Shown here: positions 1 through 64,000 of the stretch, piece after piece
Numbering within the stretch: position 1 is the stretch's first letter
Layout: the number at the start of each line of letters is the position of its first letter
Origin: Streptomyces sp. YIM 121038
Lineage (GTDB): Bacteria > Actinomycetota > Actinomycetes > Streptomycetales > Streptomycetaceae
Assembly (NCBI RefSeq): GCF_006088715.1
Contig: NZ_CP030771.1
Location: 2,728,001-2,792,000 of the forward strand
Length of the DNA: 64,000 bases
Direction: 5' to 3'
The notes under the pieces: generated by a model
Seen by the model: only the letters and a program-made list of their open reading frames with translations
Told to the model about the DNA's origin: nothing
Databases searched by the model: none
Made by a program: the position numbers and the translations under genes

Positions 1-619
1 CCATGATGCGGTGGACGTCGTCGATGTCGCGGCCGCTGCGGACGAAGGAGAGGGCGATGACGTCGAAGCCGGTGCGCAGCGCCCAGCGGAGGTCGGCTTC
101 GTCCTTGTCGGAGAGGGCGGGGACGGAGACGGCGACGCCGGGGAGGTTGAGGCCCTTGTTGTCGGAGACCATGCCGCCTTCGATGACGGTGGTGGTGACG
201 CGGGGGCCGTCGACGGCGGTGACTTCGAGGGTGACTTTGCCGTCGTCGACGAGGATGCGTTCGCCGGTGGTGACGTCGTCGGCGAGGCCGGTGTAGGTGG
301 TGCCGCAGATGTGGCGGTCGCCGGGGACGTCGGGTTCGACGGTGATGGTGAACTCGTCGCCGCGTTCGAGGAGTACGGGGCCTTCGGTGAAGCGGCCGAG
401 GCGGATCTTCGGGCCTTGAAGGTCGGCGAGGATGCCGACGCTGCGGCCGGTCTCGTCGGCGGCCTTGCGCACGCGCTGGTAGCGGTCCTCGTGGTCGGCG
501 TAGCTGCCGTGGCTGAGGTTGAAGCGTGCCACGTCCATTCCGGCTTCGACCAGGGCCTTGATCTGGTCGTAGGTGTCGGTGGCGGGTCCCAGGGTGCAAA
601 CGATTTTCGCTCGGCGCAT
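1..619 (-). CDS. pyk: Pyruvate kinase, N-terminal 206 residues (runs off window)
   Basis: Glycolytic enzyme making pyruvate and ATP from phosphoenolpyruvate and ADP in the cytosol. The reading starts MRRAKIVCTLGPATDTYDQI, the standard pyruvate kinase N-terminus, followed by the substrate-site segment MDVARFNLSHGS. Further on, GMVSDNKGLNLPG and LSFVRSGRDIDDV match the barrel and B-domain boundary. The ATG at 619 is the only start fitting the family. The C-terminal half, with the allosteric domain, lies beyond base 1, so which pyk paralogue this is cannot be judged. Upstream lies a 174-base gap with two CAACNGTTG palindromes. Confidence 0.96.
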   Translation of the reverse strand, partial: MRRAKIVCTLGPATDTYDQIKALVEAGMDVARFNLSHGSYADHEDRYQRVRKAADETGRSVGILADLQGPKIRLGRFTEGPVLLERGDEFTITVEPDVPGDRHICGTTYTGLADDVTTGERILVDDGKVTLEVTAVDGPRVTTTVIEGGMVSDNKGLNLPGVAVSVPALSDKDEADLRWALRTGFDVIALSFVRSGRDIDDVHRIM

Positions 620-676
620 GTCTTCGACAGTAGGCCTTACTGGTCGGTAGAGGATTGGTTGGGCGTGACTACTCAA

Positions 677-710
677 CAACCGTTGGGTGAAAGGCTCTTG
701 ACAACTGTTG
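677..710. promoter_or_regulatory. Paired CAACNGTTG palindromes upstream of pyk
   Basis: CAACCGTTG at 677-685 and CAACTGTTG at 702-710 are two 9-bp palindromes 25 bp apart, 58-91 bp upstream of the pyk start. They are unusually AT-rich for this DNA. The position suits an operator or promoter, but I cannot name a regulator. Confidence 0.35.
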
Positions 711-793
711 AAGTGTGCGCGGGCACGCTCTGATGAGCATGTTCAAGGGTCGATGGGGTGGTGTGTGATGACGGGGGCGGGTGGTGCGGTGGC

Positions 794-1498
794 TCACAGT
801 CGTGGGGGGTTCATGGTGAAGCGTGCGTTGACTTGGGCGTAGACGGACTGGCGTTGGGGTTCGAGGTCGAGTGCGGGGGCGGCTTCGGGGCCGCCGGCGA
901 AGGCGGCGCGGGCCATTCCGGGGGGTGCGGGGTAGGCGTAGTCGGGGGTGTGGTCGGCGCCGATGTCGGCGAGTTCGACGAGGGCGTCGAGGGTGGTGCC
1001 GAGGGCTTCGGCGTATTCGCGGGCGCGTTGGACGGCTTCTTTGACGGCTTGTTGGCGGGCGGTGCGGTGGGCGGGTGAGGTGGGGCGCAGGGACCAGTAG
1101 GGGCCGTCGACGTGGGTGAGGTCGAGGTCGGCGATGCGGGTGGTGAGTTCGCCGAGTGCGGTGAAGTCGGTGAGTTCGGCGCTGATGTGGACGCGGCCGT
1201 GGTAGGTGCGGACGCGTTCTCCTTTGCCGCGTTTGGTGAGTTCGGGGGTGATGGAGAAGGCGCCTGTTTCGATGCGCTCGACGGCTTCGCCGTAGGTTTT
1301 GATGAGGGTGATGACGTCGGTGTTGCGGCGGGTGAGGTGGGTGAGGGCGTCGCGGCGGTCGGTGCCTCGGGCGTTGACGGTGATGCCGATGCGGGCGATT
1401 TCGGGGTCGACTTCGAGGCGGGCTTCGCCGCGGACCGCTACGCGGGGGGCGTCGGGGGTGCCGTAGGGGGTGGTGGGTGTCTGTTCGTGGGTGGTCAT
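794..1498 (-). CDS. SIMPL (DUF541) domain protein
   Basis: A 234-residue protein of the SIMPL/DUF541 family. The sequence shows the typical opening VAVRGEARLEVDPEIARIGI, a central YHGRVHISAELTDF stretch and a C-terminal AVKEAVQRAREYAEALG helix. Bacterial SIMPL proteins are usually periplasmic or membrane-linked, but I see no signal peptide here, so this one is probably cytosolic. The ATG at 1498 is chosen because the homologous region starts about 16 residues later; an in-frame GTG lies three codons upstream. It diverges from the phosphoesterase at 1643. Biochemical function unknown. Confidence 0.88.
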   Translation of the reverse strand: MTTHEQTPTTPYGTPDAPRVAVRGEARLEVDPEIARIGITVNARGTDRRDALTHLTRRNTDVITLIKTYGEAVERIETGAFSITPELTKRGKGERVRTYHGRVHISAELTDFTALGELTTRIADLDLTHVDGPYWSLRPTSPAHRTARQQAVKEAVQRAREYAEALGTTLDALVELADIGADHTPDYAYPAPPGMARAAFAGGPEAAPALDLEPQRQSVYAQVNARFTMNPPRL

Positions 1499-1642
1499 GG
1501 GTTCCACTGTGGCACCGGGGCGGGGTTCGGGGTGGTCATCGGATCGAAACCTCGTGGGGGTGTTGTCGTGGGGGGCTTCTGGGCCAGAATCTACGCGCGT
1601 CGTCAGGGCGTGTGGATCATGAGGGTTCGTGAGGGAGTTTCG

Positions 1643-3442
1643 ATGCCGCTCGACAGAAGGTCGTTCCTGGGTAGTTCCGCCGCCGCGGGTGCGGGGGTGG
1701 CGCTCGTGGGTCCTGCGGCGTCCGCCGGGGCGGCGCCCGCGGCGCGGCCGGGCAAGGGGCCGGGGCGGTATTCGTTCACGGTGATGGGGACGACGGATCT
1801 GCACGGGAACGTCTTCAACTGGGATTACTTCACGGACCGGGAGTTCGACGACAAGAACCACAACGATGTGGGTCTGGCGAAGGTCTCGACGTTGGTGTCG
1901 CGGGTGCGTGCGGAGAAGGGGCGTCGCAATACGCTGCTGATCGACGCGGGTGACACGATTCAGGGTACGCAGTTGGCGTACTACTACGCGAAGGTGGATC
2001 CGATCACCGCGGCGCGGGGTCCGGTGCATCCGATGGCGCGGGCGATGAACGCGATCGGGTATAACGCGGCGGCGCTCGGGAACCATGAGTTCAATTACGG
2101 GATTCCGGTGTTGCGGAAGTTCCAGGAGCAGTGTGATTTCCCGTTGCTCGGGGCGAACGCGTTGGATGCGAAGTCACAGCGGCCTGCTTTTCCGCCGTAC
2201 AGCATGCATCGGTTGCGTACGCCGCACGGGCGGGATGTGCGGGTCGCGGTGCTCGGTCTGACGAATCCGGGGATCGCGATCTGGGACAAGGCTCATGTTC
2301 AGGGCAAGATGACGTTTCCGGGGCTTGAGGAGCAGGCGGCGAAGTGGGTGCCGCGGCTGCGTTCGATGGGTGCGGACGTGGTGATCGTGTCGGCGCATTC
2401 GGGGTCGAGCGGTACGTCGTCGTACGGGGATCAGTTGCCGTATGTGGAGAACGCGGCGGCGTTGGTGGCGCGGCAGGTGCCGGGGATCGACGCGATTCTG
2501 GTGGGGCACGCGCATACGGAGATTCCGGAGTATGTGGTCGAGAACGAGGCGACGGGCCGGAAGGTGGTGCTTTCGGAGCCGTTGAAGTGGGGGCAGCGGC
2601 TGACGTTGTTCGACTTCGACGTGGTGTGGTCGAAGGGCCGTTGGCGGGTGGAGAAGGTGGGGGCGAAGGTCCTGAACTCCAACGCGGTGGCGGAGGACGA
2701 GCGCATTACGCGGCTGCTCGCGGGTGAGCACCGGAAGGTCGTGGCTTATGTCAATCAGGTGATCGGTACGTCGAAGGCGGCGATGAGTACGGCGGAGGGG
2801 CCGTACAAGGATGTGCCGATCATTGATCTGATCAGTCATGTGCAGGCGGAGACGGTGCGGGTGGCGCTGGCGGGGGGTGCGTACGGGAAGCTTCCGGTGG
2901 TGTCGCAGGCGTCGTGCTTCTCGCGGACGGCAGGCATTCCGGCGGGTGAGGTGACGATCCGGGACGCGGCGGGTCTGTATCCGTTCGAGAACACGCTGGA
3001 GGCGCGTGTGCTGACGGGTGCGCAGTTGAAGGACTATCTGGAGTTCTCGGCGCGCTACTACGTGCGGACGGCTCCGGACGCGCCGGTGGATCCGGCGGGG
3101 CTGACGAACGCGGACGGGGTGCCGGACTACAACTACGACGCGTTGTACGGGGTCGCGTACGACGTGGACATCGCGCAGCCGGTGGGTTCGCGGATCGTGG
3201 GGTTGCGGTTCGAGGGGAAGCCGGTGGATCCGGCGGCGGAGTTCGTGTTGGCGGTGAACAACTACCGGGCGAGCGGGGGTGGCAATTTCCCGCATGTGGC
3301 GAGGGCCCGGCAGGTGTGGGCGCATTCGGACGAGATCCGTAACACGATCATCGCGTGGGTGAAGGCGAAGGGCACGGTGGATCCGGCGGAATTCGCGCGG
3401 GTGGACTGGCGGTTGACGCGTGCGGGGATTCCGGTGTTCTGA
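1643..3442 (+). CDS. Tat-exported 5'-nucleotidase / 2',3'-cyclic phosphodiesterase family phosphoesterase
   Basis: A 599-residue exported metallophosphoesterase expected to hydrolyse nucleotides or UDP-sugars outside the cell for phosphate and nucleoside recovery. RRSFLG near residue 5 followed by an Ala/Gly-rich stretch is a twin-arginine signal. Dimetal motifs are DLHG (about residue 53), DAGDTIQGT, GNHEFN, and VGHAHTEIP. The C-terminal 5'-nucleotidase domain includes LYPFENTLEARVLTG and a later NYRASGGGNFP loop. GAGGGAG five bases before the ATG at 1643 decides the start; an in-frame ATG at 1619 is less well placed. Length is typical. The substrate cannot be fixed by sequence. Confidence 0.93.
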   Translation: MPLDRRSFLGSSAAAGAGVALVGPAASAGAAPAARPGKGPGRYSFTVMGTTDLHGNVFNWDYFTDREFDDKNHNDVGLAKVSTLVSRVRAEKGRRNTLLIDAGDTIQGTQLAYYYAKVDPITAARGPVHPMARAMNAIGYNAAALGNHEFNYGIPVLRKFQEQCDFPLLGANALDAKSQRPAFPPYSMHRLRTPHGRDVRVAVLGLTNPGIAIWDKAHVQGKMTFPGLEEQAAKWVPRLRSMGADVVIVSAHSGSSGTSSYGDQLPYVENAAALVARQVPGIDAILVGHAHTEIPEYVVENEATGRKVVLSEPLKWGQRLTLFDFDVVWSKGRWRVEKVGAKVLNSNAVAEDERITRLLAGEHRKVVAYVNQVIGTSKAAMSTAEGPYKDVPIIDLISHVQAETVRVALAGGAYGKLPVVSQASCFSRTAGIPAGEVTIRDAAGLYPFENTLEARVLTGAQLKDYLEFSARYYVRTAPDAPVDPAGLTNADGVPDYNYDALYGVAYDVDIAQPVGSRIVGLRFEGKPVDPAAEFVLAVNNYRASGGGNFPHVARARQVWAHSDEIRNTIIAWVKAKGTVDPAEFARVDWRLTRAGIPVF

Positions 3443-3458
3443 GGCGGGGGTTGTCGCG

Positions 3459-3851
3459 ATGCATGAGGATCTTGCTGCCGCGCTGGCGGTGGTGCGGCGT
3501 GATCTGTCGGCCACGTGTGCGGTGCAGCCGATCGTCCGTGAGGAGGTGGACTTCGACGGGGATCCGCTGGTGATGCTGTACGAGGCGGACGGTTCGGGGG
3601 TGGGGGTTTCGGTGCCTGCGGGGGTGGGTCCGGCGGAGCAGGTGGCGGAGTTGGCGGAGCAGGTGAAGGACTGGGCGGTGGAGGCGTTGGCGGCGTTGTT
3701 GTTGCCGGCGACGTGGCCGGAGTGTCCCGACCATCCGCTGGGTCATCCGTTGGGTGCGCGGGTGGTCGGGAGTGTGGCGGTGTGGTCGTGTCCGCGGTCG
3801 GGGCGGGTGGTGGCGCCGGTGGGGGCGCTGGCCGAGGTGGCCGGGGGCTGA
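3459..3851 (+). CDS. Conserved-looking hypothetical protein, 130 aa
   Basis: Not recognised. The protein is acidic, starts MHEDLAAALAVVRRDL, has a middle predicted beta segment (PLVMLYEADGSGVGVSVP) and a C-terminal CPDHPLGHPLGARV/VWSCP stretch whose two Cys and two His could hold a metal. It begins 16 bases after the phosphoesterase stop with GAGGCGGGGG as ribosome site, so it is probably cotranscribed. Codon use matches the neighbours. Convergent with the monooxygenase gene at 3904. Confidence 0.75.
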   Translation: MHEDLAAALAVVRRDLSATCAVQPIVREEVDFDGDPLVMLYEADGSGVGVSVPAGVGPAEQVAELAEQVKDWAVEALAALLLPATWPECPDHPLGHPLGARVVGSVAVWSCPRSGRVVAPVGALAEVAGG

Positions 3852-3903
3852 GGGCCCGGGGGGGGTGGGGCCTGGGTCCGGGCCTGGGGTCCGGGCCTGG
3901 GGG

Positions 3904-5349
3904 TCAGTTCTTCAGGTGGACGAGGGTGCCGCGGTGTTCTCCGCCGGGGCGGGGGGTGGTGCGGTGCGTCGGCTGGTGGAGGCCGAAGTGGGTGAAGGCG
4001 GTGCGCTGGGGCTGGGGGTAGGGCTCTGTGCCGGTGAGGGAGTTGAGGATGCCTGCGCTGCGCCAGGCGGCGAGGCCGAGGTCGGGGGCGCCGACGCCGT
4101 GGGTGTGGCGTTCGGCGTTCTGTACGTAGACGGTGCCGGTGATGGAGGGGTCGAGGGCGAGGCGGTGGTGTTCGTCGATGCGGGGGCGTTCGGCGGAGTC
4201 GCGGCGGAGGTAGGGGTCGAGTCCGGCGAGGAGGCGGTCGAGGGGGCGTTCGCGGTAGCCGGTGGCGAGGATGACGGCGTCGGTGGTGAGGCGGGAGCGG
4301 GTGCCTTGTTCGACGTGTTCGAGGTGGAGTTCGACGCGGGTGGTGGCGACGCGTCCGGCGGTGCGGACGTTGACGCCGGGGGTGAGGACGGCGTCGGGCC
4401 AGCCGCCGTGGAGGGTGCGTCGGTAGAGCTCGTCGTGGATGGCGGCGATGGTGTCGGCGTCGATGCCCTTGTGGAGTTGCCACTGGCCGGGGACGAGTTG
4501 GTCGCGGACGGTTTCGGGCAGGGCGTGGAAGTAGCGGGTGTAGTCGGGGGTGAAGTGTTCCAGGCCGAGCTTGGAGTACTCCATGGGGGCGAAGGCGGGG
4601 GTGCGGGCGAGCCAGTGGAGTTTTTCGGCGCCCGGGGGGCGGTGGCGGAGGAGGTCGAGGAAGACTTCGGCGCCGGACTGTCCCGAGCCGATGACGGTGA
4701 TGTGGTCGGCGGTGAGGAAGCGGTCGCGGTGCAGGAGGTAGTCGGCGGCGTGGATGACGGGGACGGTGGGGGCGTCGGCGAGGGGCTTGAGGGGTTCGGG
4801 GACGTGGGGGGCGGTGCCGATGCCGAGGACGATGTTCTTGGCGTGGGTGCGGCCGAGGGCTTCGGCTTCGCCGTCGGCGTCGAGTTGGGTGAAGTCGACG
4901 TCGAACAGGTCGCGTTCGGGGTTCCAGCGGACGGCGTCGATCTGGTGGCCGTAGTGGAGCTGGGGGAGGTTGTCGCTGACCCAGCGGCAGTAGGCGTCGT
5001 ATTCGGCGCGCTGGATGTGGAAGCGCTCGGCGAAGTAGAAGGGGTAGAGGCGTTCGCGGGTCTTGAGGTAGTTGAGGAACGACCAGGGGCTCGCGGGGTC
5101 GGCGAGGGTCACGAGGTCGGCGAGGAAGGGGACTTGGAGGGTGGCGCCGTCGATGAGGAGGCCGGGGTGCCAGTGGAAGGCGGGGCGCTGTTCGTAGAAG
5201 GCGGTGTCGAGGCCGAGGGGCTGGGCGAGGGCGGCGAGGGAGAGGTTGAAGGGGCCGATGCCGATGCCGACCAGGTCGCGGGGGTTGTCGGGGGTGGTGG
5301 GTGCCGGGGTGGCCTGGTCGGGGGCGCCTGGTGGGCGGGTCGGGGTCAT
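3904..5349 (-). CDS. Lysine/ornithine/diamine N-monooxygenase (SidA/IucD/DesB type)
   Basis: A 481-residue FAD/NADPH enzyme that N-hydroxylates a primary amine such as lysine, ornithine, putrescine or cadaverine, the first step to a hydroxamate siderophore. Visible motifs are the FAD site GIGIGPFN at residues 28-35, the NADPH site GSGQSGAEVF in the middle and the ATGYRERP motif near the C-terminus. The ATG at 5349 overlaps the decarboxylase stop as ATGA, so the two are translationally coupled. Pairing with a decarboxylase points to a diamine substrate, as for DesA/DesB. The acyltransferase and NIS synthetase (DesC, DesD) that normally follow are missing here. Confidence 0.92.
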   Translation of the reverse strand: MTPTRPPGAPDQATPAPTTPDNPRDLVGIGIGPFNLSLAALAQPLGLDTAFYEQRPAFHWHPGLLIDGATLQVPFLADLVTLADPASPWSFLNYLKTRERLYPFYFAERFHIQRAEYDAYCRWVSDNLPQLHYGHQIDAVRWNPERDLFDVDFTQLDADGEAEALGRTHAKNIVLGIGTAPHVPEPLKPLADAPTVPVIHAADYLLHRDRFLTADHITVIGSGQSGAEVFLDLLRHRPPGAEKLHWLARTPAFAPMEYSKLGLEHFTPDYTRYFHALPETVRDQLVPGQWQLHKGIDADTIAAIHDELYRRTLHGGWPDAVLTPGVNVRTAGRVATTRVELHLEHVEQGTRSRLTTDAVILATGYRERPLDRLLAGLDPYLRRDSAERPRIDEHHRLALDPSITGTVYVQNAERHTHGVGAPDLGLAAWRSAGILNSLTGTEPYPQPQRTAFTHFGLHQPTHRTTPRPGGEHRGTLVHLKN

Positions 5350-6734
5350 CGGGGGGTGGTTCCTTCCACGAGCTTGAGCAGGGTGGTGAGGTCGTCGGGG
5401 GTGGTGTGGGGGTTGAGGAGGGTGGCTTTGAGCCAGCGGCGGCCGTCGAGTTGGGCGCGGCCGAGGACGGCGGTGCCGTCGGTGAGGAGGGTGCGGCGGA
5501 TGTGGGCGATGTGGTCGTCGTCGGCGTGGGTGGGCCGGAAGAGGACGGTGCTGATGGTGGGGGCGGCGTAGAGGTCGAAGCGGGGGTGGGCGGCGATGTC
5601 GTCGGCGAGGCGGCGGGCCTGGTCGCAGACGTGGTCGACGAGGGCGCCGAGTCCGGTGCGGCCGAGGGCCTTGAGGGTGATGGCGATCTTGAGTGCGTCG
5701 GGGCGGCGGGTGGTGCGCAGGGAGCGGCCGAGGAGGTCGGGGAGGCCTGCTTCGGTGTCGTCGTCGGCGTTGAGGTAGTCGGCGCGGTGGGTGAGGGCGT
5801 GGGTGTCGGTGGGGTCGCGGACGGTGAGGATGCCGGCTGCGGCGGGCTGCCAGCCGAGTTTGTGCAGGTCGAGGGTGACGGTGTCGGCGCGGTCGAGGCC
5901 GTGGAGCTTGGCGCGGTGGGTGTCGCTGAAGAGGAGTCCGGCGCCGTAGGCGGCGTCGGTGTGGAGGCGGGCGCCGTGGGTGGCGCACAGGTCGGCGATG
6001 GTGGTGAGGGGGTCGATGAGGCCGGCGTCGGTGGTGCCGGCGGTGGCGGTGACGAGGAGGTCGGTGTCGTCGGCGGTGTGGGTGGCGAGGGCGGTGGCGA
6101 GGGCGGCGGGGTCGAGGACGCCGGTGGGGGCGGGCACGGTGACGGGGGCGGGCAGGCCGAGGAGCCAGGCGGCGCGGTGCAGGGAGTGGTGGGCGTTGGC
6201 GCCGGTGAGGATGCGCAGGGTGCGGCCGTGGGCGGTGGCGCGTTCGCGGGCGAGGAGCAGGGCGAGTTGGTTGGACTCGGTGCCGCCGGTGGTGATGAGG
6301 GCGTCGCCGCGGCCGTGGACTTCGGTGGCGAGGGTGGTGGTGAGGAGGGCTTCGAGGGCGGAGGCGGCGGGGGCCTGGTCCCAGGAGTCGAGGGAGGGGT
6401 TGAGCGCGGAGGCGGCGAGGTCGGCGGCTGCGGCGAGGGCGAGCGGGGGGCAGTGCAGATGGGCCGCGCAGAGGGGTTCGGCGGGGTCGGCCGCGCCGTG
6501 GGCGGTGGCGTGGACGAGGGTGCGCAGGGCGGTGTGGGCGCCGGTGCCGTGGCTGGGCAGCAGGGGGTGGGCGGCGGCGTGGACGCGGGCGGCGACGGTG
6601 GTGGGGCCGCCGGGCGGGAGGGGGCCGCCGCGGGCCGCCGCGCCTTCGCGGAGGGCGTCCAGGGTGACGGTGAGCAGGGGCCCGAGGGCGTCGGGGCCTT
6701 GGGCGCCCCCGGCGAGGGGCGGCGGGGTGCGCAT
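5346..6734 (-). CDS. Group II PLP-dependent amino acid decarboxylase (DesA-like)
   Basis: A 462-residue pyridoxal-phosphate decarboxylase of the glutamate/diaminobutyrate/lysine decarboxylase group. The sequence shows TTGGTESNQLALL, HTDAAYGAG and the PLP-lysine motif LDLHKLGWQP. With the coupled N-monooxygenase it would supply a diamine for N-hydroxylation, by analogy with desferrioxamine DesA-DesB. The ATG at 6734 has GGAGGT eight bases upstream; an in-frame ATG at 6767 has no comparable site. Substrate (lysine, ornithine or diaminobutyrate) cannot be told by reading. No iron-box-like palindrome was seen upstream, which is odd for a siderophore gene. Confidence 0.9.
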   Translation of the reverse strand: MRTPPPLAGGAQGPDALGPLLTVTLDALREGAAARGGPLPPGGPTTVAARVHAAAHPLLPSHGTGAHTALRTLVHATAHGAADPAEPLCAAHLHCPPLALAAAADLAASALNPSLDSWDQAPAASALEALLTTTLATEVHGRGDALITTGGTESNQLALLLARERATAHGRTLRILTGANAHHSLHRAAWLLGLPAPVTVPAPTGVLDPAALATALATHTADDTDLLVTATAGTTDAGLIDPLTTIADLCATHGARLHTDAAYGAGLLFSDTHRAKLHGLDRADTVTLDLHKLGWQPAAAGILTVRDPTDTHALTHRADYLNADDDTEAGLPDLLGRSLRTTRRPDALKIAITLKALGRTGLGALVDHVCDQARRLADDIAAHPRFDLYAAPTISTVLFRPTHADDDHIAHIRRTLLTDGTAVLGRAQLDGRRWLKATLLNPHTTPDDLTTLLKLVEGTTPR

Positions 6735-6808
6735 GGGCGGTGACCTCCGGTGGGCGGACGGGGGCACCAGCCTGGTGGGTGGGGGTGGGGCGTGCGGTGG
6801 GGTGGGGG

Positions 6809-6823
6809 TTTCGGAACCCGAAA
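6809..6823. promoter_or_regulatory. Inverted repeat TTTCGG-AAC-CCGAAA upstream of the decarboxylase gene
   Basis: Two 6-bp arms with a 3-bp spacer, about 75 bp upstream of the decarboxylase start, in otherwise G-rich DNA. It could be an operator for the decarboxylase-monooxygenase pair. It does not resemble the AT-rich DmdR/DtxR iron box. Confidence 0.35.
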
Positions 6824-6899
6824 GGGGTACGGCTGTGCGGGGAAATCGTGTCTGCGCGGGGTGGAGGTGCTAGGGGCTGCGCCGGGCCTTGCGGGGGGG

Positions 6900-7080
6900 G
6901 GCTGCCCCGGCCCGCTCCTTCCAGAGGCCGGGGGCCTCGGCCCGCTCCTCCAGGGGCCGGACGGGCGCCTCGGCCCCTTCCTTCCAGACGGCGCACGCGC
7001 TGCCCCGGCCCGCTCCTTCTGGGGGCCGGGGCACCGTGGCGGCGCCGCGCGCCTCGTCCTTGAGCGTCGGACGGGCTCGG
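6900..7080. repeat. Degenerate copies of an intergenic repeat (family A)
   Basis: This is most of a 365-base gap (6735-7099) without a gene. It holds three or four imperfect copies of a GGCCCGCTCCTTCC-type unit followed by a GGCCGGGG-type unit, ending in CGCGCCTCGTCCTTGAG and CGTCGGACGGGCT. The end matches the family A element seen intact at 13905-14003, so this looks like partial duplication and decay of that element. No coding sequence is supported here. Confidence 0.6.
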
Positions 7081-7099
7081 TGGTTGCTGGTGCGGGCGC

Positions 7100-7954
7100 T
7101 CAGTTCGTCGTACGGAAGTCGTCCGCGTGGTCCTGGGCCCACTGGGCGTAGGTGCGGGCCGGGCGGCCCGTGATGGTCTGGACCGTGGTGGTCAGGGGCG
7201 GGGCCGTGTCGAGGGTGGCGGCGAGGGAGGCGACGAAGCCGGGGACCAGGTCGGCGGGGATGAGGGGGAACATGTCGGGGACGACGTCCTGGGGCGGTAT
7301 CTCGGTGTAGGTGAGGGGGCGGCCGATGGCGTGGGCGATGGCGGCGATCTGTTCCTCGGTGGTGATGGCTTCGGGGCCGGTGAGGACGTGGGCGGCGCCG
7401 GTGTGGCGCTCCAGGAGGCTGTGGCGGGCGACGGCGGCGATGTCGGCTTCGTGGATGGGTGAGTTGAGGCCTCGGGCGTAGGGGCCGCGTACGGTGTCGC
7501 CCGCGTGGATCTGCCGGACCCACTGGAGGGTGTTGGTGGCGAAGACGCCGGGGCGCAGGAAGGTCCAGTCGAGGCCGCTGTCGCGGACGTCCTGTTCGAG
7601 GGCGCGGTGCCAGGTGTGGATGAACGACTCGTGTTCGGGGTCGGGTGCGTCCTCGACGGCGATGCTGGACAGGACGGTGACGTGCTGGACGCCTGCGGTG
7701 CGGGCGGCGGCGAGGAACGCGGCGGTGTGGTCGCCGGTGACGGAGGCGTGCAGGAAGAGGGCGTCGGCGCCGTCGAACTGGGCGGTCATGTCGGCGGGGT
7801 CGGCGCTGACGGTGAGGCTGGTGACCTCGGCGGTGGCGGGCAGGTGGGCGCGGCCGGGGTCGCGGACGAGGGCGCGTACGGGGGTGTCGGTGGCGGTGAG
7901 TTGGTCGATGAGGGCGCTGCCGACGTTTCCGGTGGCTCCGCTGACGACGATCAT
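7100..7954 (-). CDS. NAD(P)H-binding NmrA/atypical SDR family protein
   Basis: A 284-residue Rossmann protein beginning MIVVSGATGNVGSALIDQL, the dinucleotide-binding signature of the NmrA / NAD(P)H:quinone oxidoreductase-like atypical SDRs. Further family features are VTVLSSIAVED, WTFLRPGVFATN and a late VLTGPEAITTEEQIAAI stretch. No active-site YxxxK is evident, as is common in NmrA proteins, so it may be a redox sensor or a quinone reductase. GAGGAG six bases upstream sets the start at 7954. Monocistronic between the repeat region and a strong terminator. Confidence 0.87.
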   Translation of the reverse strand: MIVVSGATGNVGSALIDQLTATDTPVRALVRDPGRAHLPATAEVTSLTVSADPADMTAQFDGADALFLHASVTGDHTAAFLAAARTAGVQHVTVLSSIAVEDAPDPEHESFIHTWHRALEQDVRDSGLDWTFLRPGVFATNTLQWVRQIHAGDTVRGPYARGLNSPIHEADIAAVARHSLLERHTGAAHVLTGPEAITTEEQIAAIAHAIGRPLTYTEIPPQDVVPDMFPLIPADLVPGFVASLAATLDTAPPLTTTVQTITGRPARTYAQWAQDHADDFRTTN

Positions 7955-8073
7955 GGTGGGCTCCTCGGGTGTGCGGGTGGGGCCGGGCCGTCGGGTGTGG
8001 TCCGTCGGTCCGGTCCGCTGTGTGCACGACCCTAGGCAACCGGAGGGGTTCTCCGGATCGTCGTGAGGGCGGA

Positions 8074-8105
8074 GCTCGGCCTAGGGCATCGGTCCTAGGC
8101 CGAGC
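8074..8105 (-). terminator. Strong terminator-like hairpin downstream of pepN
   Basis: Perfect 12-bp arms (8074-8085 and 8094-8105) around an 8-base loop, lying 8 bases after the pepN stop. No clear U-tract follows, as is usual in Streptomyces. Because it also lies 120 bp upstream of the NmrA-like gene, an operator role cannot be excluded. Confidence 0.7.
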
Positions 8106-8112
8106 GGCCGGG

Positions 8113-10614
8113 TCAGCCCTGTTCGGCCTTGCGGCGCACGCGCAGGGCCCGGGCCAGGTCGTCGAGCTGGTCGGTGAGGCGGCGGCGCAGCGCCGGGGTG
8201 AGGTCGGTGCGGGCGAGGCAGGCCTCGCCGAGGCGCAGGGTCTCGTCGTCGACGGCGGACGGGAAGGCGTGGCGGCCCGTGGCGTCGGCGATGGCGGGGC
8301 CGCGCCGGGCGGCGAGGTCCACGGCGTCGTCGAAGTAGCGGGCCAGGTAGGGGCGTACGAGGTCGTCCTGTTCGGGCTGCCAGAAGCCCTGGGCGGTGGC
8401 GATGAACAGGGAGTTGGACAGGTCGTCGGTGGTGAACATGGCGTCCCAGGCGCGGCGTTTGGCGTCGGGGTCGGGCAGGGCGGCGCGGCAGCGGGCGGCG
8501 CCTTCCTGGCCGGTGGCGCTGGGGTCGCGGCGCAGTTCGGCGGCGATGGTGTCCTCGTCGGCCTCGCCGAGGACGGCGAGGCGGGCGAGGGCGCGCCAGC
8601 GCAGTTCGGGGTCGAGTTCGGGTCCGCCGGGTACGGCGCCCTGGGCGAGCCAGGTGTTGAGGGGCTCGGCCTGGGTGGCGGCGTCGATGAGGCCGCGTAC
8701 GGCGATGAGGCGCAGGCCGGGGTCGGAGCCGTCCTCGGTGTGGCGGACGATGTCGTGGCAGAGGGCGTCGAGGGTGGCGCGGGCGGCGGGCCTGCGGGCG
8801 CGGGGGGTGTAGTGGTCGGCGATGACGGTGCCCGCGAAGGTGAGGACGCCGGAGACGAGGGCGAGGTCGGTCTCGGCGGGCAGGTGGGTGCGGGCGGTGT
8901 CGAGGTAGACGGCGGGTTCGAGGTCGCCGTCGCGGACCATGTCGCGCAGCGCGTTCCACAGGACGGCGCGGGTGAGCGGGTCGGGCACGCTGGACAGCGA
9001 GCGCAGGGCGGTGTCCTGGGAGACCGGGTCGAGGCGGATCTTGGCGTACGTGAGGTCGTGGTCGTTGGGGACGACGAGGGCGGGGCAGCCGCCGTCGCGC
9101 GGGGTGGGCGGGGACTGTTCGGGCAGGTCCGTCTCGTAGCGTTCGCGCAGGACGAGCTGGCGGCCGTCGGAGAGGTCGCGGTCGTAGACGCCGACGGCGA
9201 CGCGGTGGGGGCGGCTGCCGTCGCGGTCGAGGCGCAGGGTCCAGGAGCGGCCGCTGTGGCTGACGGTGGGGGTGAAGGTGTCGACGCCGGTGGTGCGCAG
9301 CCAGGCCTCGGCCCAGGCGTGGACGTCGCGGTCGGTGGCGGAGGCGAGGTTGTCGATGAAGTCGGCGAGGGTGGCGTTGGCGAACTTGTGGCGGGCGAAG
9401 TGGGCGTTGATGCCCGCGAGGAAGTCCTTCTCGCCGAGCCAGGCGACGAGCTGGCGCAGGGCGCTGGCGCCCTTGGCGTAGGAGATGCCGTCGAAGTTGA
9501 GCAGGGCGGACGCGGTGTCGGGCACGGCGTCGGGGGCGGGGGCGACGGGGTGGGTGGAGGGGCGCTGGTCGGCGTCGTAGCCCCAGGACTTGCGGGCGAC
9601 GCCGAAGTCGACCCAGGTGTCCGTGAAGCGACTGGCTTCGGTGAGGGTCTGGTAGCCCATGTACTCGGCGAAGGACTCGTTGAGCCAGATGTCGTCCCAC
9701 CACTTGAGGGTCACCAGGTCGCCGAACCACATGTGGGCCATCTCGTGGGCGACGACCATGGCGCGGGTCTGGCGCTGGGTGTCGGTGACGGCGGAGCGGT
9801 AGACGAATTCGTCGCGGAAGGTGACGAGGCCGGGGTTCTCCATGGCGCCGGCGTTGAACTCGGGGACGAACGCCTGGTCGTAGGAGTCGAAGGGGTAGGG
9901 CTCGGCGAACTTCTCGTGGTAGCGGTCGAAGCAGGCGCGGGTGACGTCGAGCAGTTCGTCGGCGTCGGCGTCGAGGTGGGGGGCGAGGGAGCGGCGGCAG
10001 TGGAGGCCGAAGGGCAGGCCGCGGTGTTCGGTGCGCACGGAGTGCCAGGGGCCCGCGGCGACGGCCACGAGGTAGGTGGGCAGCGGGGGTGTGGGGGCGG
10101 CCTTCCAGGTGCCGCCGCCGGTGTGCTCGGTGACGCTGTTGGCGAGGACGGTCCAGCTCTGGGGCGCGGTGACGTCCAGCTGGAAGACGGCCTTCAGGTC
10201 GGGCTGGTCGAAGGCGGCGAAGACGCGCTGGATGTCGTCGAGGAAGAGCTGGGTGTAGACGTACGTCTCGCCGTCGCTGGGGTCGGTGAAGCGGTGCAGG
10301 CCCTCGCCGGTGCGGGAGTAGCGCATGGCGGCCTCGACGGTGAGCCGGTGCTCCCCCGCGGTGAGGCCGGTCAGGGGGAGCCTGTTGTCCGTCAGGGTGC
10401 CCGGGTCGAGGGGGGTGCCGTCGAGCGTGACGGAGCGCAGGTGCGCGGGCTTCAACTCGACGAACGTGTCGCCGTCCGCGGCGGCGGTGAAGGTGATCGC
10501 CGTGCGGGAGTCGAAGGTCTCCTCGCCGGTGGTGAGATCGAGGGCGATCTCGTACCGCCGGACGTCGAGGAGCTGGGCTCGGGTCTGCGCTTCGTCGCGC
10601 GTCAGTGCGGGCAT
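8113..10614 (-). CDS. pepN: Aminopeptidase N (M1 family)
   Basis: An 833-residue cytosolic zinc aminopeptidase that removes N-terminal residues from peptides. The exopeptidase motif GAMENPG and zinc motif HEMAHMW, with the downstream Glu in WLNESFAEYMG, are all present. Length fits the actinobacterial PepN type. The start ATG at 10614 gives the expected MPALTRDEAQ opening, but the ribosome site is weak. Genes on both sides are on the same strand but separated by a terminator (left) and 84 bases (right), so it probably has its own transcript. Confidence 0.96.
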   Translation of the reverse strand: MPALTRDEAQTRAQLLDVRRYEIALDLTTGEETFDSRTAITFTAAADGDTFVELKPAHLRSVTLDGTPLDPGTLTDNRLPLTGLTAGEHRLTVEAAMRYSRTGEGLHRFTDPSDGETYVYTQLFLDDIQRVFAAFDQPDLKAVFQLDVTAPQSWTVLANSVTEHTGGGTWKAAPTPPLPTYLVAVAAGPWHSVRTEHRGLPFGLHCRRSLAPHLDADADELLDVTRACFDRYHEKFAEPYPFDSYDQAFVPEFNAGAMENPGLVTFRDEFVYRSAVTDTQRQTRAMVVAHEMAHMWFGDLVTLKWWDDIWLNESFAEYMGYQTLTEASRFTDTWVDFGVARKSWGYDADQRPSTHPVAPAPDAVPDTASALLNFDGISYAKGASALRQLVAWLGEKDFLAGINAHFARHKFANATLADFIDNLASATDRDVHAWAEAWLRTTGVDTFTPTVSHSGRSWTLRLDRDGSRPHRVAVGVYDRDLSDGRQLVLRERYETDLPEQSPPTPRDGGCPALVVPNDHDLTYAKIRLDPVSQDTALRSLSSVPDPLTRAVLWNALRDMVRDGDLEPAVYLDTARTHLPAETDLALVSGVLTFAGTVIADHYTPRARRPAARATLDALCHDIVRHTEDGSDPGLRLIAVRGLIDAATQAEPLNTWLAQGAVPGGPELDPELRWRALARLAVLGEADEDTIAAELRRDPSATGQEGAARCRAALPDPDAKRRAWDAMFTTDDLSNSLFIATAQGFWQPEQDDLVRPYLARYFDDAVDLAARRGPAIADATGRHAFPSAVDDETLRLGEACLARTDLTPALRRRLTDQLDDLARALRVRRKAEQG

Positions 10615-10698
10615 CTGGCCATGGTGCCTGATGCGGCGGGGCGCCTGGCAGGGGGTGGCCCGGCCGGGGAGGGGCTTGTTCGCGGGGGTGCGCGCCGC

Positions 10699-11076
10699 TC
10701 AGGCCTTCTCGTTGGCGATGGTCTCGTGGTGGCGGATGACCTCGGCGATGATGAAGTTCAGGAACTTCTCCGCGAAGGCGGGGTCCAGTTTGGCGTTCTC
10801 GGCCAGTTCGCGCAGCCGGGCGATCTGGCGGGACTCGCGGGCCGGGTCGGCGGGGGGCAGCTGGTGGTTGGCCTTGAGGTGGCCGACCTGCTGGGTGCAC
10901 TTGAACCGTTCGGCGAGCATGTGGACGACCGCGGCGTCGATGTTGTCGATGCTGTCGCGCAGTCGGCCCAGCTCGGCGAGCACGGCGGGGTCGGCAGGAG
11001 CGGCGGGAGCGGCGGCGTCGGCGGGAGCGGTGGGGTCGGCAGGGGCGGCGGGGTCGGCGGGGTGGTTCGTGGTCAT
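10699..11076 (-). CDS. Chorismate mutase, AroQ type
   Basis: A 125-residue protein with the all-helical AroQ fold, converting chorismate to prephenate for phenylalanine and tyrosine. Conserved features are LRDSIDNIDAAVVHMLAERF, the KANHQLPPADPARESRQI stretch and a C-terminal FIIAEVIRHHE helix. The first 40 residues are an Ala/Pro/Asp low-complexity leader made of PADPA- and APA-type repeats, encoded by GC-rich near-repeats, probably a disordered tail. The ATG at 11076 is used; the ribosome site is weak. Its stop lies 84 bases before pepN on the same strand. Confidence 0.92.
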   Translation of the reverse strand: MTTNHPADPAAPADPTAPADAAAPAAPADPAVLAELGRLRDSIDNIDAAVVHMLAERFKCTQQVGHLKANHQLPPADPARESRQIARLRELAENAKLDPAFAEKFLNFIIAEVIRHHETIANEKA

Positions 11077-11087
11077 GGCATGGGAGC

Positions 11088-11987
11088 CTACGTTGCCGCG
11101 CCGGGGCCGCCGGAGGTGAGCATGGGCGGGTCGTCGGGGTCGGGGACCTGCCGTGACCAGCCGCCGGGCACGGTGCGGCCCTGCTGGGCGCGGAAGCGCA
11201 CCGGGGCCGTGCCGACGCGGCGGGTGAAGAGCCGGGAGAAGTAGGCGGGGTCGTCGTAGCCGACGCGGCGGGCGACGGCGGCGACGGGCAGTTCCGTGGC
11301 GGCGAGGAGTTCCTTGGCGCGGCCGAGGCGGATGCCGAGGAGGTAGTCCTTGGGGCTGCACCCGGCGCCGCGGCGTACGGCGGTGCGCAGCTCGGCGGGG
11401 GTCATGCCGTGCCGGGCGGCGTGTTCGGCGATGGACAGCGGCTGGAAGGCGTCGCGGGCCAGGGCCTGGAGGACGGGGTCGCCGTCGGGGGCGAGGTCGG
11501 CGCGGGCGCGGCGCAGGGCGACGAGGAGTTCGTGGACGGCGGCGGCGGTCTCGACCTCCAGGAGGGGGTTGCCGCGGCGGGCGGCGCGGGCGACGCGGGC
11601 GACGACGGCGCGGGCGGCGGCGGGGTCGGCGAGGGCGACGACGGGCCGCTCGGGTTCGATGTAGCCGAGTTCGGTGTAGGTGGCGGTGGCGGGCCCGGCG
11701 AAGTCGACGAAGCACTCGTCCCAGCCGGTGTGCGGGTCGGCGCCGTAGTGGTGGGGCACGCCGGGCACGAGCCAGATCAGGGCGGGCGCGGTGACGGGTG
11801 TGCGGCGGCCGTCGGGGGTGGCGTACCAGCCGCTGCCCGCGCTGACGACGAGGGCGACGTGGTGGTCGAGGGTGCGCGGGCCGACGGCGGGCAGGGTGCC
11901 GTGCTGGAGGCCGACGCCGAGGCACACCAGGCCGAGGCGGTGGTGGACGGGGCTCGGGGTGAAGTACCGCATCCAGGTGTGGTACAT
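11088..11987 (-). CDS. AraC-family transcriptional regulator of the GH35/GH101 locus
   Basis: A 299-residue regulator with an N-terminal cupin sugar-sensing domain (HHVALVVSAGSGWY, APALIWLVPGVPHHY, WDECFVDFAG) and two C-terminal helix-turn-helix motifs (PLSIAEHAARHGM and PVAAVARRVGYDDPAYFSRLF). It is divergent from the GH35 gene, and a direct repeat of GTCCA spaced 21 bp lies between them; the same repeat recurs before the GH101 gene. By analogy with AraC it probably activates both hydrolases on sensing galactose or an O-glycan sugar. The ATG at 11987 has GGGAGGG upstream; an in-frame ATG at 11972 is the alternative. Confidence 0.92.
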   Translation of the reverse strand: MYHTWMRYFTPSPVHHRLGLVCLGVGLQHGTLPAVGPRTLDHHVALVVSAGSGWYATPDGRRTPVTAPALIWLVPGVPHHYGADPHTGWDECFVDFAGPATATYTELGYIEPERPVVALADPAAARAVVARVARAARRGNPLLEVETAAAVHELLVALRRARADLAPDGDPVLQALARDAFQPLSIAEHAARHGMTPAELRTAVRRGAGCSPKDYLLGIRLGRAKELLAATELPVAAVARRVGYDDPAYFSRLFTRRVGTAPVRFRAQQGRTVPGGWSRQVPDPDDPPMLTSGGPGAAT

Positions 11988-12013
11988 CCGCTGCGGCCCT
12001 CCCGGTCCGTCGT

Positions 12014-12053
12014 GTCCGGCCGCGTCCGGAGGGGTCCGTTCGCGTCCGGCCGC
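12014..12053. repeat. Four 10-bp GTCCG units in tandem, upstream of the AraC gene
   Basis: Units GTCCGGCCGC, GTCCGGAGGG, GTCCGTTCGC and GTCCGGCCGC follow each other exactly every 10 bp, preceded by a 9-base partial unit. They lie in the leader of the AraC-family gene, next to its GTCCA operator-like repeat. GTCCG resembles the operator half-site GTCCA. Confidence 0.55.
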
Positions 12054-12056
12054 GCC

Positions 12057-12089
12057 TAGTCCAATCGGGCTCGATCTTTGTCCATGGAC
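12057..12089. promoter_or_regulatory. Candidate AraC-type operator, GH35 side
   Basis: TAGTCCAA at 12057-12064 and TTTGTCCATGG ending 12087 give two GTCCA half-sites starting 21 bp apart, the spacing of AraC I1/I2 half-sites. The second half is inside the palindrome GTCCATGGAC (12080-12089). The site is 57-89 bp upstream of the GH35 start, and the same elements recur before GH101. Confidence 0.6.
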
Positions 12090-12145
12090 CGGGCCGCCCG
12101 CCAGAGGCAATCGTGGCGGCTGTCAGCGGACCGGGAGGGGACAGG

Positions 12146-13897
12146 ATGAACGGCTTCAGGGTGGGCGAGGACGGCTTCGAGGTGGGCGGGCGGCCGGTGC
12201 GGCTGCTGTCCGGGGCGCTGCACTACTTCCGGGTGCACGAGGCGCAGTGGGGGCACCGGCTCGCGATGCTGCGGGCGATGGGCCTCAACTGCGTGGAGAC
12301 GTACGTGCCGTGGAACGTGCACGAGCCGCGTCCCGGGGAGTTCCACGACGTGGAGGCGCTCGGCCGGTTCCTGGACGCCGCGCACCGCGAGGGCTTGTGG
12401 GCGATCGTGCGGCCGGGCCCGTACATCTGTGCCGAGTGGGACAACGGGGGGCTTCCGGCGTGGCTGACCGGGGAGCCGGGGGCGCGGGTGCGCACCCGGG
12501 ACGCGCGCTATCTGGAGCGGGTGGAGCGCTGGTTCGCGCGGCTGCTTCCGCAGGTCGTGGCGCGGCAGCACGACCGGGGCGGCCCGGTGGTCCTGGTGCA
12601 GGTCGAGAACGAGTACGGCAGCTACGGCTCGGACGGGGTGTACTTGCGCGCGCTCACGGAGCTGCTGCGCGGCCTCGGGGTCACGGCGGAGCTGTGCACG
12701 TCGGACGGGCCGGAGGACCACATGCTGACGGGCGGGAGCGTGCCGGGTGTCCTGGCGACGGTGAACTTCGGCTCGCGGGCGCGGGAGGGCTTCGACGGCT
12801 TGCGGCGGCACCGGCCCGTGGGGCCGCTGATGTGCATGGAGTTCTGGTGCGGCTGGTTCGACCACTGGGGTGCGGAGCACATCGTGCGCGAGCCGCGGGA
12901 CGCGGCCGGGGCGCTGCGGGAGATCCTGGAGTGCGGGGCGTCAGTGAACCTGTACATGGCGCACGGCGGGACGAGCTTCGCCGGGTGGGCGGGGGCGAAC
13001 CGGGACGGCGGGGCGCTGCACGACGGCGCCCTGCAGCCGGACGTGACGTCCTACGACTACGACGCGCCGGTCGACGAGCGCGGGCGGCCCACGGAGAAGT
13101 TCTGGCTGTTCCGTGAGGTCCTCGCCGGGTACGCGGAGGGGCCGCTGCCGGAGCCGCCGCCCGCTCCCGCGGCCCTGGGCGCGCCCGTCGTGGCGCGGCT
13201 CGGCGAGTGGGCTCCGCTGGACGCGGTGGCCGCACGCCTGGGCGGGCCCGAGGCCGAGCACGCGGTGCCGCCCACGTTCGAGGAGCTGGGGGTCGACCGT
13301 GGCCTGGTGCGCTACTCCTTCACGCTGCCCGCGCCGCGCGGGCCGTATCCGCTGAGCGTGCCGGGTCTTCGGGACCGGGCCGTGGTGTACGTCGACGGGG
13401 TGCGGGCCGGGGTGCTGACCGAGGACTCCCCCGTTCTGCCCGCCCCGGTGCCCGGGGGTGCGCGGGTCGAGCTGTGGGTGGAGTCCCTGGGGCGGGTCAG
13501 CTACGGGCCCCGGCTCGGGGAGGCGAAGGGGCTCACGGGCGGGGTGCTGCACGAGCGGCAGTACGTGCACGGGGTGCGGGCGGTGGGGGTGCCGCTGGGG
13601 GCGTTCGAGGAGGCGTCGGCGGTGCGGGGCGTGCCCGCGGGCGGTGCCGCGCGGGGCCGCCCGGGGCTGTACCGGGGCGTCGTCGAGGTGGGCGTCCCCG
13701 GTGACGCCCACCTCGAACTTCCCGGCTGGACGCGGGGGTTCGTGTGGGTGAACGGCTTCTGCCTCGGGCGGTACTGGGAGGTGGGGCCGCAGCGGGGGCT
13801 GTACGTGCCGGGGCCGGTGCTGCGGGAGGGGGCGAACGCGGTGTGGGTGCTTGAGGTGGAGGGGGTGGGGGGTCCGGCGGAGGTGCGGCTGGGGTAG
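12146..13897 (+). CDS. Beta-galactosidase, glycoside hydrolase family 35
   Basis: A 583-residue intracellular GH35 enzyme; no signal peptide is seen. The barrel starts with LLSGALHYFRV and NCVETYVPWNVHEP. The acid/base Glu is in VLVQVENEYGSYG and the nucleophile Glu in LMCMEFWCGWFDHWG. C-terminal beta domains contain FVWVNGFCLGRYWEVGPQ. GH35 enzymes often prefer beta-1,3-linked galactose, which would suit the Gal-beta-1,3-GalNAc released by the convergent GH101 enzyme. The start is the ATG at 12146 with GGGAGGGG nearby. Divergent from the AraC regulator. Confidence 0.95.
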   Translation: MNGFRVGEDGFEVGGRPVRLLSGALHYFRVHEAQWGHRLAMLRAMGLNCVETYVPWNVHEPRPGEFHDVEALGRFLDAAHREGLWAIVRPGPYICAEWDNGGLPAWLTGEPGARVRTRDARYLERVERWFARLLPQVVARQHDRGGPVVLVQVENEYGSYGSDGVYLRALTELLRGLGVTAELCTSDGPEDHMLTGGSVPGVLATVNFGSRAREGFDGLRRHRPVGPLMCMEFWCGWFDHWGAEHIVREPRDAAGALREILECGASVNLYMAHGGTSFAGWAGANRDGGALHDGALQPDVTSYDYDAPVDERGRPTEKFWLFREVLAGYAEGPLPEPPPAPAALGAPVVARLGEWAPLDAVAARLGGPEAEHAVPPTFEELGVDRGLVRYSFTLPAPRGPYPLSVPGLRDRAVVYVDGVRAGVLTEDSPVLPAPVPGGARVELWVESLGRVSYGPRLGEAKGLTGGVLHERQYVHGVRAVGVPLGAFEEASAVRGVPAGGAARGRPGLYRGVVEVGVPGDAHLELPGWTRGFVWVNGFCLGRYWEVGPQRGLYVPGPVLREGANAVWVLEVEGVGGPAEVRLG

Positions 13898-13904
13898 CCC
13901 TCGC

Positions 13905-14050
13905 GGTGCGCCCCAGGCCCGCCCCTTCCCGATCCGGGGCCGCCGCCCCCGGGCCCCCGCTTTTCGGCGCTCCGCGCCTCGTCCTCAAACGCCGGACGGG
14001 CTGAAACTGTCGCCGGTTGCGGCGACATGTCAGCCCTCCGGCGTTCGAGG
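13905..14050. repeat. Intergenic repeat family A with large hairpin, between GH35 and GH101
   Basis: The 160-base gap between the convergent GH35 and GH101 genes holds an intact family A element. Its end, CCTCAAACGCCGGACGGGCT at 13983-14002, pairs with 14030-14050 (one mismatch, one bulge) around an inner TGTCGCC/GGCGACA stem (14009-14028). It probably terminates both genes. The same sequence, reversed, is found inside a coding region at 41851-41948. Confidence 0.75.
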
Positions 14051-14057
14051 AGCGGGG

Positions 14058-17000
14058 TCACGCCTCGCGGACCTCGAACGCGTCCAGGACGAATTCCGCC
14101 TTCCCGTCTCCCCTGACCTTGCGCAGGCCCACCCAGGCCTCGCCCTCCCCCGGCGCGGTGAACTCGTAGGTGTGGGTGGCGGGGGCGTGGGCCGCCGGGA
14201 GGGGTTCGCGGGAGAGTTCGCGGGGGTCGGGGGTGTCGACGGCGGTCACCCAGGCGTACTGGCCCGCGGTCTCGTTCTCGTAGCGGAAGGACACCCGGTA
14301 GCGCTTCCCGGCGGCGAACCGGACGGTGTGCGGCACGGTGCGGTAGACGAGGCCCTCGTTCTCGCCGCGGGACTTGAGGGACTGGCCGCCGTCCACGACG
14401 TCGTCGACGGCCTTGCCGTTCCAGCCGCGCTGGGTGAACGGGGCGTGCCGCTGCGCGATGTGGGTGCGCGGGTCGGTGACTCCCCCGGCGTCGCCCTTGA
14501 CGAAGGGCCCCCAGCCCTGGGGCACGTGCTCGAAGTCCTCGCGGCACAGGACGCCTCGGGGCAGGCGGGGCGCGGGCGCGGCGGGCACGACGCGGACGTT
14601 GTCGAAGCGGACGCGGGCCCGCCCGGGGGCGGCGCGCAGCGCGAGTCGGACGGGGCCGCCGCCCTCGGGCACGGTGAAGGGGGTGAACAGGCGCTGGAAG
14701 CGGGTGCCGTGCTTGCGGTCGGCGGCGACGTGGTTCCCGGCGGTGGAGGTGGCGGTGCGGTTCGCGGCGGTGACGCCGTCGGCGGTGCGGACCTCCAGGG
14801 TCGCGGTGCGCTCCTCGCCCGCCCGCTCGCCGACTTCGACCTGGACGGAGGCGACGTACGGGCCGGGGGCGAGGCGGCGCAGGCGCTGGGTGACGGAGGC
14901 GGCGGCGCCGGGGGCGATGACCAGTTCGTGGTCGCCCAGGGCGCTGCGGACGACGGTGGCGGGCCCGGTGGCCTGCCAGGCGTCCAGGGTGCCCGCGTGG
15001 AAGCCGGGGTCGCGCAGTGGGGTGCCCTGGCCCCAGTCGGGGTCGGGCAGGGCGCGGGGGCGGGTGCGGTACACGACGTAGGGCTGGTCGGCGCGGGCGT
15101 CGACGGTGATCTTCCCGGCGCGTACGGGCAGGGCGCGTTCGTGGACGCGGCCCTGGTCGGTGAGGCGGTACAGGTGCACGGTGCGGGTGCCCGCCCAGCC
15201 GCGGGGCAGGGTCCAGCGGCTGCTGCCGCCGCGGGGGTTGTAGTGGTAGAGCTTCGCGGGGTCGGTGGCGCGGCGGGGTTCCCAGGGCAGCAGGTAGGTG
15301 CCGTCGTCGTAGACGGGGTGGCCGTCGGTGGTGATGCGGCGGGTGCCGCCGGTGTCGGTCACGGAGGTGGCGCCCGCGCCGAAGAAGGTGATCTCGTGTG
15401 CGGTCCAGGTTCTGATGGGGTGGGCCTGGAGGTACTTGGCGGGCAGCGCGTGGGTCCAGATCAGCCGGTGGAACGCGGTCCAGTCGGTCTTGCCGACCCA
15501 GCCCTCGTAGTTGCCCATGCGGGCGATGCCGAGGAGGGTGGGCCACTTGTCGGCGAAGACGTCCTTCTGGTGGTGGCGGATGAAGCGGATCAGCTGGGAG
15601 TTGATGCCGCGTGAGGTGTCGGGGCCGTAGTCGGTCTCGGTGGCCCAGTGGGACCAGACCGCCGAGCGTTCGAAGCCGTGGCCCCATTCGGTGGTGACGG
15701 TCCAGCCCTGGTCGCGCAGGGCGCGCTGGAGGCGGTCGGAGGTCCAGCCGGACTCGCGGAACACGTCGATGTAGAGGGTGTCGAGCGCGCGGTGGGTCTC
15801 GCGGCGCAGGTCGGCGAAGCGGCCGGCGATGTCGCCGGAGACGAGGTCGCGGCGCTGGTCGATGCGGTAGCTCTGGTCGAGCCAGTCCCACTGTTCGTTG
15901 CTCTTGTCGACGAGCTTCTCGGAGAAGGCGCGGGCGACGGGGTAGGACTCGGTGGCGTTGACGTGGACGCCGAAGTCGCTGTTCCACTCGGCGCCTTCGC
16001 GGAGCAGGGTGTTGAGGTCGTCCAGGCCGCCTGCGCGGGTGTTGTAGTTGCCCGCGTAGTCGGGGTGGGCGGAGTCGTGGCCCTCGGACTGGTAGCCCTT
16101 GAGGAGGGTGTACTGGCGCAGGCCGTCGGTGGCCAGGTGGATGCGTTTGACCTCGTCGAGGGTGGCGAGGAAGGGGTTGGTGGCCTGTGAGGCGAAGTTG
16201 AAGGGGATGTGCGGGACGACGCGCAGGTGCTGCTCGTCGGCGCCGAGGGGGTTCACCATGATGTCGCGGAAGGCGATCGCGGCGTCCTGCCAGTCGACCT
16301 TGCCGTCGCCGTTGCGGTCGCCGGTGACGACGACGGTGGCGTAGGGCAGCGGTTCGGTGGCGTCGACGGGCGCGGTGGCGGCGCGGTGGGTCCACTGGCC
16401 GGGGGTGAGGCGGGCTTCGGTGCGGCCGTCGGTGCGGAGGGTCTGCCGCCACAGGCGGCCGTTGTCCCAGCTGGTCTCGGCGGTGGGCTTGTCGTAGACG
16501 GTGTTGGTCTCGACGGCGCCGCCGAGCCGGTCGTGCGCGAGCACGGCGTAGGCGCAGCCCGTGGGTGCCTGGGCGGGGGTGTCCGCGGCGAGCCGGACCA
16601 GGGTGTCGCCGCTCTTGGCCTTGTCGAGCTGTACGCGGGCGGCGAGGAGGGTGGCGCCGGGCTGGTCGCTGCGGACGGATAGCAGGGCGAGGCCGGGCAC
16701 GCGGAGGGTGCCGACGCGCAGGGCCGCGGTGTCCCGGATGCGGGTGACGCGCCAGTGGACCTGGCGGCCTTCGACGGAGATCTCCACGTCGACGCGGGTG
16801 CCGCCGTCGAAGGTGAGGACGTAGGCGGCGCGGTCGTCGTGGGTGGTCGCGGTGACCTGTGGGGTGTGCTCCTCGTCGTCGATGAGGAGCGTGGTGACGG
16901 GGTCGGGCTGGGCGTGCAGCACGGCGCCGCTCGCACGGTCGGTGTACGACACGACGCGCGGGAAGGCGGTGGCGACGCGGACGTCGAGGGCGGCCGAGCG

Positions 17001-17150
17001 CAGCACCGCCTCGTCGGCGCGCGGACCGGCGGCGGGCCCGGTGGGCGCGGCGTGCGCCGTGGGCGCGCCCACGGCGGCGCCCAGTGAGGCGAGTGCTCCG
17101 GTGGCGACGACGGCTCTGCGGCTCGGCCCGGACGGCTGTGACGGCAGCAT
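14058..17150 (-). CDS. Secreted endo-alpha-N-acetylgalactosaminidase (GH101)
   Basis: A 1030-residue exported enzyme that releases the core-1 disaccharide Gal-beta-1,3-GalNAc from Ser/Thr of O-glycoproteins. SRRAVVATGALASLG is a Tat-type signal. The family's GDRNGDGKVDWQDAA loop is present; the likely nucleophile Asp is in TLYIDVFRES and the acid/base Glu in VTTEWGHGFE, 26 residues later. C-terminal beta-sandwich domains, probably carbohydrate-binding, follow from about residue 700. The ATG at 17150 precedes the signal directly; an in-frame GTG at 17189 is less likely. A GTCCA direct repeat 68-95 bp upstream matches the GH35 promoter. Confidence 0.93.
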   Translation of the reverse strand: MLPSQPSGPSRRAVVATGALASLGAAVGAPTAHAAPTGPAAGPRADEAVLRSAALDVRVATAFPRVVSYTDRASGAVLHAQPDPVTTLLIDDEEHTPQVTATTHDDRAAYVLTFDGGTRVDVEISVEGRQVHWRVTRIRDTAALRVGTLRVPGLALLSVRSDQPGATLLAARVQLDKAKSGDTLVRLAADTPAQAPTGCAYAVLAHDRLGGAVETNTVYDKPTAETSWDNGRLWRQTLRTDGRTEARLTPGQWTHRAATAPVDATEPLPYATVVVTGDRNGDGKVDWQDAAIAFRDIMVNPLGADEQHLRVVPHIPFNFASQATNPFLATLDEVKRIHLATDGLRQYTLLKGYQSEGHDSAHPDYAGNYNTRAGGLDDLNTLLREGAEWNSDFGVHVNATESYPVARAFSEKLVDKSNEQWDWLDQSYRIDQRRDLVSGDIAGRFADLRRETHRALDTLYIDVFRESGWTSDRLQRALRDQGWTVTTEWGHGFERSAVWSHWATETDYGPDTSRGINSQLIRFIRHHQKDVFADKWPTLLGIARMGNYEGWVGKTDWTAFHRLIWTHALPAKYLQAHPIRTWTAHEITFFGAGATSVTDTGGTRRITTDGHPVYDDGTYLLPWEPRRATDPAKLYHYNPRGGSSRWTLPRGWAGTRTVHLYRLTDQGRVHERALPVRAGKITVDARADQPYVVYRTRPRALPDPDWGQGTPLRDPGFHAGTLDAWQATGPATVVRSALGDHELVIAPGAAASVTQRLRRLAPGPYVASVQVEVGERAGEERTATLEVRTADGVTAANRTATSTAGNHVAADRKHGTRFQRLFTPFTVPEGGGPVRLALRAAPGRARVRFDNVRVVPAAPAPRLPRGVLCREDFEHVPQGWGPFVKGDAGGVTDPRTHIAQRHAPFTQRGWNGKAVDDVVDGGQSLKSRGENEGLVYRTVPHTVRFAAGKRYRVSFRYENETAGQYAWVTAVDTPDPRELSREPLPAAHAPATHTYEFTAPGEGEAWVGLRKVRGDGKAEFVLDAFEVREA

Positions 17151-17217
17151 GAACGCACCCCTTGGTGGGACGGAATTCGTGACGGTCACGATGCGCCGGG
17201 GGCGCGGGGGGCGCCCA

Positions 17218-17251
17218 TGGACAAAGGAGCGGAAGGTGTTGGACTAAGCGC
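17218..17251. promoter_or_regulatory. Candidate AraC-type operator, GH101 side
   Basis: Read on the minus strand: GCGCTTAGTCCAA, 12 bases, then CTTTGTCCATGG. The two GTCCA half-sites (17240-17244 and 17218-17222) are 22 bp apart, and the flanks TAGTCCAA and CTTTGTCCATGG are identical to those before GH35. The distance to the start codon (about 68-95 bp) is also the same. Confidence 0.6.
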
Positions 17252-17267
17252 GGGCCTCGGCGTCAGC

Positions 17268-17331
17268 AGCGCCCCGAAGGATGAGCGCCCCAAAGCGGGA
17301 GCGCCCCAAGGAGGCAGCGCCCCAAAAGGGG
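17268..17331. repeat. Four 16-bp tandem units AGCGCCCC-AAG
   Basis: AGCGCCCC recurs at 17268, 17284, 17300 and 17316, exactly every 16 bp, each followed by a variable A/G-rich half. The last unit runs into the family C repeat, so the array looks like amplification of that element's edge. It lies between the histidine kinase stop and the GH101 promoter. Confidence 0.65.
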
Positions 17332-17380
17332 CGCGGGGAACTGCGCGACAAGCCACAACGCGCCCGCAGCCGAACAACGG
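17316..17380. repeat. Intergenic repeat family C, copy 1
   Basis: GCGCCCC, four A, GGGGCGCGGGG, then AACTGCGCGACAAGCCAC. The first part can fold as a GCGCCCC/GGGGCGC hairpin. Near-identical copies are at 26545-26610 and 61173-61235. This is a recurrent Streptomyces-type intergenic sequence; here it may terminate the two-component operon. Confidence 0.75.
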
Positions 17381-17408
17381 CTCAGCACAGCGCAAGCGCA
17401 CCGGCGGC

Positions 17409-18590
17409 TCAGGCCGGATCCCCCTGCCCGTACGGCAGCACGGCGCGAACCTCCCAGCCCCCGCCCGGGCGCGGCCCCGCCGCAAGGTGCCCGCCAAGGG
17501 CCCGCACACGTTCCGCCAGGCCGACGAGGCCGAACCCGCCCCGGTCGCCGGGGCCGGGCGACGGCGCCGGGGCACCGTCATCAGTGACCCGGACCTCAAG
17601 GCCGCCCTCGGCAAGGCGCACGGTGACGCGGACGGCGGTGGCGTCGGCGGCGTGTTTGCGTACGTTGGTGAGCGCTTCGCGCACGATGTGGTGGGCGGTG
17701 GCCGCGAGATCGGCCGGAAGGCGTTCCTCCAGGCCGTGTTCCACCTCAACCGTCACGGGTGGCCCGGCGACGGCACCGGGCCGGGCGAGCGCGCGCAGCT
17801 CGGCGAGCCCCGGCAGGGGCGCCGTGCGCGCCTCGCCCTCGCGCAGGACGCGCACCAGGCGGCGCATCGCGCCGAGGGCCGCGTCGCCCGCGTCCGCGAT
17901 GCGGGTGAAGGTGTCGGCGGTGGCGGGCGCCGCGGTACCAGCGGTGCCTGCGGTGCCCGCGGTGTAGGACGCGGCGCGGGCCTGGACGACGATGCCGGTG
18001 ACGTGGTGGGCGACCAGGTCGTGCAGCTCCCGGGCGAGGTCGAGGCGTTCGGCGGCGCGCGCGGCCTCCATGTCGCGCACCCGCTGGGCCTCCGTGCCGC
18101 GCAGCAGCAGCGAGAAGGCGCTCACCACGGCGGCGAGCGCGGAGAACAGGAGCGTGAACCGGCCGGGCGCGGCGTCGCGCACGGGGGCCGCCGCGCAGGC
18201 GAGGGCGAGCAGCGGCCCGAGCACGGCGGCGCGCCGGGCGGGCAGCCGCAGCAGGACGCCGGTGAGCAGCACGAGCAGGGCGACGGCCTCGCCCAGGCCC
18301 CAGACGGCGAGCGGCCGTCCGCCGGCGAAGACGTACAGGGTGGCGGCCCAGGAGACGCCGGCGGCGGTCCAGGCGCGGGCGGTGAGCGAGGGGCGGGGCC
18401 ACGGCACGGCGCACAGGCAGGTGACGGTGCCCGCGGTCAGCAGCGCGGCGCGCGGCTCGGTGGGGTTGCGGGTGAGGGTGAGGCTCTCGACGAGGACCAG
18501 GAGCACGAGGGCGGCGGCGAGCAGCAGCCGGGCGGCGGGGCGCAGCGCGGGGTGCCGGTCGAGGGCGGGCGGTCTCAGGGCGGGGCGCAC
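17409..18590 (-). CDS. Two-component sensor histidine kinase (NarL/LiaS class, HisKA_3)
   Basis: A 393-residue membrane kinase. Five or so hydrophobic helices span residues 20-165 with almost no extracellular loop, suggesting membrane-stress or lipid sensing. The phospho-acceptor His is in ARELHDLVAHHVTGIV; the ATPase domain shows REALTNVRKHA, VTDDGAPA and GFGLVGLAERV. A TAGTAGTAG tract after the dimerisation helix comes from short GC-rich repeats. The GTG at 18590 starts 7 bases after the regulator stop, so the two genes are one operon. The signal is unknown. Confidence 0.93.
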   Translation of the reverse strand: MRPALRPPALDRHPALRPAARLLLAAALVLLVLVESLTLTRNPTEPRAALLTAGTVTCLCAVPWPRPSLTARAWTAAGVSWAATLYVFAGGRPLAVWGLGEAVALLVLLTGVLLRLPARRAAVLGPLLALACAAAPVRDAAPGRFTLLFSALAAVVSAFSLLLRGTEAQRVRDMEAARAAERLDLARELHDLVAHHVTGIVVQARAASYTAGTAGTAGTAAPATADTFTRIADAGDAALGAMRRLVRVLREGEARTAPLPGLAELRALARPGAVAGPPVTVEVEHGLEERLPADLAATAHHIVREALTNVRKHAADATAVRVTVRLAEGGLEVRVTDDGAPAPSPGPGDRGGFGLVGLAERVRALGGHLAAGPRPGGGWEVRAVLPYGQGDPA

Positions 18591-18597
18591 GGCGGGC

Positions 18598-19245
18598 TCA
18601 CGGGGCCTTGGTGGCGAGTCCGCTCTCCCAGGCCCAGGCGGCGATCTCCACGCGGTTGCGGGCGGCCAGTTTGGCCTGGACGTTCGCGAGGTGGGACTTG
18701 ACCGTGGACAGGGACACGTACAGCTCGGCGGCGATCTCCGCGTTGGTGCGGCCGCGGGCGAGGGCGCGGACGACGTCCCGCTCGCGCTGGGTGAGGGGTT
18801 CGGCGGGACCGGGGGCCGCCTTGCGGGGGGCCAGTTCGCGCAGCAGGCGCACGGTGATCGCGGGTGAGACGAGGGCGTCGCCGACGGCGGCGGCCCGGAC
18901 GGCCTCGACGAGCATGGCGGGGCTCGCGTTCTTCAGGAGGAACCCGCAGGCGCCGCCGTGCAGTGCGGCGTGAACGTATTCGTCGAGGTCGAAGGTGGTG
19001 ACGATGACGATGCGGGGGCGGCTGCCGCGGGCGGTGAGGCGGCGGGTGGCCGCCAGGCCGTCGAGGCGGGGCATGCGGATGTCCAGGAGCAGGACGTCGG
19101 GGTCGTGCTCCTCGACGGCGTCGAGCGCGGCCTGGCCGTCGACGACGTCGGCGAGCACCTCGATGTCGGCCTGGCTCTCCAGGATCATGCGGAAGCCGGT
19201 GCGGACCATCTCCTGGTCGTCCGCGATGACCACCGTGATCGCCAT
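18598..19245 (-). CDS. Two-component response regulator, NarL/LuxR type
   Basis: A 215-residue DNA-binding regulator. The receiver domain has the acidic pair in VIADDQEMVR, the phospho-Asp in LLLDIRMPRLDG, Thr in VIVTTFDLDEY and Lys in GFLLKNASP. A LuxR-type helix-turn-helix follows (LTQRERDVVRALARGRTNAEI, LSTVKSHLANV). It is first in the operon with the histidine kinase. The upstream region has CTCGT-ACGCG-ACGAG at 19271-19285, a possible autoregulatory site. Target genes cannot be read from the sequence. Confidence 0.94.
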   Translation of the reverse strand: MAITVVIADDQEMVRTGFRMILESQADIEVLADVVDGQAALDAVEEHDPDVLLLDIRMPRLDGLAATRRLTARGSRPRIVIVTTFDLDEYVHAALHGGACGFLLKNASPAMLVEAVRAAAVGDALVSPAITVRLLRELAPRKAAPGPAEPLTQRERDVVRALARGRTNAEIAAELYVSLSTVKSHLANVQAKLAARNRVEIAAWAWESGLATKAP

Positions 19246-19455
19246 GTGCCGCTGCCTCGCCGTCGCCTGTCTCGTACGCGACGAGTGTCCCATATGTACG
19301 CGCCCGGGGTCGTACTCCTGTGCGGGCGGCGGGCCCCGGTCGCACCCGGGCGGGGCGGGCCCCGGTGGCGGCACGCGGAGAGCCGGGCCCCGGTGGGGGC
19401 CCGGCTCCGGCACGCGTCGCTCACCGCGTCCGCATCGCGGTGGCGGGGCGGTGCG

Positions 19456-20268
<813 letters not shown>

Positions 20269-20360
20269 TCATGGGAGGTGTGGGGGGTTGCGCAACGTGA
20301 CGGGCCCACGCCGCACGCGCCGGAGCACTGCGTGGCATGAGCCCGCCAAAGCGTTGTTGG

Positions 20361-20390
20361 ATTATGAGGAGGCCCGCGCACGGCCGACAA
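20361..20390 (-). promoter_or_regulatory. Candidate promoter of the protease gene
   Basis: Read on the minus strand: TTGTCG (20390-20385), 18 bases, then CATAAT (20366-20361), about 105 bp before the protease start. Both hexamers are close to the vegetative sigma consensus. Confidence 0.45.
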
Positions 20391-20522
20391 GGGGCGGTTT
20401 TCGGCCAGGCGTTGACTTTCGGGCTGGTTACGGACGCGAACAACACCCGTACAGTAGGGACGAGTTGGGATGATCCACGCGGGGTCCGGCAGCGGATCCC
20501 GCCGCGGCCCAGGGGGGACGAC

Positions 20523-21419
20523 GTGGCCAACGACCGGCCCGTGGAGCACGGCTACCCCCATCTGGAGACGGTCCGCTCGGCCGTCACCGCGCTGTACAAG
20601 CGGCTCTCGTACGACACCGTCCACTCCTTCGACACCAGCGTGGCGCCCGCGGACGTGGCCTTCGGCGACGAGGACGACCTGCATCTGGGCGCGCAGCGGG
20701 TGGCCCGCGAGCTGGTGCGGCACCTGCGGCTGCCCGACGCGCGCGTGATCGTGTCGTTCCGCGAGATGGAACACGCCGCGTTCGTCGAGCTGACCGCGGG
20801 GCCGGAGTACTTCATCGAGCTGAACGACCGCTTCCGGCGCCATCGCCGGGACGTCGGGGCGGCCCTCGCGCACGAGGTGATGCACGTCTACCTGCACCGC
20901 CTCGGCCTGTCCTTCCCCGGCACCCGCGCCAACGAGATCCTCACGGACACCGCGACGACCTACCTCGGCGCGGGCTGGCTCCTGCTTGACGCCTACCGCG
21001 AGGACGGCGCGTCCTCACAGAAGCTGGGCTACCTCACACCGGAGGAGTTCGGCTACGTGCTCGCCAAGCGGGCCCTCGCGTTCGGCGAGGCGCCCGAGAC
21101 GTGGTTCACCAGCGCACAGGCGTACACCGCGTACACGCGGGGCCTGGCGCAGGCCCGCCGCGACGAGCGGCAGCCCCCGCTGAGCGCGGCGGGCTGGGCG
21201 GGGCGCCGCCGCTACGCCAAGGACCGGCGCTACGCCCTCGACCACGGCTCGGGGCCCCGGACCGGCGGGCCGTACTCCTTCTCCCGGCCCGACGCTGCGG
21301 GGCCGCTGCGGGTCGCCTTCCCCTGCCCCACGTGCCACCAGCGCATCCGCCTGCCGGCGCGGGGGCGGGTGCGGGCCCGCTGCGCCCTCTGCCACACGAT
21401 CCTGGACTGCGACACCTGA
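20523..21419 (+). CDS. SprT/zincin-like putative zinc metallopeptidase with C-terminal zinc ribbon
   Basis: A 298-residue protein of uncertain function. The motif AHEVMHVYLHRLG is a HExxH zinc-peptidase site, with a likely third ligand in NEILTDTATTYLG. The C-terminus CPTCHQRI...CALCHTI forms a zinc ribbon with two Cys pairs. No signal peptide, so cytosolic. The GTG at 20523 follows an AGGGGGGACGAC ribosome site and is chosen over upstream in-frame codons, which lie in non-coding DNA. Divergent from the protease. A role in proteolysis of nucleic-acid-bound proteins (SprT-like) is only a guess. Confidence 0.82.
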   Translation: MANDRPVEHGYPHLETVRSAVTALYKRLSYDTVHSFDTSVAPADVAFGDEDDLHLGAQRVARELVRHLRLPDARVIVSFREMEHAAFVELTAGPEYFIELNDRFRRHRRDVGAALAHEVMHVYLHRLGLSFPGTRANEILTDTATTYLGAGWLLLDAYREDGASSQKLGYLTPEEFGYVLAKRALAFGEAPETWFTSAQAYTAYTRGLAQARRDERQPPLSAAGWAGRRRYAKDRRYALDHGSGPRTGGPYSFSRPDAAGPLRVAFPCPTCHQRIRLPARGRVRARCALCHTILDCDT

Positions 21420-21559
21420 GCGCGCCGGGCCGGAGCCGCGCGAGAGCGCCGACACAGCTGACTGACCGTCAAAAACTCGGCGCGTCCGCCTTCCCCCTTC
21501 AAGACCCCCTCGCTACCGTCCGCCACGACCGGACGACTACGGCGGCGGAAGGCGGACCG

Positions 21560-22465
21560 ATGCGCGGCAGCACTCGCACCCTCACGGCGGCCACGGCCGT
21601 CGTCGTGGCACTCGGCCTCGGCGCCGCGCCCGCCGCGCCCGCGCCGGGCTCCTCGCACGTGGCCCGGCAACCGGCGGCAGGGCAGCTCCCGCTCCAGGGC
21701 GCCGTCAACGTCCGTGACGTGGGCGGCCACCGGACCTACGACGGCGAGCGGGTCCGCAGCGGCCTCGTCTACCGCGCCGACGCCCTCACCCGGCTCACCG
21801 GCGCGGACGTCGCCGTCCTCGCCGGGCTCGGGCTGCGGACGGTGGTGGACTTCCGCGTCGCGGAGGAGGTCCGTCACGACGGCCCGGACCGGCTGCCCGC
21901 CGGGCTCGCCGCCACCGCGCGGCCGGTGCCCGACAACGGCCTCTTCCAGCAGCTCATGACCGTGCTCGGCTCCCGCGACCCGGTCAAGCAGGAGGAGCTG
22001 CTCGGCGGCGGCAGGGCCGAGGCCTTCATGCGGGACGTGTACCGCGCGTTCGTCACGGACGCCACGGGCCGCGCGCACTTCGCGGCGACGCTGCGCGACC
22101 TCGCGGCCGGGGGCTCCGCGCCGCTGCTCTACCACTGCACGGCGGGCAAGGACCGCACCGGCTGGCTGACGTACGTCCTGCTGCGCGCGGTCGGCGTGCC
22201 CGAACGGACGGCCACGGAGGACTACTTGGCGTCCAACACCTTCCGCGCCGCGTACGACGCCGGGGTGCGCGAGTCGCTTCGGCAGGCGGGCATCATGCTC
22301 AGGCCGGAGCTCCTCATCCCGCTCCAGGAGGTCCGTACGGACTACCTGGACGCGGCGCTCACCGAGGCGACCCGGCGCTACGGCGGCTTCGGCGGCTATC
22401 TGACCAAGGGCCTCGGCCTGGCCCCGCGCACCCTGCTCGGCCTGCGCGAACGTCTGGTCGGCTGA
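21560..22465 (+). CDS. Exported tyrosine-protein phosphatase (IphP/DSP-like)
   Basis: A 301-residue protein with an N-terminal signal peptide (residues 1-32, AAPAAPAPG end). The phosphatase loop HCTAGKDRTG is the Cys-x5-Arg signature with the Lys-Asp variant typical of IphP-like and phosphoinositide-type phosphatases. The family opening NVRDVGGHRTYDG and VVDFRVAEEV are present. It probably acts on phosphotyrosine, phosphoserine or lipid phosphates outside the membrane. The ATG at 21560 is the only start that includes the signal peptide. The gene is convergent with the VWA protein gene across a 20-bp palindrome. Confidence 0.93.
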   Translation: MRGSTRTLTAATAVVVALGLGAAPAAPAPGSSHVARQPAAGQLPLQGAVNVRDVGGHRTYDGERVRSGLVYRADALTRLTGADVAVLAGLGLRTVVDFRVAEEVRHDGPDRLPAGLAATARPVPDNGLFQQLMTVLGSRDPVKQEELLGGGRAEAFMRDVYRAFVTDATGRAHFAATLRDLAAGGSAPLLYHCTAGKDRTGWLTYVLLRAVGVPERTATEDYLASNTFRAAYDAGVRESLRQAGIMLRPELLIPLQEVRTDYLDAALTEATRRYGGFGGYLTKGLGLAPRTLLGLRERLVG

Positions 22466-22466
22466 G

Positions 22467-22486
22467 CCGCCGCGGGCCCGCGGCGG
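22467..22486. terminator. Perfect 20-bp palindrome between convergent genes
   Basis: CCGCCGCGGG followed directly by its complement at 22467-22486, one base after the phosphatase stop and 4 bases from the VWA gene stop. Likely a bidirectional terminator. Confidence 0.6.
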
Positions 22487-22490
22487 GCGG

Positions 22491-23252
22491 TCAGAGCGCG
22501 CGCGGGGCGACGATCCCGAGCTCCCGCGCCGCCTTCAGCCAGCGCGGGAACTCCCCCACCAGGCGGTCGTACAGGACGTCGTCGGGCACCGCGCGCGGCT
22601 TCTCGCCCGCGTGGAAGAACCCGGCGTTGTCGACGGCCCGCCGCTGGGGCACGGCCAGGTCGTCCAGGCGCCGCAGATAGTCGAACTGCCTGCTTCCGGG
22701 GTCGCCGAACCCGATGAACGTCCAGAACATCGGCAGCTTCGCGGCCTTGCACAAGTACCGCTCGGCGGCGGCCTTGTCGAGGGGCCCGCCGTCGGTCTGG
22801 AAGACGACGAGCGCGGGCGCGGGCGGGCCGCCGCCCGTGCTCCGCGCGTGCTCCACCGCGTCCAGGTAGTGCTCGATGACGGCGTCCATGGCCAGGTGGT
22901 AGTTGGTCTTGCCCATGTGGCCGAGGCCGCGGGCGATCTCCTCGATCCGGCCGTGGTGGCGGGCCAGTTCGACCTCGGCGACGGCGTCCACGTCCGTGGA
23001 GAAGAACACGGTGGGCACGACGCCGTCGTCGTCCAGGTGCGCGGACAGGCCGAGGACGCGGTCGGCGAGCGCCTGGACGCTGCCGTCCTTGTAGTACGGC
23101 CGCATGGAGCCGGAGTGGTCGACCACCAGATAGACGGCGGCCCGCTCGCCCGCCAGGCCGTGCGCGCGCACGGAGGCGCCCGCCGTCTTGTAGAGGCTGA
23201 CGAGGGCGGGTGCCGTCTCCTCGACCTTGCGCAGGCTGATCGCCGCGGTCAT
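22491..23252 (-). CDS. VWA domain protein (TerF/TerY-like)
   Basis: A 253-residue protein that is almost entirely one von Willebrand A domain. The metal site is VVDHSGSM (DxSxS), with the later Thr in MGKTNYH and Asp in VFQTDGG. The spacing and the WTFIGFGD segment resemble the VWA domain found in tellurium-resistance proteins of Streptomyces. Cytosolic. Its ATG overlaps the stop of the alpha/beta hydrolase by four bases (ATGA), so it is translated from the same message. The function is probably protein binding controlled by a metal; partners unknown. Confidence 0.88.
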   Translation of the reverse strand: MTAAISLRKVEETAPALVSLYKTAGASVRAHGLAGERAAVYLVVDHSGSMRPYYKDGSVQALADRVLGLSAHLDDDGVVPTVFFSTDVDAVAEVELARHHGRIEEIARGLGHMGKTNYHLAMDAVIEHYLDAVEHARSTGGGPPAPALVVFQTDGGPLDKAAAERYLCKAAKLPMFWTFIGFGDPGSRQFDYLRRLDDLAVPQRRAVDNAGFFHAGEKPRAVPDDVLYDRLVGEFPRWLKAARELGIVAPRAL

Positions 23253-24133
23253 GCCGGGCCCTTCAGGAAGTCGACGGCCAGGCGCAGGAACTCCTCGGCC
23301 CGCTCGGCGAAGGCCAGGTGGCCGCAGCGCGGGAAGACGTGCAGGCGCGCGTCAGGCATGGCCTTCAGGGCGACGAACGCGCCGTCGAGCGGGTTCACAC
23401 GGTCCTCGCGCCCCCAGGTCAGGAGCGTCGGCCGGGTGACGCGGTGCGCCTCGCGCCACAGCAGCGCGCCCTCGGGCCACCGGGCGAACGCGGCGCCGAC
23501 GCGCTGGGCGCCGCGCCGGGCCTCCGGGTCCAGGGCGGCGGCGTACCGCTCCTCGACGAGGTCGTCGGTGACCGACGACGGGTCGTGGACGAGGGTCGTC
23601 AGGAACGCCCGCATCCCCTCGCGCGTCGGCTCGGGCGCCGCGCCGAACTCGATGAGCCGTCGTACGCCTTCGGGCGGGTCGGCGGAGAAGACGTTCAGGG
23701 AGAGGCCGCCGGGCGCCATCAGCAGCAGCCTGTCGGCCTTGTCCGGGTGGTCGAGGGCCAGGCGCACGCAGGCGCCGCCGCCGAGCGAGGTGCCCGCGAA
23801 GTGGGCGCGGGCGATGCCCAGTTCGTCGAGGAGCGCGGCGACGGCGGCGGCGCTGAAGGAGAAGAAGTCCCGGTCCGGCTCGGGCTTGTCGGACGCGCCG
23901 AAGCCGGGCTGGTCGACGAGGAGCGTGCGGAAGTGGCGGGCGAAGCCGGGCAGCAGGTGCCCGAAGGTCGACCAGGCGGAGGCGCCGGGGCCGCCGCCGT
24001 GCAGCATCACCAGGACGGGGGCGGCGGGGTCCTGGGGGCCTGCTTCGTGGTAGCGCAGCCGCAGGCCCTTGGCCCCGGCCACGCGCGAGGTGCCCTCACG
24101 CGTGAGGTCCGCCCCGCTCATCTCGCTCGTCAC
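23249..24133 (-). CDS. Alpha/beta hydrolase (meta-cleavage-product hydrolase-like)
   Basis: A 294-residue hydrolase. HGGGPGASAWSTF is the oxyanion loop typical of BphD/HsaD-type carbon-carbon hydrolases; the nucleophile Ser is in GTSLGGGACVRL, the acid in WGREDRVNPLD and the His in CGHLAFAE. The HGGGPG loop suggests a C-C bond hydrolase or esterase rather than a lipase, but no aromatic-ring-cleaving dioxygenase is nearby. The GTG at 24133 has GGAGG eight bases upstream. First gene of a two-gene operon with the VWA protein. Confidence 0.9.
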   Translation of the reverse strand: MTSEMSGADLTREGTSRVAGAKGLRLRYHEAGPQDPAAPVLVMLHGGGPGASAWSTFGHLLPGFARHFRTLLVDQPGFGASDKPEPDRDFFSFSAAAVAALLDELGIARAHFAGTSLGGGACVRLALDHPDKADRLLLMAPGGLSLNVFSADPPEGVRRLIEFGAAPEPTREGMRAFLTTLVHDPSSVTDDLVEERYAAALDPEARRGAQRVGAAFARWPEGALLWREAHRVTRPTLLTWGREDRVNPLDGAFVALKAMPDARLHVFPRCGHLAFAERAEEFLRLAVDFLKGPA

Positions 24134-24197
24134 GCCCCCATCCTCCCCCACCTGGCCACCCGCCCCGCACCGGGACGGGTGGCGGCGGCCGGGAGGG

Positions 24198-25298
24198 TCA
24201 GGGCGTGGCGTCGCGGAAGGACGGCAGGGCGAAGATCCTGGTCTTCGCCCCGTCCGACATCAGTTCGACGAGGGGCAGCACGAGGTCCCACAGGTCGCGC
24301 TTGTCGACCTCCCGGGCGAGCCCGTCGAGGTCCTCGTCGCCGAGGGCCCCGGCCCGCTCCGCGACGACCCGCCGCGAGGGCTCGGGCAGGGCCTCCACGA
24401 GGGGCAGGAACTCCGCCCACAGGCCGGTGGCCACCACGGCGGGCACGACGCCTTCGAGGACGCCCGGCTCCCGGAGCGCGGGCAGGGCCGCGACGGTGCG
24501 CCGCTCCTCGTCGGACAGCAGCGCGACCAGCGGGAGCAGCGACTCCCACAGCCCTTGCGCGGCCACGGTCGTGACGAGCGCGTCGAGGTGCTCGGCGGGC
24601 CGGGCCGCCGCGAGCGAGGCGATCCGCCCGCGCTGCTCGCCGGTGACCGCCCCGGCGACGGCGAGCGCCTCGGGCCACAGGCCGTCCCTGGCGGCGGCGG
24701 CGATGACGGCGGCGAGCCGCTCCTCGCCCATCAACGCGACGATCCGGCCGAGGCGTTCGGGGTCGTCGACGAGGAAGCCGGTGCGCAGCACGGCCGCGTC
24801 GTCGACCTGCGGCAGGATGCGGCTCAGCGCCGAGTCCCGCAGATGGCCGACGAACCGCCCCATGGTGAGGTGGTCCTCGCGCCCGGCGAGTTCGAGGGCG
24901 ATGCGGACGACGAGGCCCTCGTCGAGCCGGTCGACGATGCCGCTGATGCGCCGCGGGTCGAGGTGCCCGCAGGACTCGGCCGTGAAGGCGACGGGGAGCT
25001 TGTCGATGATGTCGGCGGCGCGGGCCGGTTCGAGGCGCCCGGCGACGGCCGCGGCGAGCCGGGGCCCGAGCGCCTTCTGCGAGATGGCGGCGGCGACCCC
25101 GGCGGGCACCAGCTTGGTCGCGGAGGCGATGCGGTCGAGCATCTCCGGCGACCGGTCGAAGAGCGCGGCCACGCAGTCGGCGCGGAAGCGGCGCACGTCG
25201 TCGGCGGGCAGCTCCCCCAGGAAGGCGAGGTCGGCGGGGTCGGCGTCGAGGAGGCGGGCGGTCTTCAGGGTCTCGGCCCTGGCGCGCAGCTTGTCCAT
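24198..25298 (-). CDS. Unknown helical-repeat protein, 366 aa
   Basis: Not recognised with confidence. The protein is all-helical by composition, with repeated segments such as LVTTVAAQGLWESLLPLVALL, VVATGLWAEFLPLVEAL and VDKRDLWDLVLPLVELM about 45 residues apart. The N-terminal half (FLGELPADDVRRF, AADIIDKLP) is reminiscent of MgtE N-terminal repeats, but no transporter domain follows. Cytosolic. ATG at 25298 with GGGGGC about ten bases upstream; an in-frame GTG at 25307 is possible. It starts 14 bases after the stop of the small gene upstream, so the two form an operon. Confidence 0.8.
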   Translation of the reverse strand: MDKLRARAETLKTARLLDADPADLAFLGELPADDVRRFRADCVAALFDRSPEMLDRIASATKLVPAGVAAAISQKALGPRLAAAVAGRLEPARAADIIDKLPVAFTAESCGHLDPRRISGIVDRLDEGLVVRIALELAGREDHLTMGRFVGHLRDSALSRILPQVDDAAVLRTGFLVDDPERLGRIVALMGEERLAAVIAAAARDGLWPEALAVAGAVTGEQRGRIASLAAARPAEHLDALVTTVAAQGLWESLLPLVALLSDEERRTVAALPALREPGVLEGVVPAVVATGLWAEFLPLVEALPEPSRRVVAERAGALGDEDLDGLAREVDKRDLWDLVLPLVELMSDGAKTRIFALPSFRDATP

Positions 25299-25312
25299 GG
25301 TGTCCACGCCCC

Positions 25313-25531
25313 CTAGCGGAAGAGGATCCGGCGGACCGGGCCGCGGGCCAGGGCGGGCACGAGCTTCAGGGCCTCCTCGGCGGCCTCGCCGAGCCCGGCG
25401 GCCCGGCGTTCGCGCTCGCGGCGCAGCGCGGTGGCGAGCCGCTCGATGTGTTCGGGCGCCAGCCGCCCGACGCCTTCCGGGGGTTCGGCCCCCAGCTCCG
25501 TCTTCAGCTGCTCCACTGCTCGGGTGCTCAC
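25313..25531 (-). CDS. Small hypothetical protein, 72 aa
   Basis: A short basic protein starting VSTRAVEQLKTELG, rich in Arg and Ala, with two helices (ERLATALRRERERRAAGLGE, AEEALKLVPALARGP). The GTG at 25531 has GGAGGT five bases upstream, a strong site that argues the frame is real. It immediately precedes the 366-residue helical-repeat protein and diverges from the chitosanase. No family recognised. Confidence 0.68.
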   Translation of the reverse strand: MSTRAVEQLKTELGAEPPEGVGRLAPEHIERLATALRRERERRAAGLGEAAEEALKLVPALARGPVRRILFR

Positions 25532-25587
25532 GGGGACCTCCCACGACGCGCGGCTGCTGCGGGTTCGCGTCCCGAGCGTGGAGCGGA

Positions 25588-25604
25588 ATTGAATAATAGT
25601 CAAT
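25588..25604. promoter_or_regulatory. AT-rich inverted repeat in the divergent region before the chitosanase gene
   Basis: ATTGA and TCAAT flank a 7-base centre with a further TA/TA pairing, giving a 17-bp near-palindrome in very GC-rich DNA. It is 73-89 bp upstream of the chitosanase ATG and 57-73 bp upstream of the small divergent gene, a good position for an operator or for the minus-strand promoter. Confidence 0.45.
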
Positions 25605-25633
25605 AGCGGGGACGGGCCGTCGGCGTCCGGCGT

Positions 25634-25675
25634 CCGCACCCGTACGCTCGGCCGCCGCACCCGTACGCTTGGCCG
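25634..25675 (+). promoter_or_regulatory. 21-bp direct repeat carrying two TACGCT -10 boxes; leaderless chitosanase promoter
   Basis: CCGCACCCGTACGCT-(C/T)GGCCG occurs twice, exactly 21 bp apart. The second TACGCT (25664-25669) ends seven bases before the ATG at 25677 and no ribosome site exists, the layout of a leaderless mRNA. Confidence 0.55.
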
Positions 25676-25676
25676 A

Positions 25677-26558
25677 ATGAAACGCGCTGGTCTGCTTCTT
25701 CTCGCGGTCGTCCCCCTCACCCTCACCGCGGTCGCGTGCTCCGAGGACGCCGGGAAGGACAGGCCCGCCGCCGCGCGGCCGTACGACGAGGACGGTTCCC
25801 CGGCCGACCGGCGCACGGACGACGAGCGGCTGGCGAAGCTGCCTGCGGGGCTCGCGGCGCCCGCGAAGAAGGAGCTCGCGATGCGGCTCGTCGCGAGCGC
25901 GGAGAACTCCACGCTCGACTGGCGCGGCCAGTACGGCTACGTCGAGGACATAGGCGACGGCCGCGGCTACACCGCGGGCATCATCGGCTTCTGCACCGGC
26001 ACCCATGACCTCCTGGAGCTCGTCGAGGACTACACGAAGGCCCGCCCGGACAACGGCCTGGCCCGTTTCCTGCCCGCCCTGCGCGCGGTCGACGGCAGCG
26101 ACTCGCACGCGGGCCTGGGGCGGCCCTTCACGCGCGCGTGGGCGCGGGAGGCGCGCGTCACCGCCTTCCAGCGGGCGCAGGACGCGGTGCGCGACCGCCT
26201 CTACTTCGACCCGGCGGTCCGCGCCGCCAAGCTCGACGGGCTCGGCACGCTCGGGCAGTTCGTGTACTACGACGCGATGGTCATGCACGGCCCCGGCACC
26301 GGCCCGAAGGCCTTCTACGGCCTGCGCGACGCCGCGCGCAGGAAGGCGAAGACCCCCACGGACGGCGGCCCGGAGAAGACGTACCTCGACACCTTCCTCG
26401 ACGTACGCCGCACCCTGATGAAGACCGAGAAGTCCCACCACGACACCACCCGCATAGACACAGCCCAGCGCCGCTTCCTGCGCGAGGGGAACCTGGACCT
26501 ACGACCACCCCTGACGTGGCAGGTCTACGGGGAGACGTACCGAACGGGAGCGCCCTGA
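25677..26558 (+). CDS. Lipoprotein chitosanase (GH46)
   Basis: A 293-residue endo-chitosanase that cuts glucosamine polymer outside the cell. The N-terminal hydrophobic stretch ends in the lipobox LTAVAC (Cys20), so it is membrane-anchored rather than fully secreted like most GH46 enzymes. The catalytic Glu is in ASAENSTLDW and the Asp in DIGDGRGYT, the GH46 spacing. Other family parts are GFCTGTHDLLELV and QFVYYDAMVMHGP. No ribosome site precedes the ATG; a TACGCT box seven bases upstream implies leaderless translation. The stop codon lies inside a family C repeat. A sugar ABC transporter lies convergently. Confidence 0.93.
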   Translation: MKRAGLLLLAVVPLTLTAVACSEDAGKDRPAAARPYDEDGSPADRRTDDERLAKLPAGLAAPAKKELAMRLVASAENSTLDWRGQYGYVEDIGDGRGYTAGIIGFCTGTHDLLELVEDYTKARPDNGLARFLPALRAVDGSDSHAGLGRPFTRAWAREARVTAFQRAQDAVRDRLYFDPAVRAAKLDGLGTLGQFVYYDAMVMHGPGTGPKAFYGLRDAARRKAKTPTDGGPEKTYLDTFLDVRRTLMKTEKSHHDTTRIDTAQRRFLREGNLDLRPPLTWQVYGETYRTGAP

Positions 26559-26610
26559 AGGGGCGCGGGGAACTGCGCGATCAGCCACAGCAAACCCGCA
26601 GACGAACGAC
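26545..26610. repeat. Intergenic repeat family C, copy 2
   Basis: Starts GGGAGCGCCCTGAAGGGGCG and continues with the AACTGCGCGATCAGCCAC core. The TGA in its hairpin loop is the stop codon of the chitosanase gene, so the last codons of that gene belong to the repeat. Confidence 0.75.
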
Positions 26611-26619
26611 GGCACGCCA

Positions 26620-26652
26620 CGGGCCCGGACTCCACGAGGAAATCCGGGCCCG
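26620..26652. terminator. Bidirectional terminator between chitosanase and ABC permease genes
   Basis: Perfect 10-bp arms CGGGCCCGGA / TCCGGGCCCG with a 13-base loop, in the 114-base gap between the convergent genes. Confidence 0.7.
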
Positions 26653-26672
26653 GGACGGGCGTACAGAACCGG

Positions 26673-27506
26673 TCAGCCCTTGACGGCCCCGGCCGCGAGG
26701 CCGGAGCCGAGGCGGCGGTGCACGATCACGAAGAAGATCATCACCGGCAGCGTGACCAGCGTGGAGCTGGCCATGACGGGCCCCCAGGAGGTGGTGTTCT
26801 CACCGAAGAACTGGAAGATGCCCACGGCCGCCGTGTACTTGTCGCTGCCCTTCATGAAGGTGTACGCGAACACGAACTCGTTCCACGCCGTGATGAAGGC
26901 GAAGATCGAGGTGGCCACCAGGCCCGGCGCGACCAGCGGGAGCAGCACGGACCAGAACATGCGGAACCAGGACGCGCCGTCGATGTACGCCGCCTCCTCG
27001 ACCTCCTTGGGCACCGCCGCGACGAAGCCGCGCAGGGTCCAGATCGCGAACGGCAGCGACAGCGCGATGTACACGACCGAGAGGCCGAGCAGCGAGTTGA
27101 GCATCTCGAAGTCCCGCATCTGGATGAACAGCGGGATGACGAGGGCCTCCAGCGGCACCATCTGCACGATCAGGACCATGATCAGCACGGAGGTGCGGAA
27201 CTTGAACTTGAACCGGGCCACCGCGATCGCCGCGAACAGCGAGAGCACGGCCGCCGCGGCGATCGTGGCGACGCCGACGATCGCCGAGTTCAGCAGGTAC
27301 TGGCCGAAGTTGCCCCGGTCGAAGACGAAGTCGAAGTGGTCGAACGTCAGGCCGCTCGGCAGCAGGTCCGAGCCGCGCGTGATCGCCTTCGGGTCCAGCG
27401 CCGTGGACACCATCCAGTAGACGGGGAACAGCGTGAAGACGAGGAGCGCGATCACCGCGACCGGCAGACCGATGCGTGAGGCGAGCGTGGTACGGCGGAC
27501 ACTCAC
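26673..27506 (-). CDS. Sugar ABC transporter permease, MalG type
   Basis: A 277-residue inner-membrane permease with six predicted helices. The EAA loop that contacts the ATPase is EVEEAAYIDGASWFRMFWSVLLPLVAP, matching the EAA---G consensus for carbohydrate importers. It is the third gene of the solute-binding protein - MalF - MalG operon; the GTG at 27506 overlaps the preceding stop as GTGA and has a GGAGGAGG site. No ATPase gene is present, so the shared multi-sugar ATPase MsiK, encoded elsewhere in Streptomyces, would power it. Confidence 0.94.
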   Translation of the reverse strand: MSVRRTTLASRIGLPVAVIALLVFTLFPVYWMVSTALDPKAITRGSDLLPSGLTFDHFDFVFDRGNFGQYLLNSAIVGVATIAAAAVLSLFAAIAVARFKFKFRTSVLIMVLIVQMVPLEALVIPLFIQMRDFEMLNSLLGLSVVYIALSLPFAIWTLRGFVAAVPKEVEEAAYIDGASWFRMFWSVLLPLVAPGLVATSIFAFITAWNEFVFAYTFMKGSDKYTAAVGIFQFFGENTTSWGPVMASSTLVTLPVMIFFVIVHRRLGSGLAAGAVKG

Positions 27507-28495
27507 AGTTCCTCCTCCCCCTGCCGGAACAGCGTACGGATGTAGATGACGGTGATCACGAGCAGCAGCACCGTCAGCAGGACCGCGGCCGCGGCGCCCG
27601 TGCCGTAGTCGTTCTTGGCGAAGGCCTCGATGTACGAGTAGACGCCGAGGTTGTAGACGTCCGGATTGGAGCCGCTGCCTCCCGGCATCAGGAAGACCTG
27701 GGTGAAGACCTTGAAGTCCCAGATGGTGGACAGGATGGTCACCACCAGGAAGACCGGCCTGATGCTCGGCACGGTGATCTTCCAGAACCGCTGCCAGGCG
27801 TTGGCGCCGTCGATCTCGCCCGCCTCGTACAGCTCCTTCGGGATGGTGAGCAGCCCGGCGAGCACGGTGATCGCGACGAACGGGAAGCCGTGGTGCACGA
27901 CGTTGATCGTCGCGATCCCGTAGAACGGCAGCCGCTCGGTGAACCAGTTGGTGGTCTCCGCGTCGATCAGGCCGAGCGAGTCCGCGACCTGGCTGACCAT
28001 GCCGTCCTGCGGCTGGAACAGCCAGATCCACACATACGTTCCGGTGACCGCGGGCATCGCCCACGCGGCCAGGATGGACACCGAGCAGATCAGCTTCCAC
28101 GTCGGGCCGAGCCGGTTGAGCAGCAGGGCCACGAGCGTCCCGAGCGCGACGGTCAGACCGACGCAGGCGAACGCGAAGAACACCGTGTTCGGCAGGACCG
28201 TCTTCCACAGCAGGTCGCCGGTCAGCAGGTCCTTGTAGTGGTCGAACCCGATGTACGTGCCCTCGCCGCCGCCGAACTTGACCTTGTAGTCCTGCAGCGA
28301 CAGCTTGCCGACCTGGATCAGGGGCCACAGGAGCAGCCCCACGAGCACGATCAGCGCGGGCGTGAGCAGCAGCCAGGGCCGGGTGAGAGTGACCAGTTTC
28401 TTGCGGCGGCGCGCGGCTTCGGCGCCACCGTCGTCGGATTGCGGGCGGACCGAAGGCGTGACCTCCGGCCCGTCACTGACGAGCGTGTCTTTCAC
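27503..28495 (-). CDS. Sugar ABC transporter permease, MalF type
   Basis: A 330-residue permease. About 35 cytosolic residues with a RRRKK stop-transfer cluster precede helix 1 (PWLLLTPALIVLVGLLLWP), and six helices follow. The EAA loop is ELYEAGEIDGANAWQRFWKITVPSI. It starts at GTG 28495, 19 bases after the solute-binding protein stop, and overlaps the next permease by four bases. Partner of the MalG-type permease; the sugar is set by the binding protein. Confidence 0.94.
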   Translation of the reverse strand: MKDTLVSDGPEVTPSVRPQSDDGGAEAARRRKKLVTLTRPWLLLTPALIVLVGLLLWPLIQVGKLSLQDYKVKFGGGEGTYIGFDHYKDLLTGDLLWKTVLPNTVFFAFACVGLTVALGTLVALLLNRLGPTWKLICSVSILAAWAMPAVTGTYVWIWLFQPQDGMVSQVADSLGLIDAETTNWFTERLPFYGIATINVVHHGFPFVAITVLAGLLTIPKELYEAGEIDGANAWQRFWKITVPSIRPVFLVVTILSTIWDFKVFTQVFLMPGGSGSNPDVYNLGVYSYIEAFAKNDYGTGAAAAVLLTVLLLVITVIYIRTLFRQGEEEL

Positions 28496-28514
28496 GGCGT
28501 GACTCGTCTTTCGC

Positions 28515-29810
28515 TTACTTGTCCTTGGCGAAGATGTCGTCCATGTCCTTCGCCGCCTTGTCCGCGGCCTCCTGGACGGACGACTTGCCCGTGAGGATCG
28601 ACTGGACCATGCCGGTGATGACCTGCGAGGCCTGGATCTCTCCGTACGCCTTCGTCTTCGGAACGGTGGCGCCGGCCTCGATCATCTGCTTCGCGAACGG
28701 CTCGACCAGCGGGTCCTTCTGGGCCTCGATCTTCTTCAGCTCGGAGTTCTGGCCGGGGAAGTAGTTGGTCTGCTTGGCCCACTTGGCGGCGAACTCACCG
28801 GTGGTCATCAACTTGACCAGCTCCCAGGCGAGTTCCTTCTTGTCCGTGTTGAACGCGGACAGGTACGAGCCGCCGAGGAAGGACTTGCTCATGCCGCCGT
28901 TCTGGCCGGGGATCGGCACGGCGCCGAGCTTGCCCTTGAGCTTCGGGTTCGCCTCGATGATGGCCTTGGGGGTCCAGTTGCCGCCGACCGACATGGAGAT
29001 CTCGCCCTTGTTCCAGGCGTCGCCGACCTCCTTCTCCGTCCAGGTGTTGACCTTGGCCGGGGAGACCTTGTCCTTCCGCGCCAGGTCCGTGTAGTACGTG
29101 AGGCCCTTCACGGCCTCGGGCGAGTTGATCGCGGACTTCCACTTGTCGCCCTGCTGGGTGGCGAGTTCACCGCCCGCGCCCCAGACGAAGGCCGTCGCGA
29201 ACATCTCCGCGCCGCCCGCCACCGGGAAGGCGATCTTGTCCGGCTCCTTCTCCTTGAGCGTCTTCGCCGTCTCCTGGAGCTCCTTCCAGGTCGTCGGCGG
29301 CTTCAGGTTGTGCTTCGCGAAGACGTCCTTGCGGTACACGATGGACCGCACACCCGCGTACCACGGCATGCCGTACTGCTTGCCGTCCAGGGTGCCCGCG
29401 TCCTTCAGGCCCTCCACCAGGTCGTTCGACAGGCCCGACTTCTTCAGGTCGTCGGAGACGTCGACGAGCGCGCCGGTCTCGGCGAACTGCGGCACCCACG
29501 TCGTGCCGACCTCGGCGACGTCCGGGACCTGGTCCTCGCCGCCCTCGATGGCCGTCGTGAACTTCTTCTGGGCGGTGGCCCACTGCTGGTACTCGACCTT
29601 GATCTTGGCGCCGGTCTTCTTCTCGAAGGCCGCGCCGACCTCCTTGAAGAAGGGCCGGGGGTCGGGGTTGGTCCCCTCCATGATCCAGACGGTGAGGGTC
29701 TTGCCCTTGCCCTCGGTCTTGCCGCCCTTGCCGCCGTCATCGCCGCACGCGGTTGCGGTCAGACCGAGCGTCAGGGCGATACAACCCGCCGCGATGACAC
29801 GTCGCTTCAT
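28515..29810 (-). CDS. Extracellular sugar-binding lipoprotein of an ABC importer
   Basis: A 431-residue family 1 solute-binding protein. The lipobox LTATAC places the lipid-anchored Cys at residue 22. The mature part begins with a Lys/Gly-rich linker, then LTVWIMEGTNPDPRPFF and the usual two-lobe fold (VPDVAEVGTTWVPQFAETGAL, YGMPWYAGVRSIVYRKD). Trp/Tyr residues that may stack on sugar rings are visible in MPWYAG. The ligand is not determinable, but the DasR-like palindrome 58-67 bp upstream and the chitosanase next door favour an amino sugar or chito/chitosan oligomer. First gene of the operon. Confidence 0.94.
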   Translation of the reverse strand: MKRRVIAAGCIALTLGLTATACGDDGGKGGKTEGKGKTLTVWIMEGTNPDPRPFFKEVGAAFEKKTGAKIKVEYQQWATAQKKFTTAIEGGEDQVPDVAEVGTTWVPQFAETGALVDVSDDLKKSGLSNDLVEGLKDAGTLDGKQYGMPWYAGVRSIVYRKDVFAKHNLKPPTTWKELQETAKTLKEKEPDKIAFPVAGGAEMFATAFVWGAGGELATQQGDKWKSAINSPEAVKGLTYYTDLARKDKVSPAKVNTWTEKEVGDAWNKGEISMSVGGNWTPKAIIEANPKLKGKLGAVPIPGQNGGMSKSFLGGSYLSAFNTDKKELAWELVKLMTTGEFAAKWAKQTNYFPGQNSELKKIEAQKDPLVEPFAKQMIEAGATVPKTKAYGEIQASQVITGMVQSILTGKSSVQEAADKAAKDMDDIFAKDK

Positions 29811-29867
29811 GCCGGCCCCCTTCAGGTTCTTGTAGTGGGAGCGATTGTGCTCACGCAGGGTGTTGGC

Positions 29868-29877
29868 GGTCTAGACC
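29868..29877. promoter_or_regulatory. DasR-responsive-element-like palindrome (GGTCTAGACC)
   Basis: A perfect 10-bp palindrome identical to the core of the DasR site (consensus TGGTCTAGACCA); flanks C and C do not match the consensus T and A. It is 58-67 bp before the sugar-binding protein gene. DasR is the GntR-family repressor released by amino-sugar phosphates. Confidence 0.6.
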
Positions 29878-29880
29878 CTT

Positions 29881-30720
29881 TCGGGGAAGCGGCCGAACCG
29901 TAATCACCGTTGCGCGGTGCGCTATCGCTGTGCTTCGACGGTGTCCTACGGTGTCGCCGTGCGGCGGAACGGCTCCGCGGTCCCACCCGTTTGCCCCACA
30001 TCTGCCGCCCGCCGGGCGACACCGGGCCCCTCCGGGCCCGCCCCGCCCCACGGCTCCCACCGGGCCTCTGGCCTCGGGCGGCGGGGCTCTGGCGGCGGGC
30101 GGTGGGGCTCCGGCGGCGGGGTCCGGGGCCGCCGCGCCGTGCCGTGCTCCCCTCATCCCGCCGGTCCGGCGCCCCCCGCTGCCGCGCCGGGTTCCTTTCC
30201 CACCCGCCCACCGTTGCGCCGGGGCCGCGCGGGGCCGGGGCGCCGCGGCGGAACCGTGCCGGACGGGGCGACGGGGTTACCCACCGTGGGCCCCGCCACC
30301 CACCCCCGCCCCGGCGGGAGCTGGAGCACGGCGGGGCGCACCACGACCGGGCACATGGGCACTACCGCACCAGGGGCATGACCCAGCCACCGGCCCGGTC
30401 CGGGGCGAGGCCGCGGTGCGGCTGGGGCCGTGGGGAGGTGGGGGGTGCGGGTGGGTGGGCCGGTGTCGGCCGCGCGGAGCGTGGCGTTCTGTTCGCCGTC
30501 CCGCAGGAAACAGGGGCGCGGCCCGAGGCATCGCAGCAGGAGGCCGCCGGGGCGGCCCGTGGGAGGGCAGGCCGAGCCGGGCACGCCCAGGGCCCCGCCG
30601 GAGGGAGGACCGGCCCGGGGAAGGGCGGGGAGGGTGCGCGGCGCCTGCCATAGGTCCGGTCGGGGACACGGCAGACGCCACGCTCAGTTCCGTACGCCGT
30701 TGTACGGGACAATCAGGGGC
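29881..30720. other. 840-base stretch with no supportable gene
   Basis: The gap between the sugar transporter operon and gltD is long for this DNA. It has no reading frame with convincing protein sequence: frames are low-complexity Arg/Pro/Gly/Ala on both strands. Imperfect repeats of a GGCGGCGGGGCTC unit lie at 30070-30125. It may be a decayed gene or repeat debris. Only the DasR-like site at its left end and the gltD terminator at its right end are interpretable. Confidence 0.6.
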
Positions 30721-30743
30721 CGGACCGCCGGGGAGGCGGTCCG
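30721..30743 (-). terminator. Terminator of the gltBD operon
   Basis: 9-bp perfect arms CGGACCGCC / GGCGGTCCG with a 5-base GGGGA loop, starting 6 bases after the gltD stop. Confidence 0.8.
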
Positions 30744-30748
30744 ACGGG

Positions 30749-32201
30749 TCAGACCGTCAGGGACCGGTCCGTGGGACGGATCGGGGCCGGAAGGTCACTC
30801 GCACCGGTGAGGAAGCGGTCCACTCCCCGCGCGGCCGAGCGCCCCTCGGCGATCGCCCAGACGATCAGGGACTGGCCACGGCCCGCGTCACCGGCGACGA
30901 AGACGCCCGGCACGCTGGTGTGGAAGTCACCGTCACGGGCAATATTGCCACGCTCGTCCAGGTCGATGCCGAACTGGTCCACCAGACCGTTCTCCCGGTC
31001 CGTACCGGTGAAGCCCATCGCGAGGGTGACGAGCTGCGCCGGAATGCGCCGCTCCGTGCCCGGCTTCTGCGTGAGCTTGCCGTCCACGAAGGCGACCTCG
31101 ACCAGGTGCAGCCACTGCACGTTCCCGTCCTCGTCGCCCTCGAAGTGGGTCGTGGAGACGGAGTAGACGCGCTCGCCGCCCTCCTCGTGGGCGGAGGTCA
31201 CCTTGTACAGCATGGGGAAGGTCGGCCAGGGCTGTCCCGCGGCCCGCTCCTCGCCGGGCCGGGGCATGATCTCCAGCTGGGTCACGGACGCCGCGCCCTG
31301 GCGGTGCGCGGTGCCCACGCAGTCCGCCCCGGTGTCGCCGCCGCCGATGACGACGACGTGCTTGCCCGCGGCGGAGACGGGCGTGGTGACGTAGTCGCCC
31401 TCCTGGACCTTGTTGGCCAGGGGCAGGTACTCCATGGCCTGGTACACGCCCTTGAGCTCGCGGCCGGGCACCGGCAGGTCGCGGGCCGTCGTGGCGCCCG
31501 CCGCGATGACCACGGCGTCGTACCGCTTGCGGAGCTTCGCCGCGTCGATGTCGCGGCCGACCTCCACGCCGGTGCGGAACTTCGTGCCCTCCGCGCGCAT
31601 CTGCTCGATGCGCCGGTTGATGTGCCGCTTCTCCATCTTGAACTCGGGGATGCCGTAGCGCAGGAGGCCGCCGATGCGGTCCGCGCGCTCGTACACGGCG
31701 ACCGTGTGACCGGCCCGGGTGAGCTGCTGGGCGGCGGCGAGACCGGCCGGGCCCGAGCCGATGACGGCGACCGTCTTGCCGCTCAGCCGCTCCGGCGCCT
31801 GCGGGGCCACGTCGCCCGTCTCCCACGCCTTGTCGATGATCGAGACTTCGACGTTCTTGATGGTGACGGCGGGCTGGTTGATGCCGAGGACGCACGCGGA
31901 CTCGCAGGGGGCCGGGCAGAGCCGCCCGGTGAACTCCGGGAAGTTGTTCGTGGCGTGCAGCCGCTCGGAGGCCGCGGACCAGTCCTCGCGGTAGGCGTAG
32001 TCGTTCCACTCGGGGATCAGGTTCCCCAGCGGACAGCCGTTGTGGCAGAAGGGGATGCCGCAGTCCATGCAGCGCGAGGCCTGCTGGGAGATGATCGGGA
32101 GCAGCGAGCCCGGGACGTAGACCTCGTTCCAGTCCTGGACGCGCTCGCCGACCGGGCGGGTCTTGGCGACCTCGCGGCCGTGGTTCAGAAAGCCCTTGGG
32201 G

Positions 32202-32209
<8 letters not shown>
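30749..32209 (-). CDS. gltD: Glutamate synthase (NADPH) small subunit
   Basis: A 486-residue subunit that passes electrons from NADPH through FAD and Fe-S clusters to GltB for glutamate synthesis from glutamine and 2-oxoglutarate. N-terminal cluster cysteines are [16 protein letters not shown] and [10 protein letters not shown]; the FAD site is [11 protein letters not shown] and the NADPH site [11 protein letters not shown], with a closing [14 protein letters not shown]. The ATG at 32209 overlaps the end of gltB by 8 bases, so they are coupled. Length is standard. Confidence 0.97.
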
Positions 32210-36764
<4,555 letters not shown>

Positions 36765-36844
36765 CGGCACTCCCGTCGTCGTGGTGGGGCACCTCCCAGG
36801 CTCTGGGGGCGCGGGCGGCGAGGGACGACGTTGGCCCTGGCGAA

Positions 36845-36860
36845 ATTTCGTGCAGGTTAC
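36845..36860 (-). promoter_or_regulatory. GlnR-box-like site upstream of gltB
   Basis: On the minus strand GTAAC, six bases, GAAAT: the gTnAC-n6-GaAAC pattern bound by the nitrogen regulator GlnR in Streptomyces, with one mismatch. It is 81-96 bp before the gltB start. The rest of the 325-base gap (36765-37089) holds a CCGCTT/AAGCGG hairpin at 36869-36886, two CGGATACTT direct repeats (36884, 37051) and a small hairpin (37061-37074) ending the VIT gene; no coding sequence. Confidence 0.5.
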
Positions 36861-37089
36861 ATGATGGGCCGCTTCTCGAAAAGCGGATACTTCATTCCAG
36901 TATCTGGACAGCGCCCTGGGGATGGAGGGCGGCGAAAGGGGGCCGGAACAGGCAGATCGGTGACCGTCGGCCCGGAGCGACCACAGGCCTCATTGCCCGC
37001 AGCGCTTACGGCTCATGCCCGGCGGTCAGCGCATCGAAACAGTCCAGAAACGGATACTTGTGCGGCATTCCGCATACCCGTGCGATCGG

Positions 37090-37821
37090 TCATCCTACGG
37101 CCGTCCCGAAGAGGCTGCCCAGGGCGTACGTCACACCCGCCGCCGCCCCACCGAGCACGAGCTGCCGCAGCCCGCTGAACCACCACGAACGGGCGGTCAC
37201 CTTGGCGACGACGGCGCCGCACGCGAACAGGCCGACGAGCGCGAGCAGCACCGCGGGCCACAGCGCACTGGCGCCCAGGAGGTACGGCAGCACGGGCAGG
37301 AGCGCGCCGAGGGCGAACGAGCCGAAGGACGAGACCGCCGCCACGACCGGCGAGGGCAGGTCGCCCGGGTCGATGCCGAGCTCCTCGCGGGCGTGGATCT
37401 CCAGGGCCTGCTCGGGGTCCTTCGACAGCTGCCGCGCCACCTCGCGGGCGAGCGCGGGCTCGACACCGCGGGACTCGTAGAGCGCGGCCAGCTCCTGCTC
37501 CTCGTCCTTGGGGTGCTTGCGCAACTCGCGGCGCTCCACGTCCAGTTCGGCCTGCACCAGCTCGCGCTGCGAGGCGACGGACGTGTACTCGCCTGCGGCC
37601 ATGGAGAACGCCCCGGCCGCGAGCCCGGAGAGCCCGGTGATCACGATGGTCTGCTGCGACACGGCCCCGCCCGCGACGCCCGTCATCAGGGCGAGGTTGG
37701 ACACCAGGCCGTCCATGGCGCCGAAGACGGCCGGGCGCAGCCAGCCGCCGTTGACGTCACGGTGGGTGTGGTTGTCCCGGTGCGCCTCGTGCAGTGTCGC
37801 TTCGGTCTCGATGATCGCCAT
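37090..37821 (-). CDS. VIT1/CCC1-family membrane protein (putative iron/manganese transporter)
   Basis: A 243-residue membrane protein of the vacuolar iron transporter family. WLRPAVFGAMDGLVSNLALMTG is the family's first helix signature, followed by AGAFSMAAGEYTSVASQRE; a charged cytosolic middle region with many Glu residues (DVERRELRKHPKDEEQE) resembles the metal-binding domain of VIT1. Three further helices are at the C-terminus. It probably moves Fe2+ or Mn2+ out of the cytosol. GAGGGGG eight bases upstream of the ATG at 37821 sets the start. Divergent from the ADP-ribosylglycohydrolase operon. Confidence 0.9.
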   Translation of the reverse strand: MAIIETEATLHEAHRDNHTHRDVNGGWLRPAVFGAMDGLVSNLALMTGVAGGAVSQQTIVITGLSGLAAGAFSMAAGEYTSVASQRELVQAELDVERRELRKHPKDEEQELAALYESRGVEPALAREVARQLSKDPEQALEIHAREELGIDPGDLPSPVVAAVSSFGSFALGALLPVLPYLLGASALWPAVLLALVGLFACGAVVAKVTARSWWFSGLRQLVLGGAAAGVTYALGSLFGTAVG

Positions 37822-38068
37822 GGTGCGGCCCCCTCATAGTCGCGCTGAACGTTTCGACGTCGCTCTGGAATCCCGTCGGTGAAACCCCGTCGGCGATCTC
37901 GAAAGTACGCGCGAAAAATCGCTCCCGCCAGCAAGGAAGGCCGTACTTACCTGCGAAAACACACCCCTGTGGGCCCGCGCGGGCGGCCCGCGCGGAGCCG
38001 TCGCGGACATGCCGAAGGAGTGATGCTGAGCGCCTGCGTGCTCACATGAGTGGCTCGGCGTGGCAGGG

Positions 38069-38168
38069 ATGCTCCCAGCACGACTCAGCGGCACGCAGCG
38101 GCACGCAGCGGCACGCAGAAGTACTCAGCAGCACTCAGCGGTTCTCAGTGGTTCTCAGTGGTTCTCAG
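38069..38168 (+). repeat. Ten 10-bp tandem repeats in the leader of the ADP-ribosylglycohydrolase operon
   Basis: From 38069 to 38168 every tenth base ends a unit in CAG: ATGCTCCCAG, CACGACTCAG, CGGCACGCAG three times, AAGTACTCAG, CAGCACTCAG, CGGTTCTCAG, TGGTTCTCAG twice. The array ends 18 bases before the ATG and just before the ribosome site. It occupies much of the 365-base gap 37822-38186; the remainder holds the VIT gene promoter area and an AAGTACG/CGTACTT pair but no gene. Confidence 0.85.
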
Positions 38169-38186
38169 CGCGATGGGAGGCAGGGC

Positions 38187-40442
38187 ATGGCGTCCATCGC
38201 CTGTGTTCCCCCGGTCCCGGCGCCCGACGGCGCGGGCGGCCTGCGCGAGCGGGCGCGCGGAGCGATGCTCGGGCTCGCGGTCGGCGACGCGCTCGGCGCG
38301 CCCGCCGAGAATCTGAAGCCGTCCGAGATCCGCCGCCGTTGGGGCCGCATCACCGGGTACGTCGCCGAGCGCCCCGCGGGCACGGACGACACCGAGTACG
38401 CGATCTTCTCCGGCCTGCTGCTCGCCCGGCACGGCTCGGCCCTCACCGTCGCGCACGTCGAGCACGCCTGGCACCGGTGGATCGCCGACCTGGACGAAGG
38501 CCCCTTCCGGGGCGCCGGGTTCAGCGAACGCGGCACCCTGGAGAACCTGCGCAGGGGCCTGGCCGCCCCCATCTCCGCCCAGCACCGGCACGCCTGGAGC
38601 GACGGCCTCGCGATGCGGGCCGCGCCCTTCGGCGTCTTCGCCGCGGGGTGCCCCGCGGAGGCGGCCCGTCTGGTCGCCGTCGACGGCACCGTCAGCCACG
38701 ACGGCGAGGGCATCCACGGCGGCCGGGCCGTCGCGGCGGGCGTCGCGGCGGCGATGGCCGGGGCCCCGGTGGAGTCGGTGGTCGCGGCGGCCCTGTCCGT
38801 CATCCCGTACGACTCCTGGACCGCGCGCTCCCTGCGCCGCGCCGTCGCCGTGGCCCACCGGGGCGAACGCGCGGTCCGCTCGGCGGTCGTCATCGGCGGC
38901 TACCCCTGGACGGACCTGGCCCCCGAGGCGGTGGGCCTCGCCTTCGGCGCGTACGCGGCCGCCGAGGGCGACTTCGCGGGATCCGTCCTCACCGCGGTCA
39001 ACATGGGCCGCGACGCGGACACGACCGCGGCGGTCGCGGGCGCCCTGGCGGGCGCCACCTGCGGCGCCGCCGCCATCCCCCCGGAATGGTCCCGGGCGAT
39101 CGGCCCGGTAAGGGGCACCTGCCTCCCTTCCATGCGGGGCCACCACGTACTGGAGGTGGCGGAGCTCCTAGCGTCCGTCTCCGCTGTGGGCAATCGTCCC
39201 GCAGGGCGAGTGGGGTCTCCCCTGCTCGAGCGAAGCCGAGAGCTTGGGGAAGGGTGGGCACAGCCCGAGGTGCCGAGCAACCGTGCAACCAAGCCCCGGG
39301 GCCCGGGGCGCAGCCCCGGCAAGCGGGCCCTGGACGGAGCCCAGGTCGAGGGCCTCCTGCTGGGCCTGGCCGCAGGCGACGCGGCCGGTTGGCCATCGGC
39401 CCGGCACAGGGCGACCCGCATGCCCGACTGGACCCGCCGCCTCACCCGCGAACTGGACACCTTCGCCGAGCACAACGCCACCACCACCCTCCCCGTCCCC
39501 ATCGCCCTCAACCAGCCCCCGGAACCCCTGCGCCTCGGCCCCTCGGACGACGCCGAATGGGCCGCGCTCACCGCCGAATCCGTCCTGCGCGCGGCGGACG
39601 GCACCCTCGACCCCGCCCTCACCAGGGACCGCCGCACCCGCGCCACCCTCGCCCTGTCCTGGAACACCCTCGCCAGCGAGGTCGCCGCCGCCGCGGCCCG
39701 CGCCCCGGAGGTGGAGTCCGCCGTCCTGCCCCTGCGCGCCCGCATCTCCGTGCGCGCGGGCCTGGGCAACCTGGCCGCGGGCCTCACCCCGCCCGCCACC
39801 GGCCACGACAACCCGCACTTCTTCGACGACGCGGCCTGCGTACGCGCCTGCGTCCTCGCCCTCGTGCACCCCGGCGACCCCGAACGGGCCGCGGGGCTCG
39901 CCGAGTTCGACGCCCGCTACACGCAGGACGGCGACGGCGTGCACGGCGCCCGCGCGATGGCCGCGGCGGTCGCGGCCGCCCTCAGCGGCGCCGGACCCGA
40001 CGCCGCGGTGGCCGCCGCCCTCGCCCAGCTCCCCGAGCACACCGAGATCGGGCGCAACGCCCGGCACGCCGTGAAGCTCGCCCGCACCTGCGCGCCCGCC
40101 GCCGACGCCACGTTCGCCCTGGTCCCGCTCCTGGAGCACGAGATCGTCGACCACGTCTACAGCTACGGCATCGCCGCCGCCGAGACCGTCCCGGTCGCCC
40201 TGGCCCTGGCCGTCGCGGCCCGCGGACGGGTCCGCGAGGCGGTGCCCGCCGCCGCCTGTCTGTCGCGCGTCGCGGACTCGGCGCCCGCGCTCGCCGGGGC
40301 CCTGACCGGCGTCCTGGGCACGGCCGCCGCGATCCCCGACAGCTGGCGCGCGTCCTGCCGCACCCTGTCGGGCTGTGCCCTGCCCCGCCTCGCGGGTACC
40401 GACCTGGTGGAGCTGGCCGGACAGCTGACCCGTACGAACTGA
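38187..40442 (+). CDS. Two-domain ADP-ribosylglycohydrolase-family protein
   Basis: A 751-residue protein with two DraG/ARH domains. Domain 1 (residues 15-332) has the Mg-binding motifs GTDDTEY and MGRDADTTAAVAGAL, so it should be able to cleave an ADP-ribosyl or ribosyl bond. Residues 333-378 are an unconserved linker encoded by an intergenic-type repeat. Domain 2 (from about 380) keeps LLLGLAAGDAAG but has SDDAEW and LSRVADSAPA in place of the metal motifs, with one Asp lost, so it may be inactive. GGGAGG six bases upstream supports the ATG at 38187; upstream in-frame codons lie in the tandem array. First of six coupled genes. Confidence 0.88.
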   Translation: MASIACVPPVPAPDGAGGLRERARGAMLGLAVGDALGAPAENLKPSEIRRRWGRITGYVAERPAGTDDTEYAIFSGLLLARHGSALTVAHVEHAWHRWIADLDEGPFRGAGFSERGTLENLRRGLAAPISAQHRHAWSDGLAMRAAPFGVFAAGCPAEAARLVAVDGTVSHDGEGIHGGRAVAAGVAAAMAGAPVESVVAAALSVIPYDSWTARSLRRAVAVAHRGERAVRSAVVIGGYPWTDLAPEAVGLAFGAYAAAEGDFAGSVLTAVNMGRDADTTAAVAGALAGATCGAAAIPPEWSRAIGPVRGTCLPSMRGHHVLEVAELLASVSAVGNRPAGRVGSPLLERSRELGEGWAQPEVPSNRATKPRGPGRSPGKRALDGAQVEGLLLGLAAGDAAGWPSARHRATRMPDWTRRLTRELDTFAEHNATTTLPVPIALNQPPEPLRLGPSDDAEWAALTAESVLRAADGTLDPALTRDRRTRATLALSWNTLASEVAAAAARAPEVESAVLPLRARISVRAGLGNLAAGLTPPATGHDNPHFFDDAACVRACVLALVHPGDPERAAGLAEFDARYTQDGDGVHGARAMAAAVAAALSGAGPDAAVAAALAQLPEHTEIGRNARHAVKLARTCAPAADATFALVPLLEHEIVDHVYSYGIAAAETVPVALALAVAARGRVREAVPAAACLSRVADSAPALAGALTGVLGTAAAIPDSWRASCRTLSGCALPRLAGTDLVELAGQLTRTN
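39184..39330 (+). repeat. Intergenic-type repeat (family B) translated inside an ADP-ribosylglycohydrolase gene
   Basis: CTGTGGGCAATCGTCCCGCA, GGGGTCTCCCC, CTCGAGCGAAGCCGAG, GGGTGGGCACAG, then CCCCGGGGCCCGGGGCGCAGCCCCGG. This hairpin-rich sequence is of a kind I associate with Streptomyces intergenic repeats, from memory. Here it is read through in frame as residues 333-380, exactly between the two domains. Confidence 0.65.
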
Positions 40443-40465
40443 CCACCCAGGAGGGCGATCCAGAC

Positions 40466-41629
40466 ATGACACCACCGAACAGGACGCCGCTCGCGGACCG
40501 TGTCACCGGCGCCCTCGTGGGCGCGGCCGTCGGCGACGCGCTCGGCGGCCCCGTGGAGGGCTACTCCCCCGAGCAGATCGCGGACCGGCACGGCGGCCCG
40601 GTCCACGGCGTCGTCGGCCCCTGGCACGGCGACGAATGGCGCACCGCCCGCCCCGTCGCCCCGTACCACAAGGGCGACGGACACGTCACCGACGACACCT
40701 TGATGACGCACGCGCTCGTCCGCGTGTACGCCGCCGTACGCGACCACTTGGACGCGTACGCGATCGCCGACCACCTGGTCCCCGACCTGATGACGAACCC
40801 GCGCTGGATCCCGGAGCTCGAAGCCGAGGCCCTGCCCCTGCACCGCCTCTTCCTCGCCGAGAAGTGGCTCGTCACCCGGCTGCACTACGGCCACGTGGAC
40901 CCCCGCGAGGCGGGCACCGGCAACATCGTCAACTGCGGCGCGGCGATGTACATGGCGCCGGTCGGCCTGGTCAACGCCGCCCACCCCGAGGCCGCGTACG
41001 CCGAGGCCCTGGACATGGCGGGCGCGCACCAGTCGTCGTACGGACGGGAGGCGGCGGGCGTCTTCGCGGCGGCCGTGGCGGCGGCCTGCGCCCCCGGCGC
41101 CACGCCCACCACGGTGATCGACACCTGTCTGGCCCTCGCGAAGGACGGCACCCGGGCGGCGATCGAGGCGGTGGTGGACGCGGCGGCCCGCCACCGCGCG
41201 TACGAGACGGCGCTGCGCCCGCTGCGCGCGGCGGTCGCCCCCTTCGACACCGTCGGCCCCGACTACCGCGCGCCGTCCCTGGGCGCCCGCCGCCCCTCGC
41301 GGCTGCACGCCATCGAGGAACTCCCCGTCGCCCTCGGCATGCTGCTGATCGGCGACGGCGACTACCGCGCCACCGTGCTCGGCTCGGTGAACTACGGCCG
41401 CGACTGCGACTCGATCGCCACGATGAGCGGCGCGCTCGCGGGCGCCCTGCGCGGCGAGGCCGCCGTCCCGCCCGACTGGTCGAAGCGGGTGGCCGAGGCG
41501 AGCCGTCTGGACCTGCACGCCCCGGCCCGCGCCCTGACGGCGGTCGCCGAGGAGGTCTTCGCCAAGGACCTGGCCCGCCGCCGCGCCCACGAGCACGCGT
41601 TCACGTCCCTGACGGGCGGCACCCCCTGA
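40466..41629 (+). CDS. ADP-ribosylglycohydrolase-family protein, 387 aa
   Basis: A single-domain DraG/ARH protein with the family opening GALVGAAVGDALGGPVEGY, the metal motif HVTDDTLMTHAL and the second metal motif NYGRDCDSIATMSGALAG, where Cys and Ser stand in for the usual Ala/Thr. All the Asp ligands are kept, so it is probably active on an ADP-ribosyl, O-acetyl-ADP-ribose or ribosyl substrate. Cytosolic. AGGAGGGCG precedes the ATG at 40466, 23 bases after the first gene; the end overlaps the next start by one base. Confidence 0.93.
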   Translation: MTPPNRTPLADRVTGALVGAAVGDALGGPVEGYSPEQIADRHGGPVHGVVGPWHGDEWRTARPVAPYHKGDGHVTDDTLMTHALVRVYAAVRDHLDAYAIADHLVPDLMTNPRWIPELEAEALPLHRLFLAEKWLVTRLHYGHVDPREAGTGNIVNCGAAMYMAPVGLVNAAHPEAAYAEALDMAGAHQSSYGREAAGVFAAAVAAACAPGATPTTVIDTCLALAKDGTRAAIEAVVDAAARHRAYETALRPLRAAVAPFDTVGPDYRAPSLGARRPSRLHAIEELPVALGMLLIGDGDYRATVLGSVNYGRDCDSIATMSGALAGALRGEAAVPPDWSKRVAEASRLDLHAPARALTAVAEEVFAKDLARRRAHEHAFTSLTGGTP

Positions 41630-43044
41630 TGCGCCTCACCTGGCTCCAGGCCGAGGACCTCCTCACCCACGAACTCCGCCAGGCGGAGGAGGAGGGCCGC
41701 GACGTCACCGCGGCCCGGGCCCGCTGGCTGGCCGCGGGCGGCGACCCGACCCCGCCCCACTCGGGCGCGTCCCCCCGTCCGGCCCCACCCCGCCTGCGGG
41801 CCCTGGCGGAAGACCTCTTGGCGGAACTGGACGGCGCGCAAGCGGACATCCAGCCCGTCCGGCGTGTGAGGACGAGCGCGCAGCGCGATGAAGCGGGGTG
41901 CCAGGGGCGGCAGCCCCTGGTTTCGGGAAGGGGCGGGCCAGGGGCGCCCCCGCGAGGGCACCGCGCCCGCGTCCACGCGGCCTGGCTCGGCAGAGCCGCG
42001 GGCTGCCTCCTGGGCAAACCCGTGGAGAAGCTCCCCCGGCACGCCATCCGCGCCCTCGCCGAAGCCGCAGGCAACTGGCCCCTGACCACCTGGTTCACCG
42101 CCCGGGGCGTCCCGCCCGAGCTCCTCGCCCGGCACCCCTGGAACCGCCGCTCCGCCCCCACCTCCCTGGCCGAGAACATCGACGGCATGCCGGAGGACGA
42201 CGACCTCAACTACCCGCTCCTCAACCTGCTGCTCCTGCGCCGCCACGGCCCCGGCTTCACCACGGCGGACGTGGCCGCGCTCTGGCTCGACGAACTCCCC
42301 GCCGCCCGTACCTTCACCGCCGAGCGCGTCGCGTACCGCAACCTCCTCAACGGCGTCGTACCGCCCCGCACGGCCCGGCACCGCAACCCGTTCCGCGAGT
42401 GGATCGGCGCCCTGATCCGCGCCGACGTGCACGGCTGGACCCACCCGGGCGACCCCGCGGCGGCCGCCGAGCAGGCCCGGCGGGACGCGTGTCTGACCCA
42501 CACCGGCAACGGCGTGTACGGCGCGATGTTCGCGGCGGCCACCATCGCCCGGGCCGCGTCCGGGAGCGGCGACGTGCACCACTGCCTGGCTGCGGGTCTG
42601 ACGGTGGTTCCGCCGGAGTCCCGCCTCGCCCGCGCGGTCGGGCACGGCATCGAACTGGCCCGTACGACACGCCGCTTCGACGACGTCGCCGACGCCCTGC
42701 ACACCGCGTACGGCCACTACCACTGGGTCCACGTCGTGCCGAACGCGGCCCTGCTCGCCGCCGCCCTCACCCACGCCGACGGCGACTTCACCGGCTCCAT
42801 CACGCGCGTGGTCTCCGGCGGCTGGGACACGGACTCCAACGGCGCGACGGCCGGTTCGGTCGCGGGCCTGCTCGCCGGGCACCCGGACGCGCTCCCGGCC
42901 CGCTGGACCGCCCCGCTGAAGAACCGCCTCGCCACGTCCGTCGGCGCCTTCGACGGCGTCGGCTTCGACGAACTGGCCGATCTGACCACGGAACTGACGC
43001 ACCATCACCAGCACCCTCACCCCGTAGAGGAGACGTCCCCCTGA
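41629..43044 (+). CDS. ADP-ribosylglycohydrolase-family protein with N-terminal extension, 471 aa
   Basis: Residues 1-74 form a charged helical segment (WLQAEDLLTHELRQAEEEGRD) not usual in the family. Residues 75-107 are encoded by a reversed family A repeat. The catalytic domain starts at about 110 (VHAAWLGRAAGCLLGKPVEKL) with metal motifs MPEDDDLNYPLL and GGWDTDSNGATAGSVAG, so it looks active; DDD replaces DDT. ATG at 41629 overlaps the previous stop by one base (TGATG). Third hydrolase of the operon, and the most divergent. Confidence 0.9.
   Translation: MRLTWLQAEDLLTHELRQAEEEGRDVTAARARWLAAGGDPTPPHSGASPRPAPPRLRALAEDLLAELDGAQADIQPVRRVRTSAQRDEAGCQGRQPLVSGRGGPGAPPRGHRARVHAAWLGRAAGCLLGKPVEKLPRHAIRALAEAAGNWPLTTWFTARGVPPELLARHPWNRRSAPTSLAENIDGMPEDDDLNYPLLNLLLLRRHGPGFTTADVAALWLDELPAARTFTAERVAYRNLLNGVVPPRTARHRNPFREWIGALIRADVHGWTHPGDPAAAAEQARRDACLTHTGNGVYGAMFAAATIARAASGSGDVHHCLAAGLTVVPPESRLARAVGHGIELARTTRRFDDVADALHTAYGHYHWVHVVPNAALLAAALTHADGDFTGSITRVVSGGWDTDSNGATAGSVAGLLAGHPDALPARWTAPLKNRLATSVGAFDGVGFDELADLTTELTHHHQHPHPVEETSP
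41851..41948. repeat. Family A intergenic repeat translated in frame
   Basis: About 98 bp starting CAGCCCGTCCGGCGTGTGAG and ending GGGGCGGGCCAGGGGCGCC match the reverse complement of 13905-14003 closely (roughly 80% by eye). In this gene it codes for residues 75-107, between the N-terminal helix and the catalytic domain. Confidence 0.8.
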
Positions 43045-43976
43045 TGGCCCCCCACATCGTCGTCCTGGGCAGCACCAACATGGACCTGGTCGCCTACGTG
43101 CCCGAGGCCCCGCGGCGCGGCGAGACCGTCACCGGCCGCGCGTTCCGCACCTTCCCCGGCGGCAAGGGCGCCAACCAGGCCGTCGCCGCGGCCCGCGCGG
43201 GCGCCACGGTCTCGATGGTCGGCGCGGTCGGCACCGACGCCTTCGGCACCCAGCTGCGCACGGCCCTTGAGCACTCGGGCGTGGACACCGACCTGCTGCG
43301 CACCGTGGAGGGCACGACCGGCACCGCGCACATCGTCGTCGACGACGACGGCGGCAACGCCATCGTCGTCGTGCCGGGCGCCAACGCCACCCTGACCGCC
43401 CTGACCCACGGCGACGAGGCGCTCATCACCTCGGCCGATCTGCTCCTGCTCCAGCTGGAGGTCCCGCTCGACGGCGTCGTCGCCGCCGCGCGCCACGCCC
43501 GCGAGCACGGTGTGCGCACCGTCCTCACCCCGGCTCCCGCGCAACCCGTCCCGCCCGAACTCCTCGACGCCACCGACCTGTTGGTCCCCAACGAGCACGA
43601 GGCCGCCGCCCTCACCGGGGCCGCGGACCCGCACGCGGCGGCCCACGCGCTCCTCGACCGGGTCCCGGAGGTCGTCGTCACGCTCGGCGCCGAGGGCAGC
43701 CTGTACGCGGCGCGCGGCGCCGAACCCGTCACGGTGCCCGCGCCCCGGGTCACGGCCGTGGACACCACGGGCGCGGGCGACACCTTCGTGGGCGCCCTCG
43801 CGGTGGCGCTCGGCGAGGGCAGGCCCATGCCGGCCGCGCTCGCCTGGGCCACGGCGGCCGCCGCGCTGTCCGTACGGCGGCCGGGCGCGGCCGCGTCCAT
43901 GCCCTACCGCGCGGAGATCGACGCGGAGATCGACGCGGGGTCCGGCGCCCGGGCCGAAGCGGCGGCGGACCGGTGA
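43044..43976 (+). CDS. rbsK: Ribokinase (PfkB family)
   Basis: A 310-residue sugar kinase. The substrate loop FPGGKGANQAVAAARAG and the catalytic DTTGAGDTFVGALAVAL (base Asp in GAGD) are diagnostic; LLVPNEHEAAALTG is the ATP-side element. The GSTNMDLV start and GGKGANQA favour ribokinase over fructokinase. It would phosphorylate ribose set free by the three glycohydrolases. ATG at 43044 shares one base with the previous stop and the end overlaps the CoA-transferase by four bases. The C-terminal 20 residues, with repeated EIDAEIDAG, are extra. Confidence 0.93.
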   Translation: MAPHIVVLGSTNMDLVAYVPEAPRRGETVTGRAFRTFPGGKGANQAVAAARAGATVSMVGAVGTDAFGTQLRTALEHSGVDTDLLRTVEGTTGTAHIVVDDDGGNAIVVVPGANATLTALTHGDEALITSADLLLLQLEVPLDGVVAAARHAREHGVRTVLTPAPAQPVPPELLDATDLLVPNEHEAAALTGAADPHAAAHALLDRVPEVVVTLGAEGSLYAARGAEPVTVPAPRVTAVDTTGAGDTFVGALAVALGEGRPMPAALAWATAAAALSVRRPGAAASMPYRAEIDAEIDAGSGARAEAAADR

Positions 43977-45163
43977 CGCGGCCCCCGCTGGACGGCCTGC
44001 GCGTCGTCGACCTCGCCACCCTCTTCGCGGGGCCCCTGGCCGCCACCTTCCTCGGCGACTTCGGCGCGGACGTCATCAAGGTCGAGCACCCCACGCGCCC
44101 CGACCCGTCCCGGGGCCACGGCCCGGCGAAGGACGGCGTCGGCCTGTGGTGGAAGCTGCTCGGCCGCAACAAGCGCACGATGACGCTCGACCTGTCGACG
44201 CCCGGCGGCCGGGCCACCCTGCTGCGCCTGGCCGCCGACGCGGACGTGCTCGTGGAGAACTTCCGCCCCGGCACCCTGGAGAAGTGGGACCTGGGCTGGG
44301 AGGAGCTGAGCGCGGCCAACCCGCGCCTGGTCCTGGCCCGCGTCACGGGCTTCGGGCAGTTCGGGCCGTACGCGCGCCGCCCCGGCTTCGGCACCCTCGC
44401 CGAGGCGATGAGCGGCTTCGCCGCGGTGACCGGCGAGCCCGGCGGGCCGCCCACGCTGCCGCCGTTCGGCCTCGCGGACTCCATCGCGGGGCTCGCCACG
44501 GCGTACGCGGTGATGACGGCCCTCGCGGCCCGCGAGCGCACGGGCCGGGGCCAGGTCGTCGACATGGCGATCATCGAGCCGATCCTCACGGTCCTCGGCC
44601 CGCAGCCGCTCTGGTACGACCAGCTGGGCCACGTACAGCCGCGCACCGGCAACCGCTCGACGAACAACGCGCCCCGCAACACCTACCGCACGGCCGACGG
44701 CGGCTGGGTCGCGGTGTCCACGTCGGCCCAGTCGATCGCGGAACGCGTCCTGCGCTTGGTGGGCCGCCCCGAGCTGACCGACGAGCCGTGGTTCGCCACG
44801 GGCTCCGGCCGCGCCGCGCACGCCGACGTCCTCGACGAGGCCGTCGGCTCCTGGATCGCCCGGCACACCCGCGCCGAGGTCGTCGAGGCCTTCGAGAAGG
44901 CGGAGGCGGCGGTGGCCCCGGTCCAGGACGTACGGGACGTGATGACGGACCCGCAGTACGCGGCCCTGGGCACCCTCACCACGGTCCCCGATCCGGAGCT
45001 CGGCCCGCTGCGCATGCAGAACGTCCTGTTCCGCCTCTCCGAGACACCCGGCGCGATCCGCTGGGCGGGCCGCCCGCACGGCGCCGACACCGACGAGATC
45101 CTCACCGGGCTCGGCCTGACGGCCGCGGAGATCGCTTCGCTGCGCACGGCGGGCGCCCTGTGA
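43973..45163 (+). CDS. Class III (CaiB/BaiF) CoA-transferase
   Basis: A 396-residue enzyme that moves CoA to a carboxylic acid. The family opening LDGLRVVDLATLFAGPLAAT, the DVIKVEHP motif and the catalytic Asp in FGLADSIAGLA are present, as is VENFRPGTLEKW. Start GTG 43973 overlaps ribokinase as GTGA; the next gene overlaps likewise. With the downstream CitE-type lyase it suggests an acid is activated as a CoA thioester and then cleaved, as in citramalate or malate-type breakdown; the acid cannot be told from sequence. Confidence 0.94.
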   Translation: MTRPPLDGLRVVDLATLFAGPLAATFLGDFGADVIKVEHPTRPDPSRGHGPAKDGVGLWWKLLGRNKRTMTLDLSTPGGRATLLRLAADADVLVENFRPGTLEKWDLGWEELSAANPRLVLARVTGFGQFGPYARRPGFGTLAEAMSGFAAVTGEPGGPPTLPPFGLADSIAGLATAYAVMTALAARERTGRGQVVDMAIIEPILTVLGPQPLWYDQLGHVQPRTGNRSTNNAPRNTYRTADGGWVAVSTSAQSIAERVLRLVGRPELTDEPWFATGSGRAAHADVLDEAVGSWIARHTRAEVVEAFEKAEAAVAPVQDVRDVMTDPQYAALGTLTTVPDPELGPLRMQNVLFRLSETPGAIRWAGRPHGADTDEILTGLGLTAAEIASLRTAGAL

Positions 45164-45993
45164 GACCGCATCCGCTGACCTGGCTCTACGTCCCCGGCGA
45201 CCGGCCCGAGGTGGTGGCCAAGGCGCTGGTGGCGGGCGCGGACGTGGTGATCGTCGACCTGGAGGACGCGGTGGCTTCCGACCGCAAGGCATACGCCCGC
45301 GCGGCCACCGCCGAGCTGCTCGCCGAGCCGGGCCCCGTACCGGTCCACGTCCGCGTGAACGCCCTCGGCACTCCCCCGTCCGACGCCGATCTGGCGGCGC
45401 TCGCCCCGCTGCCCGGCCTCGCGGGCCTGCGGCTGCCCAAGGTCGCCTCGGCCGCCGACGTGATCCGCACCGCCGAGCGGGCCGCTCCCCGGGACGGCGG
45501 CGCCCCCGCCCTGTACGCCCTGCTTGAGTCGGCCCTGGGCGTGGAGCGGGCCTTCGCCGTCGCGACCGCCCATCCGGCGCTGCGCGGTGTGTCCATCGGC
45601 GAGGCGGACCTCCGCGCCGACCTCGGCGTACGGGACGAGGCGGGTCTGGACTGGTGCCGCTCCCGCGTGGTCGTGGCCGCCCGGGCGGCCGGACTGCCGC
45701 CGCCCGCCCAGTCGGTCTACCCCGACGTCCGCGACCTGGACGGCCTCACGGCGTCCTGCGCCCGCGGCCGCGCCCTGGGGCTGCTGGGCCGCGCGGCGAT
45801 CCACCCGCGCCAGCTGCCGGTGATCGAGCGCGCCTATCTGCCGACACCGGAGGAGGTCGAGCGGGCGGAGGATGTCCTCAAGGCGGCGGCCGCGGAACAG
45901 GGGGCGCAGGCGCTCCCCGACGGCCGCTTCGTGGACCGCGCGGTGGTGGAGCAGGCCCACCGGACGCTCGCCCTGTCCCGCCGCACGCCGTAG
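45160..45993 (+). CDS. CitE-type HpcH/HpaI aldolase / CoA-ester lyase
   Basis: A 277-residue TIM-barrel enzyme of the citrate lyase beta / malyl-CoA or citramalyl-CoA lyase family. TWLYVPGDRPEVVAKAL opens the protein, VVIVDLEDAVA follows, and the Mg ligands are Glu in LYALLESALGVE and Asp in GEADLRADLG. AIHPRQLPVI is the CoA-side motif. GTG 45160 overlaps the CoA-transferase stop by four bases; last gene of the operon, ending 11 bases from the convergent lgt gene. Probably splits an acyl-CoA into acetyl- or propionyl-CoA and a keto acid. Confidence 0.93.
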   Translation: MRPHPLTWLYVPGDRPEVVAKALVAGADVVIVDLEDAVASDRKAYARAATAELLAEPGPVPVHVRVNALGTPPSDADLAALAPLPGLAGLRLPKVASAADVIRTAERAAPRDGGAPALYALLESALGVERAFAVATAHPALRGVSIGEADLRADLGVRDEAGLDWCRSRVVVAARAAGLPPPAQSVYPDVRDLDGLTASCARGRALGLLGRAAIHPRQLPVIERAYLPTPEEVERAEDVLKAAAAEQGAQALPDGRFVDRAVVEQAHRTLALSRRTP

Positions 45994-46004
45994 CCGCCCC
46001 TGCC

Positions 46005-46961
46005 TCAGCCCTTGGAGGCGGACTCCGCCTCGCCGTCGGACCCGGCCTTGTCCAGGCCGACCTTCGCGGCCCCGGCCTTCTCGGCCCCGGCCTTGGACAC
46101 GGCGTCCGAAGGCTCGGCCTTCTCGCTGTCGGGGGCGGCTCCGCCGGGAAGCGGCTCCACGATCTCCTCGCGCCCCGGCCGCAGCCGGGCCGACAGCACG
46201 AGGTACACCACGGCGAGCACGAAGACCAGCAGCGCGGTCCAGTTGTTCAGGCGCAGGCCGAGGAATTCGTGCGCGTCGTCGACGCGCATGTACTCGATCC
46301 AGAAGCGGCCCACACAGTACGAGGCGACGTACAGCGCGAAGGCCCGGCCGTGGCCCAGCTTGAAGCGCCGGTCCGCCCAGAGCACGAGCAGTCCGACGCC
46401 GACGCACCACAGCGACTCGTACAGGAACGTCGGGTGGTAGGTGCCGGGGACGCGGCCGTCGTCCGAGCTGGTGATCTTCAGCGCCCAGGGGACGTCGGTC
46501 GCCCTGCCGTACAGCTCCTGGTTGAACCAGTTGCCCCAGCGGCCGATCGCCTGGGCGAAGGCGATGCCGGGGGCGAGCGCGTCGGCCCAGGCGGGCAGCG
46601 GGATGCCGCGCCTGCGACAGCCGATCCAGGCGCCGACCGCGCCGAACGCGATCGCGCCCCAGATGCCGAGGCCGCCCTCCCAGATCTTGAAGGCGTCCAC
46701 CCAGTCACGGCCGTCGCCGAAGTACAGCTGGTAGTCCGTGATCACGTGGTAGAGGCGGCCGCCGACCAGGCCGAAGGGCACCGCCCAGACAGAGATGTCG
46801 GCCACGGTGCCGGGCTGCCCACCACGGGCGACCCACCGCTTGTTGCCGAGCCACACGGCGACGAACACGCCGATGATGATGCAGAACGCGTAGCCGCGCA
46901 GCGGGATGGGGCCGAGGTCGACCACTCCGCGCGAGGGGCTGGGGATGTAGGCAAATTCCAT
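46005..46961 (-). CDS. lgt: Prolipoprotein diacylglyceryl transferase
   Basis: A 318-residue membrane enzyme that adds diacylglycerol from phosphatidylglycerol to the lipobox Cys of prelipoproteins. The signature GRWGNWFNQELYG is present, with AWIGCRRRG and GGRLYHVITDY. Seven helices are predicted. The last 50 residues after the final helix form a hydrophilic tail with irregular KAGAEKAGAAKVGLDKAG repeats; such tails are common in actinobacterial Lgt. ATG at 46961. Downstream of the DsbA-like gene on the same strand with a 114-base gap. Confidence 0.96.
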   Translation of the reverse strand: MEFAYIPSPSRGVVDLGPIPLRGYAFCIIIGVFVAVWLGNKRWVARGGQPGTVADISVWAVPFGLVGGRLYHVITDYQLYFGDGRDWVDAFKIWEGGLGIWGAIAFGAVGAWIGCRRRGIPLPAWADALAPGIAFAQAIGRWGNWFNQELYGRATDVPWALKITSSDDGRVPGTYHPTFLYESLWCVGVGLLVLWADRRFKLGHGRAFALYVASYCVGRFWIEYMRVDDAHEFLGLRLNNWTALLVFVLAVVYLVLSARLRPGREEIVEPLPGGAAPDSEKAEPSDAVSKAGAEKAGAAKVGLDKAGSDGEAESASKG

Positions 46962-47075
46962 GGCAGGGTCGACGCTACCCTGCCGGGCGGGGGCGGCGGC
47001 AACCAGCCCGACAACGGGTCCGTAACAGGGGCCCGGCGGCGGGTCAAGATCCGGTCGCCGCCGGGCGGGCGCCCG

Positions 47076-47858
47076 CTAGCCGTTCGCCTTCTCCACGGCG
47101 GCCTTGAGCTTGGCGGGGGTCAGCGGGTTCTTCTGGTCCCCGAAGATGTTCTTCCCGTCGAGCAGGACCGTGGGCGTGCCGCGCAGGCCGGCATCCTCGA
47201 AGGCCTTGTCGGACTTGGTCACCCAGCTGTTGTGCGTGCCGTCGGTGACGCACTTCTTGAAGGCGGCGGTGTCGAGTCCCCCGACCTTGCCCGCGAGCTC
47301 GATCAGCTTGTCGTTGTCCGCGAAGGCGTCGTCGGTCTCCATGGGCTGGTTCTCGAACAGCACGTCGTGGTACGGCGCGAACTTGCCCGCGTCCTGGGCG
47401 CAGGCCGCGGCGTTGGCGGCGCGCAGGGAGCCGGAGCCGCCCATGTTGTCGTCGATGAGGGTCGCCAGGTGGTACTGGACCTTCAGGCTGCCCTTGCCCA
47501 CGAGGTCGTTGATCGTCGAACGGTAGCCGTCCTCGAACTGCTTGCAGGCCGGGCAGCGGAAGTCCTCCCAGACGGTGAGGGTGGACTTGGCGCCGTCCTT
47601 GCCCGACTGGATGGCCAGCTTGTCCTTGCCCGCCGCGCCCGTGGGGGCGACGAGCGGACCCGAGGTGTCCTTCTTCTTGTCGTCGTCCCCCGCGTTGGCC
47701 GCGAGCAGGCCGCCGACCGCGGCCAGGGCCAGGACGCCGACGACGGCGGCGCTCACCAGCAGCGCGCGGCGCCGCTTGTCGCTTCTCTGCTGCCGCTCGC
47801 GCTCCTCGGCCAGGCGCTCCCGGGCCGTGCGCTTACCCTCACGGTTCTTCTCGCTCAT
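47076..47858 (-). CDS. DsbA/thioredoxin-like membrane-anchored protein
   Basis: A 260-residue protein: basic cytosolic tail, one membrane helix (ALLVSAAVVGVLALAAVGGLLAA), a charged linker, then a DsbA-type thioredoxin domain with the redox motif FRCPACKQFE and the cis-Pro loop RGTPTVLLDG. A single extra Cys pair (ACAQD, KKCVTD) may form a second disulfide. It probably forms or isomerises disulfides outside the membrane. ATG at 47858. It lies downstream of trpA on the same strand, 75 bases away, and before lgt, so partial cotranscription is possible. Confidence 0.93.
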   Translation of the reverse strand: MSEKNREGKRTARERLAEERERQQRSDKRRRALLVSAAVVGVLALAAVGGLLAANAGDDDKKKDTSGPLVAPTGAAGKDKLAIQSGKDGAKSTLTVWEDFRCPACKQFEDGYRSTINDLVGKGSLKVQYHLATLIDDNMGGSGSLRAANAAACAQDAGKFAPYHDVLFENQPMETDDAFADNDKLIELAGKVGGLDTAAFKKCVTDGTHNSWVTKSDKAFEDAGLRGTPTVLLDGKNIFGDQKNPLTPAKLKAAVEKANG

Positions 47859-47933
47859 ACGGGACCAAACGAACCGGGGAGGCGCGAGCGCGCCTCCCCG
47901 GTCCAGGTCCACCCGTACGAGCTACCGCCCGTA

Positions 47934-48749
47934 CTACAAGCCCGCGCGCACGCCCCGGGCCAGCTCGCCCGCGAGGTCGCGCACCGCCGCCAGGCCCGCC
48001 GCCTCGTCCTTCGCGTCGAGCATCCGCTGGACGAAGGCCGAGCCGACGATGACGCCGTCGGCGAAGCCCGCCACCTCGGCGGCCTGCTCGGCGTTGGAGA
48101 CGCCGAGGCCGACGCAGACCGGCAGGTCGGTGGTGGCGCGGGTGCGCCGGACCAGGTCCGCGGCCTGCGCGCCGACCGAGACGCGGGTGCCGGTGACGCC
48201 CATCAGGGAGGCGGCGTACACGAAGCCGGAGCCCGCCGCCGTGATCGTCGCGAGCCGCTCGTCCTTGCTGCTCGGCGCGACGACGAAGACGGTGGCCAGG
48301 TCGTGCTTGGCCGCGTGCTCGCGCCACAGCGCCGACTCCTGGACGGGCAGGTCGGGCAGGATGCAGCCCGCGCCGCCCGCCTCGGCGAGCTCGGCGGTGA
48401 AGCGCTCCACGCCGTAGCGGTCGATGGGGTTCCAGTACGTCATGACGAGGACCGGCTTGCCCGTCGCCGCGTGCGCCTCGCGCACCGTGCGCAGGACGTC
48501 CGCGATCTTGACGCCGCCGCGCAGGGCGATGTCGTCGGCGGTCTGGATGACCGGCCCGTCGAGGACGGGGTCGCTGTGCGGCAGGCCCACCTCCACGACG
48601 TCCGCGCCGCCGTCGAAGACGGCCTTGATCGCCTCGATGCCGCCGTCCACGGTCGGGAAGCCGGCGGGCAGGTACGCGATGAGCGCGGCCCGGCCCTCGG
48701 CCCTGGCGGCGGCGAGGGTGTCGCTCAACAGCTGGACGTTGCCGCTCAC
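47934..48749 (-). CDS. trpA: Tryptophan synthase alpha subunit
   Basis: A 271-residue TIM barrel that cleaves indole-3-glycerol phosphate to indole, passed to TrpB. The catalytic Glu is in [17 protein letters not shown] and the Asp in [12 protein letters not shown]; the phosphate site is [10 protein letters not shown] and [13 protein letters not shown] at 48749 overlaps the trpB stop by four bases. Length and motifs are standard. Confidence 0.97.
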
Positions 48750-50029
48750 TTGGCGTCCTCCTCGATCTCGGCGGTGCCCGCGGCGTCCGCGGCGACCTCG
48801 GCGTCGGTCTCGTACAGGCCGAAGTAGCGCGCGGCCGTGTCCATGTCCTTGTCGCCGCGCCCGGAGAGGTTGACGACGATCAGGCCGTCCTTGCCCAGCT
48901 CCCGGCCGACCTCCAGGGCGCCCGCGAGCGCGTGGGCGCTCTCGATCGCCGGGATGATCCCCTCGGTGCGGGAGAGCAGGCGCAGGGCCCGCATGGCGGC
49001 GTCGTCGGTGACGGCCCGGTACTCGCCGCGGCCGCTGTCCTTGAGGAAGGCGTGCTCGGGGCCGATCCCCGGGTAGTCGAGCCCGGCCGAGATGGAGTAC
49101 GGCTCGGTGATCTGGCCCTCCTCGTCCTGCAGGACGTAGGAGCGCGAGCCGTGCAGGATGCCCGGCTCGCCCGCGGTCAGCGTGGCCGCGTGCTCGCCGG
49201 TCTCGACGCCGTGGCCCGCGGGCTCGCACCCGATGAGCCGGACGCCGGTGTCCGGGATGAAGGCGTGGAAGAGGCCGATGGCGTTGGAGCCGCCGCCGAC
49301 GCAGGCGATCGCGGCGTCGGGAAGGCGTCCGGCCCGCTCCAGGATCTGCCGCCGGGCCTCGACCCCGATGACGCGGTGGAAGTCCCGCACCATGGCGGGG
49401 AACGGGTGCGGTCCGGCCACGGTCCCGAACAGGTAGTGGGTGTGGTCCACGTTGGCGACCCAGTCGCGGAAGGCCTCATTGATGGCGTCCTTCAGCGTGC
49501 GGCTGCCGGACTTCACCGCGATGACCTCGGCGCCGAGCATCCGCATGCGGGCGACGTTCAGCGCCTGGCGCTGGGTGTCGATCTCGCCCATGTAGATGGT
49601 GCAGTCGAGGCCGAAGAGCGCGCAGGCCGTCGCCGTGGCGACGCCGTGCTGGCCCGCCCCGGTCTCGGCGATCACCCGGGTCTTGCCCATCCGCCGGGTG
49701 AGCAGGGCCTGCCCGAGTACGTTGTTGATCTTGTGGGAGCCGGTGTGGTTGAGGTCCTCCCGCTTGAGGAAGACGCGGGCGCCACCGGCGTGCTCGGCGA
49801 ACCTCGGCACCTCGGTGAAGGCGCTGGGGCGGCCCGTGTAGTTCACGAGCAGGTCGTCGAGCTCCCGGGCGAACTCGGGATCGGCCTTCGCCTTGTCGAA
49901 CTCGACGGCCACCTCGTCGACTGCCGCGACCAGGGCCTCCGGGATGAACTTGCCGCCGAAGGCGCCGAAGTAGCCTTCGGCGCTGGGGACGTGACCCTCC
50001 GGGTCCGGGATGAAGAACTCGCTGGGCAT
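48746..50029 (-). CDS. trpB: Tryptophan synthase beta subunit
   Basis: A 427-residue PLP enzyme joining indole and serine. [16 protein letters not shown] carries the PLP Lys; [12 protein letters not shown] and [13 protein letters not shown] (phosphate site) are present. The N-terminal [17 protein letters not shown] is the usual actinobacterial lead, and a short acidic C-terminal tail ([11 protein letters not shown]) is extra. ATG at 50029. The 245-base gap to trpM holds a CCGCCG/CGGCGG-type hairpin near 50090-50107 and a partial family A repeat, so trpBA may be expressed partly apart from trpCM. Confidence 0.97.
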
Positions 50030-50149
50030 GTGCTGGGTACCTCGTTGTCTGCGTGGGCGAACGTGAGTCAGCGTCTGCACGCCCGTACGCCGCCGCTCCG
50101 CGGCGGATCCTCCCACCCACCCGTTTGCTCCCGAGCGGCGAGGCGTGGG

Positions 50150-50205
50150 CCTCGGGGTCCAGGGGCGGAGCCCCGGTCTCGGGAAGGGGTGGGCTTGGGG
50201 AATCC
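50150..50205. repeat. Partial family A repeat between trpM and trpB
   Basis: GGGTCCAGGGGCGGAGCCCCGGTCTCGGGAAGGGGTGGGC matches the middle of the family A element at 41851-41948 (GTGCCAGGGGCGGCAGCCCCTGGTTTCGGGAAGGGGCGGGC). Possibly attenuates or stabilises the trp message. Confidence 0.6.
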
Positions 50206-50274
50206 AAGTCCGCCGCGACGGCGAGCAACCCCGGCAGACCGGTCCGGCGGTGCCGAACCAGCCGCGCGCAGGGG

Positions 50275-50457
50275 TCAGGGGCGCGCGCCGCGAGGGCGCC
50301 ATCGCATCCCGTTGACCTGCCCGGGCTCGTCCCCGATGACGTACCGCACGCGCCGCCCGTGCACCCGCCGCGCGGGCGCCCGGCAGCCACGCGGCCGGCA
50401 CCCGCGGGCGAGGCGGGCGTACGGGTCGCGCGTGGCGGCGAGGCGTTCGGCGGACAC
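50275..50457 (-). CDS. trpM: TrpM-like small protein
   Basis: A 60-residue basic protein between trpC and trpB. In Streptomyces coelicolor a gene of about 63 codons at this place (trpX/trpM) has been reported to modulate tryptophan supply and differentiation; the position, size and Arg-rich content here agree, though I cannot align them. Sequence features: [20 protein letters not shown], a [21 protein letters not shown] basic patch and a closing [15 protein letters not shown] at 50457, 8 bases after trpC; GGAG lies inside the trpC end. No fold recognised. Confidence 0.78.
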
Positions 50458-50465
50458 GGGCCGGG

Positions 50466-51275
50466 TCAGCTCCGGCCGTGCCGCAGGGCCGGGTGGGCAC
50501 CCGCAGCGACCAGGTCGGACACGGCGGCCCTCGGGTCGCGGCCGGTGACGAGGGACTCGCCCACGAGCACCGCGTCGGCGCCCGCGTTCGCGTAGGCGAT
50601 GAGGTCGTGCGGCCCGCGCACGCCGGACTCGGCGATCTTCACCACGGAGTCGGGCAGCTCGGGCGCGACGCGCTCGAACGTGGCGCGGTCGACCTTGAGG
50701 GTCTTCAGGTCGCGCGCGTTCACCCCGATGACGCGGGCGCCCGCGTCGAGGGCGCGCTCGGCCTCGTCCTCGTCGTGGACCTCCACGATCGGGGTGAGGC
50801 CGATGGACTCGGCGCGCTCGATCAGCGACTCGAGGGCGGGCTGGTCGAGGGCCGCGACGATCAGCAGGGCGAGGTCGGCGCCGTACGCGCGGGCCTCCCA
50901 CAGCTGGTACGAGGTGACGATGAAGTCCTTGCGCAGCACCGGGATGTCGACCTTGGCGCGCACGGCCTCCAGGTCGGCGAGCGAGCCGCCGAAGCGGCGC
51001 TCCTCGGTGAGCACGGAGATGACGGCGGCGCCGCCCGCCTCGTAGTCGGCGGCGAGGCCGGCCGGGTCGGCGATCGCGGCGAGCGCGCCCTTGGACGGGC
51101 TGGAGCGCTTGACCTCGCAGATGACCTTGACGCCCTCACCGCGCAGCGCGGCCGCGCCGTCCTTGGCCGCCGGGGCCTTCGCCGCGCGCTCCTTGAGCTC
51201 GTCGAGGCTGACACGCGCCTGCCGCTGTGCGAGGTCGGCACGGACTCCGTCGATGATCTCGTCGAGCACACTCAC
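50466..51275 (-). CDS. trpC: Indole-3-glycerol phosphate synthase
   Basis: A 269-residue barrel enzyme of tryptophan synthesis. [16 protein letters not shown] has the catalytic Lys, VLRKDFIV and [12 protein letters not shown] the second set, and [14 protein letters not shown] then [10 protein letters not shown] and VGESLVTG the phosphate site. No PRAI (TrpF) domain is fused; PriA in the his operon should do that step. GTG at 51275. First gene of trpC-M-B-A; the upstream 135 bases to the DUF2752 gene show no Trp-rich leader peptide. Confidence 0.97.
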
Positions 51276-51410
51276 GCGAGCGGCCCCCTTCCCTGCTTTC
51301 CGATGGTCACTGCGATGGTATCCGCAGCACGGCGTAGTACTCGCATCCGGTTGACGAGGCTCTCACTACCTGGACTCTACGCCGGTTCCGCGGCGGTCTC
51401 CCGGGGGCCG

Positions 51411-51848
51411 CTAGGGGTGCAGCCAGGACCCGAACGGCAGGTTGCGTACGAGGGTGAAGATCGCGAGGAGGGTGCCGACGGCCCACAGCTGGGCCCGGCC
51501 GAGCTCGATCCGCACGGGTCTGCCGCGCACCGCCCGGACGGCCCAGAGCACCCACAGGACGGCGAAGAGGCCGTAGCCGACGACGGCGACGGCGTTGGCG
51601 CCGAGGGCCGTGGCGAGGTCGCCGTGGGCGAAGGCGTACGCGCTGCGCAGACCGCCGCAGCCGGGGCAGTAGACGCCCGTGAAGTACAGCAGCGGGCAGG
51701 TCGGGTAGTGGCCCGGCTCGTTGGGGTCGACGGTGGCGACGTACGCGAAGGCGGCGGCGACGGAGCCGAGCACGCCGAGCGGCACGGCGAGGCGGCGCAG
51801 CGCGGGGCCCGCGCCCGTGGGCACGGCGGTCTCCTGTTCGGCGGTCAC
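51411..51848 (-). CDS. DUF2752 membrane protein
   Basis: A 145-residue protein with three predicted helices. The family motif TGVYCPGCGGLRSAYAFAHGD (two Cys in CPGC) is intact. Function unknown. In actinobacteria such proteins sit in the trp region next to an HGxxPAAW protein, as here. GTG at 51848. Separated from the HGxxPAAW gene by 110 bases filled by two overlapping hairpins. Confidence 0.9.
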   Translation of the reverse strand: MTAEQETAVPTGAGPALRRLAVPLGVLGSVAAAFAYVATVDPNEPGHYPTCPLLYFTGVYCPGCGGLRSAYAFAHGDLATALGANAVAVVGYGLFAVLWVLWAVRAVRGRPVRIELGRAQLWAVGTLLAIFTLVRNLPFGSWLHP

Positions 51849-51865
51849 CGGGGCATTGTCCCCCG

Positions 51866-51950
51866 CGTACCGCCCGGGCGCCGTCCGGGCACCCGGGCGG
51901 TACGCCGACGGGGCGGCCGGACGTGTGTCCCGGCCGCCCCGTCGGCGTAC
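51866..51950 (-). terminator. Two overlapping, mutually exclusive hairpins
   Basis: Hairpin A: perfect 21-bp arms 51900-51920 and 51930-51950, 9-base loop. Hairpin B: perfect 13-bp arms 51866-51878 and 51892-51904, 13-base loop. They share 51900-51904, so only one can form completely. They fill the gap between the HGxxPAAW and DUF2752 genes, both read leftwards; A is made first. A is probably a terminator; B could be an alternative fold. Confidence 0.75.
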
Positions 51951-51958
51951 GCGCGCGG

Positions 51959-52183
51959 TCAGCTCTCGGAGCCGGCCACCTGGGGCTGGTGCGGCTTCTG
52001 GCCGAGGCCGGCGAGGCGCATCGCGAAGCCGACGAGACCGCCGACGAGGATGACCGCCATACCGGCCCAGAAGCCCACGGGCTTCGCCATCACCATGAAG
52101 GCACCCGCGACGCAGAAACCGATGAAGGCGATGATGACACCGGTCCAGGCGGCCGGGGTGTGTCCGTGGCCATGTCCCGCCAT
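51959..52183 (-). CDS. HGxxPAAW family small membrane protein
   Basis: A 74-residue protein with the naming motif HGHTPAAW near residues 6-13 and two membrane helices (TGVIIAFIGFCVAGAFMVMAK, GFWAGMAVILVGGLVGFAMRL). Found beside trp genes in actinobacteria; role unknown. ATG at 52183. His-rich N-terminus GHGHGH might bind a metal. Downstream is the strong hairpin pair. Confidence 0.88.
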   Translation of the reverse strand: MAGHGHGHTPAAWTGVIIAFIGFCVAGAFMVMAKPVGFWAGMAVILVGGLVGFAMRLAGLGQKPHQPQVAGSES

Positions 52184-52292
52184 GACTTGCTCCTCGTTAG
52201 CTGTGGCTGTGCGTGTGTTGAACGCTGGGTCCATTGTCCCGTACGCGGGATCATGCCCTGTGCCGGGGTGTCCCGGCCGGTCGGCACGGCCG

Positions 52293-52949
52293 CTAGCCGG
52301 CCTGTGTCGGGTCCTCGCCCCGGTCGATGGCCTTCCACAGGTCCTCGGGGCGGTCGGGGTCCGGGGCGCGGCGGGCGCGCGGGCGCGGGGCGCCGTCGCG
52401 CTCGTAGCGGCCGGACATGGCGGGCCAGGCGCGGCCGCGGGCCAGGGCGAGCAGCCCCGCGGCCAGGATGAGCACGCCGGCGGCCACGGCCGCGTACGGC
52501 CAGCCGGTGTGGCTGAGCCCGGCGACCTCGGCCGCGGCGCCGCCGGAGGCGGTCGCGGCCTTGTCGTCGAGGGCGGCGCGGTCGCTCGCGCCGAGCAGCG
52601 CCGCGACGGCGATGCCGACGCCGCTGAGGGCGAGCAGCGCCGACACGAGCACGCGCCCGGCGCGGCGGACGGCGAAGACCGCGACGAGCGCGGCCAGGCC
52701 GACTATCGCGAGCGCGGCGGGCACGCCCGTGACGTCGCTGCCCTTGGCGGTCAGCGGGAAGTCGCCGCCCGCGACGGCCGTGGAGCCGTGCGCCCAGGAC
52801 TGCCGGGAGGCGAGCAGCGCGAGGGCCGCGCCCGCGGCGCCGAGCAGCAGGGCGGCGGCGAGGCTGCGGCGGCCGCCGCCGCGCGCGGTACGGCCCGCGG
52901 CGGCCTGGGGTGCGTCCTCGGTACGGGGCGTCGGCAGGGCAGAAGTCAC
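52293..52949 (-). CDS. Trp region conserved membrane protein (TIGR02234 family)
   Basis: A 218-residue protein with four predicted helices (LAAALLLGAAGAALALLASRQ; ALAIVGLAALVAVFAV; VLVSALLALSGVGIAVAALLG; YAAVAAGVLILAAGLLALARG) and charged ends; the DLWKAIDRGEDPT tail is typical of this family. It begins 7 bases after trpE, so it is cotranscribed. A GTG at 52967 overlapping trpE is an alternative start. Proposed elsewhere to be linked to tryptophan metabolism only by gene neighbourhood. Confidence 0.88.
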   Translation of the reverse strand: MTSALPTPRTEDAPQAAAGRTARGGGRRSLAAALLLGAAGAALALLASRQSWAHGSTAVAGGDFPLTAKGSDVTGVPAALAIVGLAALVAVFAVRRAGRVLVSALLALSGVGIAVAALLGASDRAALDDKAATASGGAAAEVAGLSHTGWPYAAVAAGVLILAAGLLALARGRAWPAMSGRYERDGAPRPRARRAPDPDRPEDLWKAIDRGEDPTQAG

Positions 52950-52956
52950 CCGTCCA

Positions 52957-54474
52957 CTATCCCTCACGGCCCGCGGCGGCGTGCAGGCGGTTCGCGGTAT
53001 GGATGGCGCGGAGCACGGCGGCGGCCTTGTTGCGGCACTCGGTGTCCTCGGCGACGGGGTCGGAGTCGGCGACGACGCCCGCCCCGGCCTGGACGTAGGC
53101 GGTGCCCTCGCGAAGGAGCGCGGTGCGGATGGCGATGGCGGTGTCGGAGTCGCCCGCGAAGTCGAGGTAGCCGACGCAGCCGCCGTACAGGCCGCGCCGG
53201 GCGGGTTCGAGCTCGTCGATGATCTGCATCGCACGGGGCTTGGGGGCGCCGGAGAGGGTGCCCGCGGGGAAGCAGGCGGTGAGCACGTCGAAGGCGGAGC
53301 GGCCGGCGGCGACGCGGCCGGTGACCGTCGAGACGATGTGCATGACGTGCGAGTACTTCTCGATGGACATGAAGTCCACGACCTCGACGGAGCCCGGCTC
53401 GCAGACGCGCCCGAGGTCGTTGCGGCCGAGGTCGACGAGCATCAGGTGCTCGGCGCGCTCCTTGGGGTCGGCGAGGAGCTCGTCGGCGAGCTCCTGGTCC
53501 TGCTTGGGCGTGGCGCCGCGCGGGCGGGTCCCGGCGATGGGGTGCACCATGGCGCGCCCGTCCTCGACCTTGACCAGGGCCTCGGGGCTCGATCCGACGA
53601 CGTCGAACCCCTCGAACCGGAGCAGGTACATGTACGGGGAGGGGTTGGTGGCCCGCAGCACCCGGTAGACGTCCAGGGCACTGGCCGCGCAGGGCGTCTC
53701 GAACCGCTGCGAGGGCACGACCTGGAAGGCCTCGCCCGCGCGGATGCGCTCCTTGATGTCCTCGACGGCGGCCTGGTACTCGAGGCCGCCCCAGCGGGCG
53801 GTGAACTCCGGCAGCGCGGAGGGCGGCAGGGCGGCCGGGGGCTGCGCGACGGGCCGCGACAGGTCGGCCTCCATGGCGTCGAGCCGGGCCACGGCGTCGG
53901 CGTGGGCCTCGTCGACGCCGGTGTCGAGGTCGTTGTGGTTGATCGCGTTGGCGATGAGCAGGACCGAGCCGTCCCAGTGGTCGAGCACGGCGAGGTCGCT
54001 GGTCAGCAGCATGGTCAGCTCGGGCAGGCCGAGGTCGTCGACCTCGCCGGGGCCGATCTTCTCCAGGCGGCGCACGATGTCGTAGCCGAGGTAGCCGACC
54101 ATGCCGCCGGTGAAGGGCGGCAGGCCCTCGGACCCGGTGAGGTCGCGCGGGGTGTGCAGGGCGGCGACGGTGGCGCGCAGCGCGGCGAGCGGGTCGCCGG
54201 ACGTGGGCACGCCGACCGGCGGGGTGCCCAGCCAGTGGGCCTCGCCGTCGCGCACGGTCAGGGCGGCGGAGCTGCGCACGCCGACGAAGGAGTAGCGAGA
54301 CCAGAGGAAGTCGGCGCGGCCGTTCTCCGCGGACTCCAGGAGGAAGGTGCCGGGGCGCTCGGCGGCGAGCTTGCGGTAGAGCCCGACCGGGGTGTCGCCG
54401 TCGGCGAGGAGCCGGCGGCTGACGGGGATCACTCGGCGGTCGGCCGCGAGCTTGCGGAAGGTCTCAAGATCCAT
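52957..54474 (-). CDS. trpE: Anthranilate synthase component I
   Basis: A 505-residue chorismate-using enzyme forming anthranilate. N-terminal feedback-site motif [19 protein letters not shown] and catalytic parts [38 protein letters not shown] and [11 protein letters not shown] are present. No TrpG glutaminase is fused or nearby, so it must use one encoded elsewhere or free ammonia. ATG at 54474. It lies 9 bases after hisI, making the trp genes a continuation of that transcript. Confidence 0.96.
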
Positions 54475-54483
54475 GGGGCGACC

Positions 54484-54849
54484 CTACTGGCCGAGCGGGA
54501 GCACGTCGGAGTCGAAGCAGGTGCGCGTGCCCGTGTGGCAGGCGGCGCCGACCTGGTCGACCTTGACGAGGACGGTGTCGGCGTCGCAGTCGAGGGCGAC
54601 GGACTTCACGTGCTGGACGTGCCCGGAGGTGTCCCCCTTGACCCAGTACTCCTGGCGGCTGCGCGACCAGTAGGTGCAGCGTCCGGTGGTCAGGGTGCGG
54701 TGCAGCGCCTCGTCGTCCATCCAGCCGAGCATCAGCACCTCACCGGTGTCGTACTGCTGGGCGACTGCGGGGAAGAGGCCGTCGGCGCCGCGCTTGAGGC
54801 GGGCGGCGATCTCGGGGGCGAGGCTGCTGGGTGCGGGCGTGCTGCTCAT
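54484..54849 (-). CDS. hisI: Phosphoribosyl-AMP cyclohydrolase
   Basis: A 121-residue metal-dependent enzyme for step three of histidine synthesis. Zn/Mg ligands are in [14 protein letters not shown] and the Cys/His cluster [21 protein letters not shown] and [11 protein letters not shown] are typical. No HisE domain is fused. ATG 54849 is used; an ATG three codons upstream is possible. It is separated from the main his operon by the divergent TIGR03085 gene and is followed closely by trpE. Confidence 0.95.
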
Positions 54850-54919
54850 GCCCGCCATTGTGCCGCGCCCGGGCGGCGCGCCCCGCGGAGGTCCACTGTG
54901 CGGACCGCACGCGCGGTCG

Positions 54920-54932
54920 TACGCTGGCTCCC
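54920..54932 (+). promoter_or_regulatory. Leaderless promoter of the TIGR03085 gene
   Basis: TACGCT at 54920-54925 followed by exactly 7 bases and the ATG, with no ribosome site: the same layout as before the chitosanase gene. Confidence 0.45.
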
Positions 54933-55568
54933 ATGTCGACCCATGCCAAGCGTGAACGACTCCTCCTCGCGGACCTCCTGGAGGCGGCGGGCCCGGACGC
55001 ACCGACCCTGTGCGAGGGCTGGAGCACCCGTGATCTCGCCGCGCACGTGGTGGTGCGCGAGCGGCGCGCGGACGCCGCGGGCGGAATCGTGATCAAGCAG
55101 CTCGCGTCCCGTCTGGAGCGGGTGCAGGCCGAGTTCGCCGCGAAGCCGTACGAGGAGCTGATCCAGCTGATCCGTACGGGGCCGCCGCGGTTCTCGCCCT
55201 TCAACCTGAAGCAGGTCGACGAGGCGGCGAACGCCGTCGAGTTCTACGTCCACACCGAGGACGTGCGCCGTGCCGAGCCCGGCTGGACCCCGCGCGAGCT
55301 CGACCCCGTCTTCTCCGACGCCCTGTGGGCACGCCTGGAGCGCACGGCCCGCGTCATCGGCCGCAAGGCGCCCGTGGGCCTGGTCCTGCGCCGGCCCGAC
55401 GGCCAGACGGCGGTGGCCCACCGCGGCACTCCGGTGGTCACGGCCACCGGGGAGCCCGCCGAGCTCCTGATGTTCGTCTTCGGCCGCCAGGAGGTGGCGG
55501 ACGTGGAGCTGGAGGGCGACAAGGAGGCCGTGGCCAAGCTCCACGAGACCAAGCAGCTGGGCCTCTAG
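54933..55568 (+). CDS. TIGR03085 family metal-binding protein
   Basis: A 211-residue four-helix protein of the DinB/mycothiol-dependent maleylpyruvate isomerase-like group. The metal-site His residues are in [14 protein letters not shown] and in [16 protein letters not shown]; the C-terminal [17 protein letters not shown] is typical. Such proteins may use mycothiol as cofactor. No clear partner nearby; it lies between hisI and hisF on the opposite strand. Starts at ATG 54933, probably leaderless. Confidence 0.9.
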
Positions 55569-55599
55569 CGCCGCCGGGCGGCGGGGGCTCCGGGGCGGG

Positions 55600-56355
55600 T
55601 CAGCGCACCGGGTGGCCCGCCGTCCGCAGGGTCTCCTTCACCTCGCCGATCCGCAGGTCGCCGAAGTGGAAGACGGACGCGGCGAGGACCGCGTCGGCGC
55701 CCGCGGCCACGGCGGGCGGGAAGTGGTCGAGGCGGCCCGCGCCGCCGGAGGCGATGACGGGCACGGTGACGTGCTTGCGGACGGCCTCGATCATTTCGAG
55801 GTCGTAGCCGTCCTTGGTGCCGTCGGCGTCCATCGAGTTGAGCAGGATCTCGCCCGCGCCGAGCTCGGCGGCCCGGTGGGCCCACTCGACGGCGTCGATC
55901 CCGGCGGACTTCCGGCCGCCGTGCGTGGTCACCTCGAAGGTGCCCGACTCCGTGCGGCGGGCGTCCACCGACAGGACGAGGACCTGGCGGCCGAAGCGCT
56001 CGGCGATCTCGCGGATCAGGTCGGGGCGGGCGAGGGCGGCGGTGTTCACACCGACCTTGTCGGCGCCCGCGCGCAGCAGCTTGTCGACGTCCTCGGCGGT
56101 GCGCACGCCGCCGCCGACGGTGAGCGGGATGAAGACCTGCTCGGCGGTGCGGCGGACCACGTCGTAGGTGGTCTCGCGGTTGCCGGACGAGGCGGTGATG
56201 TCCAGGAAGGTCAGCTCGTCGGCGCCCTCGGCGTCGTAGACCTTCGCCATCTCGACGGGGTCGCCCGCGTCGCGCAGGTTCTGGAAGTTGACGCCCTTGA
56301 CGACCCGGCCGTTGTCGACGTCCAGGCAGGGGATGACTCGGACGGCGAGCGTCAC
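55600..56355 (-). CDS. hisF: Imidazole glycerol phosphate synthase cyclase subunit
   Basis: A 251-residue barrel that uses ammonia from HisH to form imidazole glycerol phosphate and AICAR. Catalytic Asp residues are in [15 protein letters not shown] and LVLSVDARR; phosphate motifs [14 protein letters not shown] and [10 protein letters not shown] are present. GTG 56355 overlaps the 38-residue microprotein stop by four bases. Last gene of the operon. Confidence 0.97.
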
Positions 56356-56468
56356 GATGGTGCTCCTTGAGGGACTTCTCGGAATGCTTCGAGTTCTGCT
56401 TCGACCAGGATGCGCGGGTCGACGAGGACCGGCACCCGGGCGGAGCCGCCCGCCCGGGTGCCGGTCAT
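56352..56468 (-). CDS. 38-residue microprotein between priA and hisF
   Basis: Starts [20 protein letters not shown] and ends with a helical [18 protein letters not shown]. Its ATG overlaps the priA stop as ATGA and its TGA overlaps the hisF start as GTGA, so it is translated by coupling on both sides in the same way as the larger genes. I believe a small unknown gene occupies this spot in other Streptomyces, but cannot check it here. Function unknown; perhaps an enzyme-partner peptide. Confidence 0.78.
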
Positions 56469-57205
56469 CGGGACACGGCCTCCAGGGCCTCTTCGAGGGT
56501 GAACGCCTTCGCGTACAGCGCCTTGCCGACGATGGAGCCCTCGACGCCCTGCGGGACGAGCTCGGCGATGGCGCGCAGGTCGTCCAGGGACGAGACGCCG
56601 CCGGAGGCGACGACCGGGCGGTCGGTGGCCGCGCAGACGGTGCGCAGGAGCTCCAGGTTCGGGCCCTGGAGCGTGCCGTCCTTGGCGATGTCGGTGACCA
56701 CGTAGCGGGCGCAGCCCTCGGCGTTGAGGCGCTCCAGGGTCTCGTACAGGTCGCCGCCGTCGCGGGTCCAGCCGCGGCCGCGCAAGGTGGTGCCGCGCAC
56801 GTCGAGGCCGACGGCGATCTTGTCGCCGTGCTCGGCGATGACCTTGGCGACCCACTCGGGGGTCTCCAGGGCGGCCGTGCCGAGGTTGACGCGGGTGCAG
56901 CCGGTGGCGAGCGCGGCGGCCAGCGAGGCGTCGTCGCGGATGCCGCCGGAGAGCTCGACCTTGATGTCCATGGCCCCGGTGACCTCGGCGATCAGGTCGC
57001 GGTTGTCGCCGGTGCCGAAGGCGGCGTCGAGGTCGACCAGGTGCAGCCACTCGGCGCCCGCGCGCTGCCAGGCGAGGGCGGCCTCCAGGGGGGAGCCGTA
57101 CGAGGTCTCCGTGCCGGACTCGCCGTGCACGAGGCGGACGGCCTGGCCGTCGCGGACGTCGACGGCGGGGAGGAGTTCGAGCTTCGGGGCCGTGAGAGGG
57201 GCCAT
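56465..57205 (-). CDS. priA: Bifunctional phosphoribosyl isomerase A (HisA/TrpF)
   Basis: A 246-residue barrel acting on ProFAR (histidine) and phosphoribosylanthranilate (tryptophan), the only TrpF activity in actinobacteria. Catalytic Asp residues are in [16 protein letters not shown] and [23 protein letters not shown] and [12 protein letters not shown] bind phosphates. The W in [13 protein letters not shown] fits PriA more than HisA. ATG 57205 shares one base with the hisH stop. It links the his and trp sets found in this window. Confidence 0.95.
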
Positions 57206-57855
57206 CAGAGGGTTCCGATCCAGTTCTTCAGCAGCTGCGCTCCGGCGTCGCCGGACTTCTCGGGGTGGAACTGCGTGGCCCACAGGGCGCCGTTCTCGAC
57301 GGCCGCCACGAAGGGCGAGCCGTGCGTGGCCCAGGTGACCTTGGGGGCGCGCATCGCGGGGTTCGCGACCTCCAGGGTCCAGTCCTGGACGGCGTACGAG
57401 TGCACGAAGTAGTAGCGCTCGTCCGCGGCCAGGCCGCGGAACAGCTCGGAGCCCTCGGGGGCCTCGACCGTGTTCCAGCCCATGTGGGGCACGACGTCGG
57501 CCTTCAGGGGCTCGACGGTGCCGGGCCACTCGTCCAGGCCCTCGGTCTCGACGCCGTGCTCGATGCCCTGGGCGAAGAGGATCTGCATGCCGACGCAGAT
57601 GCCCATGACGGGGCGGCCGCCGGACAGGCGGCGGCCGACGAGCCAGTCGCCGCGCACGGACCGCAGGCCCCGCATGCAGGCGGCGAAGGCGCCCACGCCG
57701 GGCACCAGGAGGCCGTCGGCGTTCATGGCCGTGTCGTAGTCACGGGTGATCTCGACGTCGGCGCCCACGCGCGCGAGGGCGCGCTCGGCGGACCGCACGT
57801 TCCCGAAGCCGTAGTCGAGGACGACGACCTTCTTGGCGGATCCGGCGGAGGTCAA
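57205..57855 (-). CDS. hisH: Imidazole glycerol phosphate synthase glutaminase subunit
   Basis: A class I amidotransferase of about 216 residues supplying ammonia to His[15 protein letters not shown] opens it; Cys is in [11 protein letters not shown], and His-Glu in [12 protein letters not shown]. Start: TTG at 57855 has GGAGGT six bases upstream and overlaps the previous TGA as TTGA, like its neighbours. The GTG at 57861, directly abutting GGAGGT, and another at 57894 are alternatives; neither has a placed ribosome site. Confidence 0.95.
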
Positions 57856-58016
57856 TTCCACACCTCCAGGCGGACGATGCCCGCGAGCAGGCACATGCCC
57901 GCGCCGATGGAGAGCAGTGTGATCAGGCTCTTGGACTGCTTCTGCTTGGCGAAGGAGTAGACGCCGCCGAGCAGGAAGAGCCCGACGAAGATCAGCATGG
58001 TGGAGATGCCGTTCAT
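57852..58016 (-). CDS. 54-residue membrane protein in the his operon
   Basis: Two hydrophobic helices ([18 protein letters not shown] and [19 protein letters not shown]) joined by a basic AKQKQSKS loop, ending EVWN. It starts at ATG 58016, 5 bases after hisB, and its stop overlaps hisH, so it is coupled. No family recognised. Membrane location suggests it does not join catalysis but might tether or regulate. Confidence 0.82.
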
Positions 58017-58021
58017 GCGGT

Positions 58022-62917
<4,896 letters not shown>

Positions 62918-63052
62918 CGGCCCGGGGCACCGCCCGCGACGCCCCCGATTCGCGGCCGAACCGTTATGCGGCCCCGCACAACCAAGCCTTCGCCCCACCC
63001 GTCAACAGCAACGACCGCACCAGAACGTCCAGGCGTACGAGGGGGACCGCAC

Positions 63053-64000
63053 ATGCCGCTGCTGCGCGCCCTCATCCGCACGGCCCGCATGGTCCGGCAC
63101 ACCCCCCACCTGGCCGACGGCCTCCCCGCCGCCGACGAGGTGCTGCTCGACGTGCCGGACGACCGCCTCGGCCCGGCCCTCGTCGCCGCGGGCCGCGGCG
63201 ACCACGGTCCGGCCGCCAAGCTGCTCGCCACCACCCGCGAGGCCGCCGAGTGGGAGAACCGCGACCGGTACGCCACCCGCCTCGCCGCCTTCGCCCGCTC
63301 CCGGCCCGAGTGGTTCGACGACTGGCTGACCGTCGCCCCGCACGACCCGGACGCCCTGCTGCTCAAGGCCGAGCTGGCGGTGGTGCGCGGCTGGGAGTCG
63401 CCCGCGCGCGCCGAGCTCCTGCGCGAGGTGAGCCCGCTGATCACGGCGGCGGCCGCGGCCGACCCGCGCGACCCCGTGCCCTGGCGCGTGGCCCTCGACC
63501 ACGCCCGCGGCACCCACGCCTCGCACTCCGACTTCGAGGAGCTGTGGGGCCAGGCGGTGCGCCGCTCCTCGTACCACTACGGCTGTCACGCCTCGGCGCT
63601 GATGTACCTGTCGGCGGCCTGGTACGGCTCGCACACCGAGTGCTTCGACTTCGCGGAGCGCGCCGCCGCGGACGCGCTGCCCGGGTCGCTGATACAGGCG
63701 CTCCCGGTGCGCGCCGCGTTCGCGTACCTCGTGGGCGACGGCGGACGGCTGCCGCGCGGGCGCCTGGACGGGGCCGCCGACCTGGCCATCGCGCTCTCGG
63801 CCTCCTACGCCCCCGCCGACCCGTGGCCGGCCGAGGTGCGCAACCTCCTGGCGTACGTCCTCATCCGCCTGGAGCGCTGGCAGGAAGCGCTCGACCAGTT
63901 CCGGCTGATCGGCCCGTACGCGACCTCGTTCCCCTGGGACCGGATCGCCGACGACCCGCTCGGACAGTTCCTGGAGCTGCGCGACGGCGTCCGCATCGAG
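63053..64000 (+). CDS. Helical-repeat hypothetical protein (runs off window)
   Basis: The first 316 residues of a cytosolic protein starting MPLLRALIRTARMV. It is rich in Ala, Arg and Trp, with paired helices such as DPDALLLKAELAVVRGWES and WPAEVRNLLAYVLIRLERW that look TPR-like or DUF4034-like. AGGGGGAC precedes the ATG at 63053. The end is outside the window. It follows the membrane protein gene by 135 bases on the same strand, so possible cotranscription. Function not recognised. Confidence 0.82.
   Translation, partial: MPLLRALIRTARMVRHTPHLADGLPAADEVLLDVPDDRLGPALVAAGRGDHGPAAKLLATTREAAEWENRDRYATRLAAFARSRPEWFDDWLTVAPHDPDALLLKAELAVVRGWESPARAELLREVSPLITAAAAADPRDPVPWRVALDHARGTHASHSDFEELWGQAVRRSSYHYGCHASALMYLSAAWYGSHTECFDFAERAAADALPGSLIQALPVRAAFAYLVGDGGRLPRGRLDGAADLAIALSASYAPADPWPAEVRNLLAYVLIRLERWQEALDQFRLIGPYATSFPWDRIADDPLGQFLELRDGVRIE

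What the first reader, a model, noticed from the sequence alone, without database searches (positions are those of the whole stretch)
38187..45993. Coupled operon of three ADP-ribosylglycohydrolase-family proteins, ribokinase, CoA-transferase and CitE lyase
Six genes with 1-4 base overlaps (only the first gap is 23 bases) combine hydrolysis of ribosyl bonds, ribose phosphorylation and CoA-dependent cleavage of an acid. Seen: motifs and coupling. Known: DraG/ARH enzymes cut ADP-ribosyl or ribosyl bonds; CaiB plus CitE break down beta-hydroxy acids via CoA esters. Inferred: a pathway for a ribosylated or ADP-ribosylated metabolite yielding ribose-5-phosphate plus acyl-CoA pieces. I know no described pathway with this set.
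Basis: partly seen in the sequence, partly recalled or inferred. Interest (0 to 1): 0.72.

Follow-up and report, generated by a model that had tools for sequence, protein, structure and literature searches.

The report
Probable sugar-conjugate breakdown operon in Streptomyces
Genes usually labelled as enzymes that undo ADP-ribosylation sit in a conserved operon that, in related bacteria, also carries a sugar importer and its repressor, so they may well digest an imported sugar conjugate rather than edit ADP-ribose tags.

Summary
In detail: six co-directional genes at 38187-45993 (double-domain ARH, ARH, ARH, ribokinase, CaiB-type CoA-transferase, CitE-type lyase), with a 23-base gap then 1-, 1-, 4- and 4-base overlaps. 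In 61 genomes of the window's genus, ARH gene A3 and the lyase co-occur (both 42, one only 2, neither 17) and are adjacent in 41 of 42. In 25 genomes of other Actinomycetes genera with full-length A3 (19 from one family), the CoA genes lie in the same cluster in 24 and a MalF/MalG/solute-binding importer in 24 (one contig not assessable), usually headed by a LacI repressor with a GGAAACGTTTCC operator. Streptomyces locus L199 has repressor and importer at the window's site; the window's lineage probably lost them. Best reading: an operon that splits an imported glycoside with ARH-fold hydrolases, phosphorylates the sugar and degrades the released beta-hydroxy acid as its CoA ester. No substrate is known, nothing was assayed, ADP-ribose involvement is unsupported and ribose only suggested.

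The parts
38187..40442 (+). A1: tandem ARH protein = A1a (N-terminal) fused to A1b (C-terminal); two separate ORFs in most relatives
   Evidence: PF03747 two stretches; A1a keeps TDDT and DxDT metal motifs in at least 95% of 89 rows; A1b has V, L or T at the first Asp of the second motif in 93 of 93 readable rows; A1 called as two ORFs in 58 of 62 spanning Streptomyces loci
40466..41629 (+). A2: ARH-fold hydrolase
   Evidence: PF03747 E 3e-49; TDDT and DCDS metal motifs, their Asp, Thr and Ser in at least 95% of 103 rows
41629..43044 (+). A3: ARH-fold hydrolase with a conserved ~110-residue N-terminal extension
   Evidence: PF03747 E 4.3e-48; EDDD and DTDS motifs in at least 95% of 107 rows; no PDB sequence match at E<=0.01; N-terminal extension conserved among 50 aligned homologues
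43044..43976 (+). RK: ribokinase (PfkB family), absent in some relatives
   Evidence: TIGR02152 326.9 bits, cut-off 299.65; missing in 8 of 43 A3-bearing genomes of the genus
43973..45163 (+). CT: class III (CaiB/BaiF) CoA-transferase
   Evidence: PF02515 E 1.8e-126; Asp of its ADS motif aligned with an Asp in the three solved CoA-transferases shown (catalytic role recalled)
45160..45993 (+). CE: CitE-type beta-hydroxyacyl-CoA lyase
   Evidence: PF03328; best NCBIfam RipC 153 bits, below cut-off 375; aligns over residues 7-269 with 8khl and 7-268 with 6aq4 (Rv2498c)
37822..38186 (.). Intergenic region before A1; no copy of the LacI operator seen in relatives
   Evidence: 0 matches to GGAAACGTTTCC with up to 2 mismatches in the whole window, where 0.98 would be expected by chance, so the absence is not itself significant; none within 3 mismatches in 37782-38247 on the + strand

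Best explanation
The operon is the intracellular half of a carbohydrate-conjugate catabolic system. Proposed steps: (1) a LacI-type repressor releases the operon when the substrate or a product binds [inferred from the conserved operator; both missing at the window locus]. (2) A MalF/MalG/solute-binding ABC importer brings in a small glycoside [shown as a conserved linked gene set in relatives; substrate inferred from family only; a related importer lies elsewhere in the window genome]. (3) In some relatives an alpha-amylase-fold protein with a formylglycine-generating-enzyme-like domain trims it [predicted fold; cytosolic location inferred]. (4) The ARH-fold enzymes A1a/A1b, A2 and A3 hydrolyse one or more glycosidic bonds to a ribose-like sugar [inferred]. 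(5) Ribokinase phosphorylates the sugar [family shown, reaction inferred; dispensable]. (6) The released beta-hydroxy acid is activated from a CoA donor by CT and (7) cleaved by CE into acetyl-CoA plus an oxo acid, citramalate-, malate- or HMG-like acids being candidates from the family [inferred]. Protein or DNA ADP-ribosylation is not required.
Against: No substrate is identified and no step is assayed. The importer/A3 association inside the genus is weak (31/11/9/10, p 0.08): 11 A3-bearing genomes show no importer at the threshold and 9 importer-bearing ones no full A3. RK is missing from 8 of 43, so ribose may not be the sugar. L121 shows no A1 or RK in the 14 kb fetched. G121 has ARHs, LacI and importer without CT, CE or RK beside them. 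The amylase-type barrel is shared with non-enzymes such as CD98hc in the same list. A1b lacks a metal ligand. No sugar- or ADP-ribose-binding residues were tested, and A3 could not be folded.
Confidence: 0.6

Rival explanations
1. Same importer-fed catabolic operon, but the sugar is not ribose: the ARH-fold enzymes are general glycosidases and the ribokinase is an accessory (or acts on another pentose).
For: RK not recognised in 16 of 62 spanning loci (one of these has an unlabelled ORF in its place) and missing in 8 of 43 A3-bearing genomes of the genus; L119, L121 and L128 lack it; the binding protein's PDB matches are assorted sugar binders, among them an arabino-oligosaccharide binder.
Against: When present RK is always next to A3 (35 of 35), is a ribokinase by one curated cut-off, and RbsR models score best for the LacI protein (below cut-off). 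Genomes without it may use another ribokinase (not tested).
Confidence: 0.2
2. The ARH proteins reverse protein, nucleic-acid or small-molecule ADP-ribosylation, and the CoA genes are physical neighbours with a separate role.
For: Family name and intact metal motifs in A1a, A2, A3; published lists treat the homologues as ADP-ribosyl hydrolases (passages of PMC9411070 and PMC5087735).
Against: Linkage to CT/CE and importer over several families; conserved operator of a LacI regulator; SCO2028 and SCO2030 inactive on U-ADP-ribose (PMC13036486; one substrate only; orthology to SCO numbers recalled, not tested); scores far below the DraG equivalog cut-off (at most 71.7 vs 337).
Confidence: 0.1
3. 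Salvage of an ADP-ribose- or nucleoside-derived metabolite (NAD, modified nucleoside) with a dicarboxylic side chain.
For: Ribosyl-hydrolase family plus ribokinase plus CoA activation would fit chemically (families).
Against: Importer is of the MalF/MalG/family-1 binding protein type, not what is usual for nucleosides (recalled); a protein with an amylase-type barrel is part of the cluster in 16 of 25 genomes of other genera.
Confidence: 0.1

Closest known systems
E. coli yegTUV (GgaR/YegW target)
   Same: Transporter plus predicted ARH-family protein (YegU) plus putative sugar kinase (YegV) in one repressed operon (PMC10819704, passages)
   Different: Predicted nucleoside:H+ symporter and GntR-family regulator, one ARH, no CoA-transferase or lyase; the paper calls the function of the three genes unclear
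Bacteroides thetaiotaomicron ribose-utilisation (rus) locus
   Same: Ribokinases with an ARH-family protein in ribose scavenging (recalled; a search, did not list the paper)
   Different: Different phylum and transporter; no CoA-transferase or CitE-type lyase (recalled)
Itaconate/leucine acid dissimilation: CoA-transferase plus (S)-citramalyl-CoA / (R)-HMG-CoA lyase (Rv2498c, RipC)
   Same: CoA-transferase activation followed by C-C cleavage by a PF03328 lyase (PMC6689899, passages); CE aligns with Rv2498c
   Different: No hydratase seen in this cluster; CE far below the RipC cut-off (153 vs 375); linked to ARH-fold hydrolases and a sugar importer
DraG / ARH ADP-ribosyl hydrolases
   Same: PF03747 domain, acidic metal motifs
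   Different: Operon context, far below DraG and Tri1 equivalog cut-offs, A1b lacks a metal ligand

Membership tests
DraG-type ADP-ribosyl-[dinitrogen reductase] hydrolase (TIGR02662) | Curated NCBIfam score cut-off of 337 bits | tested here: not met
   A1 71.7, A2 55.1, A3 20.9 bits
ARH fold superfamily (PF03747) | Pfam gathering score of 26.2 bits | tested here: met
   A1 309.9, A2 168.7, A3 164.9 bits
ARH fold superfamily (PF03747) | Two acidic metal motifs (xDD and DxD[ST]) | tested here: met
   Met for A1a, A2, A3; not met for A1b, where the first Asp of the second motif is V, L or T; motif roles recalled
ADP-ribosyl hydrolase by activity | Hydrolysis of an ADP-ribosyl bond | not testable with these tools
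   Only published result seen: SCO2028 and SCO2030 inactive on U-ADP-ribose
Ribokinase | Curated score cut-off of TIGR02152 (299.65 bits) | tested here: met
   326.9 bits; a second ribokinase model, NF008353, is not reached (281.6 vs 341)
Itaconate C-C lyase RipC (NF038242) | Curated score cut-off of 375 bits | tested here: not met
   153.1 bits
Succinate-glutarate CoA-transferase (NF052585) | Curated score cut-off of 750 bits | tested here: not met
   242.4 bits
LacI-regulated sugar ABC catabolic operon | LacI regulator, operator and importer linked to the enzymes | tested here: not met
   Not met at the window locus, where regulator, operator and importer are missing; met in the clusters of other genera and in L198-L201
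GH13-like alpha-amylase fold (accessory FGE-like protein in relatives) | Barrel with Asp after strand 4 and Glu after strand 5 | tested here: inconclusive

The most novel reading that the evidence does not exclude
ARH-fold enzymes, known for ADP-ribosyl chemistry, form here a new class of metabolic glycosidases (several acting in series, one pair A1a/A1b working as a complex with a metal-site-defective partner) in an undescribed pathway that imports a sugar-hydroxyacid conjugate and feeds the acid into a CoA-transferase/CitE-type lyase route.
Probability: 0.4. Interest if true: 0.72.

Novelty: new variant of a known kind. Interest (0 to 1): 0.5.

Why it matters
PMC9411070 lists SCO2028-SCO2031 as four of eight DraG/ARH homologues of S. 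[quoted passage not shown] If the operon's genes are catabolic, a large share of that ARH set should leave the ADP-ribosylation inventory (4 of 8 PF03747 stretches in the window genome lie in this operon). It would also give ARH-fold enzymes a substrate class outside ADP-ribose. The LacI operator and the binding protein of the fuller clusters make the substrate findable by ordinary assays.

Tried and rejected
Rejected: chance or artefact (order conserved). Rejected: Streptomyces-only oddity (found in five other families). Rejected: CT/CE carried along by neutral neighbourhood (also linked in the rearranged L119, and in G307 CE sits 4.8 Mb from A3-RK yet both are retained). Importer/A3 co-occurrence in the genus as strong proof: p 0.08, not used as such. 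Scan of the upstream region of the remote importer (part) is unreliable because minus-strand loci were not turned; not used. Genes around the clusters that I checked gave no recurrent further acid enzyme (eight neighbours of L122, L123, L125, L155, L198 and L201, not a full survey). Rfam (gathering thresholds) and tRNA scans of the window were empty; no sigma-70-type promoter-like site, and the one terminator-like site does not exceed chance. No model of A3 and no Foldseek 'pdb' search was obtained; the VIA-align second look was. In the paper library no paper holds ADP-ribosylglycohydrolase with CoA transferase and citrate lyase, with solute-binding protein and LacI, or with Jiangella. Three hold it with ribokinase and operon (listing only, not opened), and the lists were seen as listings apart from PMC10819704. 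Subscription papers are not held.
Full report
What is there. Six genes on the + strand at 38187-45993 encode A1 (751 aa, two ARH domains), A2 (387 aa), A3 (471 aa), RK (310 aa), CT (396 aa) and CE (277 aa from GTG 45160). Families: PF03747 in A1 (two stretches), A2 and A3, PfkB in RK, CoA_transf_3 in CT, HpcH_HpaI in CE. By NCBIfam only RK passes a listed cut-off (TIGR02152 ribokinase, 326.9 vs 299.65; another ribokinase model is missed). The ARH proteins fall far short of the DraG model (71.7, 55.1, 20.9 vs 337), CE short of RipC (153 vs 375), CT short of succinate-glutarate CoA-transferase (242 vs 750). Flanks are a VIT-family gene and lgt, both on the minus strand.

Is the linkage real? Of the 62 that span VIT to lgt, 62 keep A1, A2, A3, CT and CE in this order; RK is recognised in 46. 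Median gaps A3-RK, RK-CT and CT-CE are -4. In a 61-genome sample of the genus not chosen by CE, A3 orthologues (43, one of them a contig-edge piece in G326) and CE (43 at E<=1e-60) co-occur in 42. One genome has A3 only (G305, where a 67% CE reading frame is visible in L157) and one CE only (G311, 1140 contigs, fragment of CE). Seventeen have neither. They are adjacent in 41 of 42; the exception, G307, keeps A3-RK and CE 4.8 Mb apart. G296, whose contig ends after A2 (L158), was counted as lacking A3. RK occurs in 35 of the 43 and in none of the other 18 at E<=1e-75. Fisher p-values ignore shared ancestry.

What the window does not show. A class-level sample of 296 genomes gave 55 with a match to A3. 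Of these, 23 are of the window's genus and 32 are not; 25 of the 32 have a full-length A3, in five families (f15 1, f17 3, f19 19, f25 1, f36 1). f19 is Jiangellaceae by identical or near-identical accessory proteins from named Jiangella and relatives. So the outside evidence leans on one family. I fetched the surroundings of all 25 and read them. CT and CE are in the same cluster in 24 (not in G121). Permeases and binding protein are present in 24 (in G075 across a contig break), and in the 25th (G014) the contig starts inside the cluster. LacI is present in 23; in G014 it is off the contig and in G209 the stretch ends 0.9 kb beyond the permease with no LacI called. RK is present in 22. An FGE-domain protein is present in 16 (one fused to RK in G014). 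For the low-GC locus L121 the LacI and importer calls rest on my reading of open frames, not on a profile search. The usual order is LacI-MalF-MalG-SBP-A1a-A1b-A2-A3-RK-(FGE)-CT-CE. L119 has the set without RK in another order, and L121 shows only LacI, importer, A2, A3, FGE-like, CT and CE. Profile searches on L124 confirm BPD_transp_1 permeases, SBP_bac_1 and LacI, with ribose-repressor models scoring best but far below their cut-offs.

Breadth. A phylum sample (296 genomes, query the L121 A3) gave 9 with a match at E<=1e-60: 8 of the window's genus and one 37% match outside the class. A3 relatives at about 50% identity to L121 A3 are named from Leifsonia, Rhodoglobus, Cryobacterium, Microbacterium, Micromonospora, Asanoa and Actinophytocola among others (best 120 of 5412 listed); their surroundings were not examined.

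Streptomyces history. Four loci of the genus (L198-L201) carry LacI and importer with the hydrolases and CT/CE. In L199 they sit between VIT and lgt, exactly where the window has only the enzymes. In L202 only the importer is left at that site. In a tree of A2+A3+CT the four LacI-bearing clusters are sister to the LacI-less ones, 20 loci plus the window (support values were not printed), so loss of regulator and importer in the window's lineage is the simplest reading. The window genome keeps a related importer at 7.24 Mb (permeases 65% and 59%, binding protein 48% to the Jiangella cluster; closer, 76-80, 68-72 and 61-65%, to the importers of L198-L202). Presence of this importer is only weakly associated with A3 across the genus (31/11/9/10, p 0.08), so whether it serves this pathway is open.

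Operator. Upstream of LacI, 25 of 27 regions hold GGAAACGTTTCC with at most two mismatches, 18 exactly, against 0.25 expected in order-1 resampled sequence. One of the two misses (L122) had only 46 bases to scan. The motif was found on the same data and many loci are close relatives, so the number overstates independence. L198-L201 all have it within one or two mismatches. Among 64 LacI-less Streptomyces VIT-A1 regions none has it within one mismatch and two within two. The whole window has none within two mismatches, where about one is expected by chance.

Interpretation. A repressor, a sugar-type importer, a glycosidase-fold protein, four ARH-fold domains, a sugar kinase and a CoA-transferase/lyase pair, kept together across several families and through rearrangement, read as one catabolic pathway for an imported glycoside carrying a hydroxy acid. 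The bond cleaved by each ARH, the sugar and the acid are unknown. Ribose is favoured by RK and the repressor type but weakened by the loss of RK in part of the clusters. The ADP-ribose reading is not excluded but has no support here beyond the family and its metal motifs. One published assay found SCO2028 and SCO2030 inactive on uracil-ADP-ribose (PMC13036486, passages). That the window genes are orthologues of SCO2028 onward is recalled from gene numbering and fits the papers' lists; it was not tested by sequence.

Literature. Four papers in the library hold any of SCO2028-SCO2033. I read passages of all four; the fourth has the label only in a cloning passage about SCO2038. In those passages none describes the operon, an importer cluster or the CoA genes. 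The closest described arrangement seen is E. coli yegTUV (PMC10819704, passages), itself without clear function.

Noticed in passing
window 38083-38170: Tandem 10-base repeats (CAGCGGCACG, CTCAGCGGTT) just before A1, an insert not seen in 14 aligned Streptomyces relatives.
   Followed up: partly
window about 37895-37957: Strongly conserved element upstream of the VIT gene (its minus strand reads like an AGGTWAG..GCCTT inverted motif, recalled as similar to iron-repressor boxes) in the window and 14 relatives.
   Followed up: no
L137 (G134:C1:6278000-6296000): A second ARH cluster in a Jiangella-type genome: A1a- and A1b-like, an A3-like ARH, ribokinase, LacI and importer, no CoA genes called; L133, L134 and L132 are further ARH-importer sets.
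   Followed up: partly
L163 (G217:C33:52000-71000): FGE/amylase-fold protein paralogue near a GH3 enzyme, a weakly DUF4185-like protein and a family 5 binding protein.
   Followed up: partly
L121 (G262:C5, 47% GC, 1.8 Mb genome): A very small, low-GC Actinomycetes genome (98% complete) has the core A2-A3-FGE-CT-CE with importer and regulator; the cluster of its A3 protein is listed on 112 contigs.
   Followed up: partly
L156 (G307:C1:8870000-8886000): A3 called as part of a 1144-aa reading frame next to RK, with CE 4.8 Mb away.
   Followed up: no
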